Origin: Haloterrigena turkmenica DSM 5511
Lineage (GTDB): Archaea; Halobacteriota; Halobacteria; Halobacteriales; Natrialbaceae
Assembly (NCBI RefSeq): GCF_000025325.1
Contig: NC_013743.1
Coordinates: 744,001-808,000, forward strand
DNA: 64,000 nucleotides
Direction: 5' to 3'
Shown here piece by piece: positions 1-64,000 of the stretch. Position numbers and translations under genes: made by a program. The notes beneath the pieces are model-generated. The model saw only the letters and a program-made list of their open reading frames with translations. It ran no database searches and was not told where the DNA came from. How positions within the stretch are numbered: the stretch's first letter is position 1; each line of letters begins with the position of its first letter.

Positions 1-1067
1 AGTTGGTCGGCGTGGTCGAGCAGCGCCCGGTAGCCGTCGAGCATCGTCGGGTGCGAGCGGGCGCGTTGCTCGACCAGTTCCAGCAGGTTGCCCGCGCGAA
101 TGGCCTGTTTGATCCGGCGGATCTCCGCGAACGTGACGTGGAGGTTGTGGGCGGCCAGTTCCTCCTCGCGTTCGTCGTCCGGCAGCGCGCGGAGGTCGTC
201 GGGCGAGTGGCTGGTACAGACGGAACACGAACACGGCAGGTACTCGAGGTCCTCGAGCAGCCGCGTGCCGCGGACCGTGAGGTAGCGGTCGTCGCGGGCG
301 TAGAGCGCGTAGGCGGCGGAGTCGAACAGGTCACAGCCCATCGCGACGCCGAGTGCGAACATCATGGGGTGGCCGGCGCCGAAGAGGTGGACCGGCGCGT
401 CGGCGCCCAGGCCGCGCTTGGCGGCGGCGACGGCGTCGACCATGTCGTCGTAGCGGTAGTCGTTCATCAGGGGGACGACCGCGCCGACGGGGAAGACGTC
501 GAGGTCGGTGCCGTCGGCGTGGCGACCGGCCGCCTCGCGGAGGTCTGGGTAGGTCGATCCCTGCACGGGCGCGCTGACGAGCATGTCGCCCGTGTCGACG
601 TCCTCGGCGATCTCGAGGCGTTCCTGGGTCGTCTCGAGTTCCTCCTCGGCCCGCTGACGGGGGACGTCCGGCGGCGTCGGAATGTCGACGGGCGTGGCGA
701 TGTCGGAACCGATCGCGTGCTGGAACTCGAGGATCTCCTCGGTCGTGACGTCGATGTCGCCGTACTCGGAGAGCTGGAAGGAGCCCGAATCGGTCATGAT
801 CGCGCCCGGGAAATCGAGCAGCTCGTGGAGGCCGTCGGCTAACGCCTGTTTGCGGACGTCGTCGGTCCCGTGGATGATGTAGGAATTCGTGATGAGGATC
901 TCGGCGCCGAACTCGTCGGCGAGACGACGAGGGGCGATCGTGTCCAGATTCGGATTGATCACCGGGAGCAACGCCGGCGTTTCGACGGTGACGTCGGCCC
1001 GCGGAACGGTGAGTTCGCCGATACGTCCGCCCGCGTCAGTGTCCCGGAGTTCGAAGCACTCGCGCAT
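1..1067 (-). CDS. tgtA: Archaeosine tRNA-guanine transglycosylase, C-terminus cut by window edge
   Basis: Archaeal TGT exchanges guanine-15 in the tRNA D-loop for preQ0, the first step of archaeosine formation. Reading leftward from the ATG at 1067, the protein begins [19 protein letters not shown]. The catalytic TIM-barrel signatures follow: [11 protein letters not shown], then [10 protein letters not shown], which carries the expected nucleophile-region Asp, and later [33 protein letters not shown] segment and a Cys-rich stretch (CSCSVC) near the left edge match the zinc site of the family. About 355 residues are visible; full-length haloarchaeal TgtA is about 490-500 residues, so the end lies outside the window. 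Confident by motif content. It shares this window with TrmY and Pus10, two other tRNA-modifying enzymes. Confidence 0.93.
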
Positions 1068-1418
1068 CGACTCCCCCTTCGCCCGTCGGACGTAAGTCAG
1101 TGAAGGTTTGCGACCGATCAGCTGTCGGGATGGTATAATTTCTGGGGACGACGGCACCGAACGCGCCAGTAAACGTCTCATTCCGTCCGGTCTGGTATAA
1201 TCCGCCATCGTCTGCAAGCACAAGTTCGATTTCACTCACCGAAGTGACAATTACCATCCGATTTGCCTCGCTCGACTCCGGATCCGTGACCGTCATCGAT
1301 CGAGATAGGTGAACGCGGGATTAGGGACCGTTGCACGATTCCAACACTACTTTTCTCCGAGATAATCTCGAAACAGTCGACTCGTTTTAGCCGTAAACCG
1401 GTGGTAGGATCTATCGCA
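1068..1418. other. Intergenic region upstream of the first pentad-repeat gene
   Basis: This stretch of about 350 bases holds no convincing gene. It contains two copies of a nine-base TGGTATAAT direct repeat at about 1131 and 1193. The last ~80 bases before the ATG at 1419 resemble the same-position stretch before the paralog at 3008, including a shared CTCGTTTTAGCC box. This suggests the promoter region was duplicated together with the gene. Confidence 0.5.
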
Positions 1419-2708
1419 ATGGTTTCACGACTACAGAAGCTCGGCGTCGCGTTCGTCGCACTGATGGTCGCACTGTCCGGGGGTCCTGCCCTGGCCGGTG
1501 CGTCATCGGGCGCGAACGACGATGCCGGAGACATGGGCGAGTCGAGCGCGACACTCGAGAACGTGCAGGTCGAGACGCTCGAGCTCGACAACGTCACCGT
1601 CGAGAACGCGACGATCGAGGAGCTGAACGTCTCGGAGTTCGACGCCAACGTGACGGCGCTGCAGGAAGAACTGGACGGTAACCAATCGAACGCCTCCGAG
1701 GATAACGCCACGGGCGAGGCGAACCTCACTGGCATCGAGTTCGAGCACCTCGAACTCGAGGACGTCGAACTCGAGGAGTTCGAGGAGATGAACGAGTCGG
1801 AGAACGCGACGAATGACTCCGTGATGAACGAGACTGAGGACAACGAGTCCGAAGATGACGGTCTCGGTCTCGACGACAACGAGTCCGAGGACAACGAAAG
1901 CGAGAACGAGTCCAGCGGTCAGAGCCTGATCAACGAGAGCACCGAGAACGTTACGATCCAGAACCTGACCATCGAAACGATGGACGTCGGGGAGCTGACC
2001 ATCGACGAGCTGAACGTCGGCGACGACGCCGAGATGAACGCCTCCGCGAACGAGTCGGAGATGAACGAGACCGAGGACAACGAGTCCGACGACGGCCTCG
2101 GTATTCTCGGCGACGAGGAAGACAACGAGTCCGAGACGGCCGCAGCGATCCAGGAGGACGAGGACGATGGCATCGGTCTCGAAGACGACAACGAGACCGA
2201 AGATAACGCGACTAACGAGACGGAAGACAACGCGACTGAGGACAACGCGACTCAGGAGTTCGAGAACCTCACAGTCGAGCACTTCGACGTCGAGGAGATC
2301 ACGATCGAATCGATGAACGTCACCTCCGTCGAGGAGGCCGACAGCGGGATGAACGCGACCGACGAGATGAACGAGACCGAGGACAACGAGTCCGACGACG
2401 GTCTCGGCATCCTCGAGGACGACAACGAGACCGAGGAGAACGCGACCGACGAGATGAACGAGAGCGAGGGCGAAACCATCTCCAACCTCTCCGCCTCCTC
2501 GATCACGATCGGTAACTCGACCGTCGATACGCTGACGTTCGGCAACGCGAGCGAACTCGACGAGATCGGGAGCGAGGAGCCCGTAGATAACGAGACGACC
2601 GAAGACAACGTGACCGAAGACAACGCGACCGAAGACAACGCGACCGAGGAAGACAACGCAACGGAATCCGAGAACGATAGCGAGGACGACGGCGGACTGC
2701 TGGGCTGA
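1419..2708 (+). CDS. Secreted pentapeptide-block, sequon-rich acidic protein (paralog A)
   Basis: This 429-residue protein is of unknown function. Residues 1-28 are a Sec-type signal (hydrophobic core, then GGPALAGA) without a lipobox Cys. The mature part alternates two kinds of sequence. Five blocks, at about residues 46-75, 103-124, 176-203, 281-305 and 354-383, read in five-residue steps such as VETLE-LDNVT-VENAT-IEELN. The consensus is [V/I/L]-[E/D/G/T]-x-[hydrophobic]-[T/D/N/E], like pentapeptide-repeat beta-helices. The linkers are low-complexity Asp/Glu/Asn with more than 40 N-X-S/T sequons and a recurring DDG-[L/I]-G-[L/I] motif. I use the ATG at 1419 because the signal peptide starts there; a GTG at 1401 adds only six residues. 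A tandem paralog follows at 3008. Inference: a heavily N-glycosylated cell-surface or cell-wall protein. Confidence 0.85.
   Translation: MVSRLQKLGVAFVALMVALSGGPALAGASSGANDDAGDMGESSATLENVQVETLELDNVTVENATIEELNVSEFDANVTALQEELDGNQSNASEDNATGEANLTGIEFEHLELEDVELEEFEEMNESENATNDSVMNETEDNESEDDGLGLDDNESEDNESENESSGQSLINESTENVTIQNLTIETMDVGELTIDELNVGDDAEMNASANESEMNETEDNESDDGLGILGDEEDNESETAAAIQEDEDDGIGLEDDNETEDNATNETEDNATEDNATQEFENLTVEHFDVEEITIESMNVTSVEEADSGMNATDEMNETEDNESDDGLGILEDDNETEENATDEMNESEGETISNLSASSITIGNSTVDTLTFGNASELDEIGSEEPVDNETTEDNVTEDNATEDNATEEDNATESENDSEDDGGLLG
2058..2109 (+). repeat. 52-bp direct repeat, copy 1, inside paralog A
   Basis: This 52-base stretch encodes EMNETEDNESDDGLGIL and is nearly identical (about three mismatches) to 2364-2415 in the same gene. 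A shorter relative of the unit occurs near 1835-1865. The near-identity at DNA level suggests recent internal duplication or gene conversion of the linker unit. Confidence 0.8.
2364..2415 (+). repeat. 52-bp direct repeat, copy 2, inside paralog A
   Basis: This is the second copy of the linker unit described at 2058-2109. It again encodes EMNETEDNESDDGLGIL, and the few base differences are synonymous third-position changes. Confidence 0.8.
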
Positions 2709-2709
2709 T

Positions 2710-2766
2710 CGGAACGAACGCCGCGCGGTCGATTCCGTTCCGACCACCCTGTAATTGCGCTTTTTT
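2710..2766 (+). terminator. Possible stem plus T-run after paralog A
   Basis: A seven-base inverted repeat (CGGAACG at 2710-2716 and CGTTCCG at 2736-2742) begins two bases past the stop codon. A run of six T follows at 2761-2766. Archaeal termination depends mainly on T-runs, so the T6 is the more telling part. Confidence 0.4.
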
Positions 2767-3007
2767 CCGGCCGCTACCGATCGCGAGTGGAGACACTGTC
2801 CGTCGATAGCGGACGGACTGCTATCGTCGTCGACGGACGCGAGTCACCGGCCTCGACCGGCTCGAGTACGGGACGAAACCTCCGAGAGGGCCGGGAACGA
2901 ACGGCTGATTAGCGGCTGCTAGTCGCGATCAAACGCGGCGTTTCTCCGCGAGAATTCCGTAACGATCGCCTCGTTTTAGCCAGAATCGACTGGTACGTCT
3001 GGCCGTA

Positions 3008-4099
3008 ATGACTTCACGAGCGCATTCGGTCGGCGTGGTCTTCGTCGCGATAGCGGTCGCGCTTGCGGGGGGTCCTGCCCTCGCGGGGGCCGCGACGGGG
3101 ACGAACGCCGACACCGGAGACATGGGCGATGCGGGTACCGCGGCGACACTCGAGAACGTACAGGTCGCGACGCTCGAACTCGAGAACGCGACCGTCGAGA
3201 ACGCGACCATCGAGGAACTGAACATCGCACAGCTCGACGCCGCACAGGAGGACCTCGAACGGCTCAACGAGTCGGTCGAACGGAACGGCGAGGGTGAGAA
3301 CGAGAGCGGGAACGAGACCGGCGCCGAGAACGACACCCAAAGTGGTGTGACAATCTCAAACATCGAACTCGAGCAACTCGCGCTCGAGAACGTCTCGCTG
3401 ACGGACCTCGAGTTCGACGGTGAACCGGTTGGAAGCACCGCTGAGAACGCGTCCGGCGGGAACGCGACCGACGAGAACGCGACCGGTGAGAATGAAAGCG
3501 AAAACGCTTCCGACGGACAGCAAGCGGTGATCAGCGACGACGCCGAGACGGTCGCCGTCGGGAATCTGACCATCGAGACGATGGACGTCCAGCAGATGAC
3601 GATCGACGCCATCGAAACCGAGGAGAACGGCGGGATCCTCAGTGAGATCGGCGACTTCATCGGCGGTATCTTCGGTGGCGGCGGCGACGGTGAGGGGGCG
3701 GCGAACGACTCCGCCAACGAGTCGGCCGACGAAGAGATCGAGAACCTCACGATCCAGCAGTTCGATGTCCAGACCGTCTCGGTCGATACGATGTCGATCC
3801 AGTCGATCGAGGAGGCCGACCCGACCGACGCGGACGGCAACCAGACCGAGGACAACGAGTCCGAAATGAACGAGACGGCTCCGGACAACGCGACTACCGG
3901 TAACGAGACCGGCGAAACCGTCTCCGAGGCCTCCGCGACGTCGATCTCGATCCAGACGCTGGACGCCGACACCGTTACTCTCGAGGACGCGAGCGATCTC
4001 GAGGCCGCTGTGCAGGAGGGCAGCGGAGCGAACGAAACCGTCACCGACGGGACTGGCAGTAACGAGACTGGCGGGGACGAGGGGAACGAGACGGGCTAG
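3008..4099 (+). CDS. Secreted pentapeptide-block, sequon-rich acidic protein (paralog B)
   Basis: This 363-residue protein is of unknown function and is the tandem paralog of the protein at 1419-2708. The signal peptides match (GGPALAGA), and the first mature block is almost the same (ATLENVQV...LELEN...TVENATIEELN). Five pentad blocks can be followed at about residues 48-78, 116-137, 183-205, 244-270 and 311-335, in the same order as in paralog A. The linkers are rich in N-X-S/T sequons. It differs in one place: residues 207-230 form a Gly/Ile-rich, partly hydrophobic stretch (ILSEIGDFIGGIFGGGG) that could be an amphipathic or membrane-contacting element. The ATG at 3008 gives the signal peptide directly. 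Inference: surface-exposed glycoprotein, probably acting with or in place of paralog A. Confidence 0.85.
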   Translation: MTSRAHSVGVVFVAIAVALAGGPALAGAATGTNADTGDMGDAGTAATLENVQVATLELENATVENATIEELNIAQLDAAQEDLERLNESVERNGEGENESGNETGAENDTQSGVTISNIELEQLALENVSLTDLEFDGEPVGSTAENASGGNATDENATGENESENASDGQQAVISDDAETVAVGNLTIETMDVQQMTIDAIETEENGGILSEIGDFIGGIFGGGGDGEGAANDSANESADEEIENLTIQQFDVQTVSVDTMSIQSIEEADPTDADGNQTEDNESEMNETAPDNATTGNETGETVSEASATSISIQTLDADTVTLEDASDLEAAVQEGSGANETVTDGTGSNETGGDEGNETG

Positions 4100-4238
4100 C
4101 GCCGTCGACCCCATCGACATAGGCGACTCGAACGCGAGCGCGGTCGGTCCGATCGCCAGCGACGACTGAACGATCGACGGCTCGGCCCGCTGATCGATTT
4201 TTCACGACCCTGTCGCCGTCGACCGACTGTCCTCGAGG

Positions 4239-4793
4239 CTACGCCTCGGCGTCGAACAGCCGGTGGTAGGAGATAGCGAGGACGGTCCGCCCGTCGCGAA
4301 TCTCGCCCTCGCGGACGGCCTCGAGCAGATCCTCGTACCCCGTCGGCGCCACGCGAATGCTCTCGTTGTGATCGAGTTGCTGTTCGGCGGTCGGCCGACA
4401 GCCGCGGGCGACGAAGAAATGCAACAGCGTGTCGGCGATGCCGTTCGCCGGCTCGACGGTTACCAGTTTCTCGAGGGTCTCGGCCTCGTGGCCGGTCTCC
4501 TCGGCCAGTTCGCGCCGGGCGGCTGCCTCGAGATCGTCGTCGTCGGATTCGGTGCCGCCGACGGGGAGCCCGCGGTTGACGCGGCCGACGGCCTGGCGCC
4601 ACTCCTCGATGCAGACGACGTCGCCGTCGGGGGTGAACGGAAGGATGCAGACGCTGGCGGGTTCTGAGAGGTAGTCGAACTCGGTTTCGGTGCCGTCGGG
4701 CAGTCGAACGCGTTCGTTAACGATGTCGAAGCCCGGACAAGTGTAGGCTATTTGGCGGTCGCGGGTCTCCCAGGCGAGTGGATCCGTCGGCAT
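4239..4793 (-). CDS. NUDIX hydrolase, ADP-ribose pyrophosphatase-like
   Basis: A NUDIX hydrolase of 184 residues from the ATG at 4793; a TTG at 4820 would add nine. These enzymes cleave nucleoside diphosphates linked to another group. The layout suits ADP-ribose or related sugar nucleotides: an N-terminal beta-rich region (residues ~8-60) and then the Nudix helix around residues 78-100. The box reads GGTESDDDD...AARRELAEETGH. It keeps the REL-x-EE-x-G core, but the usual Glu of GX5E is Asp. The substrate cannot be fixed from sequence. It converges with paralog B (gap about 140 bases) and is divergent from the PadR regulator. A second NUDIX protein of a different subfamily lies at 49489-50049. 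Confidence 0.85.
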   Translation of the reverse strand: MPTDPLAWETRDRQIAYTCPGFDIVNERVRLPDGTETEFDYLSEPASVCILPFTPDGDVVCIEEWRQAVGRVNRGLPVGGTESDDDDLEAAARRELAEETGHEAETLEKLVTVEPANGIADTLLHFFVARGCRPTAEQQLDHNESIRVAPTGYEDLLEAVREGEIRDGRTVLAISYHRLFDAEA

Positions 4794-4920
4794 ACCGGGC
4801 CGTACGGCCGTGGCTCTCAAAAACGCCCCGTCACGAGAGACGGACCGAATCTGGCCGGTGATAGGTGTCGTTACTGTGTCTATGTCCGGCGTTCCGCCTC
4901 AGCGGCCGTCCGTACAGCCT

Positions 4921-4928
4921 CTATAACA
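4921..4928 (+). promoter_or_regulatory. Likely TATA box of the PadR regulator gene
   Basis: CTATAACA lies about 45 bases before the ATG at 4970. This places the expected transcription start inside the 4939-4958 inverted repeat. Confidence 0.45.
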
Positions 4929-4938
4929 AAGTCACAGA

Positions 4939-4958
4939 TGAGTGAACGTCGTCACTCA
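4939..4958. promoter_or_regulatory. Perfect inverted repeat, candidate operator of the PadR gene
   Basis: TGAGTGA and TCACTCA form perfect seven-base arms around a six-base spacer, 11 bases before the PadR start codon. Its place between the TATA-like box and the start fits an autoregulatory repressor site. It does not match the classical ATGT-N8-ACAT PadR operator. Confidence 0.55.
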
Positions 4959-4969
4959 GAGGGTGATCC

Positions 4970-5245
4970 ATGGATCAGCTAACTGGCTTCCAACGTGACT
5001 TGTTGTACGTGATCGCAGGGAAAGATCGGCCGTCCGGTCAGGAGATACTCGACGACATCAACACCTACATCGATCAGCCGGTCACCCACGGCCGGCTGTA
5101 CCCCAATCTCGACACGCTCGTCGAGAAGGAACTCGTCGAGAAGGGGCAACTCGACCGGCGAACGAACTACTACGCGCTGACGCCGAAGGGGCGACGAGCC
5201 CTCCAGCGCCGCCAGGAGTGGGTCGACCAGTACGTCGACGTCTAA
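4970..5245 (+). CDS. PadR-family winged-helix transcriptional regulator
   Basis: A 91-residue DNA-binding protein with the PadR winged-helix pattern: LTGFQRDLLYVIAG, then PSGQEILDDI (helix 2), VTHGRLYPNLDTLVEKELVEKG (recognition helix) and the wing RRTNYYALTPKGRRAL. It ends soon after the wing and lacks the long C-terminal dimer helix of large PadR proteins, as is usual for the short haloarchaeal members. PadR proteins are typically local or autoregulatory repressors. The perfect inverted repeat just before the gene is the natural candidate site. The target genes cannot be told from context; the divergent NUDIX gene is one option. Confidence 0.87.
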   Translation: MDQLTGFQRDLLYVIAGKDRPSGQEILDDINTYIDQPVTHGRLYPNLDTLVEKELVEKGQLDRRTNYYALTPKGRRALQRRQEWVDQYVDV

Positions 5246-5345
5246 CCACTCCCGGGCGTCTTTCGTCTCGACACTTCTAGCGGCTCCGTCGTGGCTCGAC
5301 CGTCGATGAGTAGCCGTCCCAGTCAGTTCGCCGCCGTTGTCTCCG

Positions 5346-5585
5346 TTACCGAGCGTCCTCGAGGTCGACGACCGTCTCCAGATCCGCGCTGAGCCACGCC
5401 GTCAGCATCGCCTCTGGCGGTCCGTCCCGCGGCACGAGCGTACAGCGATCGCTGTCGGCGCTGTACCGGACGACGACCGCCTCGAGGCGGACGTCCCGCT
5501 CGGGCCCGTCTCGGGGATCGTCGGTATCGGTCGTCCGCGCGCCGGCCGTGCCGGATTCCGTCCGTTGATCGGGTATCTCGTCCAT
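5346..5585 (-). CDS. DUF7511-type small haloarchaeal protein
   Basis: A 79-residue acidic protein from the ATG at 5585. The N-terminal half is low-complexity and disordered-looking. The C-terminal half (residues ~37-79) has a conserved haloarchaeal pattern: VVRYSADSDRCTLVP, then MLTAWLSADLETVVDLEDAR. I recall this layout as DUF7511 (Cys-Thr/Ala-[L/I]-x-Pro, then T-A-W and a terminal L-x-x-x-R). No function is known to me. A second member sits at 15573-15764 in this window. It converges with the PadR gene and has no clear operon partner. Confidence 0.7.
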   Translation of the reverse strand: MDEIPDQRTESGTAGARTTDTDDPRDGPERDVRLEAVVVRYSADSDRCTLVPRDGPPEAMLTAWLSADLETVVDLEDAR

Positions 5586-5788
5586 GATCGTCCGAAGCGT
5601 CACTGACGCAACACCGTCTATAGGAGCGGAACGGACAAAACGTCATCTGATGGAAACCGACCGCGAACGTCCCGTCGCCGGGGCTTTCGGCTGCAGCAAT
5701 CGACGGAGAAGAACGGGACGGCGGCTATCGAGGACGACCGAAAGCCCCTCGAAAAACGGATCGAACGGCCGTTAGCGGCGTCCGGACC

Positions 5789-7060
5789 TCAGTAGTCGGT
5801 CGTCGCCGACTCGTTCTCGGCGTGCTCGTGCGTGTCGTTCGTCACGTTGTCGGACGCCTGCTCGTCGGTCGACTCGGTAACGTTCGTCGCGTTCTCGTCG
5901 GACGCCGCGTCCTCGTCTCCGGTACTCGAGTCGTCGCCCTCCGTCTCGCTGCCCGGTTCGCCGTCGACGGCGACGAGCACGCTGAACGAGCGGTCCTCGT
6001 CGTCCGTTTCGCCGTCGTCTTCGCTCGCCTCATCGGGCATCGACCCCGCTTGTTCGGCCGTTACCGTCTCGTCGTCTAACTCCGCGAGGTAGCCGATGGC
6101 GAAGGCCGTGTACGCCGTGTCCGCCTCGAGGTCGAGTTCGACGCTGACGACGGGGTCGGGCTGGGAGATCACGCCGCCTTCGCCGACGGTCTCGTTGGCG
6201 CTGGCGGTCTCGTTGGCGCTGGCGCTCTCGTTGGCGCTGGCGCTCTCGTTGCCGTTTCCGGATGCGGCATCCTCGCTCATCTCGGTACTCTCGCCGGCCG
6301 GGAAGAGCTCGAGCGTCTGGCTCCCGGGTTCCACCGGGACGTAGCCGGACGGCTCGGTGAAGCCGACGTCTTCGAAGATCAGCGCGCCGGTCTCCCCTTC
6401 GGCGATGTCGACCGCCGGGGCGTCCGGCACCGCGTGGACGACCCGGACCGGGGCCGTCCCTTCCTCGATCTCGTTCGACGGGGAATCGACGAGCAGCAGG
6501 ACGTCGAACGTGCCTACGTCGGTATCGGCCTCGATGTCGCCCATCTCGCCGGTCTCGTCCGTCTCGTTGGCGAGCGCGTCGCCGCCGTCGGAGACGTTCC
6601 CCGTCTCGTTGCCGGCGGTGTCGTTGGCTGCGTCGTACGCGGAGACGTCCATGCCTTCTTCCGCGGTGCCGGCGGACTCGCCCTCGAGTTCGCCGAGAGC
6701 GGCGGCCGTGTAGAACTCCGCGTCGACGACGATGGTCCCCTCGTAGACCGGCTCGTCGTCACCGGCGGCCGTGATCGCGACCGAGTACGTGCCCGGAACG
6801 ATCTCGAGATACGGCGTGAGGTCACCGTAGCCCACGTCCGAGAGGATCTGCTGGTCGTCGATGTAGACGTCGACGTTCGGGGCGTCCGGCGAGAAGTGGC
6901 CGACGCGGATCGCGCCGAGTTCCTCGTTGTCGGCCGTCGCTTCGTCGGCCTCCCGTTCGTCGTCTTCGTGTTCGTTAATGGCCAGAGCGGTTCCAGTGAG
7001 CGCCGATCCGGTACCGACGACACCGATCGCCTTGATTGTCGAACGTCGTGATAGTGTCAT
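5789..7060 (-). CDS. Tat-exported protein with two DUF4397 domains
   Basis: A 423-residue exported protein. The N-terminus carries a Tat-like signal (SRRSTIKAIG followed by a small hydrophobic core). Two DUF4397 domains follow. The first begins near residue 50 (IRVGHFSPDAPNVDVYIDD) and the second near residue 205 (VRVVHAVPDAPAVDIAE). Each ends with a TAYTAFAIG- or YTAAALGEL-type strand. DUF4397 domains are beta-sandwich modules of secreted bacterial and archaeal proteins with no settled function. The linkers and the C-terminal ~80 residues are acidic and rich in N-X-S/T sequons. A tandem ANES/ANET repeat lies in the second domain. Inference: a glycosylated surface protein, similar in style to the two pentad-repeat proteins. 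Confidence 0.85.
   Translation of the reverse strand: MTLSRRSTIKAIGVVGTGSALTGTALAINEHEDDEREADEATADNEELGAIRVGHFSPDAPNVDVYIDDQQILSDVGYGDLTPYLEIVPGTYSVAITAAGDDEPVYEGTIVVDAEFYTAAALGELEGESAGTAEEGMDVSAYDAANDTAGNETGNVSDGGDALANETDETGEMGDIEADTDVGTFDVLLLVDSPSNEIEEGTAPVRVVHAVPDAPAVDIAEGETGALIFEDVGFTEPSGYVPVEPGSQTLELFPAGESTEMSEDAASGNGNESASANESASANETASANETVGEGGVISQPDPVVSVELDLEADTAYTAFAIGYLAELDDETVTAEQAGSMPDEASEDDGETDDEDRSFSVLVAVDGEPGSETEGDDSSTGDEDAASDENATNVTESTDEQASDNVTNDTHEHAENESATTDY
6191..6250 (-). repeat. 18-bp tandem repeat in the DUF4397 gene
   Basis: About 3.3 copies of an 18-base unit (CTCGTTGGCGCTGGCGNT on the plus strand) encode repeated Ser/Ala-Asn-Glu-[Ser/Thr] units. Each unit adds one N-glycosylation sequon. 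The near-perfect copies suggest replication slippage, so repeat number may vary between strains. Confidence 0.85.
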
Positions 7061-7213
7061 ACTACGCCAGTAAGGGAGCGCGAAACGGGCAAAAACGGCT
7101 CAGTCAGTTTGCCTGATTGTCGTCTCGTTTACTCGAGACGGGCCACCGTAGACGACCCATAACGATCGAAAGCGGCACCTACAGCGAAGTAGCGGGACCG
7201 AACAGCAGATCGC

Positions 7214-7945
7214 TTACCGATCGCCGTCCAGCGACACCGTCGAGAGATCCGCCTCGAGGTCGTCGACGTGGTCGTTGAACGACTCGACGAACGCGGCCAC
7301 GTCGTCGGCGAGCCGACGCACCTCGGTCGCCGGCGGAGGACCGTACTGCGAGATGAGGTAGACGCCGTCCGACCCGCCGACCCGCAGGTAGCTGGCGGTG
7401 TCGCCGTCGAACTTGAGTTCCCAGCGGCTGCCGTTTACGGTCGTCGCGTAGGTACCGTACTCGCCCTCGTAGCGGTAGAGTTCGCTCGCCATTGCGTTCC
7501 CGACCTCGCGGATCCGCTCGAGAATCCGGTCGCGTTCGGCGACCAACTCCGCCGTCGATTCGATCTCGGGGAACTCCTCGGGAACGTCCGCGAGCAGCCC
7601 CTCGAAGGAGCGGACGTACTCGTTGTACGCGGCGACGAACGCCCCGTAGTCGGCCATCGCCGTCTCGAGTGCCTCGGGTTCGGGCGGCTGTTTGCTCGAG
7701 ACGACGTAGGTCTCGTCGCCCGATTTCGGCTCGAACCGGAGGTACTGGACGTCGCCGGCCTCGTACTTGATCGTCCAGGTTCCCGCGTCGGTCTGGAACG
7801 CCTGTTGGCCGTAGTCGCCGCCCTGAAAGACGGCGAGTTCCCGCGCGATCTCGCCGGCGTGGGTCCGGACGCGGGCCGCCAGTTCGTCGCGTCGCTCGGC
7901 GACGTCCGCCATCCCCTCGACGTCCGTCTCGAGTCCCTCGGTCAT
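7214..7945 (-). CDS. Hypothetical protein with an internally duplicated ~110-residue domain
   Basis: A 243-residue acidic soluble protein with no signal peptide; I do not recognise its family. It contains two copies of the same domain. Copy 1 (~residues 28-115) reads ELAVFQGGDYGQQAF...GTWTIKYEAGDVQYLR...YVVSSKQPP...YGAFVAAYNEYVRSF. Copy 2 (~146-232) reads ELYRYEGEYGTYAT...SRWELKFDGDTASYLR...YLISQYGPP...VAAFVESFNDHVDDL. Each copy looks like a beta-hairpin or sheet ([T/E]-W-x-[I/L]-K-[Y/F]) followed by a helix ending in an aromatic pair. A helical linker joins them. It lies next to the deacetylase-like lipoprotein gene on the same strand (gap ~115 bases). No function can be assigned. Confidence 0.75.
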   Translation of the reverse strand: MTEGLETDVEGMADVAERRDELAARVRTHAGEIARELAVFQGGDYGQQAFQTDAGTWTIKYEAGDVQYLRFEPKSGDETYVVSSKQPPEPEALETAMADYGAFVAAYNEYVRSFEGLLADVPEEFPEIESTAELVAERDRILERIREVGNAMASELYRYEGEYGTYATTVNGSRWELKFDGDTASYLRVGGSDGVYLISQYGPPPATEVRRLADDVAAFVESFNDHVDDLEADLSTVSLDGDR

Positions 7946-8059
7946 CAGTCGTGAGAGGGAGCGGATCCAGATACCAGTTGCGTCTCCGCTCGGCGCCGGC
8001 GCGTCGGCTCGGCCGCCGACCGACTCGCGGCGATCCGACCGGCGACCGGTGGTCCGAAC

Positions 8060-9289
8060 CTACTCGGTCTCGGCGTACTCGGACGCGAGCGTCTCCGGTC
8101 CCACGACCTCGAGGTCGCCCTCGGCGACGAGCTTGTCGAGGTACGTCACCGTTTCCTCGAATCGGTCGACGGCGTCGCCGTCGAGTCCGTGGTAGCAAAG
8201 CGTCGTGATCCCGCCCAGATCGGCCGTCCGCTCGAGCAGTTCTTCGGCCGCCTCGGGGTCGACGGCCCGCGGATAGCGAGCGGTATCGACGACGCGGCCC
8301 TGAACCGGCTGGCCCGCGGCGAATCCGAGGTCGTAGGTCTCGTCAACGAGGTCGAGCGAGGCGGCGTCGTACTGCCCGGCCGGATAGGAGACGAACCGGG
8401 CGCCGTCCGCGTAGCCCTCGTCCTCGAGCCACGCCCGCGCGTCGGTAAGCTGGTCGGCCCGTTCGTCGGAGTCGAGGTCCGGAAGCAGCCTCCCGTTGGC
8501 CGTGTAGCTGCCGATCGTCCAGCCGGCGTCGGCGAGCGTTTCGAGTTGCGATTCCGTCATCCGATCCCCGTCGTGGTCGGCCGACGAGCGGATCAGATCC
8601 GTCGGTACGAACGCCGTCGCCGGATAGTCGAACTCCTCGAGCACCGGGAGCGCCGCGTCGTAAATCGACTCGTCGCCGCCGTCGAACTGGAGGGAAACCA
8701 GTCCCTCGTCGGGTCGGGAGACGAGGTGGAGATCGTCGAGTCGGAGCTCTCGCTCGGCGTCGCCGGCGGCGACGACGGCGACGTGGATCTCGGTGATATC
8801 GCCGAGATTCACCCCGCTCTCGAGGCCCGAGACGCCGAAGTTACTCCGCCGGAGATCGGTGCCGCCGTGGACCGTCGCTCGGAATTCGATCGCGTTCCCG
8901 TCGTCGTCGAACAGCTGGACGATCGGCGTGGCCGTCTCCTCGGTCCCCACCGCCAGTCCGGGGTTCTCCCCCGAGAAGTCGACCGGCCCGGGAAGTCGGC
9001 GGACGATCCGGGCCGCCTCGTCGTCGCCGTCGGCCTCGAGGAGAAGGGACCGCTCGCCGACGGACGCCTCCTCGTCGACCAGCGACGCCCGTCCGGCGAC
9101 CACCGACCACGCGCTGAAGTCGGAAAAGTCGTCGATCGTCCCGGTGTCGTCGGGCCCCTCGAGCGGCGGCGGGGTATCGGTCGTCCGCTCGTCCGGCTCC
9201 GTGTTCGACCCGCTCCACCCCAACTCCGCACAGCCGGCCAGCGCGACCCCCGTCGCGGTCGCCGTCGCGAGATACGTCCGCCGTCTCAT
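8060..9289 (-). CDS. Polysaccharide-deacetylase-fold lipoprotein, catalytic residues apparently lost
   Basis: A 409-residue exported lipoprotein from the ATG at 9289: MRRRTYLATATATG, then a VALAGC lipobox, typical of Tat lipoproteins. Residues ~60-180 look like a carbohydrate-binding or jelly-roll-type beta domain (FSDFSAWSVVAGRASL...). Residues ~195-400 have the NodB deacetylase layout: VSLQFDGGDESIYDAALPVLEEF, ATAFVPTDLI, a TIGSYTANGRLLPDL segment, and YPAGQYD. In active deacetylases the first motif carries Asp-Asp and the third carries HSxxH or HTxxH. Here the second Asp is Gly and the His ligands are replaced (GSYTANG). It may therefore bind rather than modify polysaccharide. Confidence 0.8.
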   Translation of the reverse strand: MRRRTYLATATATGVALAGCAELGWSGSNTEPDERTTDTPPPLEGPDDTGTIDDFSDFSAWSVVAGRASLVDEEASVGERSLLLEADGDDEAARIVRRLPGPVDFSGENPGLAVGTEETATPIVQLFDDDGNAIEFRATVHGGTDLRRSNFGVSGLESGVNLGDITEIHVAVVAAGDAERELRLDDLHLVSRPDEGLVSLQFDGGDESIYDAALPVLEEFDYPATAFVPTDLIRSSADHDGDRMTESQLETLADAGWTIGSYTANGRLLPDLDSDERADQLTDARAWLEDEGYADGARFVSYPAGQYDAASLDLVDETYDLGFAAGQPVQGRVVDTARYPRAVDPEAAEELLERTADLGGITTLCYHGLDGDAVDRFEETVTYLDKLVAEGDLEVVGPETLASEYAETE

Positions 9290-9384
9290 ACGACCGGTGT
9301 GGGGACGGTACGAGATTGTTATTGGCAAAGTAGCACGATCGATCGGCAAGTCGGCCGGCGCGCTTCGTGTTCCACCGCGCGTTC

Positions 9385-9690
9385 TCAGCTCTCGTTGCCG
9401 GACTCGTTTTCGGTTCCGGTCTCGTTCTCCTCGCCGCCGCTCTCGCTCTCGTTCGTCATCTCACCGGTCTCGTTTTCGGTTTCGTTGTCGGTATCGTTCG
9501 CCTCTTCGTCGTCGACCAGCCCCTCGTCTTCGTCCCGGTCCTGCCCGTTCCCCGTTCCCTCTTCGGCGGCCGGTTCGTCATCCTCCTCGCCGCCACCGCC
9601 CGGGCTGCCACAGCCAGCGACCAGTGCCGTCGCCGCCGTCGCACCCGTTACCTGCAACAGCCGTCGTCGCGTCCGCTGCCGTGGACTCAT
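9385..9690 (-). CDS. Small sequon-rich acidic lipoprotein
   Basis: A 101-residue predicted lipoprotein. MSPRQRTRRRLLQVTGATAATALVAGC is a twin-arginine signal with a lipobox. The entire mature part is low-complexity Asp/Glu/Gly/Asn with several N-X-S/T sequons (NET, NES) and no predicted fold. It resembles the linker segments of the large secreted proteins at 1.4-4.1 kb and 5.8-7.1 kb. It may be a stalk or charge brush on the cell surface. No enzymatic motif is visible. It lies between the deacetylase-like lipoprotein and a small winged-helix gene on the same strand, but the gaps do not prove an operon. Confidence 0.65.
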   Translation of the reverse strand: MSPRQRTRRRLLQVTGATAATALVAGCGSPGGGGEEDDEPAAEEGTGNGQDRDEDEGLVDDEEANDTDNETENETGEMTNESESGGEENETGTENESGNES

Positions 9691-9701
9691 ATCACGTGCA
9701 A

Positions 9702-10064
9702 CTATTCCGAGACCGATAAGTCGACAGCCGACACTCGCGTGGGTCGGGCTCTCGTCGGAGAGGGCAGGACGGCGACGGGACGACTTGCGGCGTCAGAGAG
9801 GGGCGAGTTGAATGCGGGTGCCAGTTGGGTCCCTGCCCGTGAGTCACCGAGTGCGTCGACGGGGGACCCCGCGCCGGCGTCGAACCGCTCGACTCGAGGC
9901 CCGGGCTCGAAGACGTCTCCGCGGTCGTCGTAGGCGACCCACCCCTCGAGGACCATCGTTTCCAGCACTTCCCGGACGAGTCTCGGATCGTAGCCCTCGA
10001 TCTCGCGGGGACGAAGCGGGAGCCCTCGACAGATCATCCACTCGAGGGCGGCGTTCCAGATCAC
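9702..10064 (-). CDS. Small winged-helix-like protein, start uncertain
   Basis: A 120-residue reading frame starting at a GTG (10064); no ATG is present between the upstream stop and this point. Residues ~1-50 look like a short winged helix: WNAALEWMICRGLPLRPREIEGYDPRLVREVLETMVLEGWVAYDDRGDVFEPGP. The section after about residue 55 is low-complexity and may not be conserved. I recall similar small haloarchaeal proteins ending near FEPGP but cannot name the family. It could regulate the neighbouring exported-protein genes, or the frame could be partly non-functional. The frame ends 12 bases before the ATG of the small lipoprotein gene (stop at 9702, lipoprotein start at 9690). Confidence 0.45.
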   Translation of the reverse strand: MIWNAALEWMICRGLPLRPREIEGYDPRLVREVLETMVLEGWVAYDDRGDVFEPGPRVERFDAGAGSPVDALGDSRAGTQLAPAFNSPLSDAASRPVAVLPSPTRARPTRVSAVDLSVSE

Positions 10065-10214
10065 GTCGCGATCGGGATTGCGCGCGTACGTGTGTTGGCT
10101 GCCGATTCCCGACGGCAGCCATCAATCTTCTGCCTGGTCCGGTGACGAGCCGAGGCGGGCGTGCCTCTCAATGTAGGCAGTAGGCAGAAGCCCAACGCGA
10201 GTAAATCGCCGCCC

Positions 10215-10622
10215 GTGACAGCAATTCCTGACGCCTTCCACGACCTGTTCGAGAAGCGAACGTTCGCGCACGTCGCGACGCTGACCGAGGAGACCGATCC
10301 CCACGTCACGCCAGTCTGGATCGGCTACGACGCCGACGACGACCGGCTCTTGGTCAACACCGAACGCGGTCGCCGCAAGGAGCGCAACGTCCGCGAGGAC
10401 CCGTCGGTCGGCGTCAGCATGGTCGACCCCGAGAACCCCTACCGGCGACTCTCTATCATCGGCGAAGTCGAGGAGATCACGACCGAGGGGGCTCGAGAGC
10501 ACATCGACGAACTCGCGCAGCGCTACACGGGCGAAGACGAGTACGGAATGCCCATCGAAACCGAACGGGTCATTCTGCGGATCCGGGTCGACGAAGTCGT
10601 CGACGCACAGGACACGAGTTGA
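10215..10622 (+). CDS. PPOX-class (pyridoxamine-phosphate-oxidase-like) F420/flavin-dependent protein
   Basis: A split-barrel flavin/F420-binding protein of about 135 residues. I choose the GTG at 10215 because the family usually begins a few residues before the FEKRTFAHVATLTEE strand. A start at 10161 would add 18 unconserved residues. Key features are TDPHVTPVWIGYD, LLVNTERGRRKERNVREDPSVGVSM (cofactor-phosphate contact region) and the closing ERVILRIRVDEV strand. In archaea these proteins are typically F420-dependent reductases acting on unknown substrates. It is divergent from the small winged-helix gene and converges with the zinc-finger gene at 10659-10889. The substrate is unknown. Confidence 0.82.
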   Translation: MTAIPDAFHDLFEKRTFAHVATLTEETDPHVTPVWIGYDADDDRLLVNTERGRRKERNVREDPSVGVSMVDPENPYRRLSIIGEVEEITTEGAREHIDELAQRYTGEDEYGMPIETERVILRIRVDEVVDAQDTS

Positions 10623-10658
10623 TCGCCGCGCGGCTCGCCCCCGCCGAACCAGTCGCCG

Positions 10659-10889
10659 TCACCCGTCGTCGGGTTCGGTCTCCGGCGTGTCGTCCGGCGA
10701 ATCGCCCGGCGGAGTCTCGTCGGCGGCCGACGATTCCGAATACTGACATTGAGTCTCTTGGTTGAGCAGTTCCACCTCGTGGCTGCGCTCGGCGTGCCGA
10801 TTGAAAACCGTCTGGGCTCCTTCGAGGCCCTCGATGAGTCGTTCCGTGCCGCAGGTGTGGCAGACGCACCGGTACAGATCCTCACTCAT
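10659..10889 (-). CDS. Small zinc-finger protein
   Basis: A 76-residue protein. The N-terminal half contains a probable single zinc site: C-x2-C (CHTCG, preceded by CVC) followed about 20 residues later by H-x4-H (NRHAERSH), a C2H2-like spacing. The C-terminal ~30 residues are an acidic disordered tail (Asp/Glu/Pro/Ser). Short C2H2-like or CPxCG-related zinc fingers are numerous in haloarchaea and mostly uncharacterised; roles in protein or nucleic-acid contacts are likely. It converges with the PPOX gene. Confidence 0.7.
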   Translation of the reverse strand: MSEDLYRCVCHTCGTERLIEGLEGAQTVFNRHAERSHEVELLNQETQCQYSESSAADETPPGDSPDDTPETEPDDG

Positions 10890-11195
10890 CGATCGATGCT
10901 CGTGAGGAGGGCGGTGGCTATCGGCCGGACGCGGCGAGCGTCGGTCTCAGGGCGAGGTCGGGTGGCGTTCATGGATGGTCCGGTTGCGTCGCGGCGGTCG
11001 GAAAACGATTCTCGCTCTCGTCGCAATCGGTGCTTCTGATCAAGGTAGGTGTGTCGGGACGGTGGCTGTATCCGGTTCGATACGACAGTCATTGTCCACG
11101 ACTTGTTCGTCAATACAAAAATCCCGCCCCTAATCTATTTGGAGGAAAGAGATTACTTATACGTGTTTGAATTTTCGAAGTGAAATCGAAGGAAT
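10890..11195. other. Intergenic region with AT-rich core
   Basis: About 306 bases between two leftward genes. I see no convincing coding frame. The part at 11105-11195 is distinctly AT-rich and likely includes the termination region of the Lrp gene at 11196-11696. No RNA gene was recognised. Confidence 0.4.
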
Positions 11196-11696
11196 TTATT
11201 CCTGGCGGTCGCCGGGTCGGTGTTCTTCGACGACGTCTCCAGCGAAGGAGTCGAAGGGACGACCCCGCGTCTTCCGCAACAGCCGTTCTCGCTCGATCGT
11301 CAGCGGAAGGTCGTCCAGGCGGCTCGTGATCTCGTTTACCTCTTCGGTGTTGTTCGCGACCGCCAGCGCCTGAATGTTCTCTCGTGCGCTCAGCATCTCG
11401 TCGACCTTGACGATCTGGGGCAGTTCGAGCGCCCGCTCGGCGACCTCCTGGCGGTCCTCGGTCGCGGCCGTACAGGAAAACTGGAGGCGGATCGGGAACC
11501 CGGCTTTCTCGTAGTCGATGATCGGCACGTAGCCCTCGATGATCCCGTCGTCTTCGAGCCGTTCGATCCGGTTGCGAATCGTCGTATCCGTCACCGGCAA
11601 CTGTTCGGCCATATCGACCGGCGTGGTCGCTCGAGCGTTCTGCTGGAGAAGATGGAGGATTCCGTAATCGATCTCGTCGAGTCCGTCGGCAGCCAT
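11196..11696 (-). CDS. Lrp/AsnC-family transcriptional regulator
   Basis: A 166-residue regulator from the ATG at 11696; a TTG at 11711 would add five. The N-terminal winged helix-turn-helix reads LDEIDYGILHLLQQNARATTPVDMAEQLPVTDTTIRNRIERLEDDGIIEGYVPIIDY, the standard AsnC pattern. The C-terminal RAM-like ligand domain spans ~75-140 (FSCTAATEDRQEVAERALELPQIVKVDEML...NIQALAV). A basic tail follows (LLRKTRGRPF). Such proteins sense amino acids or act as local or global regulators. Nothing adjacent identifies the ligand. A second, smaller Lrp protein lies at 52389-52802. Confidence 0.88.
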   Translation of the reverse strand: MAADGLDEIDYGILHLLQQNARATTPVDMAEQLPVTDTTIRNRIERLEDDGIIEGYVPIIDYEKAGFPIRLQFSCTAATEDRQEVAERALELPQIVKVDEMLSARENIQALAVANNTEEVNEITSRLDDLPLTIERERLLRKTRGRPFDSFAGDVVEEHRPGDRQE

Positions 11697-11837
11697 ACTC
11701 GGGGTATCCAAGCAGTTGCTAAAGGATCTTCGGGTCTCGAAGCGGTAAGCGGGACGTACGCACGCACCAGCCTAAGTCCGCATATCGATCAACGGCGTGT
11801 CACGAGCAGCGCTGGAACCGAAAACGCGTCGCGCCGA

Positions 11838-12221
11838 TTAGGTGTCGTCGCAGTCGTCCGTACACTCGGTGTCGGTGTCGGCCTTCTCCGTGTCGACCGC
11901 CTCGCCCTCGTAGGTGACGGTCACGGACGTCTTCTGGTCGTCGAGCACGGTCACCCGGAACGAGTCCGAGTCCTTGGCGTCGACGTTGGCCTTCCCGCCC
12001 TGCTTGTCGCTGTTGACGGTCCAGCCGACTTTCACGTCCTCCTTGCCGTGGTTGTGGACGCGGAACTCGGCTTCCTTCGTCTTTTCGACGCCGCCGTCGC
12101 CGGTGCCGTTCTCGGTGTCCTGCTTTCGCGTGCGGTAACAGATCGCCTCGAGGTCGATCTTGTAGTTGTAGTCGACCGCCCACGCGGGAAGAAATCGGTT
12201 GCCATCGTCCGTAACGTCCAC
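11838..12221 (-). CDS. Hypothetical protein, possibly the remnant C-terminus of a surface protein
   Basis: A reading frame of about 127 residues whose only usable start is a GTG at 12221; no ATG lies before it. The reading pattern continues upstream without a clear beginning (CETVLAADSNGK...). The middle (KEAEFRVHNHGKEDVKVGWTVNSDKQGGKANVDAKDSDSFRVTV...TSVTVTYEGEAVD) looks like one Ig-like/CARDB beta-sandwich of the type found at the end of haloarchaeal secreted proteins. The protein ends in a Cys-containing acidic tail (CTDDCDDT). There is no signal peptide, which is odd for such a domain. It may be a truncated remnant of a larger gene or an intracellular relative. Confidence 0.5.
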   Translation of the reverse strand: MDVTDDGNRFLPAWAVDYNYKIDLEAICYRTRKQDTENGTGDGGVEKTKEAEFRVHNHGKEDVKVGWTVNSDKQGGKANVDAKDSDSFRVTVLDDQKTSVTVTYEGEAVDTEKADTDTECTDDCDDT

Positions 12222-12411
12222 CTTTCCGTTCGAATCGGCAGCGAGGACCGTTTCACACCGTGGCGTCCCGGACGCGCCGCGTCACCGATCGCCGGTCCCT
12301 ACTCGTCGGCGGGCGAGTGGCTCGATGCTGTAGCGAGCGGTTTTCGATCGCCCCGTCGACGCCGTGTGTGCAGGGTGGACGATTAATGACAGGGCCGTGG
12401 AGGTGGCGTTC

Positions 12412-13992
12412 ATGGCGACAACAGCCGAACTGCTCGTCGATTGTCTCGAGGCGGAAGGCGTCGAGCGCGTCTTCGGCGTGCCGGGCGAAGAGATCGAAGA
12501 CCTGCTGTTCGCGCTGCGCGAGTCGTCGATCCCCTTTCTCCCGACGCGCCACGAACAGGGGGCGGCGTTCATGGCCGACGTCCACGGCCGGCTGACCGGC
12601 AAGGCCGGCGTCTGCCTGTCGACGCTCGGCCCGGGCGCGACGAACCTCATGACCGGCGTCGCCGACGCCCAACTGGACAAGAGCCCGGTCGTCGCCATCA
12701 CCGGTCAGGGCGGCCGCGAGCGACTGCACAAGGAGAGCCACCAGGCGTTAGACGTCGTCGACGTCTTCGAACCGATCGTCGCCTGGAACACCCGTATCGG
12801 CGAGCCCGAGATCGCGCCCGAATCGATCCGCAAGGCGTTCAAACTCGCCGAGTACGAGAAGCCCGGCGCGACCCACCTCGAGTTCCCCGAGGACGTCGCC
12901 GCCGAGGAGATCGACGCGGAGCCGATCGAGCGCCGCGACCCCGTGCGCCGACCGGACCCGGACGACGAGTCGGCCGTACACGCGGCGCGGCTGCTCGAGG
13001 AAGCCGAGCGTCCGATCTTGCTGGCGGGCAACGGCGCCGTGCGGACGCGCGCGTCCCAGACCATTCGGTCGCTGGTCGACCGCGTCGGGATTCCCGTCGT
13101 CGAGACGTACATGGGCAAGGGGGCGATTTCGGACCGCGAGGCGGCCTCGCTGATGACGCTGGACTCGGGGCCCGAGGAGGAGGCCGCGCGGGCGATCGAC
13201 CGCGCCGACTGCGTGATCGCGGTCGGCTACGACATCGCCGAACACGACCCCGAAGGGTGGAACCCCGACCTCGAGAAAACGATCGTCCACGTCGACTACG
13301 AACCCGCTGAGGTCTACCGCCACTACAACCCCGACGTGGAGATCGTCGCCGACGTCGGCGCCGCGCTGTCGGCCATCGACGAGCGCCTGCCCGACGACGC
13401 CTGTGCGCTGTGGTGTGACGACCTCCACGAGCAGTTGCTCGAGTCGGTGACCGAGTCGCCGGCAGACGGCGATCCGATCACCGTCTGGAACTGCCTGCCG
13501 CTGTTGCGCGAGGCCATGGACGACTCGGACGTGCTCGTCTCCGACGTCGGCAGCCACAAGATGGCCATCGCCCAGTCGTTCCCGACCTACGAGCCCAACA
13601 CCTGCGTGATCTCGAACGGGCTGGCCAGCATGGGGATCGCCGTCCCCGGCGCGCTGGCTGCCGATCTGGTGACGGATGCGAACGTGGTGGCCGGGACCGG
13701 CGACGGCGGGTTCATGATGAACGCGGCGGAGCTCGAGACCGCCTCGAGGCTGGACTGTAGCTTTACGACGGTCGTTTTCAACGACGACGACTACGGCCTG
13801 ATTTCCGAGAAGCAGGAGGGCCACCGGGGCGAGCACACCGGGACCGAACTGTCGAATCCGGATCTGGTGACGTTCGCGGAGAGCTTCGGGATCGAGGCCT
13901 ATCGGCCTGAGGGATGGGACGAGGTGGAGGAAGCGTTTCGCGAGGCCGTGCCGTCGGATGAGTTGGCGTTGATTGAGGTGCGACTCGAGTAA
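12412..13992 (+). CDS. Thiamine-diphosphate enzyme, acetolactate-synthase-like large subunit
   Basis: A 526-residue member of the acetolactate synthase/pyruvate oxidase family, starting at the ATG at 12412. The N-terminal PYR domain carries the catalytic Glu in PTRHEQGAAFMADVHGRLTG. The central Rossmann-like domain reads PILLAGNGAVRT...PVVETYMGKGAI. The C-terminal PP domain has the ThDP/Mg motif GDGGFMMNAAELETA...VVFNDDDYGL. No regulatory small-subunit gene (ilvN) and no other branched-chain biosynthesis genes are adjacent. It could therefore be a catabolic or stand-alone acetolactate synthase or a related carboligase. Haloarchaeal genomes often carry such stand-alone ilvB-like genes. The ThDP family is clear; the substrate is uncertain. 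Confidence 0.85.
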   Translation: MATTAELLVDCLEAEGVERVFGVPGEEIEDLLFALRESSIPFLPTRHEQGAAFMADVHGRLTGKAGVCLSTLGPGATNLMTGVADAQLDKSPVVAITGQGGRERLHKESHQALDVVDVFEPIVAWNTRIGEPEIAPESIRKAFKLAEYEKPGATHLEFPEDVAAEEIDAEPIERRDPVRRPDPDDESAVHAARLLEEAERPILLAGNGAVRTRASQTIRSLVDRVGIPVVETYMGKGAISDREAASLMTLDSGPEEEAARAIDRADCVIAVGYDIAEHDPEGWNPDLEKTIVHVDYEPAEVYRHYNPDVEIVADVGAALSAIDERLPDDACALWCDDLHEQLLESVTESPADGDPITVWNCLPLLREAMDDSDVLVSDVGSHKMAIAQSFPTYEPNTCVISNGLASMGIAVPGALAADLVTDANVVAGTGDGGFMMNAAELETASRLDCSFTTVVFNDDDYGLISEKQEGHRGEHTGTELSNPDLVTFAESFGIEAYRPEGWDEVEEAFREAVPSDELALIEVRLE

Positions 13993-14062
13993 GGCTGATT
14001 AGCTGAAATATCTCTTTGTGCCGTAGACGCGCCGCTTCAAGAAATTAAGATGCGGGAGAAGT

Positions 14063-14134
14063 GGGCCGGCGCAGATTCGAACTGCGGTTACGGCCACCCG
14101 AAGGCCGAAGGATACCAAGCTACCCCACCGGCCC
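14063..14134 (-). tRNA. tRNA-Pro (CGG anticodon)
   Basis: The reverse strand folds as a complete 72-nt tRNA. The acceptor stem is GGGCCGG/CCGGCCC. The D arm is GGGT...TCCT. The anticodon stem CGGCC/GGCCG encloses the seven-base loop TTCGGGT (anticodon CGG), and the T arm CGCAG-TTCGAAT-CTGCG is perfect. No intron is present and CCA is not encoded. It lies between the ALS-like gene and trmY. Confidence 0.95.
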
Positions 14135-14225
14135 GCATTTGTGAGTGAGAGTCCCCGATTGTTTAACGCTTCCGAAAGCGTCTATCGGTTCGGTTGGTAT
14201 CGATTCGCACACTCGAGCCCCTCCC

Positions 14226-14825
14226 CTAGAACCGCTCGTACCCCTCCGTATCCAGGTAGTGGTGCGCGACCGTGATCGCCTGATCGGCGTGCAACAACTC
14301 CGGACCCAGCCGTAGGCGCTGGTCGACGACGTCCTCGAGCACCTGTTCCTCCTCATCAGTAAAGTCCCGATGGTCAGACAACACGAACACGGGGTCCTCG
14401 AGGCCGTCGACGCCGACGTCGACCACGGCGTCGCCGTCCTCGTGTAACTGCACCACGGTCCCGTCGGCGAGTTCCTCGAGGGTCGCTTCGAACCCGCGCC
14501 GGTACACTTCGATGCCAGGGCTGGGCTCGGCCGGGAGCGCGCCGATGGCCTCGTCGCGGTGCTCGAGGGCGGTCCGCACCAACGCTGCAGTGCTTCGCTC
14601 GTCGGGGTTGAGCCGGCGGAGTTCGCTCCCGTCGAAGGTGATCGTGAGCTCGTCCCGGACGATGAGATGCGTCCGGACGTCCTCGCGGATCCCGTGGGAG
14701 GTGACGAACGAGGCGGTGATCGATCGACAGAGCGCGTCGAGGCGTCCGGCCCCGCCCGCGAGGTCGTCCAGCGAGAAGTCGGGGTCGGTCGGGACGTCGT
14801 GGCCGATGCAGACGAACTGGCGCAT
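14226..14825 (-). CDS. trmY: tRNA pseudouridine(54) N1-methyltransferase TrmY
   Basis: TrmY is a SPOUT-class methyltransferase that makes N1-methylpseudouridine at position 54 of archaeal tRNAs. The 199-residue product begins MRQFVCIGHDVPTDPDFSLDDLAGGAGRLD, the typical family start. It contains GIREDVRTHLIVRDELTITFDGSELRRLNPDERSTAALVRTAL and the knotted SAM-binding C-terminal part (DPVFVLSDHRDFTDEEE...RLRLGPELLHADQAITVAHHYLD). Length and motifs match the family closely. The substrate-forming enzyme Pus10 lies about 2.5 kb downstream in the window, on the other strand. The tRNA-Pro gene is immediately to its left on the same strand. Confidence 0.95.
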   Translation of the reverse strand: MRQFVCIGHDVPTDPDFSLDDLAGGAGRLDALCRSITASFVTSHGIREDVRTHLIVRDELTITFDGSELRRLNPDERSTAALVRTALEHRDEAIGALPAEPSPGIEVYRRGFEATLEELADGTVVQLHEDGDAVVDVGVDGLEDPVFVLSDHRDFTDEEEQVLEDVVDQRLRLGPELLHADQAITVAHHYLDTEGYERF

Positions 14826-15034
14826 ACCGGTACGCGGCGGTCCGGGGAGATAGCCGCCACGGTTCGCGGCAACCGGTCGCCGTCGACCGCCCGCCTCGGA
14901 TCGAGAGCACAGCTGTCGCGTCTGTAGCCCGCGAATACCGGCGACCCGCGCCGCCGTCGTGCGGTGTTGTCCCCGCCGTAACGCTGCATAGGCATGGCCA
15001 ACCGTTTCCGTCCTCTCGGGAGTGCAATGCTACT

Positions 15035-15220
15035 ATGGCGAAATCACAGTCGTCAGCGATAGACGGCGAAGATACGCAGTTGCTCGCGATCCTCGAGGGG
15101 CGACCGTGTCCGTACTGCTCGGACGGTGAACTCGAGCGCGGACGCTACAAGGACAAACGAGCGGCGGTCTGCGACAGCTGCGACACGCCCCACGCCCAGC
15201 TGTGGCAGCCGGGCGAGTAA
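15035..15220 (+). CDS. Small zinc-finger protein, HVO_A0556-type
   Basis: A 61-residue protein with two C-x2-C pairs, CPYC at ~residue 25 and CDSC at ~46. The stretches LLAILEGRPCPYC...LERGRYKDKRAAVCDSC and TPHAQLW are what I recall as the HVO_A0556 family of haloarchaeal zinc-finger proteins. One zinc ion is probably bound by the four Cys. Function is unknown; such small zinc fingers in Haloferax affect stress and adhesion phenotypes, but I have no evidence for this member. It is divergent from trmY (gap about 210 bases). Confidence 0.8.
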   Translation: MAKSQSSAIDGEDTQLLAILEGRPCPYCSDGELERGRYKDKRAAVCDSCDTPHAQLWQPGE

Positions 15221-15374
15221 GCGACCGAACTGCGCCCGCGGAATCCCGCGAGCGATCCGGACGCCGTTGGTACTATTTTTGTCGAGTCACGCGAAGCGCA
15301 GCCGGTCGAGCCGACCGCGCGAACGCAGTAGAATAGCCGATACCGAGACGTTACGACGTCTGTCCCTCGGTCCG

Positions 15375-15563
15375 TCACCGCGATCGCGATCCGGAGTAAT
15401 CGTGGCCGACGATCAGGGCGAGGGCGTGGATCGCGAGGAGACCGACGACCAGCGAGAGGGAGCCGGCGGAGTCGATGCCGGAGAGAAAGACCGGGAGGTA
15501 GGCGACCGGCAGCAGGGTGCCGATCCAGAACCCGACGGCGGTGACGGAGTTTCCGAGGTGCAT
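15375..15563 (-). CDS. Small two-helix membrane protein
   Basis: A 62-residue hydrophobic protein with two likely transmembrane helices (about residues 5-27 and 33-53): VTAVGFWIGTLLPVAYLPVFLSG and LSLVVGLLAIHALALIVG. It has a short charged C-terminal tail. The start codon lies nine bases after the stop of the DUF7511-type gene on the same strand, so the two are probably cotranscribed. No family recognised. Confidence 0.6.
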   Translation of the reverse strand: MHLGNSVTAVGFWIGTLLPVAYLPVFLSGIDSAGSLSLVVGLLAIHALALIVGHDYSGSRSR

Positions 15564-15572
15564 CGTCGGGAC

Positions 15573-15764
15573 CTAGCGCATCGACTCGAGCGAGACGAAC
15601 CCGTCGTCGTAGGCGACGATCCAGGCGGTGTCCAGTTTCTCGTCGCTCGCCTCCCGCGGGAAGATCGCACACTCGTCGGGGGCGTCCTCGTTCTCGATCG
15701 TGACGTGATCGAGGTCGGTCAGCGATGCGTCGGTCGGTCGGGCGGTGTCGGCGTCGGGAGTCAT
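15573..15764 (-). CDS. DUF7511-type small haloarchaeal protein (second copy)
   Basis: A 63-residue protein from the ATG at 15764. The C-terminal pattern VTIENEDAPDECAIFPREASDEKLDTAWIVAYDDGFVSLESMR parallels the protein at 5346-5585 (CTLVP...MLTAWLSAD...VDLEDAR). The shared features are a D-x-C-[T/A]-[L/I]-x-P core, T-A-W, and a terminal hydrophobic-x-L-x-x-x-R. I recall the family as DUF7511. Function is unknown. It is followed by a small membrane protein gene nine bases downstream, a likely two-gene unit. Confidence 0.7.
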   Translation of the reverse strand: MTPDADTARPTDASLTDLDHVTIENEDAPDECAIFPREASDEKLDTAWIVAYDDGFVSLESMR

Positions 15765-16050
15765 ACGTGACAGGCGATGGGTGATCGCGCTACCGATAGC
15801 TACCGGAGTCTCACCTATTGTTATCGACCCGCTAAACCCCACTGCCTGTTGATTACGGCCAGTTGACTCCCAGTTCAACGCAGTCGTTCACGAATTCGAG
15901 ACTGAAACTGAATCTGACCTGTACGGGCCGGCTACACCGGATTATCGTCCCGACACCGTCGATTGCGCTCGTCTAGGCAGTCGTTTCAAACGGTTTTGGT
16001 TGTTCATCGTCTCGACAGAACCGGTCGCTGGTTCCCGACCCCCACCCGCC

Positions 16051-17166
16051 TCAGTTGGCCGACGGTCGCTCCCCGAGCGTCAGCGAGACCGTGGTCTCGT
16101 CGCCGTAGCGCCAGCGCTCGATCTCGATCGTATCCCCCGGACTGGTCCGCAAGGCGAGGTGGCTCGAGAGCGCGTGGCGGTCGGGGATCGGCTCGCCGTC
16201 GATGGCGTAGATGACGTCGCCCCCGACGGGGATCGAGTCGCGCGGGCGGGGCGTTGCGGCCCGGAGGACGCCGTCGGCCGGGTCACCGGATTCGACCCCC
16301 GTGACGATGACGCCGGTCGCCTCGGGGAGGTCGTTGGCCTCGGCGATATACCGGTCGACGGTTGCGAGGGTGATCCCCATGTAGGAGTGGTCGTAGGTTC
16401 CGGTCTCGATCAGCGAGGGGACGACTCGACTCGCGACCGCCGACGGGATCGCGAAGCCGATGTTGTCCCCGCCGCCGGCGGTGATGACGCCAGCGACTTC
16501 GCCGTCCAGGTTGACCAGCGGCCCGCCGCTGTTGCCGGGGTTGACCGCGGCATCGGTCTGGATCGCGTTCGAAAACGAAAACGTCCGGTCCGGCATGTCG
16601 AGCGTACGATTGACGCCGCTGACGATCCCCTTCGACATGGAGCCCTCGAACCCGTAGGGGTTGCCGATCGCGAGCACCTCCTGACCGACGACGGAGCGCT
16701 CGGCGGCCAACTCGAGGGGCGTCGCCTCGTCGGGGACGTGATCGACCTTCAGGACGGCCAGGTCGCTGTAGAAGTCGGCGCCGACGATTTTGGTGGCCGA
16801 CCAGTCGCCGTTGATGTACTGGAGGTCGACGGTGTCGGCGCCGGCGACGACGTGCTCGTTCGTGACGAGGTGGGTGTCGTCGACGAGAAAGCCCGAGCCC
16901 TGGCCGCCGCTCCGGTCGCCACCGTACGGGCTCCCGGCGCCTAGCGCCCGCACCTGTGCGACCGAGTCGATGACCGCCTCGTAGACGTCGGTGTACGTCG
17001 AGCCGTCCGCGCGCTTGTCGGGATCGATCTCCTGCGAAATCGAGTGCGAGGACGAGCCCTCCATCGAGTCGCTGGCGGTGGGCTCGGTACAGCCGGCGAC
17101 GGCGCCGACGAGGCCGGTACCGGCGAGCGCGAGGAACTCGCGACGATCCGGGGTGTGTCCGTTCAT
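16051..17166 (-). CDS. HtrA/DegP-type serine protease lipoprotein
   Basis: A 371-residue trypsin-fold protease with one PDZ domain, from the ATG at 17166. The signal is MNGHTPDRREFLALAGTGLVGAVAGC, a Tat lipoprotein signal with lipobox VAGC. The catalytic triad is visible: His in VTNEHVV (~residue 110), Asp in YSDLAVL (~140), Ser in NPGNSGGPL (~215). The PDZ-like C-terminal domain (~270-365) has YMGITLA...GVIVTGVESGDPADG...GGDVIYAIDGEPI. HtrA proteases degrade or chaperone misfolded exported proteins, so this fits a lipid-anchored quality-control enzyme on the outer face of the membrane. It is divergent from pus10. Confidence 0.93.
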   Translation of the reverse strand: MNGHTPDRREFLALAGTGLVGAVAGCTEPTASDSMEGSSSHSISQEIDPDKRADGSTYTDVYEAVIDSVAQVRALGAGSPYGGDRSGGQGSGFLVDDTHLVTNEHVVAGADTVDLQYINGDWSATKIVGADFYSDLAVLKVDHVPDEATPLELAAERSVVGQEVLAIGNPYGFEGSMSKGIVSGVNRTLDMPDRTFSFSNAIQTDAAVNPGNSGGPLVNLDGEVAGVITAGGGDNIGFAIPSAVASRVVPSLIETGTYDHSYMGITLATVDRYIAEANDLPEATGVIVTGVESGDPADGVLRAATPRPRDSIPVGGDVIYAIDGEPIPDRHALSSHLALRTSPGDTIEIERWRYGDETTVSLTLGERPSAN

Positions 17167-17339
17167 AGCCGAGGCTAGCACTCGACCCATTTGAACGTCC
17201 GGGCCACTTGAGAGTCTGCTTATCGATACCCTCCTCCGAGAGGGAATGACGCGCCGGCCGCGGGAACGATCCGAGCGACTCTCCCCACCGACGGACCGAA
17301 GGGAAAACGTGTTACCCGCGGCCGCCCGATTCCCGTGAT

Positions 17340-18713
17340 ATGATCACGGAAGACGCCCGCGCGCTGCTCGAGACGGGGCCGGTCTGTGACTCCTGTCTCG
17401 GTCGCCCCTTCGCCGAGCGGAGCTTCGGACTGACCAACGCCGAGCGCGGCCGGGCGCTGCGGACGACGATCGCGATGGAAGACGACGCCGACTTCGAGCC
17501 CGACGACCCCGCCGACTGCTGGGTCTGCGAGGGGTACTCGGGCACCGTCGACGCGATCGCCGAGACCGTCGTCGACGCCCTCGAGGACGCCGATTTCTCG
17601 ACCTATCAGGTCGGGAGCCGCGTCCCGCCGTTGGTCGAGGAGAACGATCGGCTCCTCCGCGAGGACGCCGGCCTCGAGCCGGATGTCGGCGAGGCGTTCA
17701 AACGAGAGATCAACCGCGAGGTCGGCCGTCGCGTCGGCGCGAAGACCGGCACCGACGTCGACTTCGACCGCCCCGACGTCCTCGGGATCGTTGACCTCGA
17801 GGCGTTCGATCCCCTCGAGGCCCTCGAGGCCGAGACGGTGACGAGCCACGCGGTCGATATCCAACTCAACCCCGCCTTCGTCTACGGCCGGTACCGCAAA
17901 CTCGAGCGGGACATCCCCCAGACCGAGTGGCCCTGCCGTGAGTGTGGCGGCAGCGGAACCCAGTTGAGCGACGACGGCGAGGAACCCTGCGACTACTGCG
18001 GCGGTTCGGGCTACATGTACGACACCAGCGTCGAACAGGTCGTCCGCCCGCACGTCGTCGAGGCGATGGACGGCGACGAGGGAACCTTCCACGGCGCGGG
18101 CCGCGAGGACGTCGACGCCCGGATGCTCGAGGAGGGGCGACCGTTCGTCCTCGAGGTCAAACGTCCCAAAATCCGCGACCCCGACCCGGAGAAGCTCGAG
18201 CGCGAGATCAACGACGCCGCCGAGGGGAGCGTCGAGGTCGAGGGCCTCCGACTCGCGACCTACGAGATGGTCGAGCGCGTCAAGGAACACGACGCGAGCA
18301 AGCGGTACCGCGCCGACGTCGAGTTCGCCAACCCCGTCGACGAGGCCGACTTCGAGGCCGCCCTCGAGGAACTGTCGGGCACGAACGTCCAGCAGGACAC
18401 CCCCCAGCGCGTCGACCACCGGCGGGCCGACCTCACCCGCGAGCGGACCGTCTACGACATCGACGGCGAGCTCCGGTCGCCGACCGAGGCCGAGGTCCGC
18501 CTCCACGGCGAGGGTGGACTGTACGTCAAGGAACTGATCAGCAGCGACGACGGCCGCACGGAGCCGAGTCTGGCCGGCCTGCTCGAGACCGACGCCGAGG
18601 TCACGGCGCTGGACGTGTTCGGCGTCGAAGGCGAGGACGAACCGTTCGAACTCGAGGAGTACTTCCTCGACGAGCCGCGGGACGACGGCGAGGCGGCCTC
18701 GGCGGACGCCTGA
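17340..18713 (+). CDS. pus10: tRNA pseudouridine synthase Pus10
   Basis: Pus10 makes pseudouridine 54 and 55 in the T-loop of archaeal tRNAs. The 457-residue protein starts MITEDARALLETGPVCDSCLGRPFAER. It has an N-terminal Cys pair (CDSC, later CWVC) for zinc and a THUMP-like region. In the catalytic domain the key Asp lies in GREDVDARMLEEGRPF, followed by VLEVKRPKIRDPD. A DnaJ-like C-x2-C-x-G-x-G pair (CRECGGSG, CDYCGGSG, ~residues 200-225) interrupts the domain, as is common in archaeal Pus10. The product is the substrate for TrmY, encoded nearby. rnhB follows 85 bases downstream on the same strand. Confidence 0.95.
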   Translation: MITEDARALLETGPVCDSCLGRPFAERSFGLTNAERGRALRTTIAMEDDADFEPDDPADCWVCEGYSGTVDAIAETVVDALEDADFSTYQVGSRVPPLVEENDRLLREDAGLEPDVGEAFKREINREVGRRVGAKTGTDVDFDRPDVLGIVDLEAFDPLEALEAETVTSHAVDIQLNPAFVYGRYRKLERDIPQTEWPCRECGGSGTQLSDDGEEPCDYCGGSGYMYDTSVEQVVRPHVVEAMDGDEGTFHGAGREDVDARMLEEGRPFVLEVKRPKIRDPDPEKLEREINDAAEGSVEVEGLRLATYEMVERVKEHDASKRYRADVEFANPVDEADFEAALEELSGTNVQQDTPQRVDHRRADLTRERTVYDIDGELRSPTEAEVRLHGEGGLYVKELISSDDGRTEPSLAGLLETDAEVTALDVFGVEGEDEPFELEEYFLDEPRDDGEAASADA

Positions 18714-18798
18714 CGGGAGCGGTTGCCGACAGCGAATCTTCTTCGAGTCGCGACCGAACAGCGCAACGGTTTAGCCGTCGGCGACGGATCCTCGAGGC

Positions 18799-19485
18799 AT
18801 GCCATTCGGCGTCGACGAAGCCGGTAAGGGACCCGCGCTCGGATCGATGTTCGCCGCGGCGGTCCACTGCGAGGATCCAACGGCGCTCCCCGACGGAATC
18901 GCGGACTCGAAGCGACTCAGCCCCGAGCGCCGCGAGGAACTGGCGGCGGCGATCCGCGAGGACGACGGGATTCGCGTTGGCGTCGCCGAGATCACGCCGG
19001 CGCGAATCGACGATCCGGAGACGGACATGAACTCGCTGGCGGTGGCGGCCCACGCGGAAGCGATCGACGGCGCTCTCGAGGCCGACGCCCTCGAGACGGC
19101 ACCGATCACTGGCCTCTGTGACGCCTGCGACACCGACGCCGAGCGGTTCGCTCGTCGCGTCACTGACGCCTGTACGGACCTGTTCGCGGACGCGTCCAGC
19201 GCCCTCGAGATCAATATCGAGGCCCGCCACGGGGCCGACGACGAGTCGCCGATCGTCGGTGCGGCAAGCGTCGTCGCCAAGGTCGAGCGGGACGCTCACG
19301 TCGCCGCCCTCGCTGACGAGTACGGCCCCGTCGGCAGCGGCTACCCGAACGATCCGAACACGCGCGAGTTCCTCGAGTCCTACGTCGGCGAGTACGGCGA
19401 CCTGCCACCCTGTGCCCGCGAGTCGTGGTCGACCTGCGAGGATGTGCTCGCCGAGGCCCAACAGACCGGCCTCGGCCAGTTCTGA
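18799..19485 (+). CDS. rnhB: Ribonuclease HII
   Basis: RNase HII cuts RNA in RNA-DNA hybrids and removes misincorporated ribonucleotides. The 228-residue protein starts MPFGVDEAGKGPALGSM with the first active-site Asp-Glu pair (VDEAGKG). DSKRLSPERREEL follows. Later ADDESPIVGAASVVAKVERDAHV contains the SVVAKV helix, and GSGYPNDPNTREFLESY carries a further conserved metal-site region. Length and motif order are those of archaeal type 2 enzymes. It lies 85 bases after pus10, possibly in one transcript. Confidence 0.95.
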   Translation: MPFGVDEAGKGPALGSMFAAAVHCEDPTALPDGIADSKRLSPERREELAAAIREDDGIRVGVAEITPARIDDPETDMNSLAVAAHAEAIDGALEADALETAPITGLCDACDTDAERFARRVTDACTDLFADASSALEINIEARHGADDESPIVGAASVVAKVERDAHVAALADEYGPVGSGYPNDPNTREFLESYVGEYGDLPPCARESWSTCEDVLAEAQQTGLGQF

Positions 19486-19616
19486 GCGTCGACTGGCGCG
19501 CTCGACTAGCGGTGATCGCGCTCGCGGTCGCGCCTACCGCCGCCTGACCGTCCTCGGTCGCGTCCATCGATTCACGTCGAGACCGGGACATCGTTCGAAC
19601 ACTATACATTCGAAAA

Positions 19617-19624
19617 TATTTAAT
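19617..19624 (+). promoter_or_regulatory. Likely TATA box of the small membrane protein gene at 19648
   Basis: ATTTAATT lies 24-31 bases before the ATG at 19648, the spacing expected for a leaderless archaeal transcript. The surrounding 40 bases are strikingly AT-rich. Two TTCGAA sites nine bases apart (19594-19599 and 19609-19614) flank it upstream. Confidence 0.5.
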
Positions 19625-19647
19625 TCACGTAATATAATATCAATGCG

Positions 19648-19881
19648 ATGTTTCGATCGATCGTAACTGGGATCGTGGATGTGCTGCTCGGACGACTGGC
19701 TGTCTTCCTCGCACTGTTCGTTCCGGTGCTGGGCGTCGGACTCATGCTGGCCGTCGGGACGGACGCGCTCGTATCGCTGGGCCTCTCGAGGGAGATCGCC
19801 GGCTCGATCACCGCGGCGGTCGCCACGGTGGGAAGCATCGCCGGACTGGCCGCGTTTGGATACTATCTGATCGACTGGTAG
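19648..19881 (+). CDS. Small two-helix membrane protein
   Basis: A 77-residue hydrophobic protein with two predicted transmembrane segments: residues ~16-40 (LAVFLALFVPVLGVGLMLAVG) and ~53-75 (SITAAVATVGSIAGLAAFGYYLI). The loop between them is short (DALVSLGLSREIAG). No family recognised. It sits 80 bases before the cation-exchanger gene on the same strand and has its own AT-rich promoter. Confidence 0.6.
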   Translation: MFRSIVTGIVDVLLGRLAVFLALFVPVLGVGLMLAVGTDALVSLGLSREIAGSITAAVATVGSIAGLAAFGYYLIDW

Positions 19882-19960
19882 CGACCGGTGATCCGGACCG
19901 ATCGTTCCGGTCTCGGTACGTGTCGACCGTTTTATATCATCGCTCGCACCACTCTCGAGC

Positions 19961-20974
19961 ATGCTCGACGTGGTCGGCCTGCTCGCGCTCGCCGTCGTCG
20001 GAACGGCCGTCGTCTGGAAGGGAAGCACGTGGCTCGAGACGTCCGCGAACCGCCTCGCTGCGGGGTACGGCGTGCCAGCGGTCGTCCAGGGAGCGATCAT
20101 CGCCGCCGCTGGCTCGAGCATGCCCGAACTGGTGAGCGTGCTCGTCTCGACGCTGTTACACGGCGAGTTCGAGGTCGGTATCGGGACGATCGTCGGCTCC
20201 GCGGTGTTTAACCTGCTGGCGATCCCGGCCGTGTCGGTCCTCGCGGCCGACGGTGACGGGATGTCGACGGGCCGGGATCTGGTCTACAAGGAGGCGCTGT
20301 TCTACATGCTCGCGGTCGCCTCCCTGCTGTTGACGTTCTCGCTGGCGGTCATCTACTACCCGGTCGCGGGCGCGGGGCTTCAGGGGGACGTTACGCGGCC
20401 GCTCGCGCTGTTTCCGCTGGTCCTGTACGGACTCTACGTCTTCACCCAGTACCTGGACACCACCGAGGACGAGACGGCGGCGGACACCGACGTCGCCATC
20501 GGGCGGGCCTGGCTCTGGTTCGGGCTCGGACTGGTACTGATCATTGTCGGCGTCGAGGGGCTGGTCCGGGCCGCGGTCGGGCTGGGCGAGGCCTTCGGCA
20601 CCCCCGCGTTCCTCTGGGGGATGACCGTCGTCGCCGCGGGCTCGAGCGTCCCCGACGCGTTCGTCAGCGTCGCCGCCGCCCGGTCGGGTCGATCCGCAGT
20701 CAGCCTCGCGAACGTGCTGGGGAGCAACGTCTTCGACCTGCTCGTCGCGGTGCCCGCGGGCGTGCTGGTCGCCGGCACCCTGTCGATCACCTTCACGCAC
20801 ATCGTCCCGATGATGGGCTTTCTGATCCTCGCGACGATCGTCTTTTTCACCATTATTCGAACCGATATGCTGCTCTCGGAGCGCGAGGCGCAGTTGTTGC
20901 TCGGTCTCTACGGCCTGTTCGTCGTCTGGCTAGTCCTCGAGAGCGTCGGCGTGACGACCGTCGTCCCGACGTGA
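19961..20974 (+). CDS. Sodium/calcium exchanger family (CaCA) membrane protein
   Basis: A 337-residue cation antiporter of the CaCA/YrbG type. The two inverted alpha-repeats that form the ion path are visible: AAAGSSMPELVSVLVSTLLHGEFEVGIGTIVGSAVFN (~residues 48-85) and VAAGSSVPDAFVSVAAARSGRSAVSLANVLGSNVFD (~225-260). About ten transmembrane helices follow from the hydrophobic pattern, with an acidic cytoplasmic linker (TTEDETAADTD) between the halves. In the first repeat the ion-binding acidic residue is Glu (PELVS), in the second Asp (PDAFVS). Probable role: exchange of Na+ for Ca2+ or related cations. Confidence 0.9.
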   Translation: MLDVVGLLALAVVGTAVVWKGSTWLETSANRLAAGYGVPAVVQGAIIAAAGSSMPELVSVLVSTLLHGEFEVGIGTIVGSAVFNLLAIPAVSVLAADGDGMSTGRDLVYKEALFYMLAVASLLLTFSLAVIYYPVAGAGLQGDVTRPLALFPLVLYGLYVFTQYLDTTEDETAADTDVAIGRAWLWFGLGLVLIIVGVEGLVRAAVGLGEAFGTPAFLWGMTVVAAGSSVPDAFVSVAAARSGRSAVSLANVLGSNVFDLLVAVPAGVLVAGTLSITFTHIVPMMGFLILATIVFFTIIRTDMLLSEREAQLLLGLYGLFVVWLVLESVGVTTVVPT

Positions 20975-21071
20975 GCCGAAGGAGGCGACTCGACGAGATC
21001 CACGCCGACGTTCCGCTGCATTTGCAGGCGCCCCGCTATTGTCGTTGGGCGGATCAATTGCAGTGTTCAAT

Positions 21072-21179
21072 ATGCCAGTCTGCACTAACTGCGAGAACCC
21101 AGTTTCTCTCGACTTCGAGCGCGCCTACGGCGAGGACGGAACGGTCGAGTGGTGTCCGCGGTGTCGAGACGGAACGTGA
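21072..21179 (+). CDS. Very small zinc-ribbon protein (DUF7563-like)
   Basis: A 35-residue protein reading MPVCTNCENPVSLDFERAYG...TVEWCPRCRDGT. It has two C-x2-C pairs (CTNC near the start, CPRC near the end) separated by about 20 residues, the classic one-zinc ribbon of haloarchaeal mini-proteins. I recall the family as DUF7563. It is below the usual gene-calling length limit and easily missed. Function is unknown. It lies about 100 bases after the exchanger gene. Confidence 0.75.
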   Translation: MPVCTNCENPVSLDFERAYGEDGTVEWCPRCRDGT

Positions 21180-21328
21180 ATACGGGCGACTCGTTTCTGT
21201 CGGCCCCACAATTGCTACCCATCCGCGTCGAGCGAAGCGTCGGCTAGCCGGTTCGCGTCTCGAGTGATCCGCACAGGACACAGTCTTTCACCGCACGTCT
21301 CTACGTCAGGAGTCAAAGGGCCTCGAGT

Positions 21329-21378
21329 GAAACCGATACCCGTTGAAAGCCGATATCCGCTGAAGACCGATCTCCGCT
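21329..21378. repeat. Three imperfect ~17-bp direct repeats downstream of secD
   Basis: The units GAAACCGATACCCGTT, GAAAGCCGATATCCGCT and GAAGACCGATCTCCGCT lie head to tail in the non-coding gap just past the secD stop codon. They share GA-A-N-CCGAT-N-[T/C]CCG. They may be part of the secDF transcript end; no known element is recognised. Confidence 0.6.
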
Positions 21379-21405
21379 AAAAAGACCGCTGCGTGTCTGT
21401 CTGCG

Positions 21406-23019
21406 CTACTTGTCCGTCAGCAGCCGCTGGAGGATGTCCCCGTAGGCGGGTCGGGTGATGAGCACGCCGACGAGCACGCCGAGGATGGTGATGATGGCGA
21501 ACCCGCGCAGATCCCCGAGGCTCAGGACGGCCAGCGGCGACATGGCGATGACCGTCGTCGCCGCGGCGGCGCCGATGACCCAGAACGCCTTCCGGAAGCG
21601 GGATTCGAACACCCGCCTCGAGCTGACGTCGCCCTGGTCCATCACCTCGTCGGCGATGATGACGAGGTCGTCCACCCCGGTCCCGACCACGGCGATGAAG
21701 CCGGCGACGTGAGAGAGATCGAGCGGCATGCGTATCAGCGCCGCGAAGCCGAGCAGAATGATCACCTCAGACATCGCGGTGACGATCATCGGCGCGGCGA
21801 CGCGGGGGTTCCGATAGCGCAGGAAGACGACGCCGCTGACGGTGATCACCGCCAGCGCGCCGATTACCAGCGAGTAGAGTTTGAACTGGTCGGCCAGCGC
21901 CGGGGACAGCGAGTAGGTCTGGGCCTCGCCGAAGTCGAGCGGCGCGGGCAGCGAACCGGACTGGAGATTCACCGAGAGCGTCTGCGCTTGCTCGAGGTTC
22001 TGTGCGCCCATCTGGAACGAGGGATCGTTCTCCCAAGAACCGGCTCGCATCGAACTCGCCAGATCGGGGCCCATGGAGTGGGCGTCGACGACCTTGCCGT
22101 CGATGACCGTCAGGAGACAGTATCGCTCTCCCTCGTGGTCGAAGTTGATGCTCTCGCCGTCGCCGCGGAGCCCGCACTGACCAACCCCCTCGTCGGTGAA
22201 GCCGAGTTCGTTCAACCGCGACTGGAACTCCGGCGCGGCGTTGCTGTCGACCTGAACTGGAACGATATCGTTTCCGTTCCTGTCGGTCGTCGGCGGATCG
22301 ACGTTCTCGATATCGTCGCCCGACAGGATCGTCTCGTTCTCCTGGGTACCGTTCTCTGGGTAGTAGGCCTGCACTTCGACGATCCCTCGCTCGCCGAGCA
22401 GGCTTCGGAGCTCGTCGGCGTCCATGTCCGGCGCCTCGGTGACGATGTAGTAGCCGCCGCCGAGTCTGGCCGACTCGTAGACGTTTCCGCCCGAGAGGCC
22501 GGCCGCGTTGATCCGCGACTGGATCGTATCGACCATCTGCTGGCGCGTCTCCGGCGTCACGCCGGTGCGGATGTCATCGTCGGGATCGACCTCGACGCCG
22601 GCCTCGGCGAGCGCGGCGGCGAACTCCTCCTCGCTCACGTTCTCGGTGAACAGCTCGGCGTGGGCGTTCCCGTCGTCGTCGACGCTGACGCGGACGTTCC
22701 CCGTCTCGAGGCCGGTTTCGTCGTACAGCGTTCGCTCGATTTCAGTCAGTCGCTCCTGATCGACGCTGCCGTCGTCGCTGACGGCGCCGGCGTCGATGTT
22801 CTCGGCGGTCATTCCGGTGACCGGGGCGCTGATTCGCGTCCCGCCCTCGAGGTCGAGCCCGTACTCGAGGTTCGTCGCCCCGCTGTCCTGGGTCTCGACG
22901 TAGTCGTTGCCCCCCATGACGCCGCCGGGGACGAACAGGGAGACCATCGAGCCGGTGATGAAGACGACCAGCAGCAGTAGCCGCCAGTGATTTTTGACGA
23001 ACGCGACCGGGCCGGTCAT
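21406..23019 (-). CDS. secD: Protein-export membrane protein SecD
   Basis: SecD works with SecF to drive late steps of Sec-dependent export using the proton (or ion) gradient. The 537-residue protein has an N-terminal transmembrane helix (HWRLLLLVVFITGSMVSLFVPGG). The large external P1 domain includes LEYGLDLEGGTRIS, the SecD signature. Five C-terminal transmembrane helices follow, with LALVIGALAVITVSGVVFLRYRNPRVA-like sequence, PLDLSHVAGFIAVVGTGVDDLVIIADEV, and the FRKAFWVIGAAAATTVIAM repeat. Its start overlaps the secF stop by four bases (ATGA), so the two are translationally coupled with secF first. Confidence 0.95.
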   Translation of the reverse strand: MTGPVAFVKNHWRLLLLVVFITGSMVSLFVPGGVMGGNDYVETQDSGATNLEYGLDLEGGTRISAPVTGMTAENIDAGAVSDDGSVDQERLTEIERTLYDETGLETGNVRVSVDDDGNAHAELFTENVSEEEFAAALAEAGVEVDPDDDIRTGVTPETRQQMVDTIQSRINAAGLSGGNVYESARLGGGYYIVTEAPDMDADELRSLLGERGIVEVQAYYPENGTQENETILSGDDIENVDPPTTDRNGNDIVPVQVDSNAAPEFQSRLNELGFTDEGVGQCGLRGDGESINFDHEGERYCLLTVIDGKVVDAHSMGPDLASSMRAGSWENDPSFQMGAQNLEQAQTLSVNLQSGSLPAPLDFGEAQTYSLSPALADQFKLYSLVIGALAVITVSGVVFLRYRNPRVAAPMIVTAMSEVIILLGFAALIRMPLDLSHVAGFIAVVGTGVDDLVIIADEVMDQGDVSSRRVFESRFRKAFWVIGAAAATTVIAMSPLAVLSLGDLRGFAIITILGVLVGVLITRPAYGDILQRLLTDK

Positions 23020-23900
23020 GATCGAATCCCCTCGAACTTGTACCAGCGAAGCAGACTCAGGTTGAGCATGTAGGTGTTCATCAGGTCGGCCGCGAGTCCG
23101 ACGAAGAGGACGATCCCGATCGACGAGAGCAACTCGACGCCGAACAGTCCCGCGGCGATGCCCATGACGAGCATCGCCGCCATCGACGTCACCGTCATCG
23201 TGATCCCGGTCCGCATCGCGCGGTGGGTGCTCTCGTAGAAGTCACCCTGGCGGCGCAGGATGTGGTTGTTCAACAGGATGTCGGAGTCGACCGAGTAGCC
23301 GATCAACATCAGCAGTGCGGCGACGGTCCCCAACGACAGCGAGATGTCGGCGACCGTCATGAACGCCAGCGGGATCATTAGGTCCGAGAACGCGGAGAGG
23401 ACGATGGCGATCGACGGCACGAACGTCCGGAACAGCAGGAAGGTGATGACGCTCATCCCGACGAAGGCGACGGCGATTCCCAGCAGCGCCGTCTGCTGGG
23501 TCTGTTGGCCGAAGCTCCCCGAAACCGTCGACTCGAGCTGGACGACGTCGTTATCGCCGTCCTGCTCCAAGTTCTCCTCGGCCTGCTGGCTCAGCGACTC
23601 GAGGTCGGTCGAGGTGAACTGGACGACGTACTGGTTCTGGGAGTCGGGCGCCGAGACCGACTGAATCGACTCGGGCTCCTCGTCGAAGGCGTTCGCGATC
23701 TCCTCCTGGGAGGAGGTCGTCTGAATAGTCAGTTCGGAACCGCCGGCGAAGTCCATCCCCAGCGGCACCGGCGTGCCCGTCATGAGGAACGTGCCGGTGA
23801 GAACGAGCAATGCAACCGCGAGTACCGCAAGCGGCACCGCCGCGAGTTGGCGGTTGCTGTACCGGGAGTAGGGAAGCTCCGGTACGTCGAAATACCCCAT
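23016..23900 (-). CDS. secF: Protein-export membrane protein SecF
   Basis: A partner of SecD in the export motor. From the ATG at 23900 the 294-residue product starts MGYFDVPELPYSRYSNRQLAAVPLAVLAVALLVL, a first transmembrane helix. The SecF signature GMDFAGGSELTIQ follows. The C-terminal half has five transmembrane helices with LGTVAALLMLIGYSVDSDILLNNHILR (the conserved Asp/Ser pair) and RTGITMTVTSMAAMLVMG. The order secF-secD with a four-base overlap is usual in haloarchaea. The start at 23900 is preferred because upstream residues are not hydrophobic or conserved. Confidence 0.95.
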   Translation of the reverse strand: MGYFDVPELPYSRYSNRQLAAVPLAVLAVALLVLTGTFLMTGTPVPLGMDFAGGSELTIQTTSSQEEIANAFDEEPESIQSVSAPDSQNQYVVQFTSTDLESLSQQAEENLEQDGDNDVVQLESTVSGSFGQQTQQTALLGIAVAFVGMSVITFLLFRTFVPSIAIVLSAFSDLMIPLAFMTVADISLSLGTVAALLMLIGYSVDSDILLNNHILRRQGDFYESTHRAMRTGITMTVTSMAAMLVMGIAAGLFGVELLSSIGIVLFVGLAADLMNTYMLNLSLLRWYKFEGIRS

Positions 23901-24021
23901 ATACTCGACCACTGGTGGGCCCCTGAGGTAAGCCTTCTCAATTTCTGCAGCATGTTTCAACCGTATCGGGGATGAGAAATACCGTAGGCTGAAGCCGCTC
24001 GAGTCCCTCCGGTCGGGTATC

Positions 24022-24354
24022 ATGACCGAGTCCGACCAGCAGTCCGGAGTCGCGGACGACCGATCCGATCGCTCGGACGCGGCGAGCGCCGGACGTGTCG
24101 TGGTCTCGTACCCGGCCGCCCTCTCGGAGGCGGGTCGCCGGCAACTCGAGAAGCGGTCGTTCCGGTCGTACCTGCACAAGACCCGTGACGAGGCTCGCGA
24201 GGGCGACGTCTGGGAGGAGTTCGTCGGCGTCGGCTGCGGGACCACGCGGGACGTGTCGCTGCGGGTCGAACGCGTCGACGGCGGCGCCGAAATCACCGAC
24301 GAAACGGCGATCGGCTACGCGTCTCGCGACGACGGCGAACTCGAGGACGGGTGA
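24022..24354 (+). CDS. Conserved haloarchaeal hypothetical protein
   Basis: A 110-residue acidic soluble protein; I do not recognise a characterised family. The first ~20 residues are low-complexity acidic. The core reads GRVVVSYPAALSEAGRRQLEKRSFRSYLHKTRDEAREGDVWEEFVGVGCGTTRDVSLRVERVDGG, with a helix rich in basic residues (RRQLEKRSFRSYLHKTRDEAR) that is unusual for a halophile and might touch nucleic acid. It is divergent from secF (gap about 120 bases) and converges with the DUF5812-type gene. Confidence 0.6.
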   Translation: MTESDQQSGVADDRSDRSDAASAGRVVVSYPAALSEAGRRQLEKRSFRSYLHKTRDEAREGDVWEEFVGVGCGTTRDVSLRVERVDGGAEITDETAIGYASRDDGELEDG

Positions 24355-24405
24355 GACGTCCGGGACCGAACTGCGCGAACCGGGCGTGAGGACTCGGCGA
24401 GCGCT

Positions 24406-24879
24406 TCAGTCGGGCAAGTACCGCACGCTCAACACGCCGTCGTCGGCCGACCGACGGACCTCGACGCGGACCGCCTCGAGTCGGGCCGCTCGCGCGATGG
24501 TCTCCTCGTCCTCGAGGATGTCTTGAGCCGCCGACTCCACCTCGGCTTCGGGAACGCGAAAGACGTGAATCTCGCCGGTGCCGGCCCGTTCCTCCTGAAT
24601 CAGGTCGCCGACGTCGGCGTCGGCGGCCAGCTCCGTCGCGTGCTGAGTCGGTGCGAGGTCGCTGTCGACTAACTCGATCGATCGTCGGTCGTCGACGTCG
24701 ATCACTTCCCAAGTGACTTCGAGAGGCGGTTCGGGGGCGACGGTCGCCTCGATGACGTCGTGGACTTCGAGGCCGGGGTTCGAGCCGAGCGTGTGGACCT
24801 GTGCGGTCTCGACGTCGCGGACGACGGCCGACTCGCTCTCGGCGTGGGTGACGACGAACGTGCTCGTCTGTTCGGTCAT
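24406..24879 (-). CDS. DUF5812-type haloarchaeal protein
   Basis: A 157-residue acidic protein from the ATG at 24879. It starts MTEQTSTFVVTHAESESAVVRDVETAQVHTLGSNPGLEVHDVIEATV, a beta-rich pattern I recall as DUF5812. The middle (VTWEVIDVDDRRSIELVDSDLAPTQHATELAADADVGDLI) continues the fold. The C-terminal half (EIHVFRVPEAEVESAAQDILEDEETIARAARLEAVRVEVRR) contains a long helix and the closing strand SVRYLPD. No function is known. No operon partner is visible. Confidence 0.65.
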   Translation of the reverse strand: MTEQTSTFVVTHAESESAVVRDVETAQVHTLGSNPGLEVHDVIEATVAPEPPLEVTWEVIDVDDRRSIELVDSDLAPTQHATELAADADVGDLIQEERAGTGEIHVFRVPEAEVESAAQDILEDEETIARAARLEAVRVEVRRSADDGVLSVRYLPD

Positions 24880-25065
24880 GAGCGGTCGTAGCGGGCGGAT
24901 CGGTTTCCGGGTTTCGGCTTTCGGTCGGGATCGGCGACGCGAACGGCCGCTCTCCCTTCGCGCTCGCTCGAATCGGGGGCGCCCATTCACCCGGTTAATC
25001 AAAAGCCATCTGCGTGTGAAAATGACGTGGGTACAACCGTATCTACGCCAAATTTCTGCTCGCAT

Positions 25066-25370
25066 ATGGAAGCGATACAGAACCAACTGTTCGATGCACT
25101 GTCGGACGAGCGACGGCGGCGAATACTATACGTCTGCCTCAGGCGAGAGGGGCCGATCAACATCGATTCACCGCCCGACGGAGTCGACGACCAGTACGAC
25201 GCGGCGGTCGAGCGACGCCACGTTCACCTCCCCAAATTGGCGGAGTACGAGTTCATCGAGTGGCATCGGCAGGCGAGCACCGTCACGAGGGCCCCCGATT
25301 CGCGGAGATCGAACCGATGTTGCGATTGGTGGCCGACAATCGAGAGCTCCTGCCGGCGACGGTGAAATAG
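25066..25370 (+). pseudogene. Frameshifted winged-helix protein (DUF7344-like)
   Basis: The first ~75 residues read as an intact haloarchaeal winged helix: MEAIQNQLFDALSDERRRRILYVCL...AAVERRHVHLPKLAEYEFIEWHRQASTVTR. The expected end (GPRFAEIEPMLRLVADNRELLPATVK, stop at 25370) is encoded in another frame. The switch falls at about 25288-25296, in a run of G and C (AGGGCCCCCGA). Restoring one missing G would join the two parts exactly. Without it, the upstream frame continues into unrelated, Cys/Trp/Arg-rich sequence. Either a one-base deletion has broken the gene or it is a homopolymer sequencing error. The response-regulator gene starts 38 bases downstream. Confidence 0.8.
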
Positions 25371-25407
25371 CGGGCCGATTCCTATCGGAAAGAATCTGGA
25401 ATAGTAC

Positions 25408-25878
25408 ATGTCCACGTTCACTCATCAGTGCAGCGCTGTCGAACCGGTCGATATCCTGTTCGTCGAAGACAACCCTCACGACGTGACCCTGCTACGGGAC
25501 GCGTTCGAGAGCGTGGTGTCGGATCGAGAGACGAGACTGCACGCCGTTGTCAGCGGTAGCGACGCGATGTCGTTTCTCTGTCGGTCGGTCGAGTCCGATT
25601 CGGATTCGCCGCCGAACTTCGTTCTCCTGGACCTGAACCTGCCGTCCTACGGCGGAACCGAGATCCTCGAGGCGATCACCGCCGTCCCGCAGTTGCGGCG
25701 GCTGCCGATCGTCGTCCTCAGCGGATCGGACGATAGAAGCGATATCGCGCGCTGCTACGAGGGGTACGCGAACGCGTATCTGACCAAACCGTCGGATCTG
25801 GACGAGTTCATTTCGCTCGTCGAGACGATCGACCGATTCTGGTTCACGCAGGCGACGCTTCCATCGGCGTCGATCTGA
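25408..25878 (+). CDS. Single-domain response regulator (Rcp1-like)
   Basis: A 156-residue receiver domain without an output domain. The phosphorylation-site residues are all present: acidic pair in ILFVEDNPHD (~residues 18-24), phospho-acceptor Asp in FVLLDLNLPSYGG (~74), Ser in IVVLSGSDDRSD (~105) and Lys in AYLTKPSDLDEF (~130). The length and the longer loop between strands 1 and 3 match haloarchaeal Rcp1-like regulators, which pair with sensor histidine kinases. No kinase gene is in the window, so its partner must be elsewhere. It follows the frameshifted winged-helix gene closely, and the two may have formed one regulatory unit. Confidence 0.92.
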   Translation: MSTFTHQCSAVEPVDILFVEDNPHDVTLLRDAFESVVSDRETRLHAVVSGSDAMSFLCRSVESDSDSPPNFVLLDLNLPSYGGTEILEAITAVPQLRRLPIVVLSGSDDRSDIARCYEGYANAYLTKPSDLDEFISLVETIDRFWFTQATLPSASI

Positions 25879-26395
25879 TCGGTTCGCCGCCTCGGACCGG
25901 TTACGTCCCCCTCCGGTCGATGGTCCGCAGTACCTCTTCCTGGGTTTTCCTTACTCTCTTTCTCTCGGCTCGCTCGTCGAGAACGGCGCCTTCGCGACTC
26001 GATTCTCCCCGCTGAATCTTCTCGAACCGGTCGATACGAGCCGACCGCACGCTCGAACGCCGTCCCGGTGCTGCGCGTCCCGGGGAGCGTCGCCAGATCG
26101 GCCCGCCTCGTCACACGAGCGGTGTGACTCTCGGACGAATGGACAGTGAAACGTTCGTGAACGACCACTCAGATAACTGATGGAAAACGGCGGGCCCCGA
26201 CGTGGTTGGGCCAGAACGGGGCCGCCACTGTCACCTACCGAACGTGCACTCAAGTAGTTTGTGTGATAATCTGGGTGAATTGTATATTCTACCTGTTCCC
26301 CCAGTGAAAATAGGGGCGCAGTCCACGAACGCGAATTCTTTTCCATCCACGCATCCTAGTCCGCGTGTTCGGTTATCCGAATTCGTGGTTGGGCC
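25879..26395. other. 517-bp intergenic region
   Basis: No convincing gene is seen. The region contains a perfect hairpin at 26110-26128 (arms GTCACAC/GTGTGAC, five-base loop). The rightmost ~150 bases are AT-rich and must hold the promoter of the TrmB-type regulator at 26396. Reading frames on the minus strand give basic, unconserved-looking peptides. Confidence 0.45.
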
Positions 26396-27208
26396 ATGAC
26401 ACAGGACGAAACAACGGTAGAGGCGATTAGTCTGTTGCAGGACCTCGGCCTGCAGGAGTACGAGGCACGCTGCTTTATGGCGTTGAACAAACTCCCCAAC
26501 GGAACCGCAAAGGAGATCCACGAGATCTCCGACGTTCCGCGGACGCGGGTGTACGACGCGATCCGGGTCCTCGAGTCTCAGGGGCTGGTCGAAGTCCAGC
26601 ACTCGAGTCCCCAGCGGTATCGCTCCGTGGAGATCACCGAGGCGACGCGGATTCTGCGTGAGAGGTACAACGATCGGATCGACACGCTCGAGCGGTATCT
26701 CGAACAGACGGACGTGGAGGAGGCTGGAGACGACGATCACCTCCAGGAGATCTGGTCGCTGAGCGGCCACGAGGCGATCGAGTCGCGGACGCTCGAACTG
26801 ATCGGGAACGCGGAGTCGGAGATCGCGCTGCTCGTCGTCGACGACGACGTCCTCTCCGAGGCGCTGTTCGACGGCGTCCAGCAGGCGATTCAGCGGGACC
26901 TCACCGTCGTTATCGGCGGCCAGACGCCGGCGACGACGACGACGCTGAAGACGCGACTCCCCGAGACGAGCGTGTTCGAAACCGAAATGGAGTGGCTCAC
27001 CGGGAGCGAACTGGACGCCGAGGTCGCGATCAGCCGAATCCTGCTCGTCGATCAGGAGACGCTCCTGATCGGCACCTACTACCCCGCCGCCGGCGGCGAG
27101 GCGAAGGAGCAGGCCGTCTTCGCCAAGGGGCTCCAGAACGGCGTCGTGGTACTCCTGCGCCGACTCGTGACCGCCGGCCTGTCCGCGATCAAAGACCCCG
27201 GGAAGTGA
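26396..27208 (+). CDS. TrmB-family transcriptional regulator
   Basis: A 270-residue regulator. The N-terminal TrmB-type winged helix (residues ~5-85) reads AISLLQDLGLQEYEARCFMALNKLPNGTAKEIHEISDVPRTRVYDAIRVLESQGLVEVQHSSPQRYRSV. A coiled linker (REDTLERYLEQTDVEE-like, ~90-110) follows. The C-terminal domain (~120-265) resembles the phospholipase-D-like or effector part of haloarchaeal TrmB proteins (HEAIESRTLELIGNAESEIALLVVDDD). TrmB proteins commonly control sugar metabolism. Glucose-6-phosphate isomerase lies just 61 bases downstream on the same strand, so pgi is a natural candidate target. The ATG at 26396 gives the family-typical MTQDE start. Confidence 0.88.
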   Translation: MTQDETTVEAISLLQDLGLQEYEARCFMALNKLPNGTAKEIHEISDVPRTRVYDAIRVLESQGLVEVQHSSPQRYRSVEITEATRILRERYNDRIDTLERYLEQTDVEEAGDDDHLQEIWSLSGHEAIESRTLELIGNAESEIALLVVDDDVLSEALFDGVQQAIQRDLTVVIGGQTPATTTTLKTRLPETSVFETEMEWLTGSELDAEVAISRILLVDQETLLIGTYYPAAGGEAKEQAVFAKGLQNGVVVLLRRLVTAGLSAIKDPGK

Positions 27209-27269
27209 GTCCCGACGACGGTCGGTCGCTGACGGAACGCCTTTACCGCAGGCGGTCGCCGTCTCTCGT

Positions 27270-28571
27270 ATGAACGTCGACATCGGTAACGCGCTCGCGT
27301 CAGTCGCGTCACCGGGCGCCTCGAGGGACTCCCTCGAGCGCCTGGACGAACAGGTCGCGGACGCCCACGAGCGCATCGTCGCGGGAATGGAAAATGCAGA
27401 GCACGGCTACGAGGCGCTGAACCTCCCGGAGCGGACCGATCCCGACGAGATCCGGGCGGCGGTCGAACCGGTCGCCGACAGCGAGGCGCTGATCACCGTC
27501 GGCATCGGCGGCAGCGCACTCGGCGCGGCGACGATCACGGACGCGCTCGCTTCGGAGAGCGACACCGAAGCCGTCTACCTCGACAACGTCGACCCCGCTT
27601 GGGTGTCGAACCACCTCGAGCGACTGCCCCTCGAGGAGACGGCGATCAACGTGGTCTCGCGGTCGGGAACGACGGCGGAGACGCTGGCGAACTTCCTCGT
27701 CGTCCGCGACGCCTTCGAGGCCGCGGGCGTCGACTGGACCGAACGCACGATCGTGACGACCGGCGAGTCCGGCCCGCTCCGGAACCTCGCGGACCGTCAC
27801 GACCTGCCGTCGCTGAAGGTCCCCGACGGCGTCCCCGGCCGCTTCTCGGCGCTGTCGGCGGTCGGTATGGTCGCGGCGGCCGTCTGCGGCCACGATCTCG
27901 AGGCGCTGCTTGCCGGCGCCGCCGCCGAGCGCGAGAGCCTGACCGGCTCGCTGTTCGACTGCCCGGCCTACGCCTACGGGGCGACGGCCTACGCGCTCGA
28001 CCAGCGCGGCGCGGGCATTAACGCCATGGTCCCCTACGCGGAGTCGCTGGAGACCTTCGCCGAGTGGTTCGCCCAGCTGTGGGCCGAGAGCCTCGGCAAG
28101 GACGATCTGGGCCAGACGCCGGCGCGGGCGCTCGGCGTGACCGACCAGCACTCCCAGTTGCAGCTCTACCGGGCCGGCCAGCGAGACAAACTCGTCACCT
28201 TCGTCTCGCCGGGCGAGACCGACGACCGACCGATCCCCGACACCGACGTCGACGAACTGGCGTACCTCGGCGATTCGACGCTCGGCGAACTGCTCGAGGC
28301 GGAGTTCGAGGCCACGGAGGCCAGCCTCGCTGCGGCCGGCCGGCCGAACGTCCGGCTTGAACTCGAGACCGTCGACGAGTACGAACTCGGCGGCCTCCTC
28401 TACGGGATGGAGGCCGCCTGCGTCCTCGCTGGCGAACTGTACGGCGTCAACACGTTCGAGCAGCCGGCCGTCGAGTGGGCCAAGAAGGCCACCCGCGGCC
28501 TGCTCGGTGGCGGAGACTTCGAGGAGGCCGACGCCGTCGCCGAGAAGACCGAGCTTCGAATCGGGCGATAG
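27270..28571 (+). CDS. pgi: Glucose-6-phosphate isomerase
   Basis: Pgi interconverts glucose-6-phosphate and fructose-6-phosphate in gluconeogenesis and the modified Entner-Doudoroff network of haloarchaea. The 433-residue protein shows the sugar-isomerase fold: ALITVGIGGSALGAATITDAL (~residues 72-92), VVSRSGTTAETLANFL (~128-143, phosphate binding), PGRFSALSAVGM (~190), and the catalytic-region stretches LGVTDQHSQLQLY (~290) and NTFEQPAVEWAKK (~395). Length and motifs match the bacterial-like Pgi typical of haloarchaea, not the cupin type. It follows the TrmB-type regulator by 61 bases. Confidence 0.95.
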   Translation: MNVDIGNALASVASPGASRDSLERLDEQVADAHERIVAGMENAEHGYEALNLPERTDPDEIRAAVEPVADSEALITVGIGGSALGAATITDALASESDTEAVYLDNVDPAWVSNHLERLPLEETAINVVSRSGTTAETLANFLVVRDAFEAAGVDWTERTIVTTGESGPLRNLADRHDLPSLKVPDGVPGRFSALSAVGMVAAAVCGHDLEALLAGAAAERESLTGSLFDCPAYAYGATAYALDQRGAGINAMVPYAESLETFAEWFAQLWAESLGKDDLGQTPARALGVTDQHSQLQLYRAGQRDKLVTFVSPGETDDRPIPDTDVDELAYLGDSTLGELLEAEFEATEASLAAAGRPNVRLELETVDEYELGGLLYGMEAACVLAGELYGVNTFEQPAVEWAKKATRGLLGGGDFEEADAVAEKTELRIGR

Positions 28572-28644
28572 GCCGGATCCGGTCCCGGACCCGGCCCCAG
28601 CCCCATTGCGGTGCGCCTATGGGTTCGCGCTCGAAGACTCACGT

Positions 28645-29769
28645 ATGAGCGATCTCACCCGGACCGCCGACGGCGACGGTGACGCCGGCTCGGCCGCGTC
28701 CGACGTCGTCCCGACCGTCGGAACCGTCCTCTCGGCCGTCGTTCTCGTCGCGCTCTTGTTGCCGGTCCGCCGCGGCGTCGACGCCCCCGCGGTCTGGCTC
28801 GCGGCGGTCGGCGCCCTCGTCGCCACGGCCGCCTTCGTCGGTCGCCGCCACGGCCTGCTCGAGCGACGCGTCGCCGGGCCGGTCGCCGCCGGCGGGAGCC
28901 TCCTCGTCGTCGCCCTGTCGGGATACGCGATCACCCGGGGCGTCCTGGGATCGGTCGTCGTCCCCGGCCTCGAGGGGTCGGTCTCGCTGCTGTTCGTCGC
29001 GTTGGTCGCCGCGATCGGTGCGGTCGGTATCGCCGTCGCCGATCGCGGCGGCGTCTCGGGTCCGGGATTGTACCGCCGGCTCGCACGGACGGTCGAGATG
29101 TGCATACTCGCCGTCGTCGGCCTGTTCAGCCTGTCGATCGCGACAGTGTTCCTCTCGCTGCCGGTGACCACCCTCGTCGGCGAACCCACGCCGCTCCAGC
29201 AGTCGTTGGTCGAGTACCCCGCCTACGCGCTCGGCCTCGGCGGGGTCGCGGCGGGCTACCTGGCCTACCGCGGTCACGATCGGTCGTTCATCGACCTCGA
29301 GCGACCGACGCTCCGGACGGTCGGCTGGATCGTCCTCGGACTCGTCTTGCTGTTCGGCGTGAACATCGGCATCTCGCAGGTCATGACGGCGCTGGGCATC
29401 GACGCCTCGGACCACACCACGACCCAGCGGCTGGCCGAGAACCCCGAACTGGCGATGGTCGCCGTCCCGTCGATGCTCCTGTTCGTCGGACCGTTCGAGG
29501 AGCTGTTCTACCGAAACGTGATCCAGAAGAGCCTCTACGAGCAGTTCTCCCGGGCCGGCGCCGTCCTCGTCGGGAGCCTCGTCTTCATGATCGTCCACTT
29601 GTTCGCCTACGCGACCGCGGGACCGGGTGCGATGCTCGCGAGCCTCGCGCTGGTGTTCGCGCTCGGGCTGATCCTCGGGACGATCTACGAACGGACGGAC
29701 AACCTGCTGGTGCCCGCGCTGGTCCACGGCTGTTATAACGCGTTGCTGTTCGTCGAATATCTCGTGTGA
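28645..29769 (+). CDS. CPBP-family intramembrane metalloprotease
   Basis: A 374-residue membrane protein of the CPBP (CAAX-type) protease family, from the ATG at 28645. About eight to ten transmembrane helices are apparent. The catalytic motifs of the abi domain are present: EE-x3-R in PFEELFYRNVIQKSL (~residue 285), F-x3-H in SLVFMIVHLFAY (~315), and H-x3-N in PALVHGCYNALLF (~360). Family members process prenylated or membrane substrates or act in stress; no substrate can be predicted here. It lies 73 bases after pgi. A second family member is cut by the right edge (63409). Confidence 0.88.
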   Translation: MSDLTRTADGDGDAGSAASDVVPTVGTVLSAVVLVALLLPVRRGVDAPAVWLAAVGALVATAAFVGRRHGLLERRVAGPVAAGGSLLVVALSGYAITRGVLGSVVVPGLEGSVSLLFVALVAAIGAVGIAVADRGGVSGPGLYRRLARTVEMCILAVVGLFSLSIATVFLSLPVTTLVGEPTPLQQSLVEYPAYALGLGGVAAGYLAYRGHDRSFIDLERPTLRTVGWIVLGLVLLFGVNIGISQVMTALGIDASDHTTTQRLAENPELAMVAVPSMLLFVGPFEELFYRNVIQKSLYEQFSRAGAVLVGSLVFMIVHLFAYATAGPGAMLASLALVFALGLILGTIYERTDNLLVPALVHGCYNALLFVEYLV

Positions 29770-29799
29770 GAAAGCCGGGTGCCGACGGCGATTGCCCAA

Positions 29800-30258
29800 T
29801 TACGACGGGTTCTTCCGGGCCAGTTCCGAGCCACAGATCGGACAGCGGTCCTTCTGTTCGTCGAACTCGCGACCGCAGCCCTGACACTGGTAGCGCCAGT
29901 GGCGCTGTTCGTCGATGCCCTCGCGGGCGATCACTTCCACGTCGACGTTCAGCTTCTCCGCGACGTTTTGCATCGCGTAGTCGTCGGTGACGAGCGTTCC
30001 GTCGAGTTCGAAACTCGCCGCGACGAGGCGAACGTCGGTGTCGGAGAGGACGTCGAGATCGCCCGATTCGCGGGCCGCGCGCTGGACTTTCTCGGTGGTG
30101 TCGTCGTTGGGAATGTGGATGTGCATCCCCGAGCCCTCCATCGCGTCGTAGCGATAGGCGCTCTCGTCTTCGAGTTCTTCGCGGACGAGGGGGATGGTCG
30201 CAGTCTGTTCTGTCGTGTGAAAGTCGTGGATAAACGCCGAGGAGTCGAGAACGTACAT
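29800..30258 (-). CDS. nob1: Ribosome-maturation endonuclease Nob1
   Basis: Nob1 is the PIN-domain nuclease that matures the 3' end of 16S rRNA. The 152-residue protein begins MYVLDSSAFIHDF with the first active-site Asp. It continues with PLVREELEDE (acidic residue) and VRLVAASFELDGTLVTDDYAMQNVAEKLNV (catalytic Asp residues of the PIN fold). It ends with a zinc ribbon CQGCGREFDEQKDRCPICG. Domain order and length match archaeal Nob1. It ends a two-gene unit with the PRC-barrel gene, whose stop is four bases before its start. The pair is divergent from infB, another translation factor. Confidence 0.93.
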   Translation of the reverse strand: MYVLDSSAFIHDFHTTEQTATIPLVREELEDESAYRYDAMEGSGMHIHIPNDDTTEKVQRAARESGDLDVLSDTDVRLVAASFELDGTLVTDDYAMQNVAEKLNVDVEVIAREGIDEQRHWRYQCQGCGREFDEQKDRCPICGSELARKNPS

Positions 30259-30262
30259 ACCG

Positions 30263-30508
30263 TTAGCGCTGGACGACGATGTAGTCTTTGACCGCCTGAA
30301 CGCGGTTGACGGGGACGAGGAATCGGCCCGCGTCGTCGACGTCGAAGTCGACCGTTCGCGGGGAGATTTCGTTATCGGGATCGATAACGAGATCGTGGAG
30401 TTTACCGGATTTGAGGTCCATGGTGATGTTGTAGAGCAATCCGAGCTCGGTGCCGTCGGAACCCATGACGGACTTCCCCGAGAGATTTTCAGCGAGTATA
30501 TCGCTCAT
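30263..30508 (-). CDS. PRC-barrel domain protein
   Basis: An 81-residue PRC-barrel protein: MSDILAENLSGKSVMGSDGTELGLLYNITMDLKSGKLHDLVIDPDNEISPRTVDFDVDDAGRFLVPVNRVQAVKDYIVV. This fold also occurs in RimM (ribosome maturation) and photosynthetic reaction-centre H subunits. The tight link with nob1 (four bases between the stop of this gene and the nob1 ATG) supports a role in ribosome assembly, although this is inference from context. The promoter lies in the 220-base gap shared with infB. Confidence 0.9.
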   Translation of the reverse strand: MSDILAENLSGKSVMGSDGTELGLLYNITMDLKSGKLHDLVIDPDNEISPRTVDFDVDDAGRFLVPVNRVQAVKDYIVVQR

Positions 30509-30730
30509 GCGTACCCGTACTTACTAATCGGTATTAAAGTCCACGGGGTCGACAGCGAGCCGCCGTTTCCGCCCTCGTTGTACCGCTCGAGGGCCGTCCG
30601 GTCGCGTCGATTCAGACGAACTCAGTTTCGCGTCGAGCGACCAGCCAGACCGGCGATCGAGCGCGGATGACGATGGGTTTAACTACCGCTCTACCGACCC
30701 CTTAGATAAGACCTTCTCGGGTGGTTCACC

Positions 30731-32530
30731 ATGTCGAATACGGATACGCACGACCCCACATCTCTCAGAACGCCGATCGTCGCCGTCCTCGGACACGTCG
30801 ATCACGGCAAGACCAGTCTCCTCGACAAGATACGCGGCTCCGCGGTGATCGAGGGCGAAGCGGGCGCCATCACTCAGCACATCGGCGCGACGGCCGTCCC
30901 GCTGGACATCATCTCCACGATCGCGGGCGACCTCGTCGACCCCGACGACTTCGACCTGCCCGGCCTGCTCTTTATCGACACGCCGGGTCACCACTCCTTT
31001 ACGACGCTTCGCTCGCGGGGCGGCGCGCTCGCTGACATCGCGATCCTCGTCGTCGACGTCAACGACGGCTTCCAGCCCCAGACGCTGGAGGCGCTGGACA
31101 TCCTCAAACGCTCCCAGACGCCTTTCATCGTCGCGGCGAACAAGATCGACACCGTCCCCGGCTGGTCGGTCAACGAGGACACGCCGATCAACGACACCTA
31201 CGAGTCCCAGTCCGACCGCGTCCGCCAGCGACTCGACGAGAAACTCTACGAGATCATCGGGAACCTGAGCGACGAAGGGTTCTCCGCCGACCTCTACTGG
31301 CGGGTTCAGAACTTCCAGCGCAACGTCGGCGTCGTCCCCGTCTCGGCGATGACCGGCGAAGGCGTGCCGGACCTGCTGACCGTGATGATGGGCCTCTCCC
31401 AGCGGTACATGAAAGAGGAGATGGAGATCGACGTCTCCGGCCCCGGCGTCGGCACCGTCCTCGAGGTCAAAGAGGAGAAAGGGTTCGGGAAGACGGTCGA
31501 CATCGTCCTCTACGACGGCACGATCAGGGAGGACGACACGATCGTCGTCGGCGGACAGAACGATCCGATCGTCACCGAGGTCCGCGCGCTGCTCCAGCCC
31601 CGCCCGCTCGCGGAGATTCGAACCGAGAGCCGCTTCGAGAACGTCGACGAGGTCGGCGCCGCGGCCGGGATCAAGGTCGCCGCGCCCGAACTCGGTGACG
31701 CGATGGCCGGCGCACCGGTCCGAGTGGTCCGCGACCGGGACCTCGAGGACGTCATCGAGGAAGTCCAGGCCGAACTCGCCTCGATCGCGGTCGACACCGC
31801 CGAAGAGGGCGTCGTCGTCAAGGCCGACACGCTGGGGAGCCTCGAGGCGATGGCCGACGCGTTAGACGAGGCGGAGGTGCCGATCGTCCGCGCGGAGGTC
31901 GGCGACGTCGCGCCGCGCGACATCTCGGTCGCGTCGACGGCCGAGGACCCGAAACAGCAGGTCATCCTCGGGTTCAACGTCGACGTCCTCTCCGACGCCG
32001 AACACCGCGCCGAGACCGACGACGTGACGATCTTCACCGACGAGGTCATCTACCAGCTCGTCGAGGAGTACGACGAGTACGTCGAGGGGATCGAACAGGC
32101 CCAGCAGGACACAATTCTCGAGAACATCTCGCGGCCCGCTCGATTCCGCATCCTGCCGGACCACACGTTCCGCCAGAACGACCCCGCGGTCGTCGGCGTC
32201 GAGGTCAACTCCGGCACCGTCCAGAACAACGCCACCGTCGTGAAGTTCGAGGGCAACGAGCCCGAACGCGTCGGCCAGATCAAGGGCATCCAGGAACAGG
32301 GTGAGGACGTTGACGAGGCCCGGGCCGGTAACCGCGTCTCCGTCGCCATCGACGGCCCGACCGTCGGCCGCCAGATCGAGGAAGACGACGAGCTCTGGAT
32401 CCAGATCCCCGAGAAACACGCGAAGATCTTAGAGCAGGAGCTGGCCGACGAGATCCCCGCCGACGAACTCGAGGCGCTGAACATGTACCTCGACAAGCAG
32501 CGCAGCCGGGATCCGTTCTGGGGCAAGTAG
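30731..32530 (+). CDS. infB: Translation initiation factor aIF5B (IF-2)
   Basis: aIF5B is the GTPase that joins ribosomal subunits during initiation. The 599-residue protein has the G-domain motifs VLGHVDHGKTSLLD (G1), IDTPGHHSF (G3) and AANKIDTVPG (G4), all in residues ~15-150. Domain II follows, then the archaeal/eukaryal C-terminal domains (GVVVKADTLGSLEAMADAL and FRILPDHTFRQNDPAVVGVEVNSGTV). It ends YLDKQRSRDPFWGK, as expected for aIF5B. No intein is present. It is divergent from the PRC-barrel/nob1 unit. Confidence 0.96.
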   Translation: MSNTDTHDPTSLRTPIVAVLGHVDHGKTSLLDKIRGSAVIEGEAGAITQHIGATAVPLDIISTIAGDLVDPDDFDLPGLLFIDTPGHHSFTTLRSRGGALADIAILVVDVNDGFQPQTLEALDILKRSQTPFIVAANKIDTVPGWSVNEDTPINDTYESQSDRVRQRLDEKLYEIIGNLSDEGFSADLYWRVQNFQRNVGVVPVSAMTGEGVPDLLTVMMGLSQRYMKEEMEIDVSGPGVGTVLEVKEEKGFGKTVDIVLYDGTIREDDTIVVGGQNDPIVTEVRALLQPRPLAEIRTESRFENVDEVGAAAGIKVAAPELGDAMAGAPVRVVRDRDLEDVIEEVQAELASIAVDTAEEGVVVKADTLGSLEAMADALDEAEVPIVRAEVGDVAPRDISVASTAEDPKQQVILGFNVDVLSDAEHRAETDDVTIFTDEVIYQLVEEYDEYVEGIEQAQQDTILENISRPARFRILPDHTFRQNDPAVVGVEVNSGTVQNNATVVKFEGNEPERVGQIKGIQEQGEDVDEARAGNRVSVAIDGPTVGRQIEEDDELWIQIPEKHAKILEQELADEIPADELEALNMYLDKQRSRDPFWGK

Positions 32531-32608
32531 CGCCGGCGCGAACGTCCCCGTCGGAACCGACGATCGACCGGCCGCTATCCTTATCGTGACAGGTTACGTA
32601 TAACTCTC

Positions 32609-32812
32609 ATGAACCGTCTCGTCTGGCTACTCGCCACGTCGTACGTCGCGCTCGGGACCGCGCTCTTCTACGGGCTCGCGATCGACTCGACGACGGTGTT
32701 TCTCGGCGCCGCCGCGTTGCTCGCGCTGCTGGGCGTTCCCCAGTGGCTGCTCCTCTCGAGGACCGGCGGCCGAACGCGGACGCCGGAGCGGGCGCCGCGG
32801 AATCGCACCTGA
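32609..32812 (+). CDS. Small two-helix membrane protein
   Basis: A 67-residue hydrophobic protein. MNRLVWLLATSYVALGTALFYGLAI and TTVFLGAAALLALLGVPQWLLL are two likely transmembrane helices, followed by a basic-Thr-rich C-terminal tail (RTGGRTRTPERAPRNRT). It lies 78 bases after infB on the same strand. No family recognised. Confidence 0.55.
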   Translation: MNRLVWLLATSYVALGTALFYGLAIDSTTVFLGAAALLALLGVPQWLLLSRTGGRTRTPERAPRNRT

Positions 32813-32821
32813 CGCCGAAGC

Positions 32822-33196
32822 TCACTCCGCGCGCTCGAGTCGCAGCCGCGCTCCGCCCTCGAGATCGGCCAGCGCGTCGCAGTCCTCGACTCGAGCGACG
32901 ACGGTAACGGGCGCGGCGGCGCGCGGTTCGCCGTTCTGGCTGGCGGGTGTCTCGCCCCAGAACAGACACAGCTTCCCGCCGGCCGGCCAGTACGCGATCG
33001 CGCCCTCGGGAACGACCTCGCGGGCGTTTTCGGGCGGAACGTCGAGCGCGACGTCGAAATACAACTCGTCGCCCCAGCGGACGGCGTCGCCGCCGACCGG
33101 CAGGGCCGTCTCGAGCGCCGCCCTCGTCTCGGGGGCGTCGTCGGTCCAGTCGGCCGCCAGCGTTCGGTCGCCGACGGTAACGGTGAGGTCGGTCAT
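32822..33196 (-). CDS. DUF3830/cyclophilin-like fold protein
   Basis: A 124-residue protein from the ATG at 33196: MTDLTVTVGDRTLAADWTDDAPETRAALETALPVGGDAVRWGDELYFDVALDVPPENAREVVPEGAIAYWPAGGKLCLFWGETPASQNGEPRAAAPVTVVARVED. The WGDELYFDV, REVVPEGAIAYWPAGGKLCLFWG and GEPRAAAPVTVVA stretches match the cyclophilin-like DUF3830 family I recall from haloarchaea. No isomerase activity is established for it. The next leftward gene starts about 900 bases away and its stop lies 26 bases before this start. Confidence 0.75.
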   Translation of the reverse strand: MTDLTVTVGDRTLAADWTDDAPETRAALETALPVGGDAVRWGDELYFDVALDVPPENAREVVPEGAIAYWPAGGKLCLFWGETPASQNGEPRAAAPVTVVARVEDCDALADLEGGARLRLERAE

Positions 33197-33222
33197 GCAA
33201 GGGGGCACGGACGGACGGCCCT

Positions 33223-34107
33223 TCAATCCGCGCGGTCCGTTCGCCCGCGGGCGCGATGGATTCCCTCGAGGGTCGCCTCGGGGTCGTCGATCGCCGCGCG
33301 ATCACAGCGCAGGTCGAGCCACCGGCGCTCGAAGACGAGTTCGTCGTCGGTCAGCCGCACGTCCGCGACGTCGTCCCACGGAACGAACGTGCTCGAGACG
33401 GATCGCTCGACGACGAGCCCGGCCTCGTGGGCGCGGATCGTCGGGGGTGTCCCCTGTTCGTTCTGCTCGAAATCGAGCCATTCGCCGCCGATGCCGTACC
33501 ACTGGAGGAGAAATATGAACCCGTAGAGGACCATGAATGGACCGACGCTCAGTCCCCACGCGATCGTGCTGTAGAGGCCGCCGCCGATCGTGATCACCAG
33601 ACAGGCACCGAACACGATCCCGCCGGACGTGAGGCCGGTCCGTCGCCACGTCCAGACCGCGGCGGGCTCGTCCGCCGTGATCGCGTCGATGTACCGGTTG
33701 CGGGCCATCCGATCGACGCCGTACGCCGCGACGCCGGTTAGGAGCGTCACGACGAGCGTCAGGACGACGAACCGGCCGGTCGCTTCGATCGGCGCGACGA
33801 GCGGGAGCGCCAGCGTCGCCGCGAACGCGATCGGCGGCGCGTAGCAGGCCAGTCGTCGCCAGCGGCTCCGGCCGATCCGCTCGGGCAGGCCGCGGGCCCG
33901 TCTCGTGAGGATGTGGCCGGCGATCGCGACCGCCGTCACCGTCGACGGCAGGATGCCGAGCAACGTCGCAGTGGTGACGCCGGCCAGGAGCCCCGCAGTC
34001 GCCGCGACGCCGGCCGCGACGAGGCCGACGTAGAACCCGAATCCGGCCTGAAAGCCGGTGTCCGGCTCGTCGAACTCGAGGGCTGTTCGTCGTTCGTGAG
34101 ACGCCAC
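33223..34107 (-). CDS. Multi-pass membrane protein with a C-terminal PH-like domain
   Basis: A 294-residue protein read from a GTG at 34107. The N-terminal ~190 residues contain about six transmembrane helices (FYVGLVAAGVAATAGLLAG..., FAATLALPLVAPI, FVVLTLVVTLLTGVAAYGV, FGACLVITIGGGLY, GPFMVLYGFIFLLQWYG). The C-terminal ~90 residues are soluble and look PH-like (RAHEAGLVVERSVSSTFVPWDDVADVRLTDDELVFERRWLDLRC). I choose the GTG because a good TATA box lies 30 bases upstream, as in a leaderless transcript; a farther-upstream ATG frame would be basic and unconserved. No family recognised. Confidence 0.7.
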   Translation of the reverse strand: MASHERRTALEFDEPDTGFQAGFGFYVGLVAAGVAATAGLLAGVTTATLLGILPSTVTAVAIAGHILTRRARGLPERIGRSRWRRLACYAPPIAFAATLALPLVAPIEATGRFVVLTLVVTLLTGVAAYGVDRMARNRYIDAITADEPAAVWTWRRTGLTSGGIVFGACLVITIGGGLYSTIAWGLSVGPFMVLYGFIFLLQWYGIGGEWLDFEQNEQGTPPTIRAHEAGLVVERSVSSTFVPWDDVADVRLTDDELVFERRWLDLRCDRAAIDDPEATLEGIHRARGRTDRAD

Positions 34108-34132
34108 TATATCTCGGTGTACGAACGCACAG

Positions 34133-34140
34133 TATAAAAT
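34133..34140 (-). promoter_or_regulatory. TATA box of the membrane/PH-like protein gene
   Basis: On the minus strand the sequence reads ATTTTATA, about 26-33 bases before the GTG start at 34107. This is the ideal spacing for a leaderless archaeal promoter and supports that start. Confidence 0.6.
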
Positions 34141-34348
34141 AAATGTGGAAGTGAGAGGTAGCCGACACCTCCGTTCGACGATCGACGGTCCGAGACGTAC
34201 AATCGGGTACTGGACGGCGTAATCGCTATCAGTACGGTCGAGACGGGGATCACGCGACGGTTTCGACCGGCGGCCCCACCGCGGCACTCATGAATTGGTT
34301 GAGCCTTCCACTAGAAGCATTAACTGGCTACTGCTGGTGGCCAGTAGT

Positions 34349-34774
34349 ATGCTCGTTCATCTCCGGCAGTACAAGCACGAGGAGGTCCAGTTCGACGATA
34401 ACAGAACGACGGGCGAGTCCCAGACCGAAGACACGGTCAACCCTGACGCGGAGGACTACTTCGGCAAAGACATGGACGAGTTCGATGTCGAGACGTGGGA
34501 CACGGTCGAGTACGAGGGCGACCCGATCGAGCGTCGCTCCGTCACGATCGAGGGGGTCACCGCCGTCTCCGTCCCGCAAGAACCGACCGACGAGGACGAT
34601 CCGGACCTTCCCGGGCGGACGCTCCAGTTGCGCATGGGCGGCGGCATCGAGTTCATGGAGCAGGCCGAAATCGTCGAAGTACAGGACATGGAGGTCACGG
34701 AGTCGGAGGCCGAGGGGAAGGTGTCCAAGGAGGACGATCCACAGGGGAAGGCACCCATGGACGAGGAGCCCTAG
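34349..34774 (+). CDS. Conserved haloarchaeal hypothetical protein
   Basis: A 141-residue acidic soluble protein from the ATG at 34349 (MLVHLRQYKHEEVQFDDNRTTGESQTEDTVNPDAEDYFGKDMDEFDVETWDTVEYEG). A beta-rich middle follows (RRSVTIEGVTAVSVPQ...RTLQLRMGGGIEFMEQAEIVEVQDMEV) with an acidic, Lys-containing tail. An imperfect hairpin (arms ACTGGC and GCCAGT) covers the 20 bases just before the start codon. I do not recognise the family. It is divergent from the membrane/PH-like gene and about 140 bases before pyrG. Confidence 0.55.
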   Translation: MLVHLRQYKHEEVQFDDNRTTGESQTEDTVNPDAEDYFGKDMDEFDVETWDTVEYEGDPIERRSVTIEGVTAVSVPQEPTDEDDPDLPGRTLQLRMGGGIEFMEQAEIVEVQDMEVTESEAEGKVSKEDDPQGKAPMDEEP

Positions 34775-34913
34775 TCGCCGATAGCCCCCTTCTTTCGGTC
34801 ACGGAGTAGAGCGGAACAGCCGCGATCGAATCTATCAGCGTTAGGGATGACAACGCCTATCGGAGACGGTGCGGTCCCGAAATCGTTTTCAACCGGTCGC
34901 GCGCACACTCGGT

Positions 34914-36602
34914 ATGCCGACGGAATCGGACACTCATTATGACCCCTCACTGGGGAACAAGTTCATCTTCGTCACCGGCGGCGTCATGTCGGGACTCGGC
35001 AAGGGGATTACGGCCGCGAGCACCGGCCGTCTCCTCAAAAACGCCGGGTTCGACGTCACCGCGGTGAAGATCGATCCGTACCTGAACGTCGACGCGGGGA
35101 CGATGAATCCCTACCAGCACGGGGAGGTGTATGTCTTGGAGGACGGCGGCGAGGTCGACCTCGATCTGGGGAACTACGAGCGGTTCCTCGACATTGACAT
35201 GACCTCGGACCACAACATCACCACGGGGAAGACCTACCAGCACGTCATCGAGCAGGAGCGTGCGGGCGACTACCTGGGCAAGACGGTCCAGATCATCCCT
35301 CACATCACCGACGACATCAAGCGTCGCATCCGCGAGGCCGCGGAGGGCACCGACGTCTGTATCATCGAAGTCGGCGGTACCGTGGGGGACATCGAGGGGA
35401 TGCCCTACCTCGAGGCCTTACGCCAGTTCGCCCACGAGGAACCCGAGGAGAACGTCCTCTTTACCCACGTCACGCTCGTCCCGTACTCGAAGAACGGCGA
35501 GCAGAAGACCAAGCCCACCCAGCACTCGGTCAAGGAGGTTCGCTCGATCGGTCTCCAGCCCGACATCATCGTCGGCCGCTGCGAGGACCGACTCGACCCC
35601 GAGACCAAGGAGAAGATCGCGCTGTTCTGTGACATTCCCACGGAAGCGGTCTTCTCGAACCCCGACGTCGAGGACGTTTACCACGTCCCGCTGATGGTCG
35701 AAGAGGAAGGGCTCGACCAGTACGTCTTAGAGCACTTCGGGCTGGCCGACGAGGCCCTCCCCGAGGGCGAACGCGCCAACCAGTGGCGCGAGATCGTCAC
35801 GACCGAGAAGGAGGGGACGGTCGACGTCGCCCTCGTGGGGAAATACGATCTCGAGGACGCCTACATGTCGATCCACGAGTCGCTGAAACACGCCGGCTTC
35901 GAGGTCGGCGTCGACGTCGACGTTCACTGGGTCCCGGCTGATGAACTGGCCGACGGCCACGAGGGCCAACTCGAGGGAATGGACGGCGTCATCGTCCCCG
36001 GTGGCTTCGGAATGCGCGGCTCCGAGGGCAAGATCGAGGCCGTCCGCTACGCCCGCGAGAACGACGTGCCCTTCTTGGGGCTCTGTCTGGGCTTCCAGAT
36101 GGCCGTCGTCGAATACGCCCGGAACGTGCTGGGCCTCGAGGGCGCCCACTCGGCGGAGATGGTCGAGGACACGCCCCATCCCGTCATCGACATCCTGCCG
36201 GAACAGTACGAGGTCGAGGACATGGGCGGCACGATGCGACTCGGCGAGCACACGACCGTCATCGAACCCGAGACGCTCGCCTACGACCTCTACGGCGACA
36301 CCTCGTGTTCGGAGCGACATCGCCACCGCTACGAGGTCAACCCCGAGTACTTCGACGCCTTCGAGGGCGAACCGCTCGTCTTCTCCGGCACCGCGGGCAA
36401 CCGGATGGAGATCCTCGAACTCGAGACCCACCCCTACTTCGTCGGGACGCAGTTCCACCCCGAGTACACGTCCCGCCCCGGCCAGCCGAGCCCGCCGTTC
36501 CTGGGACTGGTCGAGGCCGTCCTCGAGCGGTCCGAGGCCGACGACGCTGAGACCGCAGACGCGGATGCCGACACCGACGCGGAAACGGAGGTAACCCACT
36601 GA
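34914..36602 (+). CDS. pyrG: CTP synthase
   Basis: PyrG makes CTP from UTP, ATP and glutamine. The 562-residue protein starts at the ATG at 34914: [41 protein letters not shown] (synthetase domain, ATP loop). [37 protein letters not shown] (UTP/CTP site) follows. The glutaminase domain begins near residue 300, with the nucleophile Cys in [12 protein letters not shown] (~390) and the His-Glu of the triad in [11 protein letters not shown]. An acidic low-complexity tail ends the protein. Its TGA stop overlaps the ATG of guaA(B) by one base, so the two are cotranscribed. Confidence 0.96.
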
Positions 36603-37519
36603 TGGTAGATACCGACACGTTCGTTCCAGAAGCAGTTGCAGAGATCGGCGACGAAATCGGCGACGAAAACGCCGTCATCGCGCTCTCAGGCGGGGTCGAT
36701 TCATCGGTCGCCGCCGCCCTAGCCTACGAGGCCATCGGCGACCGACTGACCCCGGTCTACGTCGATACCGGCCTGATGCGCAAGGGCGAGACCGACCAGA
36801 TCCGCGAGACCTTCGACTACATGGAGTCGCTGCGGATCGTCGACGCCAAGGATCGGTTCCTCGAGGCCCTCGCGGGCGTCACCGACCCCGAGGAGAAGCG
36901 CGAGATCATCGGCGAACAGTTCATCCGCGAGTTCGAGCGCGAGGCGAAGGACGCCGACGCGGACTACCTCGTTCAGGGGACGATCTACCCCGACCGCATC
37001 GAGAGCGAGGGCGGAATCAAGTCCCACCACAACGTCGGTGGCCTGCCGGAGGTCGTAGACTTCGAGGGGATCGTCGAACCCGTCCGCGACCTCTACAAGG
37101 ACGAGGTCCGCGAGGTCGCGCGCCACCTCGGCCTGGACGAAATCGTCGCCGAACGGATGCCGTTCCCCGGCCCCGGACTCGCCGTCCGCGTCATCGGCGA
37201 GGTCACCGAGGAGAAACTCGAGGTCGCCCGCCACGCGTGTCACGTCGTCGAGGAGGAACTCGAGGAGTACGAGCCCTGGCAAGCGCTCGCAGCCGTTATC
37301 GGCAAGGCGACGGGCGTAAAAGGAGACAACCGCGTTCACGGCTGGGTCGTCTCCGTTCGCTCGGTCGAGTCCCGCGACGGGATGACCGCCCGCGCACAGG
37401 AGATCGACTGGGATACTCTCCAGCGCATCCAGTCGCGAATCACCGGCCAGAACGACAACGTCGCCCGCGTCGTCTATGACGTGACCCACAAACCGCCAGC
37501 GACCATCGAGTACGAATGA
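36602..37519 (+). CDS. guaAB: GMP synthase, ATP-pyrophosphatase subunit (subunit B)
   Basis: This is the PP-loop subunit of the two-part archaeal GMP synthase. It adenylates XMP and transfers ammonia supplied by a separate glutaminase subunit, which is not in this window. The 305-residue protein has the PP-loop [19 protein letters not shown] (~residues 24-42), [12 protein letters not shown], the dimerisation and ligand stretches [32 protein letters not shown] and [25 protein letters not shown], and the C-terminal [21 protein letters not shown]. It begins within the pyrG stop and overlaps the next gene by four bases, forming a tight nucleotide operon. Confidence 0.95.
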
Positions 37520-37842
37520 GCATGGACGTAATCGTCGCCGGTCCCGACGAGGACGACATCGCCGCCGCGCTCGAGGCGGAGGGCGCCACCGTCGCCCGCC
37601 TCAACGGCGTCATCTCGCGGCCCGCCCTCGAGGAGGCCGGCATCGTCGACGCCGATCTGTACGTCCTGACCGACATCGGACAGGCGACGACGATTCCGAT
37701 CGTCTGCGACCTCTCCGAGGACGTTCGGACGGTCGCCTACGCCCGCGATACGATCCCGGAGTTCGTCAAGGGCCAACTCGATCTCGCCGTCGACCCGCAG
37801 CTGATGGACGCCGGGATCGTCGCCGACGAACTGACCAGCTAG
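37516..37842 (+). CDS. Rossmann-like small protein of the pyrG operon
   Basis: A 108-residue acidic protein starting four bases inside the guaA(B) gene (ATGA overlap): [106 protein letters not shown]. The VIVAGPDED and [18 protein letters not shown] pieces look like a small Rossmann or TrkA-N-like domain that binds a nucleotide. I recall it as a haloarchaeal protein linked to CTP synthetase, sometimes wrongly annotated as such. Its role is probably nucleotide sensing or assistance to GMP/CTP synthesis; that is inference from the operon. Confidence 0.8.
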
Positions 37843-37951
37843 TCGCCGACGCGTTTTCCTCTTGCTCGGACCGGCCCGGATCGTCGCCGATCGCGTCGCC
37901 TTCGGATCGACGTCCTCCCGACGTTCACGAATAACTGTACGTTGAAGCGGG

Positions 37952-37975
37952 GTGTGACGATATAAACCGTCACAC
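37952..37975. promoter_or_regulatory. Perfect dyad with TATA-like loop
   Basis: GTGTGACG and CGTCACAC are exact reverse complements, eight bases apart. The loop is ATATAAAC, which would be a TATA element if a transcript starts here. A repressor site overlapping a promoter is one reading. The arms share GTGTGAC with the hairpin at 26110-26128. Confidence 0.5.
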
Positions 37976-38135
37976 GGCCGAAATCGGCCGCGTAAACTGG
38001 GATTGAAATCGACGGAATCCGGGATAACCGTCGAATACCATCGCCCCCGTTGAAGTGGGTTCCGCGGCTATCGATAGTTGGAGGTCGACGGGCAGACCCC
38101 ACCGAGGCATCCACCGCCTGCACCCGTGACTTCCA

Positions 38136-38159
38136 CCCCACCCACAGCACCCTTCCCCC
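38136..38159 (-). other. Potential G-quadruplex motif on the minus strand
   Basis: On the minus strand there are four runs of three to five G with loops AA, TGCTGT and T. This satisfies the usual G3+ quadruplex pattern. It precedes no recognised gene. Confidence 0.5.
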
Positions 38160-38173
38160 ACCACTGCCACACC

Positions 38174-38268
38174 GTACCGATTCCCGGTACCGACGCAGGC
38201 CTTGCACCCGCCTGCGTCCCCACACCCTGCGGTTGGCACTCGAGGCGCCGGGGTGTTTCCGGCCCTCG
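38174..38268. other. Three tandem hairpins
   Basis: Arms: GTACCG/CGGTAC (38174-38190, loop five), GACGCAGGC/GCCTGCGTC (38192-38218, loop nine) and CGAGG-GCCGG/CCGGC-CCTCG with one bulge (38241-38268). All are strong GC stems packed into 95 bases. Their order suggests a folded RNA. No known archaeal RNA family (RNase P, SRP) matches by the motifs I checked. Confidence 0.55.
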
Positions 38269-38346
38269 GGATGGTTCTCAGTACTTCTGATTCAACAGTA
38301 GCTGTACGATCGCACCGACGGCTCCGAACCGATCCAGCCAACCGAC

Positions 38347-39135
38347 TTACGACGACTGTAACCGCTGGAGGACCGGAATCTCCTCGAGGCGCTCCTCCTC
38401 GAGCAGGTCCCAGTCGATTCCGGACGGCTGCGCGCGGCTTTCGGGACGGATCGTCCGCTCGGGCGTGACGACGAGATCCATCGCGACGTCGTGGTCCCCG
38501 ATCGCGACGGGGTCGTCGATGAGCTGCCGCTCGTGGATCGTCGTCGCGACCGTCGTCGACTCGTCGACGAGGCCGAGCCCGCGCAGGATCGCGTACTCGA
38601 GGTCGCTGTAGCCTTCCCCCTTGCCGATCCGACCCCCGTTTTCGGGCTCGCGGCTACCGCCGCTCACTGTTTCCGTGGATCGTGGATCCACGCTCACTGC
38701 CACGCTTCCCGAGACGATCAGATCGATCTCCTCGACCGCATCGGGGCCGACCTGCTCGCCGTGTTCCGAGGAGCCCGAAACCGTCGTCGCCGCGTCGTAG
38801 TCGGAGAGTTCGTCGGGATCGAGTTTCAGGAAGCACTTTTCGTCGGCGAGTCGCGGAACGGCCATGTAGACGGTCTTCCCCGCGCGCAACGCCGCCCGGC
38901 GGACGGGCAACTGGGGCGCGTCGGGGTTGGCCTTGATCGTCGTCGCGTCGCGCCACTCCGGCTTGTCGGCCAGTCGCTCGGCGGCGTCGTCCGCGCCCGC
39001 GAAGTTCGGGATCCGGCCGTGGGGCGGGAAGGGGAACCGCGCCTCGCCGCTCTCCTCGAGGTCGTCCCAGACGCGCTGGCGGATCGTCTCCTTGTCGACG
39101 CCGTCGGCGTCGGCAGTGGTGTCGAAACCGTCCAT
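38347..39135 (-). CDS. 5-formyltetrahydrofolate cyclo-ligase family protein
   Basis: A 262-residue protein of the 5-FCL family, which converts 5-formyl-THF to methenyl-THF. Motifs are WDDLEESGEARFPFPPHGRIPNFAGADDAAERL, KANPDAPQLPVRRAALRAGKTVYMAVPRL, and the family-typical glycine-rich loop GRIGKGEGYSDLEYAIL, which usually reads G-[R/K]-G-x-G-Y-[Y/S]-D. The C-terminal end is LVVTPERTIRPESRAQPSGIDWD. Its ATG lies one base after the MoaB-type gene stop, so they are cotranscribed. An insertion of about 20 residues (SVDPRSTETVSGG, near residue 150) is not obviously part of the core. Substrate specificity in haloarchaea is not established. Confidence 0.85.
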   Translation of the reverse strand: MDGFDTTADADGVDKETIRQRVWDDLEESGEARFPFPPHGRIPNFAGADDAAERLADKPEWRDATTIKANPDAPQLPVRRAALRAGKTVYMAVPRLADEKCFLKLDPDELSDYDAATTVSGSSEHGEQVGPDAVEEIDLIVSGSVAVSVDPRSTETVSGGSREPENGGRIGKGEGYSDLEYAILRGLGLVDESTTVATTIHERQLIDDPVAIGDHDVAMDLVVTPERTIRPESRAQPSGIDWDLLEEERLEEIPVLQRLQSS

Positions 39136-39136
39136 C

Positions 39137-39877
39137 TCACTCGCCTCCGTCGTCGGGCTCGGACGCGCGGTCCACGGTCGTTTCGCCTTCGTCCGATTTC
39201 TCTCCCTCTCCCTCGCGGTCGCGTTCGTCCCCGGTCGCTTCGCCCTCCTCGAGTGCGGCCTCGTCGACGGCCCACCTGTCCTGGGCGATGTCCTCCCGGG
39301 CGAGGCTGACGAGATTGTGGACTTCCGGCAGAATGAGTTCCTCGAGCCCCAGTCGCGCCGCGTCCTCGTTCCCGGGGAGACAGAACACCGGGGTTCCGTC
39401 GGAGACGCCGGCGATCGTCCGCGCCGCGACGACGCGAGTGCCCACCGCCTCGTAGGACAGCGTGGTGTACAGGTCCTCGAAGGCGCTCAGTCGCTTCTCG
39501 AGGAGCGGCTCGACGGCCTCGATGGTGACGTCGCTCGGCTCGATGCTGGTCGCCCCGCCGGTGACGATGACGTCGACGTCGTCGCGGTCGAGCAGCCGGG
39601 AGACGGTCGACTGGATGCGGTCGTGGTCGGCCCCGATGTGCTCCCGGGTGGCGACCTCGTGGTCGGCCTTCTTCAGCCCCGATACGATCGCCTCGCCGGC
39701 GCCGTCGGACTCGAGCGACCGGTCCGCCGCGATCGTGACGACGCCGACGCCGAGCGATCGACCGTCGATGTCGTTCCCCTCGTCGGGCGGCTGCTCGTCC
39801 GTGTCGCGTTCCTCGTCCGGCGCCGGTTCCTCGGTGGCAGCCCGCTGCCGATCCTCACTCGAGTCCGTCTCGGTCAT
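39137..39877 (-). CDS. MoaB/Mog-family molybdopterin biosynthesis protein
   Basis: MoaB/Mog proteins adenylate molybdopterin in molybdenum cofactor synthesis. The 246-residue protein has a disordered acidic N-terminus (~40 residues) followed by the MoCF domain: SLGVGVVTIAADRSLESDGAGEAIVSGLKKADHEVATREHIGADHDRIQSTVSRLLDRDDVDVIVTGGATSIEPSDVTIEAVEPLLEKRL. The GGAT-S-x-x-D-V-T loop and the PVFCLPGNEDAARLG stretch match the family. The acidic tail is a halophile-type extension. It lies one base before the 5-FCL gene, likely in one transcript. The N-terminal ~40 and C-terminal ~50 residues are not part of the domain. Confidence 0.85.
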   Translation of the reverse strand: MTETDSSEDRQRAATEEPAPDEERDTDEQPPDEGNDIDGRSLGVGVVTIAADRSLESDGAGEAIVSGLKKADHEVATREHIGADHDRIQSTVSRLLDRDDVDVIVTGGATSIEPSDVTIEAVEPLLEKRLSAFEDLYTTLSYEAVGTRVVAARTIAGVSDGTPVFCLPGNEDAARLGLEELILPEVHNLVSLAREDIAQDRWAVDEAALEEGEATGDERDREGEGEKSDEGETTVDRASEPDDGGE

Positions 39878-40036
39878 ACCCCGTCGTTCGAGAGCCGACG
39901 GGTAAAACGCTGTCACCCGCCGTCGTCCGTGGCCGTCCCGCGGTCGCTTCCGGGGAGTGGCTGCGAGGCGAGGATCGCCGGCGACAGAGTGCTGGTAGCC
40001 CAACTGTTATGGCCGGAGTCTCCGTCATACGCGAGT

Positions 40037-41062
40037 ATGCAAGCAGTCAAGATCACCGAACACGGCGACACGGACGTCATCGAGTACGGGGAGTATCCGG
40101 ATCCGGAGGTCGGCCGCGACGAAGTGCTGGTCGACATCAAGGCGGCCGCGCTCAACCACCTGGACATCTGGACGCGGCGGGGGATGCCGGGAATCGACCT
40201 CGAGATGCCCCACGTACCGGGCAGCGACGCCGCCGGCGTCGTCGAGGAGGTCGGCGCGGACGTCACTCGCTTCGAGGCGGGCGATCACGTCGCGGTCTCG
40301 GCCGGGGTCGGCGACCTGCGGATGGACGATCCAACGCTCGATCCCCGATTCCACATTATCGGCGAGCACGTCCAGGGCGTCCACTCCGAGTACGCTGCCC
40401 TTCCCGAGGACAACCTGATTCCGGTTCCCGAGGATGTCGACTGGGAAGTCGCCGGCTCGAGCTGTCTGGTCTTCCAGACCGCCTGGCGGATGCTCATCGA
40501 GCGCGCCGACCTCGAGGCCGGCGAAAAGGTGCTCGTGCTGGGCGCCAGCGGCGGGGTCGGCCACGCCGCGCTTCAGATCGCCGACTACGCGGGCGCGGAG
40601 GTCTACGCGACCGGCAGTACGGAGGAGAAGCTCGACTACGCCCGCGAGCACGGCGCCGACCACGTCTGTAACTACGAGGACGAGGACTTCGCCGACTGGG
40701 TCCTGGAGGAGACCGGCGGCCGCGGCGTCGACGTCGTCGTCGAACACGTCGGCGCGCCCACCTGGCGGGACTCGCTGAAGAGTCTCACCAAGGGCGGTCG
40801 GCTGGTCACCTGCGGCGGCACCGGCGGCGGGAATCCCGAGACCGACATCCCGCGGATCTTCTGGAATCAGCTCGAGATCATCGGCTCGACGATGGCGACG
40901 CCCGATCAGGTCGACGACGTGATGGAACTCGTCTGGGACGGCACCTTCGAGCCCGCGATCCGCGAGGAACTGCCGATGAGCGAGACGCCCCGCGCCCACG
41001 AGATCATCGAGAACCGCGAAGGGTTCGGCAAGGTCGTCGTCCGCCCCGACAGCGAACTCTGA
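40037..41062 (+). CDS. Medium-chain reductase, quinone-oxidoreductase-like (zinc-independent)
   Basis: A 341-residue MDR-family NAD(P)H-dependent oxidoreductase, from the ATG at 40037. The N-terminal GroES-like domain reads LVDIKAAALNHLDIWTRRGMPGIDLEMPHVPGSDAAGVVEEVGADVTRFEAGDHV. The Rossmann domain starts near residue 160 (VLVLGASGGVGHAALQIADYAGAEVYATGS) and carries GASGGVG. No catalytic zinc-binding Cys/His pattern of alcohol dehydrogenases is seen, which points to the quinone-oxidoreductase branch. The substrate is not predictable. It is divergent from the MoaB/5-FCL unit (gap about 160 bases). Confidence 0.88.
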   Translation: MQAVKITEHGDTDVIEYGEYPDPEVGRDEVLVDIKAAALNHLDIWTRRGMPGIDLEMPHVPGSDAAGVVEEVGADVTRFEAGDHVAVSAGVGDLRMDDPTLDPRFHIIGEHVQGVHSEYAALPEDNLIPVPEDVDWEVAGSSCLVFQTAWRMLIERADLEAGEKVLVLGASGGVGHAALQIADYAGAEVYATGSTEEKLDYAREHGADHVCNYEDEDFADWVLEETGGRGVDVVVEHVGAPTWRDSLKSLTKGGRLVTCGGTGGGNPETDIPRIFWNQLEIIGSTMATPDQVDDVMELVWDGTFEPAIREELPMSETPRAHEIIENREGFGKVVVRPDSEL

Positions 41063-41265
41063 GAACGGGACCGCGTCGACTATTCAGAGTCGGCTCGGCG
41101 CTGCCGAGACGACGCCGTTACTGTTCGGATTCATCGGACTCGAGCCACGTCTCGACTCCGTCCGCTTCGGCGGGCGACTCGAGACTCACACCGAACCGAT
41201 TCGGTCGCACGCGAAATCCGTCCGGGACCGTGAGAGCTTTCACCACCGCCTCGCAACCCTCGCGT

Positions 41266-41571
41266 GTGACCTCGAGCGACGACGGCGGCTACGTCCACGA
41301 TCCGTCCGCGTTCGACGAGGACGGAGAGCGGACGGCCGTCGCGGACGACGATTCGACCGCCGACCCGGCCCATCCCGAGTCGGTCGACCGGGAGTTCGAC
41401 TGGCGCGGCTGGACCGTCGTCGGGATGATCGTCCTCACCTTCATCGTCGCGCCCGCGGCGATCACCTTCTGGCCGCCCGACGTCGGCTACCGCTTCGCGC
41501 TGCTGAGTCTGCCGCTGTTTCCCGCGGTACTGCTGGCCCTCGCCGCCGTCTGGGGCACGACGCGGCCCTGA
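41266..41571 (+). CDS. Small membrane protein with acidic N-terminus
   Basis: A protein of about 101 residues from the GTG at 41266; another GTG at 41230 adds 12 residues. Residues 1-45 are hydrophilic and acidic (TSSDDGGYVHDPSAFDEDGERTAV). Two transmembrane helices follow: WTVVGMIVLTFIVAPAAITFWPP and FALLSLPLFPAVLLALAAVWGTT. No family recognised; such short soluble-plus-two-helix proteins are common in haloarchaea. It lies about 200 bases after the MDR gene. Confidence 0.6.
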   Translation: MTSSDDGGYVHDPSAFDEDGERTAVADDDSTADPAHPESVDREFDWRGWTVVGMIVLTFIVAPAAITFWPPDVGYRFALLSLPLFPAVLLALAAVWGTTRP

Positions 41572-41691
41572 CGGACGCCGCCGAGCGGGGCAGTGTGCCG
41601 ACTCTGAAAAAACGGTAGCTACGGCCTCGTGGCTGTTTTCCGGTAGGATCTGTCCTGTCCCTTCATCAGCGGGAAGTGACGGATCTGGCGA

Positions 41692-42951
41692 CTACGAGTT
41701 CTTATACAGGACGTCGGGCCGAGTGACGGTAGCGTCGTCCACATACGACGCCGCGTCGAGAGTCGGCCACTCACCAGTCGTCGTGAGCGGTTCGATTGCG
41801 CCGTCCGTCACCAAGACCGTCCCTTCGCTCTTTGCCCCTTTCACGGTCGGATTCCATGCGTACGCCATCGGTGCTGTGACGCTCGTCTGCAGACCCGGCG
41901 TCGCGACCCACTCTCTGCTCGCGTACCCGGCCGCGCCGCCCTGGTGGTGTTCCTGCCACTCGGTCGGAAGGCCCGCTTCCCCGTACCCAGCCTGAATCGC
42001 CCGGAAGACGTCGCCGGCCGTTCTGTCCGACTGCGCGGCCGCCTGTGTCGAGACCAGCGCGGTAGCGTCGATGCGCGTCGCGATTCGATGTCGTTTTTCG
42101 AGCCACTCCGGCGGGTCGAAGGCGACCGTGCGCGTACAACTGGCGTACTCCCCGAGTCGTCGGCCGACGACGGAGACGACGACGTACTCACCGAGTTCGA
42201 TGTCCCGTGGAACGGGATGACGGTACTTCCGTGCCCGCTCTCCGCCTGCCACGAGTACGACCGGATGGTCGATACCGTATTGATCGAGCGCACATTCCAG
42301 TGCGTTTGCGACCTGTTGCTCGGTATCGTCCGACTCGGTGTTTCGACAGACTCCTTCAACCGCGGCGGCCGTTTCGGCGCTCAGCGTTCGGTATCGTTCG
42401 ATATCGCCGGCTGTGAGCGGCTGCCGGAGCGGGCTCGCGGTTAGCGACTCGAGCCCGGGCACGTCGAAGTCCGCGGCTGCGGGCGTCGGCGAGTGTTCTG
42501 CAACAGCGTCGCCGAGCGAATTAGCGTACCACGGGAACGTCTCGATCGTCACGTCGGGGAGTGCCGGCGTCAGGTGGCAGTCATCCGAACCGCCGCCTTC
42601 GAACCGCTCTTCCCGGACGAGCGCGCGTTCGTCGTTGTCGACGACGATAGTGAGATCAGACCCATCGTAGCCGACGGCGGCGACGCCGGTGGACGAACTC
42701 CGGTCGATGATGTTGCTTCGACCGGTGAGCCACGCGTAAGAGTCCGAATCAGCGAGCCAGACGGCCTCGAGCCCGTTCTCGTCGAGATACGCGTCCAGTC
42801 GATCGAACTTTTCCTGACGGGACTGGGTAACGTTCGAGGCGCCATCGCTCCGTGCGCCCACTGCACTACTCAGTGCGGGAATCGACGCAGCACCGCTGGC
42901 CATCTTGAGATATGTTCGCCTATCGATGTCGAGTGTCTCTTGCAGTGTCAT
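41692..42951 (-). CDS. M24 (creatinase/Xaa-Pro peptidase) fold exported protein, metal ligands lost
   Basis: A 419-residue exported protein with the M24 'pita-bread' layout. The N-terminus has a Tat-like signal (DRRTYLKMASGAASIPALSSAVGA). An N-terminal creatinase-like domain (SRQEKFDRLDAYLDENGLEAVWLADSDSYAWLTGRSN) and the C-terminal catalytic-type domain follow. In active M24 enzymes the first metal Asp residues sit in D-x-G-x4-G-Y-x-S-D-x-T-R. Here the equivalent is VVVSVVGRRLGEYASCTRTVAF, so both Asp ligands are replaced (Ser and Cys). A His (QEHHQGG) remains. It is probably not an active metallopeptidase. Upstream, the AT-rich promoter contains a TATA box at 42976-42983. Confidence 0.82.
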   Translation of the reverse strand: MTLQETLDIDRRTYLKMASGAASIPALSSAVGARSDGASNVTQSRQEKFDRLDAYLDENGLEAVWLADSDSYAWLTGRSNIIDRSSSTGVAAVGYDGSDLTIVVDNDERALVREERFEGGGSDDCHLTPALPDVTIETFPWYANSLGDAVAEHSPTPAAADFDVPGLESLTASPLRQPLTAGDIERYRTLSAETAAAVEGVCRNTESDDTEQQVANALECALDQYGIDHPVVLVAGGERARKYRHPVPRDIELGEYVVVSVVGRRLGEYASCTRTVAFDPPEWLEKRHRIATRIDATALVSTQAAAQSDRTAGDVFRAIQAGYGEAGLPTEWQEHHQGGAAGYASREWVATPGLQTSVTAPMAYAWNPTVKGAKSEGTVLVTDGAIEPLTTTGEWPTLDAASYVDDATVTRPDVLYKNS

Positions 42952-43466
42952 CTAATACCACACTCCAGATCGCTGTATTTTACCATAATACAAAGGAATA
43001 GTGGAAAAATATTTACTATTGCGCGGTTGATTCTCACAGGAGTGTACAAGACAAGGGAGGGCGGCCACGGGAGCGAAGTGGTACCGAGCGACTGTTGCCG
43101 TCTGTCGATGTCCGAGTCGTCGCCCGCCGCGACGCCGTGGATGCCGTCTGCCGGGTTCTCGACGCCGTGGCCCAGCAGGAATCGCGGCTGGTCCAGACCT
43201 ACCTATTGGCCGCCTCTAAGGGATCTGCTGGCTGCGCTGCGTCGGTCGTTCGCTCTGGCCCCATCCAGATACAGGTTCGCTTCCGCTGTTCCCCGCTACT
43301 GCTTGCCCGTTCGGCTGTCTAGGGAACCATCTTTCCCTGATCGGACGGCGATCCGTGCTCGCGGCACCCGCCGCGGACTCTCGTCTCAGTTTTCTCTGAG
43401 TCCGCAAAACACGTTCGCGGTCGTCTGATTGTGTTTCGTCGCCTCGAGCCGGCCGCTCGGGACGGA
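42952..43466. other. 515-bp intergenic region
   Basis: The left ~90 bases are AT-rich and hold the promoter of the M24-like gene. The remainder has coding-like GC content but no reading frame I can defend; translations are basic or low-complexity. It may contain decayed sequence. No RNA gene was recognised. Confidence 0.4.
42976..42983 (-). promoter_or_regulatory. TATA box of the M24-like gene
   Basis: On the minus strand GTAAAATA lies 25-32 bases before the ATG at 42951, consistent with a leaderless transcript. Confidence 0.5.
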
Positions 43467-43790
43467 CTACGCCGTCCCGGTGGACTCGAGGTGGGCCTCG
43501 AGTCGGTCGGCGACGTCCGATCCGTGGACGCGGTCCTGATCCGGAATGTCCTCGCGCTCGAGATAGTCACCCATCACGTCGGCGAGTCGTCGCGTCTGGA
43601 GTCCAGTGAGTACCTCCGTGTTGTCTCCAGACTCGACGGCCTCGAGCAGTTCGATCGCCCACGCCGGCGGGGTCTCGTCTGCATCGATCGCGTCGTCGAT
43701 ATAGCCCGCGAGGATGGCGTGAACGACCCATTGCTCGTCTCTGGAGAGCGTGACCTCGTGCGTCTCGGCTTCCGGTGGTTGGGAACTCAT
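43467..43790 (-). CDS. Conserved small haloarchaeal protein (DUF7853-like)
   Basis: A 107-residue acidic helical protein: MSSQPPEAETHEVTLSRDEQWVVHAILAGYIDDAIDADETPPAWAIELLEAVESGDNTEVLTGLQTRRLADVMGDYLEREDIPDQDRVHGSDVADRLEAHL. The LSRDEQWVVHAIL start and the ELLEAVE-x-L-T-x-x-QTRRLADVM middle match a small haloarchaeal family I recall as DUF7853, though I am not certain of the number. Function is unknown. It is divergent from the sulfatase-like gene of the glycan cluster (gap about 200 bases). Confidence 0.65.
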   Translation of the reverse strand: MSSQPPEAETHEVTLSRDEQWVVHAILAGYIDDAIDADETPPAWAIELLEAVESGDNTEVLTGLQTRRLADVMGDYLEREDIPDQDRVHGSDVADRLEAHLESTGTA

Positions 43791-43990
43791 TACGTCACAC
43801 GGACCGTTTTCATCGGTCCTCGGGCGAGGCTACGAACTACCGTATAATAAGCCTTGTTACCGAATCACATATCTCCGTCTCGTGTCGCGATTCGAGCCGA
43901 CGGAGCCCGCGGTGACGACTGACCGTTCGGTTCGCCGATCAAAAGCTACTAACAGAATCGTCTCCAGCCAGTATACAGGAGCCGACGCCG

Positions 43991-45061
43991 ATGGATCTCG
44001 CGACGCTATCCGAGACGATCGCGACCGGTCGCCTCGGCCGTGCGCTCTCGCGGCTCGTACCCGCGACGACCGTCTGGGACCGTGAGTGGGACATCTGCTG
44101 TATTCTCGACGGCTGCCGGCTCGACCTCATGCGCGAGGCGGCCGCGGCCGGCCACGAGGCCCTGCCCGGACCCGACGGGGTCGACTCGCTGTGGTCGGTC
44201 GGCTCGCAGTCGGCCGAGTGGATGGACCGAACCTTCGCGCCCGCCTACCGCGAGGAGATGGCTCGCACCGCGTACGTGACCGGCAACCCCTTTTCCTCCC
44301 AGTCCTGCGAGCACATTCTCGTCACCTCCGACGAGGTGCTGCCGCTGTCCGGGGCCGACTTCGGCGTCTTCCACGAGGCCTGGCGGGACGACTGGATCGA
44401 CGACGGCATCTCGACGATCCCGCCCGAGTCGCTGACCGACGCCGCGATCGCGATCTGGCGCCGCCGCGAGGAACTCGGCGTCGATCGCGTCCTCGTCCAC
44501 TACATGCAGCCCCACGCGCCGTTCCGGTCCCGGCCGGAGTGGTTCTTCGGCTCGGCCGACATCGAACACTGGGGCCAGTTCGCCGACGACGAGGACGGCG
44601 ACGATTCGGCGGCCGAGGATAACGAACTCGATCTCGACCTCGAGGACCTCACGACCGAGGAGCGGGAGGCCCTCGAGGCCTTCGCCGAGGCCGACGACGA
44701 CGAGGGGTCGATGAACGACCCCTGGCTGCGGGTCCGCGACGGTGATCTGGCCTTCGAGGCGGTCTGGCGGGCCTACCGGGACAACCTCGAGTGGGTGGTA
44801 GACGACGTCGCGCGCGTACTCGAGAACTGCGACGGCCGCGTGGCGATGACCAGCGACCACGGTAACGCGCTCGGCGAGTTCGGCGTCTGGTCGCACCCGC
44901 CTGGGACGCCGGTGCCCGCGTTGCGACGCGTCCCGTGGGTCGTCCGCGAGGGGCGGGATCTGGGTACCTGCGATCCGGCGCTCCCGGACCCGATCCGCGA
45001 CGGACGGCGTACCGAGGGCGACGACGTCGAGTCGCGCCTCGGGGCGCTGGGATACCGGTGA
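43991..45061 (+). CDS. Sulfatase/alkaline-phosphatase-superfamily protein of a glycan cluster
   Basis: A 356-residue member of the alkaline-phosphatase superfamily. The metal-site pieces are visible: ICCILDGCRLDLMREAAAAG (first Asp region, ~residue 40) and AMTSDHGNALGEFGVWSH (Asp-His region, ~290). MQPHAPF-type substrate-site sequence lies near 175. The formylglycine Cys/Ser-x-Pro-x-Arg motif of true sulfatases is not apparent. A 50-residue acidic insertion (DEDGDDSAAEDNELDLDLEDL) around residue 200 is halophile-specific. It overlaps the methyltransferase gene by four bases (GTGA) and lies across from the GT4 cluster, suggesting a role in surface polysaccharide modification (inference). Confidence 0.75.
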   Translation: MDLATLSETIATGRLGRALSRLVPATTVWDREWDICCILDGCRLDLMREAAAAGHEALPGPDGVDSLWSVGSQSAEWMDRTFAPAYREEMARTAYVTGNPFSSQSCEHILVTSDEVLPLSGADFGVFHEAWRDDWIDDGISTIPPESLTDAAIAIWRRREELGVDRVLVHYMQPHAPFRSRPEWFFGSADIEHWGQFADDEDGDDSAAEDNELDLDLEDLTTEEREALEAFAEADDDEGSMNDPWLRVRDGDLAFEAVWRAYRDNLEWVVDDVARVLENCDGRVAMTSDHGNALGEFGVWSHPPGTPVPALRRVPWVVREGRDLGTCDPALPDPIRDGRRTEGDDVESRLGALGYR

Positions 45062-45807
45062 CGGTCCGCGGTACGCTCCGGGACGCGATTTATGCGGTGC
45101 GGAAGGCCCGACTGAGACTCGAGCGCCGGCGGCTCGACTACGGCCGCGAGACTCGAGACCGAGCCGAGCGGCTGTCCGAGATTCTGCCGGCCTCCGTCGC
45201 GGAGCTTCGAGGGTACGAACGCGAATACGAGGACCTCGAGTGGTTTCACGACACTTACGCCGACCGCGTGGCGGAGATTCACGAGACCGGTGTCGCCGCC
45301 GACACCACCCACTGGCGCGACGGCGCGACGCTGTACGTCGTCTGTCGCGCCCTCGAGGTCGAGACCGCGGTCGAGACTGGCGTTCTCTTCGGATCGTTCG
45401 ACGCCCACGTGCTGGCGGCGATGGAACGAAACGGCGGCGGGACGCTACACGCGGTCGATCTACCCGGTGGCCCGCCCGGTCGGTTCGACTACGGCCACCT
45501 GATTCCGGATCGGTGCCGCGATCGGTGGGAACTGCATCGGGGCGACGCGCGAGACGTGGTGCCGGAGTTGCTCGAGGCCGTCGGTCCCGTCGACCTCTTC
45601 TTGCACGATTCGGACCACCGACTGCCACACATGCGCTTCGAGTACGAGACGGCGCTGTCGCACCTCGAGGCCGGCGGCGTCTTGGCGAGTCACGACGTGC
45701 GGCTCTCGAGGCTGTTCGATCGGTTCACGGACGCGAACGACCTGCCCGCGTGCGTCGTTTGCGATACGGGAATCGCACGGGTTTCCTCGTCCGAGGGGAC
45801 GGAGTGA
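45058..45807 (+). CDS. Class I SAM-dependent methyltransferase (Methyltransf_24 type)
   Basis: A 249-residue methyltransferase read from a GTG at 45058 that overlaps the sulfatase-like stop. The N-terminal ~80 residues are helical and Arg/Glu-rich. The SAM site starts near residue 100 (TAVETGVLFGSFDAHVLAAMERNGGGTLHAVDLPGG). DLFLHDSDHRLPHMRFEYETALSHLEAGGVLASHDV follows, a D-x-x-H-x-x-x-D pattern typical of Methyltransf_24 sugar/hydroxyl methyltransferases. It is translationally coupled to the sulfatase-like gene. The likely substrate is a sugar or lipid-linked glycan, but that is inference from the cluster. Confidence 0.82.
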   Translation: MTVRGTLRDAIYAVRKARLRLERRRLDYGRETRDRAERLSEILPASVAELRGYEREYEDLEWFHDTYADRVAEIHETGVAADTTHWRDGATLYVVCRALEVETAVETGVLFGSFDAHVLAAMERNGGGTLHAVDLPGGPPGRFDYGHLIPDRCRDRWELHRGDARDVVPELLEAVGPVDLFLHDSDHRLPHMRFEYETALSHLEAGGVLASHDVRLSRLFDRFTDANDLPACVVCDTGIARVSSSEGTE

Positions 45808-45905
45808 GCGAACCCGCCTGAGCGACGAACGGGGACGTGCTCGGACGACAATCCGTTGAATAACGCGCGCAGCGATCTTTTCAGTGCGTTCGTGCTAGGG
45901 GCCCC

Positions 45906-46040
45906 GTGGTTCGACTCTCGACTATCGTCATACTCGTCGGGCTCGTACGGTTCACGCCACTACCGCCGCCACTGGGGATCGTTCTCGGGGCGACCCTGAT
46001 ACTCGCCGGAGTCGTGCTCAGAGTCTTCACGGACAAATAA
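45906..46040 (+). CDS. Very small membrane protein
   Basis: A 44-residue hydrophobic protein from the GTG at 45906: VVRLSTIVILVGLVRFTPLPPPLGIVLGATLILAGVVLRVFTDK, where the pieces VVRLSTIVILVGLV and LGIVLGATLILAGVVLRV form two short helices around a Pro-rich turn. Similar tiny proteins with a central Pro cluster recur in haloarchaea, but I cannot name the family. It is too short to be caught by usual gene thresholds. Confidence 0.5.
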   Translation: MVRLSTIVILVGLVRFTPLPPPLGIVLGATLILAGVVLRVFTDK

Positions 46041-46090
46041 CGCGTTTGCACCGAGCGAGACCTGTTACACCGCGAGCGTCGCACTCGAGG

Positions 46091-47146
46091 TCACTCCGGC
46101 TGCGGGTCGGTGAAGAGATCCGCAGCGGCGGAGAGCCCCGAGAGCGCGTCCGCCGCCAGCACCGCGGCCGCGCCGGTCCAGGTCGGCCGCTCGCCCGGCC
46201 AGAACGCCTCGTCCTCGAACTGGTAGCCCGTCCAGAAGACGCCATCGTCGTCGGTCCACTGGAACAGCCACTCGAGGATCTCACGCGCGCGCTCCGTCCG
46301 GCCGACCGCGGCCAGCGAGAGCGCGAGTTCACAGGACTCGGCGACGGTCACCCAGGGCTCGTCTGCGACGCAGCGACAGCCCAGTTCCTCCTCGAGGAAC
46401 CGATCTGTGCCCGTCTCGAGCCGTTCTCGAGCGGCCGCGCCGGTCACCACGCCACAGAGGACGGGGTAGAACCAGTCCATCGCGTAGCGGGACTTGCTCT
46501 CCCAGGTTCGGTCGAACCGATCTGGCCGGCTCCGGATCGCCTCGCCGAGTCGGGACCGAGCCTCGAGCCACCGGTCGCGCGCCCCGGCACGGCCGAGAAC
46601 GTCCGCGATCGCGGCGCCGCAGGCGAGACTCTTGTAGATGGAGGCGCAGCCGGCGATCAGCGCGTCCTCGTAGACCTCGCCGTCGGGGTCGACGGTCCAG
46701 TAGATCTCGCCCGTCGGCGCCTGGTGGTCGCAAGCGAAGGCGAGGGCGTCTCGAACGGTCGGCCAGAGAGTCTCGAGAAACTCGCGGTCGCCGGTACAGA
46801 GATAGTGGTGATACGTGCCGACAGCGACGTAGGCGCTCCGGTGGGTCTCCTTGCGCGGTTCGTCGCCCTCGTGGGCGCCGTCGCCGTCCTCGCTGTCGCC
46901 GTAGGTCGCCCACAGCGCCCCGTCGTCGTGTTGAGCCTCGGTCACCCAGCGGTAGGCGTGTCGGGCGGCCTCGTCGCGGCCGGCGACCGACAGCGCCATC
47001 GCGCTCTCGACGTGGTCCCAGGGGTCGGCGGGGCCGTCGGGATACCACAGGATTAGTCCGTCCTCGCGCTGGACGCGCTCGATGTGGTCGACCGCGGGCT
47101 CGAGTTCCCAGTCGGCGAGCGACCGTGACCCGGGGCCGTCGCTCAC
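46091..47146 (-). CDS. Alpha/alpha-toroid (prenyltransferase/glycosidase-like) protein of the glycan cluster
   Basis: A 351-residue protein from the GTG at 47146, which overlaps the preceding methyltransferase stop by four bases. The sequence shows repeated helix pairs of the six-hairpin or alpha/alpha-toroid class: DWELEPAVDHIERVQREDGLILWYPDGPADPWDHVESAMALSVAGRDEAARHAYRWVTEAQ, then FLETLWPTVRDALAFACDH, SYKSLACGAAIADVLGR-like, and EILEWLFQWTDDDGVFWTGYQFED. The FFW-rich repeats resemble squalene/prenyltransferase-type or glycoside-hydrolase toroids. The substrate and catalytic residues cannot be named. Together with the GT4 and methyltransferase genes upstream it forms a three-gene transcription unit. 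Confidence 0.72.
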   Translation of the reverse strand: MSDGPGSRSLADWELEPAVDHIERVQREDGLILWYPDGPADPWDHVESAMALSVAGRDEAARHAYRWVTEAQHDDGALWATYGDSEDGDGAHEGDEPRKETHRSAYVAVGTYHHYLCTGDREFLETLWPTVRDALAFACDHQAPTGEIYWTVDPDGEVYEDALIAGCASIYKSLACGAAIADVLGRAGARDRWLEARSRLGEAIRSRPDRFDRTWESKSRYAMDWFYPVLCGVVTGAAARERLETGTDRFLEEELGCRCVADEPWVTVAESCELALSLAAVGRTERAREILEWLFQWTDDDGVFWTGYQFEDEAFWPGERPTWTGAAAVLAADALSGLSAAADLFTDPQPE

Positions 47147-47865
47147 GCTGGCCCCTCCAGTTCGAAGTAGTAGACGACGCTTTTCCCCACCAGCGGGTCG
47201 AGCGCCCGCTCGAGCAGCCGCACTGGTCGGGGCGACTCGAGAACGTCCCACTCGAGGAAGCGATCGTAGGCCCGCAGCGCCAGCGGCGCCTCATCGCGCT
47301 GGTCGCGATCCCACCAGAGACACTTCAGCCACCAGTAGGGGGCGTGCAGGGCGTGGGCGAAGTGGTCGTCGACCCGGCGGAAGCCGCGCCGTTCGATCGC
47401 GGCCTGCAGTTCATCGCGGTCGAAGATGCGGACGTGGCCACCCTCGACCTGGTGGTACTCCTCGGACAGCGCCCAGCAGACCCGCTCGGGCCCCTCGCGG
47501 GGGACGCTGACCGCGAGCGTGCCGCCCGGCTTGCAGACTCGGCGGAGTTCGTCCAGCGCCGCCTCGTAGTCGGGGATGTGCTCTAAGACCTCGGTACAGC
47601 AGACGACGTCGAAGGAACCGTCCGCGAAGGGGAGTCGGAGCGCATCGCCCGCGGCGAACGTGACCGGCACGTCCGTCTCGCCGGCGATGTACGCCTCGTA
47701 GTCCTCGCGCGCGGCGGTCAGGTTCTCCCGTCCGATGTCGATGCCGACGACCTCCCGGACGTTCTCGAGGGCGGCGGCGTGGACGTGTCGGCCCTCCCCG
47801 CAGCCGATGTCGAGCACGCGCATCCCCGGTGTCAGCGTGAGCCGGTCGAAATCGATCGTCTCCAT
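47143..47865 (-). CDS. Class I SAM-dependent methyltransferase of the glycan cluster
   Basis: A 240-residue UbiE/Methyltransf_11-type methyltransferase from the ATG at 47865: METIDFDRLTLTPGMRVLDIGCGEGRHVHAAALENVREVVGIDIG. The SAM motif DIGCGEGRH, the acidic motif II (GIDIG), and the post-II sequence GSFDVVCCTEVLEHIPDYEAALDELRRVCKPGGTLAVSVPREG are all canonical. The C-terminal ~60 residues include a hydrophobic/Trp-rich stretch (HAPYWWLKCLWWDRD), possibly a membrane-contacting lid. It follows the GT4 stop by two bases and overlaps the toroid gene, so all three are coexpressed. The acceptor is unknown. Confidence 0.88.
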   Translation of the reverse strand: METIDFDRLTLTPGMRVLDIGCGEGRHVHAAALENVREVVGIDIGRENLTAAREDYEAYIAGETDVPVTFAAGDALRLPFADGSFDVVCCTEVLEHIPDYEAALDELRRVCKPGGTLAVSVPREGPERVCWALSEEYHQVEGGHVRIFDRDELQAAIERRGFRRVDDHFAHALHAPYWWLKCLWWDRDQRDEAPLALRAYDRFLEWDVLESPRPVRLLERALDPLVGKSVVYYFELEGPA

Positions 47866-47867
47866 GA

Positions 47868-49241
47868 TCAAGCCTCTCGCGTCTGTCGGGTCTCGATCGC
47901 GGTTCGATACGTGCGAACGGTCTCGCGGGCGGCTCGCTCCCAGTCGAACTCCTCGACGATGCGCTCGCGGGCCCGCTCGCCCAGCCGATCGCGGCGGGCG
48001 TCGTCCGCGAGCAACTCGCGGATCGCGTCGGCCATCTCGCCGGCGTCGCCGGGGGCGACGAGGACGCCGGCGTCGCCGACCACCTCGGGAAGCGCACCGC
48101 CGGTGGTGGCGACGACCGGGACGCCACAGGCCATCGCCTCGCCCGCCGGGAGGCCGAAGCCCTCGTACAGCGAGGGGACGACGGCGACGTCGGCGGTGCC
48201 GTAGAGTTCGATCATCCGGTCATAGCTGATCTTGCTGTGGGTCTCGACGGCGTCCTCGATGCCTAGCTTCGAGACCAGTCGGTCGCAGTCGCCGCCCTCG
48301 TCGAACTCGCCGACGACGACGAGTTCGGCGTCGACGGCCTCGCGAACCTCGGCGAAGGCCTCGAGCAGGTAGCGGGCGCCTTTCAGGGGCACGTCGGCGC
48401 TGACGGTCGTCATCACGCGCGGGCGGTCGTACTCGCGGTCGACGGGTTCGAACAGGTCGGTGTCGATCCCGTTGTGGACGACGCGGAGCGCGTCGGGGTC
48501 GGCGCCGAAGTCAGCGACGGTGCGGCGCTTGGCCGCTTCGGAGACGGTCAGCACGTGGGGGAGATCACGAACCACCTCGCGTTGCATCCGGAGGAACCGG
48601 TACCAGCGGCGGATCAGCAGCCGCTCGCCCCAGCCGTCGGCCGCGGCGAGGGCGACGTCGCGGTCGACGGTGATCGGGTGGTGAACCGTCGCCACCACCG
48701 GGTGGCCCCGCTCGCGGAGCGTCTGCAGGCCGTAACACAGCGACTGATTGTCGTGGATCACGTCGTACTCGGGTTGCCGTTTCTCGAAGTAGTCGACGAC
48801 GCGGCGGCCGAAGGCGTAGGGGTCGGGGAAGCCGCCAGTCAGGGCGCTCAGCCACTCGTACATCGCCAGCGGGTCGCGGAGGTAGGCGGGTTCGAACTGC
48901 CCCAGCCGATCGAGTTCGTCGACGACGTTCTCGCCGGGCAGCTTCACCAGTCCGACGCCGTCGTCGAGTTCGGGGTAGGGTTTGCCCGAAATCACGTCGA
49001 CGGAGTGTCCGAGGTCGGTCAGCGCTCGGCTCAGGTACTTCACGTAGACGCCCTGGCCGCCGGAGTAGGGGTTCGATCGGTAGCTCAGCAGACAGATATC
49101 CAGCGGCTCGCCCTCGAGTCGCGCCGAGTCGGGCGACGGTCCCGTTTCCGCTGTCGATCCCGTCGCAGTCGAACGCCCCGCCGACGCGGACGAAGTGGCG
49201 ACGCTCCCCCGGAGAAGACGCCTGAACGTATCACTGACCAT
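47868..49241 (-). CDS. Glycosyltransferase family 4
   Basis: A 457-residue GT4 retaining glycosyltransferase. The N-terminal ~45 residues are low-complexity (Ser/Ala/Thr). The GT-B fold then starts: LDICLLSYRSNPYSGGQGVYVKYLSRALTDLGHSVDVISG, a typical nucleotide-free acceptor domain with GGQGVY. The C-terminal GT1-type domain has the sugar-nucleotide site EGFGLPAGEAMACGVPVVATTGGALPEVVGDAGVLV, including the E-x7-E motif (residues ~385-395). It heads a unit with a methyltransferase and a toroid protein and is read toward them. Such sets occur in haloarchaea, and the product may be a methylated surface glycan or glycolipid. This role is inference. Confidence 0.92.
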   Translation of the reverse strand: MVSDTFRRLLRGSVATSSASAGRSTATGSTAETGPSPDSARLEGEPLDICLLSYRSNPYSGGQGVYVKYLSRALTDLGHSVDVISGKPYPELDDGVGLVKLPGENVVDELDRLGQFEPAYLRDPLAMYEWLSALTGGFPDPYAFGRRVVDYFEKRQPEYDVIHDNQSLCYGLQTLRERGHPVVATVHHPITVDRDVALAAADGWGERLLIRRWYRFLRMQREVVRDLPHVLTVSEAAKRRTVADFGADPDALRVVHNGIDTDLFEPVDREYDRPRVMTTVSADVPLKGARYLLEAFAEVREAVDAELVVVGEFDEGGDCDRLVSKLGIEDAVETHSKISYDRMIELYGTADVAVVPSLYEGFGLPAGEAMACGVPVVATTGGALPEVVGDAGVLVAPGDAGEMADAIRELLADDARRDRLGERARERIVEEFDWERAARETVRTYRTAIETRQTREA

Positions 49242-49488
49242 CGCAGTCTATCCTTCATGTGTGGGCACTCACTAATAAACCTCCCGCTAGTGTACTGTTT
49301 CTAGACGGTGTCCGTCGCCGAGAGACGACGGTCTCGTTCGTCGTTTCTCGTTCGGGAGAGGCTCGAGGACTGGGCCTCGAGTCGGGTAGATAATCGGGTT
49401 TCGAGAACACCAGAATAGCAGGTAGCTGGCCGGACGGTTCGACGAAATTGTTCGAAATTCGATAATCGGATCGAGATCGTCGGTGGGG

Positions 49489-50049
49489 CTACCGAACGTC
49501 GCGTCGCATCGCGATCTCGAACCAGGGACAGAGGCGGAGCTGGCGGTACCATTCCGGGTTCGAGTGGAGTCGCTCGTAAGGGACCCACATCAGGCCCGCG
49601 ACCTCCTCCTCGTCGGGGTCGAGGCTCCGGTCGTCCAGCGTCAGCTTCAGGACGGCACAGACCTCATGTTCGACGCCCGCGTTCTCGAAGTAGCGCTTGT
49701 ACTCGAAGCGGTCAGTCAGCCGCAGGTCGCCGTACTGGTCGGGAGTAATTCCCAGTTCCTCTTCGAGACGCTGGCGGGTCGCTTCCTCCTGGCTCTGGCC
49801 CTCGACGGGGTGGGAGGCGACGGTTCCGTCCCAGTAGGTTCCCCAGAGGCGCTTGCCGGGGGCTCGCTGGGCCAGCAGGATGTTCCCCTCGCCGTCGAAG
49901 ACCAGCGACGTAAACGCCCGGTGGCGAATTCCGTCGCCGGTGTGGGCGTCGAGCCGGTTGACGAGCTCGAGTTCGGTGTCGTCGGCGTCGACGGCGATCA
50001 CGTCCTGTTCGGCGTTCTCGTGGGTGAGATCGTCCTGTGGCGTACTCAT
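49489..50049 (-). CDS. NUDIX protein, isopentenyl-diphosphate isomerase-like, catalytic Cys replaced
   Basis: A 186-residue NUDIX protein with the layout of type I isopentenyl diphosphate isomerase: RLDAHTGDGIRHRAFTSLVFDGEGNILLAQRAPGKRLWGTYWDGTVASHPVEGQSQEEATRQRLEEELGI. In true IDI the motif around the active Cys reads x-[C]-x-HP; here it is TVASHP, so Ala replaces Cys. The second catalytic region (FENAGVEHEVCAVLKL) keeps the Glu. The Nudix helix is EATRQRLEEELG. It is likely to bind a diphosphate substrate, but isomerase activity is doubtful without the Cys. Haloarchaea make isoprenoid ether lipids and often carry a type II enzyme as well. Confidence 0.8.
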   Translation of the reverse strand: MSTPQDDLTHENAEQDVIAVDADDTELELVNRLDAHTGDGIRHRAFTSLVFDGEGNILLAQRAPGKRLWGTYWDGTVASHPVEGQSQEEATRQRLEEELGITPDQYGDLRLTDRFEYKRYFENAGVEHEVCAVLKLTLDDRSLDPDEEEVAGLMWVPYERLHSNPEWYRQLRLCPWFEIAMRRDVR

Positions 50050-50129
50050 ATCCCCACAATCACAGCGGGTCTTGAAACCAGTATCGTCTCGCCGCGGCGG
50101 CGCGCGGGGCTCACGCCACGTCGTGTGCG

Positions 50130-51080
50130 TCAGACGATCCCGCCGTTCGTCACCTCCTCATCGTCCGGGTCGATCCGATACTCGTCCCCGACGGCGATCT
50201 CGAGCGCGCTCGCCTCGGTCTCGAGGTGAAGCGTCTCGGTCTCGAGCATCTCGCCGTCTAAGCTGTACTCGACGGCGCCCTCCCGGCTCTCGATCTCGAG
50301 GGCCGGCGTTCGTCGCGTGACGATGCAGTCGCTGTCGCCGTCGAACAGGCCCTTTCGGGCCGCGCCGCCGAGCAGATTCATGGCAGCGGTATCTTCGACG
50401 ATCGTCACCTCGAGCAGGCCGTCCTCGACGTCGGCCTGGGCGGTTCGCGCGCCGGTGAACCGCCGACAGTTCCCGATGAGGACGAACAGGGCCTCGCCCT
50501 CCCAGGCCCGCGCACGCTCCCCGTTCGGGCCCGTGGCCGTCGTCACCCGCAGCGGGAGCGAATCGAACTCGCCGACCATCTCGATCGTGTTCTTCACGTA
50601 CGCGAGCACGCCCAGCTCTGCCTTGCTCTCCGAGGACGTCTCGCCGCTCGCCGCGGCGGTGATCCCGCCGACGCAGGAGTTGACGAAGACGCGATCGTTC
50701 GCGACGCCGATGTCGATTCGCCGACGGCGGCCGTCCTCGATCACGTCGAACGCGTGCTCGAGTCCTCGGACTCCGATGTTCGCGGCGAAGTTGTTGCCCG
50801 TCCCCGCGGGGACGACCCCGACGGTCGTCGACTCGAGGGCGTCCGCCGCCGCGACGCCGTTGGTGACGGCGTTTATCGTCCCGTCCCCGCCGGCCGCGGC
50901 GACCAGGTCGGCCTCGGGAGCGGCCTCGCGGGCCAACCGCGTCGCGTCGCCGCTTTCCTCGGTCTTTCGAATCTCGAAGCCGCGGTCGGTCGCCAGCTCG
51001 ACGACCTCGTCGACGTGGTCCCCGCTCCCGCTTACGGGATTGAGAACCAGAACGCGGTCGCTCGCACCGTCGGATCCCAT
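50130..51080 (-). CDS. Diacylglycerol/lipid kinase (YegS/DagK family)
   Basis: A 316-residue lipid-kinase family protein from the ATG at 51080. Catalytic-domain motifs: RVLVLNPVSGSGDHVDEVVELATDRGFEIRKTEESGDATRLAREA (start of fold), AAAGGDGTINAVTNGV (the nucleotide GGDGT loop, ~residue 60), and GVVPAGTGNNFAANIGVRGLEHAF (GTGNNFA). The second domain is beta-rich and ends with VEYSLDGEMLETETLHLETE. These enzymes phosphorylate lipids; haloarchaeal substrates would be ether-linked glycerols, but this is not shown. It is divergent from the PHP-domain gene (gap 54 bases). Confidence 0.9.
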   Translation of the reverse strand: MGSDGASDRVLVLNPVSGSGDHVDEVVELATDRGFEIRKTEESGDATRLAREAAPEADLVAAAGGDGTINAVTNGVAAADALESTTVGVVPAGTGNNFAANIGVRGLEHAFDVIEDGRRRRIDIGVANDRVFVNSCVGGITAAASGETSSESKAELGVLAYVKNTIEMVGEFDSLPLRVTTATGPNGERARAWEGEALFVLIGNCRRFTGARTAQADVEDGLLEVTIVEDTAAMNLLGGAARKGLFDGDSDCIVTRRTPALEIESREGAVEYSLDGEMLETETLHLETEASALEIAVGDEYRIDPDDEEVTNGGIV

Positions 51081-51134
51081 ACTACAGGAGATGCCGGCCG
51101 CACGCAAAAGGGTCTGCCCGGCGTTTGCCCTTCC

Positions 51135-51854
51135 ATGTACTCCGTCGACCTCCACGCGCACACGAGGTTCTTTCACGGTCGCCGGCGCCTCGGCGACCGC
51201 TTCGACCCGCTGGGCGTCCGACTGCTCGCCCGGGCCGCCGACCGCCGCGGCCTCGAGGGCGTCGCGACGACCAACCACGACTACTACACGCCGCTGGATC
51301 CGCCCGGCGGCGCCCAGACGCTGCCGGGGATCGAAATCACGACCGACCGCGGCCACGTCCTCGTCGTCGGCCCCGATCCGCCGGAAGCGACGAAACCCGG
51401 CGCGCTCTCCCCCGCGGAGGCGGTCGCGCTGGCACACGACCGGGGCTGCGCCGCGATCGTCGCCCACCCCTTCCGGAACAGCACGGTGCGAGAACTCGAG
51501 GACGTCCCCTTCGACGCGATCGAAGTCAACGGCAAACACCCGCGCTCGCGGCCGCTCGTGGAACAGCTGGCCGAGGAGCGCGATCTCCCGCTGGTCGGCG
51601 GCAGCGACGCCCACTACCCCTTCGAGGTGGGCCGGGCGTACACGGTCGTCGAGGCCGACGAGTTCACGCCCGAGTCGGTCGTCGACGCGATCCGCGACGG
51701 TCGCGTGAGCGCGCGCGTCTCCGAGTCGCTGCTGGACCGACTGCTGCGCCGTGGCTATCGGGCGATCCATAACCGCAAACGCGTGATCGACGCGATCGAG
51801 CGACCGACGCCCGGTGTCGGCGCGCCGCCGGGTGAGGAGGAGAAAGCCGACTGA
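51135..51854 (+). CDS. PHP-domain phosphoesterase-like protein
   Basis: A 239-residue PHP-fold protein from the ATG at 51135. The metal-binding motifs are recognisable: VDLHAHTRFFHGRR (first His pair, residues 4-12), ATTNHDYYTPLDP (~45), IEITTDRGHVLVVG (~67), CAAIVAHPFRN (~110), and LPLVGGSDAHYPFEVG (~150). PHP proteins are trinuclear or binuclear metal phosphoesterases, often acting on histidinol phosphate, DNA ends or small molecules. No specific substrate is indicated. It is divergent from the lipid-kinase gene with a 54-base gap, the two possibly sharing a promoter region. Confidence 0.88.
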   Translation: MYSVDLHAHTRFFHGRRRLGDRFDPLGVRLLARAADRRGLEGVATTNHDYYTPLDPPGGAQTLPGIEITTDRGHVLVVGPDPPEATKPGALSPAEAVALAHDRGCAAIVAHPFRNSTVRELEDVPFDAIEVNGKHPRSRPLVEQLAEERDLPLVGGSDAHYPFEVGRAYTVVEADEFTPESVVDAIRDGRVSARVSESLLDRLLRRGYRAIHNRKRVIDAIERPTPGVGAPPGEEEKAD

Positions 51855-51980
51855 AGGATCGATCACGGTATCGTCGACTGATGAATCGCCCTTCGATGGC
51901 GCACGCCGTCGATCGCGTTCGGTTCGTAACGGGATTCCTGACGGTATCCGTAGTATGCTGGGATCCACGTGACGACGCCA

Positions 51981-52259
51981 TCACCCGCCGGGTCGCCTGA
52001 ACGTGTAGACTACGTCGTCAGCGTCGATCGTGAGCGATCCCGCGTCGTGATTCACGACGAGGTCGACCGCTTTTCGTTGCTCGAAGTCGTGGAGCGGCAT
52101 CCCCGTGCTGACGCGTCCGGTCCGCGAGATCTCGAGGTAGGCGGAGCCGAAGTCGATCCGAATCCGGTCGTCGCCGGTAGTCACGTCTCCGGCCTCGCCG
52201 AACCGGCGCAGTTCGTCGGTCACTGCGTCCCAGTCACTGAGGTGAATCCGGTTTGCCAT
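51981..52259 (-). CDS. Small conserved haloarchaeal protein
   Basis: A 92-residue acidic protein: MANRIHLSDWDAVTDELRRFGEAGDVTTGDDRIRIDFGSAYLEISRTGRVSTGMPLHDFEQRKAVDLVVNHDAGSLTIDADDVVYTFRRP. The pattern suggests an alpha/beta fold with a short central beta hairpin (RIDFGSAYLEISRTGRVSTGMPLHDF). I do not recognise the family. It lies between the PHP gene and the Lrp-family regulator, converging with the former. Confidence 0.6.
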   Translation of the reverse strand: MANRIHLSDWDAVTDELRRFGEAGDVTTGDDRIRIDFGSAYLEISRTGRVSTGMPLHDFEQRKAVDLVVNHDAGSLTIDADDVVYTFRRPGG

Positions 52260-52388
52260 CGGTTCGTAGACGACGGCCGCGAACTAATACCGTCGGGCGA
52301 CAGATTCAGGTTCCCGGTTCGGGACTACCCGTACGGATTCGACCCGGCTCAGATCCACACCGCCTACTGGCTCGTTCGAACGAGTGGC

Positions 52389-52802
52389 CTAACCGAGTTC
52401 CTCGTCCAGGATCAGCCGCGTCTTCGTGCTCACGACCTCCTCCTGATCGCGGGCCTTCGTGATGAGATCGTTGACCCCGCGCGTGTCCGCGGCGTCGACG
52501 ACGAGCACGACGTCCTGCTCGCCCGAGACCATCCAGACGAAGTCCACTTCGTCCCACTCGGCGATGCGCTCGGAGACGGCCTTCGTGTCGACGTCGACCG
52601 CGACGCTGAGCTCGATCATCGCCTGGACGTTGCCCGTCCGGGTCGAAATCGTGAAGCGTTCGATGACGTCCTCGTCGATCATCCGTTCGACGCGGTTGCG
52701 GACGGTTCCCTCGCTCGTCCCGACCTCGTCGGCGATCTCGGTGTAGGGCGTGCGGCCGTCTCGCCGAAGCTGATCGAGGATCTGTCGGTCCAGGTCGTCC
52801 AT
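52389..52802 (-). CDS. Lrp/AsnC-family regulator (divergent from carA)
   Basis: A 137-residue regulator: DDLDRQILDQLRRDGRTPYTEIADEVGTSEGTVRNRVERMIDEDVIERFTIST is the AsnC-type helix-turn-helix. The RAM-like domain follows (VQAMIELSVAVDVDTKAVSERIAEWDEVDFVWMVSGEQDVVLVVDA...GVNDLITKARDQEEVVSTKTRLIL). This is the compact haloarchaeal LrpA type. Its own start and that of carA are about 100 bases apart with a palindromic site between them (52839-52853). It may therefore control carA as well as itself. The ligand is unknown. Confidence 0.92.
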   Translation of the reverse strand: MDDLDRQILDQLRRDGRTPYTEIADEVGTSEGTVRNRVERMIDEDVIERFTISTRTGNVQAMIELSVAVDVDTKAVSERIAEWDEVDFVWMVSGEQDVVLVVDAADTRGVNDLITKARDQEEVVSTKTRLILDEELG

Positions 52803-52838
52803 GGAGATGCGTGACTACGCGTGACCTGCACTTACCGA

Positions 52839-52853
52839 TTACGAAAATCGTAA
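52839..52853. promoter_or_regulatory. Palindromic site between lrp and carA
   Basis: TTACGA-AAA-TCGTAA is a perfect 15-base palindrome. A second half-site (ATCGTAA) overlaps the carA start codon at about 52899-52906. Location and symmetry fit an operator for the adjacent Lrp protein, which acts as a dimer. No direct evidence. Confidence 0.6.
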
Positions 52854-52872
52854 CTGAGCTTCGAAGACAACA

Positions 52873-52880
52873 CTTATGAT
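52873..52880 (+). promoter_or_regulatory. Likely TATA box of carA
   Basis: CTTATGAT lies 25-32 bases before the carA ATG at 52905, matching a leaderless promoter. It is 20 bases downstream of the palindrome at 52839-52853. Confidence 0.5.
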
Positions 52881-52904
52881 GATGCATCCGATACGTAGAT
52901 CGTA

Positions 52905-53981
52905 ATGACGGAAGCCTACGTCGCACTGGAAGACGGCCGCGTACTCGAGGGACGTGGTCGCGCTCCGGGCACGGCTCGCGGGGAACTCGTTTTCACGACA
53001 GCGTATACGGGATACGAAGAGAGTCTGACCGACCCCTCCTACGAGGAGCAGGTCCTGACCTTCTCGTACCCGCTGATCGGTAACTACGGCGTCCGCGAGG
53101 AGCGGTTCGAGGACGACCGCGTCCACCCCCGCGCCGCGCTCGCCAAGGAGTTCACCGAGGACGTCGCCGAGTGGCTCGAGAGCGAGGGCGTCCCGGCGGT
53201 CGACCACCTCGACACGCGAGAGGTCGTCACCACCATCCGCGACGGCGGCGCCATGAAGTGCGGTATCGCCGTCGGCGAGGACGTCACCGAGGAAGACGCC
53301 AAGGAGCAACTCGAGCAGTGCGAGGCGATGAGCGATCACACCGAGATCGGCGCGCAAGTCAGCGTCGACGAGGTCGAGGTCCATGGCGAAGACAACGACG
53401 GCGAGACCGTCGCGCTGGTCGACTGCGGCGCGAAGGGCTCGATCGTCGACTCGTTGCTCGCTCGCAATGCGACGGTTCACGTGCTTCCCCACGACGCGAG
53501 CGTCGCCGACGTCGAGGCCGTCGATCCCGACGTCCTCTTCATCTCGAACGGCCCCGGCGACCCGGTCAACTTCGAGCAGGCGATCACGCTCGTCGAGGAG
53601 TTCGTCGAGGACACGCCCGTCGCCGGCATCTGTCTCGGCCAGCAGATCGTCGCCGAGGCGCTGGGCGGCACGACCGAGAAGATGGACTTCGGTCACCGCG
53701 GCGTCAATCAGCCCGTCCTCGACTTAGAGTCCGGCCAGGTCGTCATGACCACCCAGAACCACGGCTACACGGTCGCCGAACCCGGCGAACACCTCGAGAT
53801 CACCCAGATCAACGTCAACGACGACACGCCGGAGGGCATCGACGGCATCGAGTACGATGTCATCACCCGCCAGTATCACCCCGAAGCCAACCCCGGTCCG
53901 GAGGACACCCTCGACTTCTTCGACAGCGTCCTCGCGATGGCCGACTCGCGATCGGAGCAGGCCGTTCCCGCCGACGACTGA
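52905..53981 (+). CDS. carA: Carbamoyl-phosphate synthase small subunit (glutaminase)
   Basis: CarA supplies ammonia from glutamine to CarB for carbamoyl phosphate, used for pyrimidines and arginine. The 358-residue protein starts MTEAYVALEDGRVLEGRGRAPGTARGELVFTTAYTGYEESLTDPSYEEQVLTFSYPLIGNYG. The class I glutaminase domain has the nucleophile Cys in VAGICLGQQIVAEALGG (~residue 245) and the His-Glu pair in QYHPEANPGPEDT (~330). carB is not adjacent. The gene is divergent from an Lrp-family regulator with an intervening palindrome. Confidence 0.96.
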   Translation: MTEAYVALEDGRVLEGRGRAPGTARGELVFTTAYTGYEESLTDPSYEEQVLTFSYPLIGNYGVREERFEDDRVHPRAALAKEFTEDVAEWLESEGVPAVDHLDTREVVTTIRDGGAMKCGIAVGEDVTEEDAKEQLEQCEAMSDHTEIGAQVSVDEVEVHGEDNDGETVALVDCGAKGSIVDSLLARNATVHVLPHDASVADVEAVDPDVLFISNGPGDPVNFEQAITLVEEFVEDTPVAGICLGQQIVAEALGGTTEKMDFGHRGVNQPVLDLESGQVVMTTQNHGYTVAEPGEHLEITQINVNDDTPEGIDGIEYDVITRQYHPEANPGPEDTLDFFDSVLAMADSRSEQAVPADD

Positions 53982-54139
53982 TCGATAGGTCGACGATCGG
54001 CGACACGCTCGGTATTCGATCGACAGCGTTCGAGTGCGTTCGATTTCGTTCTATCCGATGGAGAGCGCTGCCGACGGGCGACGAGAACGAACCGAATCGG
54101 CGACTCTCGACGAACTGATGGCGACGCGCCCGCGGGCGA

Positions 54140-55249
54140 TCAGACGTCGCCGGAGACGATCTCCGCGACCCGTTCGCGATCGAACAGCGTCGCGTCGTCG
54201 AACGCGTCGGGGTAGATGTCCGTCGCGGCGCGTTCGGTGTGGTAGAAGTTGCTGATCGGGCCCTGGTCGAGGTAGCCGGCGTTATAGACGGCGTCGTCCC
54301 GGACGGCTCGGACCTTGCTGGCGGCCGGATCGTCCCGTAGCGGCTCGACGACTGCTTCTCGGAACTCCGATTCGGAGTCCCCGCCGTGGTTGCGAACCAG
54401 CAGTACCTCGGGATCGATCTCGAGGAGGGTCTCCAGATCGACCGTACTTCGATCGCCGTATCTGTAGTGTCCCACGTCGGTCGTCGCGAGCGCGTCGGTC
54501 AGTCCGAGATCTCGCCACTGCTTAGTGCTGATCCCGCCGTCGTCGAATCGGAAGGGGTAGAACTCGTCTCCCGATTCGGCCGGGTAGACGAGCATCGCGG
54601 TCGGTCGCTGGTCGGCCGGCGGTAACCGTTCCTCGATCGTCTCGAGCATCGTTTCGTGAAGGTCGACGAGCGCCTCGTAGCGATCTCGCGCCTGGAACAC
54701 GTCGGCCATCAGTTCGAGCGCCTCGTAGAGCTCGTAGTAGCGGTAATCGTGCCACTCGTCACTGTGGCGGCGAATGAAGTTGCCGAACAAGGGGCCGACG
54801 TCGGTTCTGACTTGATCGACGTCGTCGCGATCCCATTCGTACCAGTGTGTCAATATGTGTGGGTCGATGAAATGGGCGTCGGCGTCCATTTCGTAAAACA
54901 GCTCCGTGTCGACGCCGCCTTCGGTCAGTTCCACGACCTCGTCCTCGTCGAACTCGATGTCGGGCAGTTCGTCGTAGACCTCGGTCCCGAACCGTTCGTG
55001 GTTCTGAATGCCGAGCGTCTGCCCGCCGCCGAGCGCGAATCCCATGTCCGCGTAACTGGGCAACAGCGCCGTCCACCGCTCGGGCGGCCCCTCGAACTCG
55101 ACCTCGCCCATCGGCTCCATCGAGACCGTGTACGTCTCGCCGCTCGAACCGTCCGTTTCGCCGCCGGTGATACACCCCGCGAGGAGCGCGCCACCGGTGG
55201 CGACCCCCGCACCGATGAACTTCCGTCGCGTCGTTTCGGTTGACCGCAT
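54140..55249 (-). CDS. Iron-siderophore-type ABC substrate-binding lipoprotein (copy 1)
   Basis: A 369-residue periplasmic-binding lipoprotein from the ATG at 55249: MRSTETTRRKFIGAGVATGGALLAGCITGG, a Tat signal with lipobox LAGC. The protein has the class III bi-lobed layout with EYTVSMEPMGEVEFEGPPERWTALLPSYADMGFALGG, VRTDVGPLFGNFIRRHSDEW, and EALVDLHETMLETIEERLPPADQRPTAMLVYPAESGDEF. It resembles haloarchaeal ferric-siderophore-binding proteins. The iron-box palindrome 11-30 bases upstream indicates control by iron. It is the last gene of the island, and no permease or ATPase gene is present nearby. Confidence 0.85.
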   Translation of the reverse strand: MRSTETTRRKFIGAGVATGGALLAGCITGGETDGSSGETYTVSMEPMGEVEFEGPPERWTALLPSYADMGFALGGGQTLGIQNHERFGTEVYDELPDIEFDEDEVVELTEGGVDTELFYEMDADAHFIDPHILTHWYEWDRDDVDQVRTDVGPLFGNFIRRHSDEWHDYRYYELYEALELMADVFQARDRYEALVDLHETMLETIEERLPPADQRPTAMLVYPAESGDEFYPFRFDDGGISTKQWRDLGLTDALATTDVGHYRYGDRSTVDLETLLEIDPEVLLVRNHGGDSESEFREAVVEPLRDDPAASKVRAVRDDAVYNAGYLDQGPISNFYHTERAATDIYPDAFDDATLFDRERVAEIVSGDV

Positions 55250-55259
55250 CGAACTCGAG

Positions 55260-55279
55260 TTTTTAGGCAAGCCTAAAAA
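55260..55279. promoter_or_regulatory. Iron-box palindrome upstream of copy 1
   Basis: Perfect arms TTTTTAGGC and GCCTAAAAA around a two-base centre lie 11-30 bases before the ATG at 55249. The TTAGGC-N2-GCCTAA core is the type of site bound by haloarchaeal DtxR-family (SirR/Idr) regulators. It overlaps the likely TATA region and would block transcription when iron is plentiful. Confidence 0.8.
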
Positions 55280-55293
55280 TTGTATCGGTCGGC

Positions 55294-56295
55294 TCAGTCG
55301 TCGTTCGGGTCGGTGTCTGACCGCTCGTCACCGCCCTCGAGGCGCGCCGCCCGCTCGCGGATCGCCTCGTCGTCGACGGCCTCGAGCAACACCTCGTCGT
55401 CGAGCGTCTCCGCGAGCCGTCGCTGGCCGCGCTCGGTTCGCCGAGCCGCGGTTTCGGCCTCGAGGTAGCTCTCGTCGCGCTCGGCCGCGTAGGACTCGGC
55501 GAGGCGTCGAACGTCCTCTGCGTCGCGGTCGCCGGGCGCGGTCGTTTCGAAGAGTTCGACCCAGCGCTCGGGGTCGGCCCACTCCTCGTCTCGGTTCTCT
55601 CTGTACCGGCGCCAGTCATACCGTTTCGCGAAGCGATCCCAGTACCCGTCCGCCCGGCGCAGGTCCCGGAGCAGCGCCCGGGCGACCGTCGCGCCGTGGC
55701 CCGCCGCGATGATCGCCTGATCGCCGCAGCCGGCCAGGGGACCGGCGACGTAGAGGCCCTCGACCGGCGTCCGGCCGTCGTCGTCCGGATACGCGCGGTC
55801 GAACCGCTCGACGCTCCCGTCGGCGCCCTCCTCGGTGACGAACAGCGCCCCGTCGTCGTCCAGTTCGCGGAGGTACGACCCGTCGTACTTCGTCGCCGCG
55901 ATCACGAACCGGGCCGTCAGGGGGTCGCCGTCCCGGGGCTCGAGTCGGAACCCCTCGCCGTTCGCTGGACCCTCGGTTTCGCCGCCGTCCGCTTCGAACT
56001 CGCCGCCCTCGAGCGCGGCGACGGAGTCTACGAGCTCCTCGCGGAGTCGACATCCCGCTTCCCTGGCGTGGGTCTGTGCCAACTCGAGGAACCGCTCGGC
56101 CTCGATCCCGCAGGGGAAGCCGAGATAGTTCTCGAGGCAGGCACACCGGCGCAGCGAGGAGGAGCCGCGGTCGAAGACCACCGTCTCGAGACCGTACCGC
56201 GCGGTGAAGACGCCGGCCGAACAGCCGGCGGGGCCGCCCCCGATGACGGCCACGTCGACGTCGAACCCGGCGTCGGTCTCGGCGCCGTCGGTCAT
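55294..56295 (-). CDS. FAD-dependent oxidoreductase of the iron-uptake island
   Basis: A 333-residue flavoprotein from the ATG at 56295, two bases after the copy-2 substrate-binding gene: TDAGFDVDVAVIGGGPAGCSAGVFTARYGLETVVFDRGSSSLRRCACLENYLGFPCGIEAERFLELAQTHARE. The N-terminal Rossmann (GGGPAGCSAG) is thioredoxin-reductase-like. The C-terminal FAD piece is VEGLYVAGPLAGCGDQAIIAAGHGATVARALL. No second nucleotide-binding domain and no redox CxxC are visible. The ~110 C-terminal residues are helical and Arg/Glu-rich. Its position between two iron-regulated binding proteins suggests a role in releasing or modifying siderophore-bound iron (inference). Confidence 0.82.
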   Translation of the reverse strand: MTDGAETDAGFDVDVAVIGGGPAGCSAGVFTARYGLETVVFDRGSSSLRRCACLENYLGFPCGIEAERFLELAQTHAREAGCRLREELVDSVAALEGGEFEADGGETEGPANGEGFRLEPRDGDPLTARFVIAATKYDGSYLRELDDDGALFVTEEGADGSVERFDRAYPDDDGRTPVEGLYVAGPLAGCGDQAIIAAGHGATVARALLRDLRRADGYWDRFAKRYDWRRYRENRDEEWADPERWVELFETTAPGDRDAEDVRRLAESYAAERDESYLEAETAARRTERGQRRLAETLDDEVLLEAVDDEAIRERAARLEGGDERSDTDPNDD

Positions 56296-56297
56296 CG

Positions 56298-57485
56298 TTA
56301 CTCGCCAGCGCCGTCGGTCACGATCTCCGCGACGCGGTCGCGGTCGAACAGCCGTGCGTCGTCCGGAATCTCGGGATACGACTGCCCGGATTCGTGCCCC
56401 GGCCACTCGCCGAACCGGTCGGGATAGAGCTGTTTGGCCGTCATCTCGAGCTGGAAGAGGTTCATGATCGGCCCCTGGTAGCGCATTCCGCTGGCGACGA
56501 CGCGGTCGTTCTGGACGGCCGTCAGCTCGCTTCCCGCGGAGTGGTCCTCGAGCCGTTCGCGAATCTCTTCGATGGCGTACCGAGACGTGATTCCCCAGAG
56601 GTGGAGGATGACGTCCGGATCGGCCTCGAGCATCGTCTCGTAGTCGACCTCGCCCCAGTCGCCCGACCATTCCACGTCGGCGAGCGCGTCGTGGGCGCCG
56701 AGCGGCCGCGTCTCGGCCTGCCAGAAGCCGTCCGTGTTGGTGTGGTAGGAGTAGAAGACGTCCTGTCCCTCCGGTCCCAGCGTGACTCGCGCGACCGTCG
56801 GCCGCTCGTCTTCGGGCGGCAGGTTCGACTCGATCTGCGACCGCGTCTCGTCGTAGACCTCCTTCAGCGCCTCGTAGCGATCCCGTTCCTGAAAAACCTC
56901 GGCGACCCGCTCAAAGAGTTCCCAGAGCGTGTAGTACTCGTAGCTGTCGGCGTAGGCCTCCGCGGGCTCGCTGTGGACCCCGCTGTGGAAGTTTCCGAAC
57001 CAGGGACCGACTTGCTCGGCGACGGTATCGATCTTGGATTCGGACCAGTCGTCCTCGGTGGTCAGGACGTACGACGGATCCAGGAAGTGGACGTCGCTGT
57101 CGTACTCGTAGAGGTCCTCCTCGACCACCCCGTCCTTGAGCGGGTGGGGCAGCGACTCGCCGTCGAAGGAAACGCCCTCGAGCCGGTCGTAGAACATCGA
57201 CATCGTCGATCCCGACATCTCGGGCGCGAACAGCGTGTTCACCGCGTCGCCGTGGCCCAGCGCGACCGCCATGTCCGCGTAGTGGGCGAACGTGACGAAG
57301 GCGTCCTGGGGGACGGCGTCGAACTCGACTTCTCCCATCGGCGCCATCGACACCGTGTAGGAGTCGCCGTCCTCCGAGCTTGAACTGTCACCGGTGATAC
57401 AGCCGGCCATCGCCGCGCTCCCGGCCGCGATCCCCGTCGCGACGAACTCGCGTCGACTTCGCTCGAGTTGCCGTATCGATTTCAT
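56298..57485 (-). CDS. Iron-siderophore-type ABC substrate-binding lipoprotein (copy 2)
   Basis: A 395-residue lipoprotein paralogous to copy 1. MKSIRQLERSRREFVATGIAAGSAAMAGC is a Tat signal with lipobox MAGC. The core repeats the same pattern: YTVSMAPMGEVEFDAVPQDAFVTFAHYADMAVALGHGDAVNTL, AEQVGPWFGNFHSGVHSEP, and LKEVYDETRSQIESNLPPEDERPTVARVTLGPEGQDVFY. It is the first gene of the unit: an iron box and a TATA box lie immediately upstream, and the FAD gene follows two bases after its stop. Probably a ferric-siderophore receptor with a different ligand preference from copy 1. Confidence 0.85.
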   Translation of the reverse strand: MKSIRQLERSRREFVATGIAAGSAAMAGCITGDSSSSEDGDSYTVSMAPMGEVEFDAVPQDAFVTFAHYADMAVALGHGDAVNTLFAPEMSGSTMSMFYDRLEGVSFDGESLPHPLKDGVVEEDLYEYDSDVHFLDPSYVLTTEDDWSESKIDTVAEQVGPWFGNFHSGVHSEPAEAYADSYEYYTLWELFERVAEVFQERDRYEALKEVYDETRSQIESNLPPEDERPTVARVTLGPEGQDVFYSYHTNTDGFWQAETRPLGAHDALADVEWSGDWGEVDYETMLEADPDVILHLWGITSRYAIEEIRERLEDHSAGSELTAVQNDRVVASGMRYQGPIMNLFQLEMTAKQLYPDRFGEWPGHESGQSYPEIPDDARLFDRDRVAEIVTDGAGE

Positions 57486-57490
57486 ACGAT

Positions 57491-57504
57491 TTAGGCTGGC
57501 CTAA
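57491..57504. promoter_or_regulatory. Iron-box palindrome upstream of copy 2
   Basis: TTAGGC-TG-GCCTAA is a perfect 14-base palindrome five bases before the start codon of the copy-2 gene. It matches the core of the box at 55260-55279. It lies between the TATA box and the start, so it likely covers the transcription start. Confidence 0.8.
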
Positions 57505-57507
57505 TAC

Positions 57508-57516
57508 TCTAAAAAT
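57508..57516 (-). promoter_or_regulatory. TATA box of the iron-uptake unit
   Basis: On the minus strand ATTTTTAGA lies 23-31 bases before the ATG at 57485. This is typical spacing for a leaderless promoter and lies directly beside the iron box. Confidence 0.55.
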
Positions 57517-57665
57517 GATTCGGTTTTTGGCCGGCCGAAATTTGCGCGCAACGCGGATGGCTCTCCCAGCCCGCGCTCGGACGGCCGTTCGATCAACCGT
57601 GTCGCCGCGCGAGCCGAACCGATTCGGGACAACTGGTAGTGGGGTCGTCCCGCGTGTCTGAACTA

Positions 57666-58613
57666 ATGGGACCAGCAGTCGACTCCGCGGCCGAGACCGA
57701 GATCGACGTCGCCGAGACCGTCGACGAACTGATCGGCCGAACGCCGCTGTTGCGACTGGACGCGTTCGCCGACAACTGTTTCGGAAAACTCGAGTCGCAC
57801 AACCCCTATTCGGTCAAGGATCGGATCGCGCGCGGGATCATCGACGCCGCCGAGCGGGCGGGCGCGCTCGAGCCCGACGACACCGTCGTCGAATCGACCA
57901 GCGGGAACACGGGCATCGGGCTGGCGGCGGTCTGTGCCGCTCGCGGCTACGACTGCGTGCTGACGATGCCGGCCTCGATGTCGACCGAGCGTCGGCAACT
58001 CCTGAGCGCGTTGGGCGCCGACCTCGAGTTGACGCCCGCCGAGGACGGGATGGGCGGCGCGAACGAGCGCGCCGAGGAGATCGTCGCCGAGCGCGAGGAC
58101 GCGATCATGGCCCGCCAGTTCGAGAACGAGGCGAACCCGGCGGCCCACCGGGAGACGACCGGGCCCGAAATCTGGGACGCCACAGACGGCGCGGTCGACG
58201 CGGTCGTCGCGGGCGTCGGTACCGGCGGTACCATCACCGGCGTCTCGGAGTACATCAAGGAAGAACGGGGGAAGACCGATCTCACGTCGGTCGCGGTCGA
58301 ACCGGCCGAATCGCCGACGCTCTCGGAACTCAGTTCCGAGGGCCACGACATTCAGGGGATCGGTCCCGGCTTCGTCCCCGACATCCTGCGGACCGAACTG
58401 ATCGACGAGACCCGCGCCGTCGAGGGTGACGCAGCGAAGGAAGCATCCCGAAAGCTGGGCCGAACCGAGGGACTGCTGATCGGCATCTCCGCGGGCGCGG
58501 CGCTGTCGGCCGCGGCCGACTATGCGGCCGAACACCCCGACGAACTGGTCGTCGCCGTCCTTCCCGATACCGGTGAGCGGTACCTCTCGACCGATCTCTA
58601 CGAACGGGACTAG
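57666..58613 (+). CDS. cysK: Cysteine synthase (O-acetylserine sulfhydrylase family)
   Basis: CysK makes cysteine from O-acetylserine (or phosphoserine) and sulfide using PLP. The 315-residue protein, from the ATG at 57666, has ELIGRTPLLRLDAFADNCFGKLESHNPYSVKDRIARGIIDAAER with the PLP Lys in SVKDR (~residue 50). ESTSGNTGIGLAAVCAARGYDCVLTMP is the substrate loop. GTGGTITGVSEYIKEER and LGRTEGLLIGISAGAALSAAADYAAE complete the fold. The GTGGT loop binds the PLP phosphate. Divergent from the iron-uptake unit. Confidence 0.94.
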   Translation: MGPAVDSAAETEIDVAETVDELIGRTPLLRLDAFADNCFGKLESHNPYSVKDRIARGIIDAAERAGALEPDDTVVESTSGNTGIGLAAVCAARGYDCVLTMPASMSTERRQLLSALGADLELTPAEDGMGGANERAEEIVAEREDAIMARQFENEANPAAHRETTGPEIWDATDGAVDAVVAGVGTGGTITGVSEYIKEERGKTDLTSVAVEPAESPTLSELSSEGHDIQGIGPGFVPDILRTELIDETRAVEGDAAKEASRKLGRTEGLLIGISAGAALSAAADYAAEHPDELVVAVLPDTGERYLSTDLYERD

Positions 58614-58827
58614 TGCGGACTGCCGTTTCCGATGGCTTCCACTCGTCTGGCTTTGAACGTGAGTACGGATCGGAACCGGTCAGTTCCTGCACTCACGGTG
58701 TTCGAATCGGCGTTCGCTACGTACTGCTTGGTATCGCGTTTGGTCGCGTCTCGTCGGTTCTTCGTCGGTCCGGTTTCCGGTCCGCGACACGCGATCGATG
58801 TCCTCAGGTCGGAGATCGATCGACCGG

Positions 58828-59964
58828 TTATTCCTCGGCGTACGCGTCGTACCTCCCTTTATACACGATGAGTCCGCTTTCCGTCCTGATACTGAGATCA
58901 GCGAAGTCGGTTTGGAGCTCCGAACCGCTGTTCGGTTCGCTATTGACCGACGTTCCGAGCTGTCCCCCGTCATTGTACAGGTAGAGCGTGTCCTCTTGCG
59001 TGATCTCCTTGTTGAGTTCACCGCGGAGCTGAGTGCCGGCGAAGAAGTTGATCTGTGCTCCCGACGGAATTGGCTCCCCCCGTTCGACCGTCACGATGAA
59101 CGACGACTCGTCTGCGGCCGGTTCGATCGACAGCTCGAGGGCCCGTTCTCGGGCCTCGTCGACCCAGTCGGGCTCCTCGAGAGTCGCTTCGCCGACGTCT
59201 TCGAACGTCCCGGACTCGCGGATCTTTCGCGGCCTGTCAAACCGCTCGCCCTCGAGTTTCCACTGATAGCCGACGACTCCTCCTTCCGAGACAACGATAG
59301 ACGCCTCAAGATCATCGTATCGTTCCATGCGCTGAACCCTCTCGAGCGCGCTCGCGTTGATCACGTCGACCGATTCGAAGACGACGACCGGCGTGCCGTC
59401 GCGCTCGTCGAGTTCCGACGCTTCGAACATCGCGGCGTCGAGTAGCGCCCCGAGCGTCACGGAGCCGTCGATGTCCGCATCCAGCCGGGACTGGTCTTCC
59501 GTTCGATACCGTTCGTCGAAACCGTTCGAACTGCGGACGAGAACATCGCCTCCGCCGGTCGTGGGATCGGACCACTTCTCCGTGGTCAGATATCCGTCTT
59601 CGTCGCGCGTATGGAGGATGGTGTCACCGTTGACGGTGGTGACGGTTTTCTCGTCATCTGAACCGTGCTGTCTCGTCGTTTCCGTCTCTCGAGTCAGCTG
59701 AAACGATCCAGCTTCTTCCAGCCGGTCCGCATGGACGGAGGCCAGATTCCGGCGGAATCCGTCTTGGTCGACCGCTTCCGGATACTCGAACGTCTCGAGC
59801 GTTAGTTCTTCCTCGGTCTCGTTGACACTCTCAGCGTCGTCTGTTTGGTTGTCGTCGGCGTCCTCCGGCTCCGAATCGCTCGGTCGCTCGTCTTTGCTAC
59901 CAGTACACCCGGCAGACACCGCTACCAGCGAAACTGCCGCTGTAAGGGCCGTTCTTCTATACAT
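58828..59964 (-). CDS. Haloarchaeal lipoprotein (DUF7537-like)
   Basis: A 378-residue predicted lipoprotein. The N-terminus MYRRTALTAAVSLVAVSAGC is a short signal with lipobox SAGC. The next ~35 residues are an acidic, sequon-containing linker (DDNQTDDAESVNETEEE). The body is beta-rich (SFQLTRETETTRQHGSDDEKTVTTVNGDTILHTRDEDGYLTTEKWS...) followed by a helix-rich middle. The end is again beta-rich (ESSFIVTVERGEPIPSGAQINFFAGTQLRGEL...ADLSIRTESGLIVYKGRYDAY). It resembles the lipoprotein family I recall as DUF7537, though I cannot confirm the number. Function is unknown. Confidence 0.65.
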   Translation of the reverse strand: MYRRTALTAAVSLVAVSAGCTGSKDERPSDSEPEDADDNQTDDAESVNETEEELTLETFEYPEAVDQDGFRRNLASVHADRLEEAGSFQLTRETETTRQHGSDDEKTVTTVNGDTILHTRDEDGYLTTEKWSDPTTGGGDVLVRSSNGFDERYRTEDQSRLDADIDGSVTLGALLDAAMFEASELDERDGTPVVVFESVDVINASALERVQRMERYDDLEASIVVSEGGVVGYQWKLEGERFDRPRKIRESGTFEDVGEATLEEPDWVDEARERALELSIEPAADESSFIVTVERGEPIPSGAQINFFAGTQLRGELNKEITQEDTLYLYNDGGQLGTSVNSEPNSGSELQTDFADLSIRTESGLIVYKGRYDAYAEE

Positions 59965-60138
59965 ACACGTCTCAACTATTTTCAGACATTATGTAATTCA
60001 CGGCCGCAGATATGTATGGGAATTCGAAGCGATAAATACCAGACCTCATATAGTGTCGAAAAATGCTCGTTCGGTGCGTCGTGCGATTCCGACGGACCGA
60101 GAGGGTGCGACGAGAGGCGAGTGGCGCGCCGCTATCGA

Positions 60139-61776
60139 TCAGTCGTGACGGAACGACCGCTGTCCCGTAAACGCCATCGCGATTCCGTGTTCGTCCGCGG
60201 CCTCGATCACGTCGTCGTCGTTGACCGAGCCGCCGGGTTGAACGACCGCCTCGATGCCCGCCTCGGCGGCCTCCTCGATGCCGTCCGGGAACGGGAAGAA
60301 GGCGTCCGAGGCCATGACCGCGCCCTCGGCGTCCTTCCCCTCGGCGTGCTCGTCGGCCTTCATCGCCGCGAGGCGGACCGCGTCGACGCGGGAGACCTGC
60401 CCCATGCCGATGCCGACCGTCTCGGTGCCGTCCACGAAGAGGATGCCGTTGGACTTGACGTGTTTCAGGGTCTGCCACGCGAACACCATCGACTCGAGTT
60501 CCTCGTCGGTCGGCTCGCGCTCGGTGACGACCTCGAGGTCGTCGACGGAGATGGACTGCAGATCGCGCTCCTGGACGAGTCGACCGCCCACGAGCGGTTT
60601 CTCGGTGAAGCGCTCGGTCCGCTCGCCGAGTTCGCCCACGTCGAGCACTCGTAGGTTGTCCTTCTCGAAGAGCACCTCGAGGGCGTCGTCGGTGTAGCCG
60701 GGGGCGACGACGACCTCCTTGAAGGAGTCGATGATCTGCTCGGCCGTCGCGGCGTCGCACTCGCGATTCAGGGCGACGATGCCTCCGAAGGCGCTCATCG
60801 GGTCCGTCGAGAGCGCCTTCTCGTAGGCCTCGGCCAGCGAGTCGGCGGTCGCACAGCCAGCCGGGTTCGTGTGCTTGATGACCGCGGCGGAGGGCTCGTC
60901 GAACTCCTTGATGAGGTTCAGCGCGCCGTCGGCGTCGTTGTAGTTGTTGTACGATAGCGCCTTCGCACCCTCGTTGAGCTGGTCGGCGTGGACGACGCTG
61001 GCCTCGTCCGTCGTGTAGTCGGCGTAGACCGCGGCGTCCTGGTGGGGGTTCTCCCCGTACCGAAGCGTGTCCGCGCGGTCGTCCGAGACGAGTCGGCGCG
61101 TCGGCAGGCCGTCGTGGTCGTCGTCGCCGACGGTCGCCACGTCGTTCTCGACGGTGACCTCACCGGCCTCGAGATCGACGTCCACTGCCCCGTCGGCGAA
61201 CCACTTCACCGCACGCGGGTACGCGCGGAACTCGCCCTCGTAGAGGACCCGCTCCTTCAGCGTCTCCTCGTCGTCGCCCTCGTAGACCGGAATCGGCTCC
61301 TGGGTGACGATCGGACCGGCGTCAACGTCTTCTTCGACGACGCTCCCGTCCTCGTCGGTCGCGTCCGTGACCACGTGGACCGTACAGCCCGTCACGGAGA
61401 CGCCCTCCTCGAGCGCGTCGCCCCAGGCGTCCATGCCGGGGAAGGCGGGCAAGAGTGCGGGGTGGACGTTCAGCGTCGTCGGCGCCTCGGAGAGGAACGT
61501 CTCCGAGAGGATTCGCATGTAGCCGTCGAGACAGACCAGCTCGAAGTCGTACTCCGAGAGGGCCTCGAGCACGGCTTCCTCGTGCTCGCTCCGACTCATG
61601 TCGTCCTCGAGCGGGACGACTTCGGTCGGGATCCCGCGCTCGGCGGCGGCCTCGAGCACCGGTGCGTCCGCGTCGTTCGTGAGGACGACGGCCAGTTCGG
61701 CCCCGCCCGGGTTGCGATCGGCGATGTTCAACAGGTTGCGCCCTCGGTTGCCGGCCATCCCGGCGATTCGCGTCAT
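60139..61776 (-). CDS. purH: Fused GAR transformylase (PurN) and AICAR transformylase (PurH)
   Basis: A 545-residue bifunctional purine enzyme from the ATG at 61776. Residues 1-~200 are a PurN-type GAR formyltransferase: AGNRGRNLLNIAD...VVLTNDADAPVLEAA..., TTLNVHPALLPAFPGMDAWGDAL (catalytic Asn/His) and DEDGSVVEEDVDAGPIV. Residues ~230-545 are the AICAR transformylase part: LRYGENPHQDAAVYADYT, AAVIKHTNPAGCATADS (Lys-His), FGGIVALNRECDA. The N-terminal IMP cyclohydrolase domain of bacterial PurH is missing; haloarchaea use a separate PurO. It is divergent from purB. Confidence 0.93.
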   Translation of the reverse strand: MTRIAGMAGNRGRNLLNIADRNPGGAELAVVLTNDADAPVLEAAAERGIPTEVVPLEDDMSRSEHEEAVLEALSEYDFELVCLDGYMRILSETFLSEAPTTLNVHPALLPAFPGMDAWGDALEEGVSVTGCTVHVVTDATDEDGSVVEEDVDAGPIVTQEPIPVYEGDDEETLKERVLYEGEFRAYPRAVKWFADGAVDVDLEAGEVTVENDVATVGDDDHDGLPTRRLVSDDRADTLRYGENPHQDAAVYADYTTDEASVVHADQLNEGAKALSYNNYNDADGALNLIKEFDEPSAAVIKHTNPAGCATADSLAEAYEKALSTDPMSAFGGIVALNRECDAATAEQIIDSFKEVVVAPGYTDDALEVLFEKDNLRVLDVGELGERTERFTEKPLVGGRLVQERDLQSISVDDLEVVTEREPTDEELESMVFAWQTLKHVKSNGILFVDGTETVGIGMGQVSRVDAVRLAAMKADEHAEGKDAEGAVMASDAFFPFPDGIEEAAEAGIEAVVQPGGSVNDDDVIEAADEHGIAMAFTGQRSFRHD

Positions 61777-61953
61777 GGTCGGAGTGGCGCCCGCGAGCGG
61801 CAAAGTGGTTGCGGTCTCGTTCCTTCGAGTATGCACGAATATGGATACTTATGCCGATATTACCGGGGCGGAACGACGAGATATGCACGCTCGTGGCCTC
61901 GAGCGGGTCGCGGTTTCGATACCCTTTTTCGCGATGGTTGCGGACGGTCTACT

Positions 61954-63339
61954 ATGACCGACACCGACGCCCTGTATGCCGTCTCGCCGCTGGACGGTCG
62001 GTACAGCAGCCGGACCGCACCGCTGTCGCCGTACGCCAGCGAGGCCGCGCTCATGCGAGCACGGGTTCGCGTCGAAGTCGAGTACCTCGTCGCGCTGGCC
62101 GACCTCGAGGCGACGCCGCTCGAACTCGACCTGGAGGAGCGCGAACACCTCCGCGGGCTCTACAAGCACTTCGCTGAGGAGGACGCTCGCCTCATCAAGA
62201 AACTCGAGACCGAGGGCCACGGCGAGTTCGAGGCCACCAACCACGACGTGAAGGCCGTCGAGTACTTCGTCCGCCACGAACTGCCCGCCGACAGCGACGC
62301 CTCGGCGTGGATCCACTTCGGGCTGACCAGCGAGGACGTGAACAACCTCGCCCACCGGCTGCTCGTCCGGGACGCCGTCGACGAGGTGCTCCTGCCCGAA
62401 CTGTACGAGGTCCGCGACGCGCTCGCCGAGATGGCCCGGGAGCACCAGGACCTCCCGATGCTGGCCCGCACCCACGGCCAGCCCGCGACGCCGACCACGT
62501 TCGGCAAGGAGATGGCCGTCTACGCCTCCCGGCTGGCCCGCGCGACGGGTCGCATCCGGCGGGCGACCGACGACCTGCGCGGCAAACTCGGCGGCGCGTC
62601 CGGTACCTACGCCGCCCACCACGCCGCCTACCCCGAGGTCGACTGGCCGGCCTTCGCCGAGGAGTTCGTCACGGGACTGGGCCTCGAGTTCGAACCCCTC
62701 ACGACGCAGGTCAACCCCTGTGACGACCTCGCGACGCTGTTCGACGCCTTCCGCGGGGCCAACGACGTCCTGCTGGATCTGGACCTGGACATCTGGCTCT
62801 ACGTCTCCGACCGCTACCTCGGGCAGGAGGCCGTCGAGGGCGAGACGGGCTCCTCGACGATGCCCCACAAGGTCAACCCGATCGACTTCGAGAACAGCGA
62901 GGGCAACCTCTCGAAGGCTAACTCGGACCTGACCTTCCTCGCCGACTACGTCACCACCTCGCGGCTCCAACGGGACCTCTCCGATTCGACGGTCAAGCGC
63001 AACATCGGCGCCGCCTTCGCCCACTGCCTGATCGGCTACACCAAGGCCGCCGCCGGCCTCGAGAAGGTCGTCCCCACCGAACGGGTCATGCGCGAGGACC
63101 TCGAGTCGACCCCCGAGATCATCGGCGAAGCGGTCCAGACGATCCTCCGCCGGGAGGGCCAGGCGGACGCCTACGAGCGCGTCAAGGCCGTCACGCGGGG
63201 CAAGGACGTCACGATCGAGGACTTCCGCGAGATGTTCGACGACCTCGAGGTCGATGAGGACGTCCGCGAGGAACTGCACGCGCTGACGCCGACTGACTAC
63301 GTCGGCGTCGCGAGCGATCTGGTCGACGACCTCGAGTAG
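61954..63339 (+). CDS. purB: Adenylosuccinate lyase
   Basis: PurB splits fumarate from SAICAR and adenylosuccinate. The 461-residue protein starts MTDTDALYAVSPLDGRYSSRTAPLSPYASEAALMRARVRVEVEYL. The fumarase-superfamily motifs are visible: WIHFGLTSEDVNNLAHRLL (~residue 110), MLARTHGQPATPTTFGKEM (catalytic His region, ~170) and the flexible loop GETGSSTMPHKVNPIDFENSEGN (~300). It is divergent from the PurN-PurH gene with a 177-base gap, a neat pairing of purine genes. Confidence 0.95.
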   Translation: MTDTDALYAVSPLDGRYSSRTAPLSPYASEAALMRARVRVEVEYLVALADLEATPLELDLEEREHLRGLYKHFAEEDARLIKKLETEGHGEFEATNHDVKAVEYFVRHELPADSDASAWIHFGLTSEDVNNLAHRLLVRDAVDEVLLPELYEVRDALAEMAREHQDLPMLARTHGQPATPTTFGKEMAVYASRLARATGRIRRATDDLRGKLGGASGTYAAHHAAYPEVDWPAFAEEFVTGLGLEFEPLTTQVNPCDDLATLFDAFRGANDVLLDLDLDIWLYVSDRYLGQEAVEGETGSSTMPHKVNPIDFENSEGNLSKANSDLTFLADYVTTSRLQRDLSDSTVKRNIGAAFAHCLIGYTKAAAGLEKVVPTERVMREDLESTPEIIGEAVQTILRREGQADAYERVKAVTRGKDVTIEDFREMFDDLEVDEDVREELHALTPTDYVGVASDLVDDLE

Positions 63340-63408
63340 AGCGGGCCGCCCGACCGGGTCACCCCACGTGTCAGTACCTATTTCTATCCGTAGTGGGTAG
63401 GGTCGATC

Positions 63409-64000
63409 GTGTCCTCGAATCGATCGATCGCCGGGGCGGTTCCGGCGCGCGTCCGCGTCGTCGCCCTCTGTCTCGCCCTCGCCTTCGGCGGCTGGCTGAC
63501 CGGCTACGCCGCGACGCTCGGCGTCCAGGGACAGGTGTTCGCGCTCGGCTACGAGGCCGAGGCGATCGCCCAGATCACCACCTCGGTCGCGTTCAACGTC
63601 GTCGGGGCCGGCGGCCTCGCGCTGACGTACCTGATCGTTCGCCGCGACGGATTCGACTGGGCCTTTACCCGGACGTTCCTTCGACTCCGCAAACCGACGA
63701 TCTGGGATCTGGCGTGGATCGTCCTCGGTCTGGTCGGAGCGTTCATCGTCGTCGTCGGCTACCACGGCCTCGTCGAGTACGTCGATCCGTTCGGCACCGG
63801 CGGCGAGGGCGAGACCCACTCGAACATCGAGGAGAACCGCAACCACCCGGTGCTGTTTCTCGTCGGTATCCCGATCGCGATCCTCCTGACCGGTCCCGGC
63901 GAGGAACTGCTCTACCGCGGGGTCGTCCAGTCGCGACTCGGCGAGGCGTTCCCGACGCTGCTCGCCGTCCCCCTGTCCGCACTCGTCTTCGCCGCCGTTC
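63409..64000 (+). CDS. CPBP-family intramembrane protease, cut by window edge
   Basis: A membrane protein running off the right edge, from the GTG at 63409. About five to six transmembrane helices precede the CPBP motif: VRVVALCLALAFGGWLTGYA, ITTSVAFNVVGAGGLALTYLIV, LAWIVLGLVGAFIVVVGYHGLVEYV, VLFLVGIPIAILLTGPGEELLYRGVVQSRLGEAFPTLL. The EELLYRGVVQ sequence is the first catalytic motif (EE-x3-R). The later His motifs lie outside the window. It is a relative of the protease at 28645-29769. No promoter or partner gene can be judged beyond the short gap after purB. Confidence 0.85.
   Translation, partial: MSSNRSIAGAVPARVRVVALCLALAFGGWLTGYAATLGVQGQVFALGYEAEAIAQITTSVAFNVVGAGGLALTYLIVRRDGFDWAFTRTFLRLRKPTIWDLAWIVLGLVGAFIVVVGYHGLVEYVDPFGTGGEGETHSNIEENRNHPVLFLVGIPIAILLTGPGEELLYRGVVQSRLGEAFPTLLAVPLSALVFAAV

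Follow-up and report, generated by a model that had tools for sequence, protein, structure and literature searches.

A putative small RNA gene with helically phased upstream elements, conserved across the Natrialbaceae

RNAs of the CsrB/RsmZ type titrate a protein and carry a repeated GGA motif in the loops of their hairpins, and other bacterial sRNAs, such as the RsaE-like ones, have C-rich seeds. In haloarchaea, the sRNA132-type intergenic sRNAs of Haloferax volcanii are encoded by stand-alone small RNA genes (PMC6560208, PMC3956466). The sRNA genes of H. volcanii are mostly confined to the species, with 22 of the 27 tested by deletion having no homologue elsewhere (PMC3956466). The RNA described here for Haloterrigena turkmenica likewise appears to be the product of a stand-alone intergenic gene, but differs from the H. 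volcanii sRNAs in its family-wide occurrence, its covarying structure and its traces in other families. It represents a new family of a known kind, the archaeal intergenic small RNA, and is unusual in its depth of conservation and its promoter. No description of the RNA was found in the openly accessible main texts that were searched.

The genome of the H. turkmenica type strain 4kT (DSM 5511) has been published (PMC3035258), and our analysis covered a stretch of 64,000 nucleotides (C1:744001-808000), referred to here as the window. The RNA locus is a gap of ~505 bp between two convergent genes, reaching from the end of the DUF7126 gene at 37842 to a 5-formyltetrahydrofolate (5-FTHF) cyclo-ligase family gene at 38347, beyond which a moaB-like gene follows. 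The flanking genes are:

36602..37519, + strand: guaA, ATP-PPase/C-terminal subunit of GMP synthase (TIGR00884, 411 bits; PF00958)
37516..37842, + strand: DUF7126 protein gene, last gene of the left operon, directly after guaA (PF23443, E=5.5e-45)
38347..39135, - strand: 5-FTHF cyclo-ligase family gene, the convergent flank (PF01812, E=2.9e-21)

An initial annotation of this DNA had considered, among other options, that the gap serves the flanking units as a regulatory hub. This idea is unsupported, since the operons on either side run towards each other here and neither has a promoter in the gap. Judged from the sequence, it is highly probable (roughly 0.93) that positions 38049-38280 hold an independent gene on the plus strand for a non-coding RNA of ~190 nt (38079-38275), which lies between two metabolic operons and has seemingly gone unrecognised so far. 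The elements of this predicted gene are:

37963..38048, + strand: upstream promoter region with ungapped conserved elements (73 distinct sequences, gap-free alignment)
38049..38058, + strand: TATA-like promoter element GTTGAAGTGG, consensus GTTSAAGTRG, nearly invariant
38079..38092, + strand: 5' strand of P1, TGGAGGTCGACGGG, near-invariant in the alignment; predicted RNA start at ~38077-38079
38105..38119, + strand: P1a, a small hairpin AGGC..GCCT within P1, present in the centroid fold and seen by eye in most aligned relatives
38123..38135, + strand: 3' strand of P1, CCCGTGACTTCCA, pairing with 38079-38092 with one bulged G
38136..38175, + strand: C-rich core with one copy of CCCACC-N3-GC, near-invariant in the family and unpaired in the consensus fold
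38192..38218, + strand: P2 hairpin GACGCAGGC-loop-GCCTGCGTC, with covariation
38225..38234, + strand: linker CCCTGCGGTT, conserved in the alignment
38239..38280, + strand: P3 terminal hairpin CTCGAGGCGCCGG..CCGGCCCTCGGG (38239-38270), then GGTTCTC; predicted 3' end or terminator

A DNA search with the gap sequence matched 33 of 61 relatives, nearly all of them Natrialbaceae, and the H. turkmenica genome itself holds a single copy. The covariance model R1, built from 24 sequences, had matches in 74 of 80 Natrialbaceae genomes with E-values down to 1e-44 and gave no convincing score in any other family. In a smaller search with laxer filters, covering 31 genomes mostly of other families, R1 returned only a fragment in genome G059 and a match in genome G262; the latter (E=0.004) is distant from the DUF7126 locus and corresponds about to chance expectation over the ~250 genomes outside the family. 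An exact 25-base core occurs in 41 named genomes, all from Natrialbaceae genera or Natrialbaceae metagenome assemblies, and a core pattern had no match in viral contigs. DUF7126 lies on the left in 29 of 30 loci examined, preceded by guaA in nearly all, and the right flank of these 30 is in nearly all cases the cyclo-ligase or the moaB gene; the order guaA, DUF7126, cyclo-ligase, moaB around the RNA is unchanged in almost every locus. An apparent partial second copy of the RNA gene in Natrinema pallidum DSM 3751 (NZ_AOII01000014.1, reverse strand, 1081-1600) is joined through CTGTCTCTTATACAC, which we take to be Nextera adapter sequence, and is therefore an assembly chimera and no duplication.

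Conservation, synteny and covariation strongly support the unannotated structured RNA that had been one of the initial suggestions, and the comparison with relatives found covarying stems and a region that is clearly conserved in Natrialbaceae. Among 76 distinct sequences, all eight pairs of P2 show double-sided compensatory changes, and 97.7% of the cells are paired. For the whole structure, the same number of sequences yielded 68 double-sided compensatory cells compared to 10.1 in shuffles, a covariation score of 0.234 compared to at most 0.056 in slid registers, and 98.9% paired cells compared to 25-53% (maximum 53.4%) with the register slid. P1 is almost invariant across Natrialbaceae and therefore has little evidential weight by itself. 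P3 is a strong terminal hairpin that stands at the same place in most relatives while its sequences differ; the mean hairpin score was 25.5 versus 15.6 in shuffled controls, with a score of at least 22 reached in 72% versus 4%. In the window's copy of the gene, only a weak T-tract follows P3.

Between P1 and P2, the stretch AGCAAYCCCACCACAGCACCCTTCCCCCACCATTGCCACACCGT is almost unchanged in Natrialbaceae except for a C-run of variable length. In addition to the copy in the unpaired core, the consensus contains CCCACC-N3-GC in the P1 loop and ahead of the C-run. Each RNA has 2-3 copies, on average 2.27 compared to 0.17 in dinucleotide shuffles, for a motif that was defined post hoc from the alignment and in sequences that are related and hence not independent. 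We consider this C-rich motif somewhat more likely than not to be the functional site of the RNA.

The most conserved parts, namely P1, the C-rich core and the phased upstream elements, were absent from the features first listed for this region. Those features comprised two dyads, a minus-strand G-quadruplex pattern and three hairpins, all of which are present in the window as described. The two dyads and the first hairpin had a limited distribution:

37952-37975: dyad 1, GTGTGACG-ATATAAAC-CGTCACAC, present
37975-37990: dyad 2, CGGCCG-AAAT-CGGCCG, present
38174-38190: hairpin 1, GTACCG..CGGTAC, present, but only within the own genus and in close relatives

According to the alignment neither dyad is kept outside the genus, and the dyad with a TATA-like loop is not conserved. 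Hairpins 2 and 3, the P2 and P3 described above, show conservation together with compensatory change, while hairpin 1 is not conserved beyond the near relatives. The G-run pattern extends across 38136-38175, but only 5 of 73 relatives have the pattern of four runs.

In the region upstream of the predicted RNA, near-invariant A residues stand at 37965, 37996, 38006, 38017, 38027 and 38037, thus at offsets of -84, -53, -43, -32, -22 and -12 from the TATA-like box and about one helical turn apart. The phased elements cover ~70 bp without gaps at a spacing of 10-11 bp, and the autocorrelation of the A/T content peaks at a lag of 10-11. P1 starts at +30 from the box in most Natrialbaceae, and the distance is exactly 30 nt in the window copy. 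By sequence, the locus has the properties of an independent intergenic sRNA gene with its own promoter, since it lies in a convergent gap and has a promoter-like element with fixed spacing to P1. Similar boxes are found ~26 nt ahead of the SRP RNA start (CTTAAGT) and in the 16S upstream region (CCTTAAGTAG). The upstream elements with their ~10.5-bp phase look like part of the promoter of the RNA and are possibly the sites of an activator or of a DNA-architecture protein; they may point to a novel archaeal protein of one of these types.

A short promoter pattern matched many places in every one of 80 genomes of other families and was uninformative, and therefore a longer promoter profile was used. 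It was trained on Natrialbaceae, on the diverged Natrialbaceae genus g10 and on five genomes of family f17. The gene in the window itself scores 48.0, and the best background score at loci not otherwise linked to the RNA gene was 9.4. Two held-out matches were obtained, one in family f8 (locus L077, score 22.9), 189 nt after DUF7126 on the same strand, and one in the sixth f17 genome (G114, locus L219, score 29.0), where TGCGGTCG follows at +30. Weak secondary matches of the profile in the window were seen at 54028 (plus strand, 10.2) and 42360 (minus strand, 9.5).

The same type of promoter, together with a P1 of wholly different sequence at a fixed distance, was found at the matching locus in g10 and near it in f17 and f8, and the replacement helices of all three begin 29-33 nt past the promoter box. 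In g10 (loci L070, L071 and L073), which has the same synteny, P1 consists of GGAGACCACG/CGTGGTCTCC; the g10 RNA is strongly diverged, with extra inner hairpins and CACTCCCCCTTCCCTTTC as its C-rich stretch. The f17 helix, TGCGGTCG/CGACCGCA at +29/+30 from the box, has 7-13 pairs, and in two of six genomes a better helix exists in the same region; the evidence for it lies in its constant position and its recurrence more than in its strength. Promoter and RNA start are kept among the f17 genomes. Family f8 has a 17-pair helix in the position of P1. For g12, another diverged Natrialbaceae genus (loci L074 and L079), no helix above background came out of the automatic search, while by eye the sequences allow a P1 that has a single mismatch. 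The elements matching 37965-38037 in g10, f17 and f8 resemble a repeated (G)AAC-N-GTTCA. A similar GAAC/GTTC array is located in family f7 (locus L081, genome G058) ~200-300 nt downstream of DUF7126, where it immediately precedes a cupin-like gene; no clear RNA follows it.

Other haloarchaeal families seem to hold a strongly altered version of the RNA. Because of the held-out promoter matches in f8 and f17 and the conserved promoter and start in f17, the RNA gene is probably older than the Natrialbaceae, its body having been rewritten since. A promoter that is kept while the body behind it is replaced across families would offer an opening onto the question of how a regulatory RNA changes its sequence yet keeps its job.

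The convergent gap, the terminator-like hairpin at the end and the synteny would also fit a structured 3' UTR or termination zone of the two convergent operons, kept only for ending transcription or for protecting the guaA-DUF7126 mRNA. However, neither the near-invariant 40-nt unpaired C-rich core nor the gap-free, promoter-like stretch behind the stop codon, at its fixed spacing of 30 nt to P1, is needed for these functions. Moreover, the element lies ~1 kb from DUF7126 in the f17 genome G052, and g10 keeps the promoter although the sequence of P1 is replaced, which makes this reading improbable. Phased A/T elements and C/G-rich strands could also serve as a chromatin or regulatory scaffold at the level of DNA, with the hairpins being incidental. 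DNA architecture, which had been among the initial suggestions, agrees with the upstream A residues, which are phased at ~10.5 bp across a 70-bp stretch that aligns gap-free in 73 sequences, but not with the rest of the region. As compensatory changes preserve the pairing of P2, and P3 reappears although its sequence varies, RNA folding is the best account; hairpin 1 and the G-quadruplex pattern are not conserved, and we consider a DNA element very improbable. A riboswitch or cis-acting leader was rejected as well, since no gene on the same strand is directly downstream in the window, where the next downstream gene is convergent on the opposite strand.

A leaderless small mRNA, starting with ATG, GTG or TTG (consensus gATGGAGGTCGACGGG) 26-30 nt after the TATA-like box and encoding a short peptide (MEVDG...), is likewise quite unlikely, if slightly less so than a DNA element. 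One of the three start codons is present in 68 of 74 distinct sequences, and the spacing to the TATA-like box is typical of haloarchaeal leaderless messages. The frames, however, range from five codons to a frame that stays open until the stretch ends, and they are lost at the C-run of 0-6 (mostly 4-6) bases; the GGAGGTCGACGGG block is almost without synonymous variation, constraint at the codon level is absent, and f17, which starts with TGCGGTCG, has no comparable conserved start codon. The five overlapping ORFs matched neither Pfam nor NCBIfam and no reading frame is conserved, in line with the initial view that the region has no halophile-like coding frame; a coding role was rejected for both strands. 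We give least credence to an H/ACA or box C/D RNA that guides the modification of rRNA. Archaeal stable RNAs of this size with hairpins would agree with it, as would CCACA after the P2 hairpin in the window copy, but inspection by eye found neither RUGAUGA nor CUGA in the predicted RNA, and the longest contiguous complements to 16S and 23S rRNA are within the range of shuffled RNAs (contiguous pairing only). Rfam 15 gave no match at the gathering threshold in the window and none up to E=5 in 37840-38350. Archaeal SRP and RNase P RNAs resemble the RNA proposed here as structured stable RNAs of haloarchaea, and a comparable TATA-like box stands about as far ahead of the SRP gene, but both are encoded elsewhere in the genome, with no model match at the locus; the sole genome matches of RNase P RNA (RF00373, C1:437813-438172) and SRP RNA (RF01857, C1:1042471-1042783) are outside the window. 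The string GTTGAAG had suggested a CRISPR-repeat-like RNA, but this string turned out to be the promoter box, and where it occurs a second time, at 37940, it lacks conservation.

We therefore favour an independently transcribed, trans-acting sRNA that uses a repeated C-rich motif as the most likely explanation from the sequence data. Transcription would start from the TATA-like box (38049) and cover a span from ~38078 to ~38275/38280; the upstream sites at 37965-38037, with their helical phasing, probably set the activity of the promoter. The 5' end of the RNA would fold as P1 and the middle would be single-stranded, exposing the repeated CCCACC-N3-GC, while P2 and the terminal hairpin P3 would stabilise and end the RNA, with stability presumably provided by P1 and P3. 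The repeated motif could then act in trans, either as a sink that binds an RNA-binding protein or through base pairing to G-rich mRNA segments, and we regard protein sponge and mRNA seed as roughly equally likely. With the CsrB/RsmZ RNAs it shares a short single-stranded motif that is repeated in one structured RNA, but its motif is CCCACC-N3-GC, located in a stretch that is unpaired, and no sign of homology was found. As for the RsaE-like sRNAs, the exposed C-rich stretch would suit pairing with G-rich mRNA sites; in contrast to these, no recurring target emerged for the RNA, since a search of 12 genomes for the 19-nt complement with up to three mismatches found only the RNA gene itself above control levels. 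The lack of a recurrent 19-nt complement in mRNAs lets us lean slightly to protein binding, with short seeds only a little less likely. Haloarchaeal messages are largely leaderless, and blocking of Shine-Dalgarno sequences is therefore less likely.

Taken as a whole, the combination of RNA gene, phased promoter and trans action via the C-rich motif appears somewhat better than an even bet. A wider proposal is doubtful, namely that this is an order-wide haloarchaeal regulatory RNA whose promoter, with its helically phased sites, is more conserved than the RNA, such that promoter and a 5' stem at constant spacing persist across families while the body is rewritten, and whose motif in Natrialbaceae titrates an RNA-binding protein, as an archaeal counterpart of CsrB-like sponges. 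Published haloarchaeal sRNAs are mostly species-specific, whereas this RNA is kept almost family-wide and combines stems that covary with an unpaired motif that is near-invariant; it may well serve a core function, which deletion could test.

The concentration of structure had initially been judged to exceed that around genes elsewhere in the window, which holds only weakly. The single-sequence fold of the plus-strand RNA has a z of -3.2 (200 shuffles), and an equal or better fold compared to shuffles was seen in 7 of 319 plus-strand windows, placing the RNA about 8th of 320 in the scan of the whole window. The minus strand at the locus is ordinary, as 132 of 319 windows fold at least as well, and this plus-strand bias speaks for the RNA gene. 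Single-sequence folding is only moderately unusual; the comparative evidence is decisive. In this rough scan, windows of 200 nt that fold better than the RNA relative to shuffles lie around 16401 (minus strand), 1401 (plus strand), 50201 (both strands), 12801 (minus strand) and 41201 (plus strand), and their z values range from -3.5 to -5.1.
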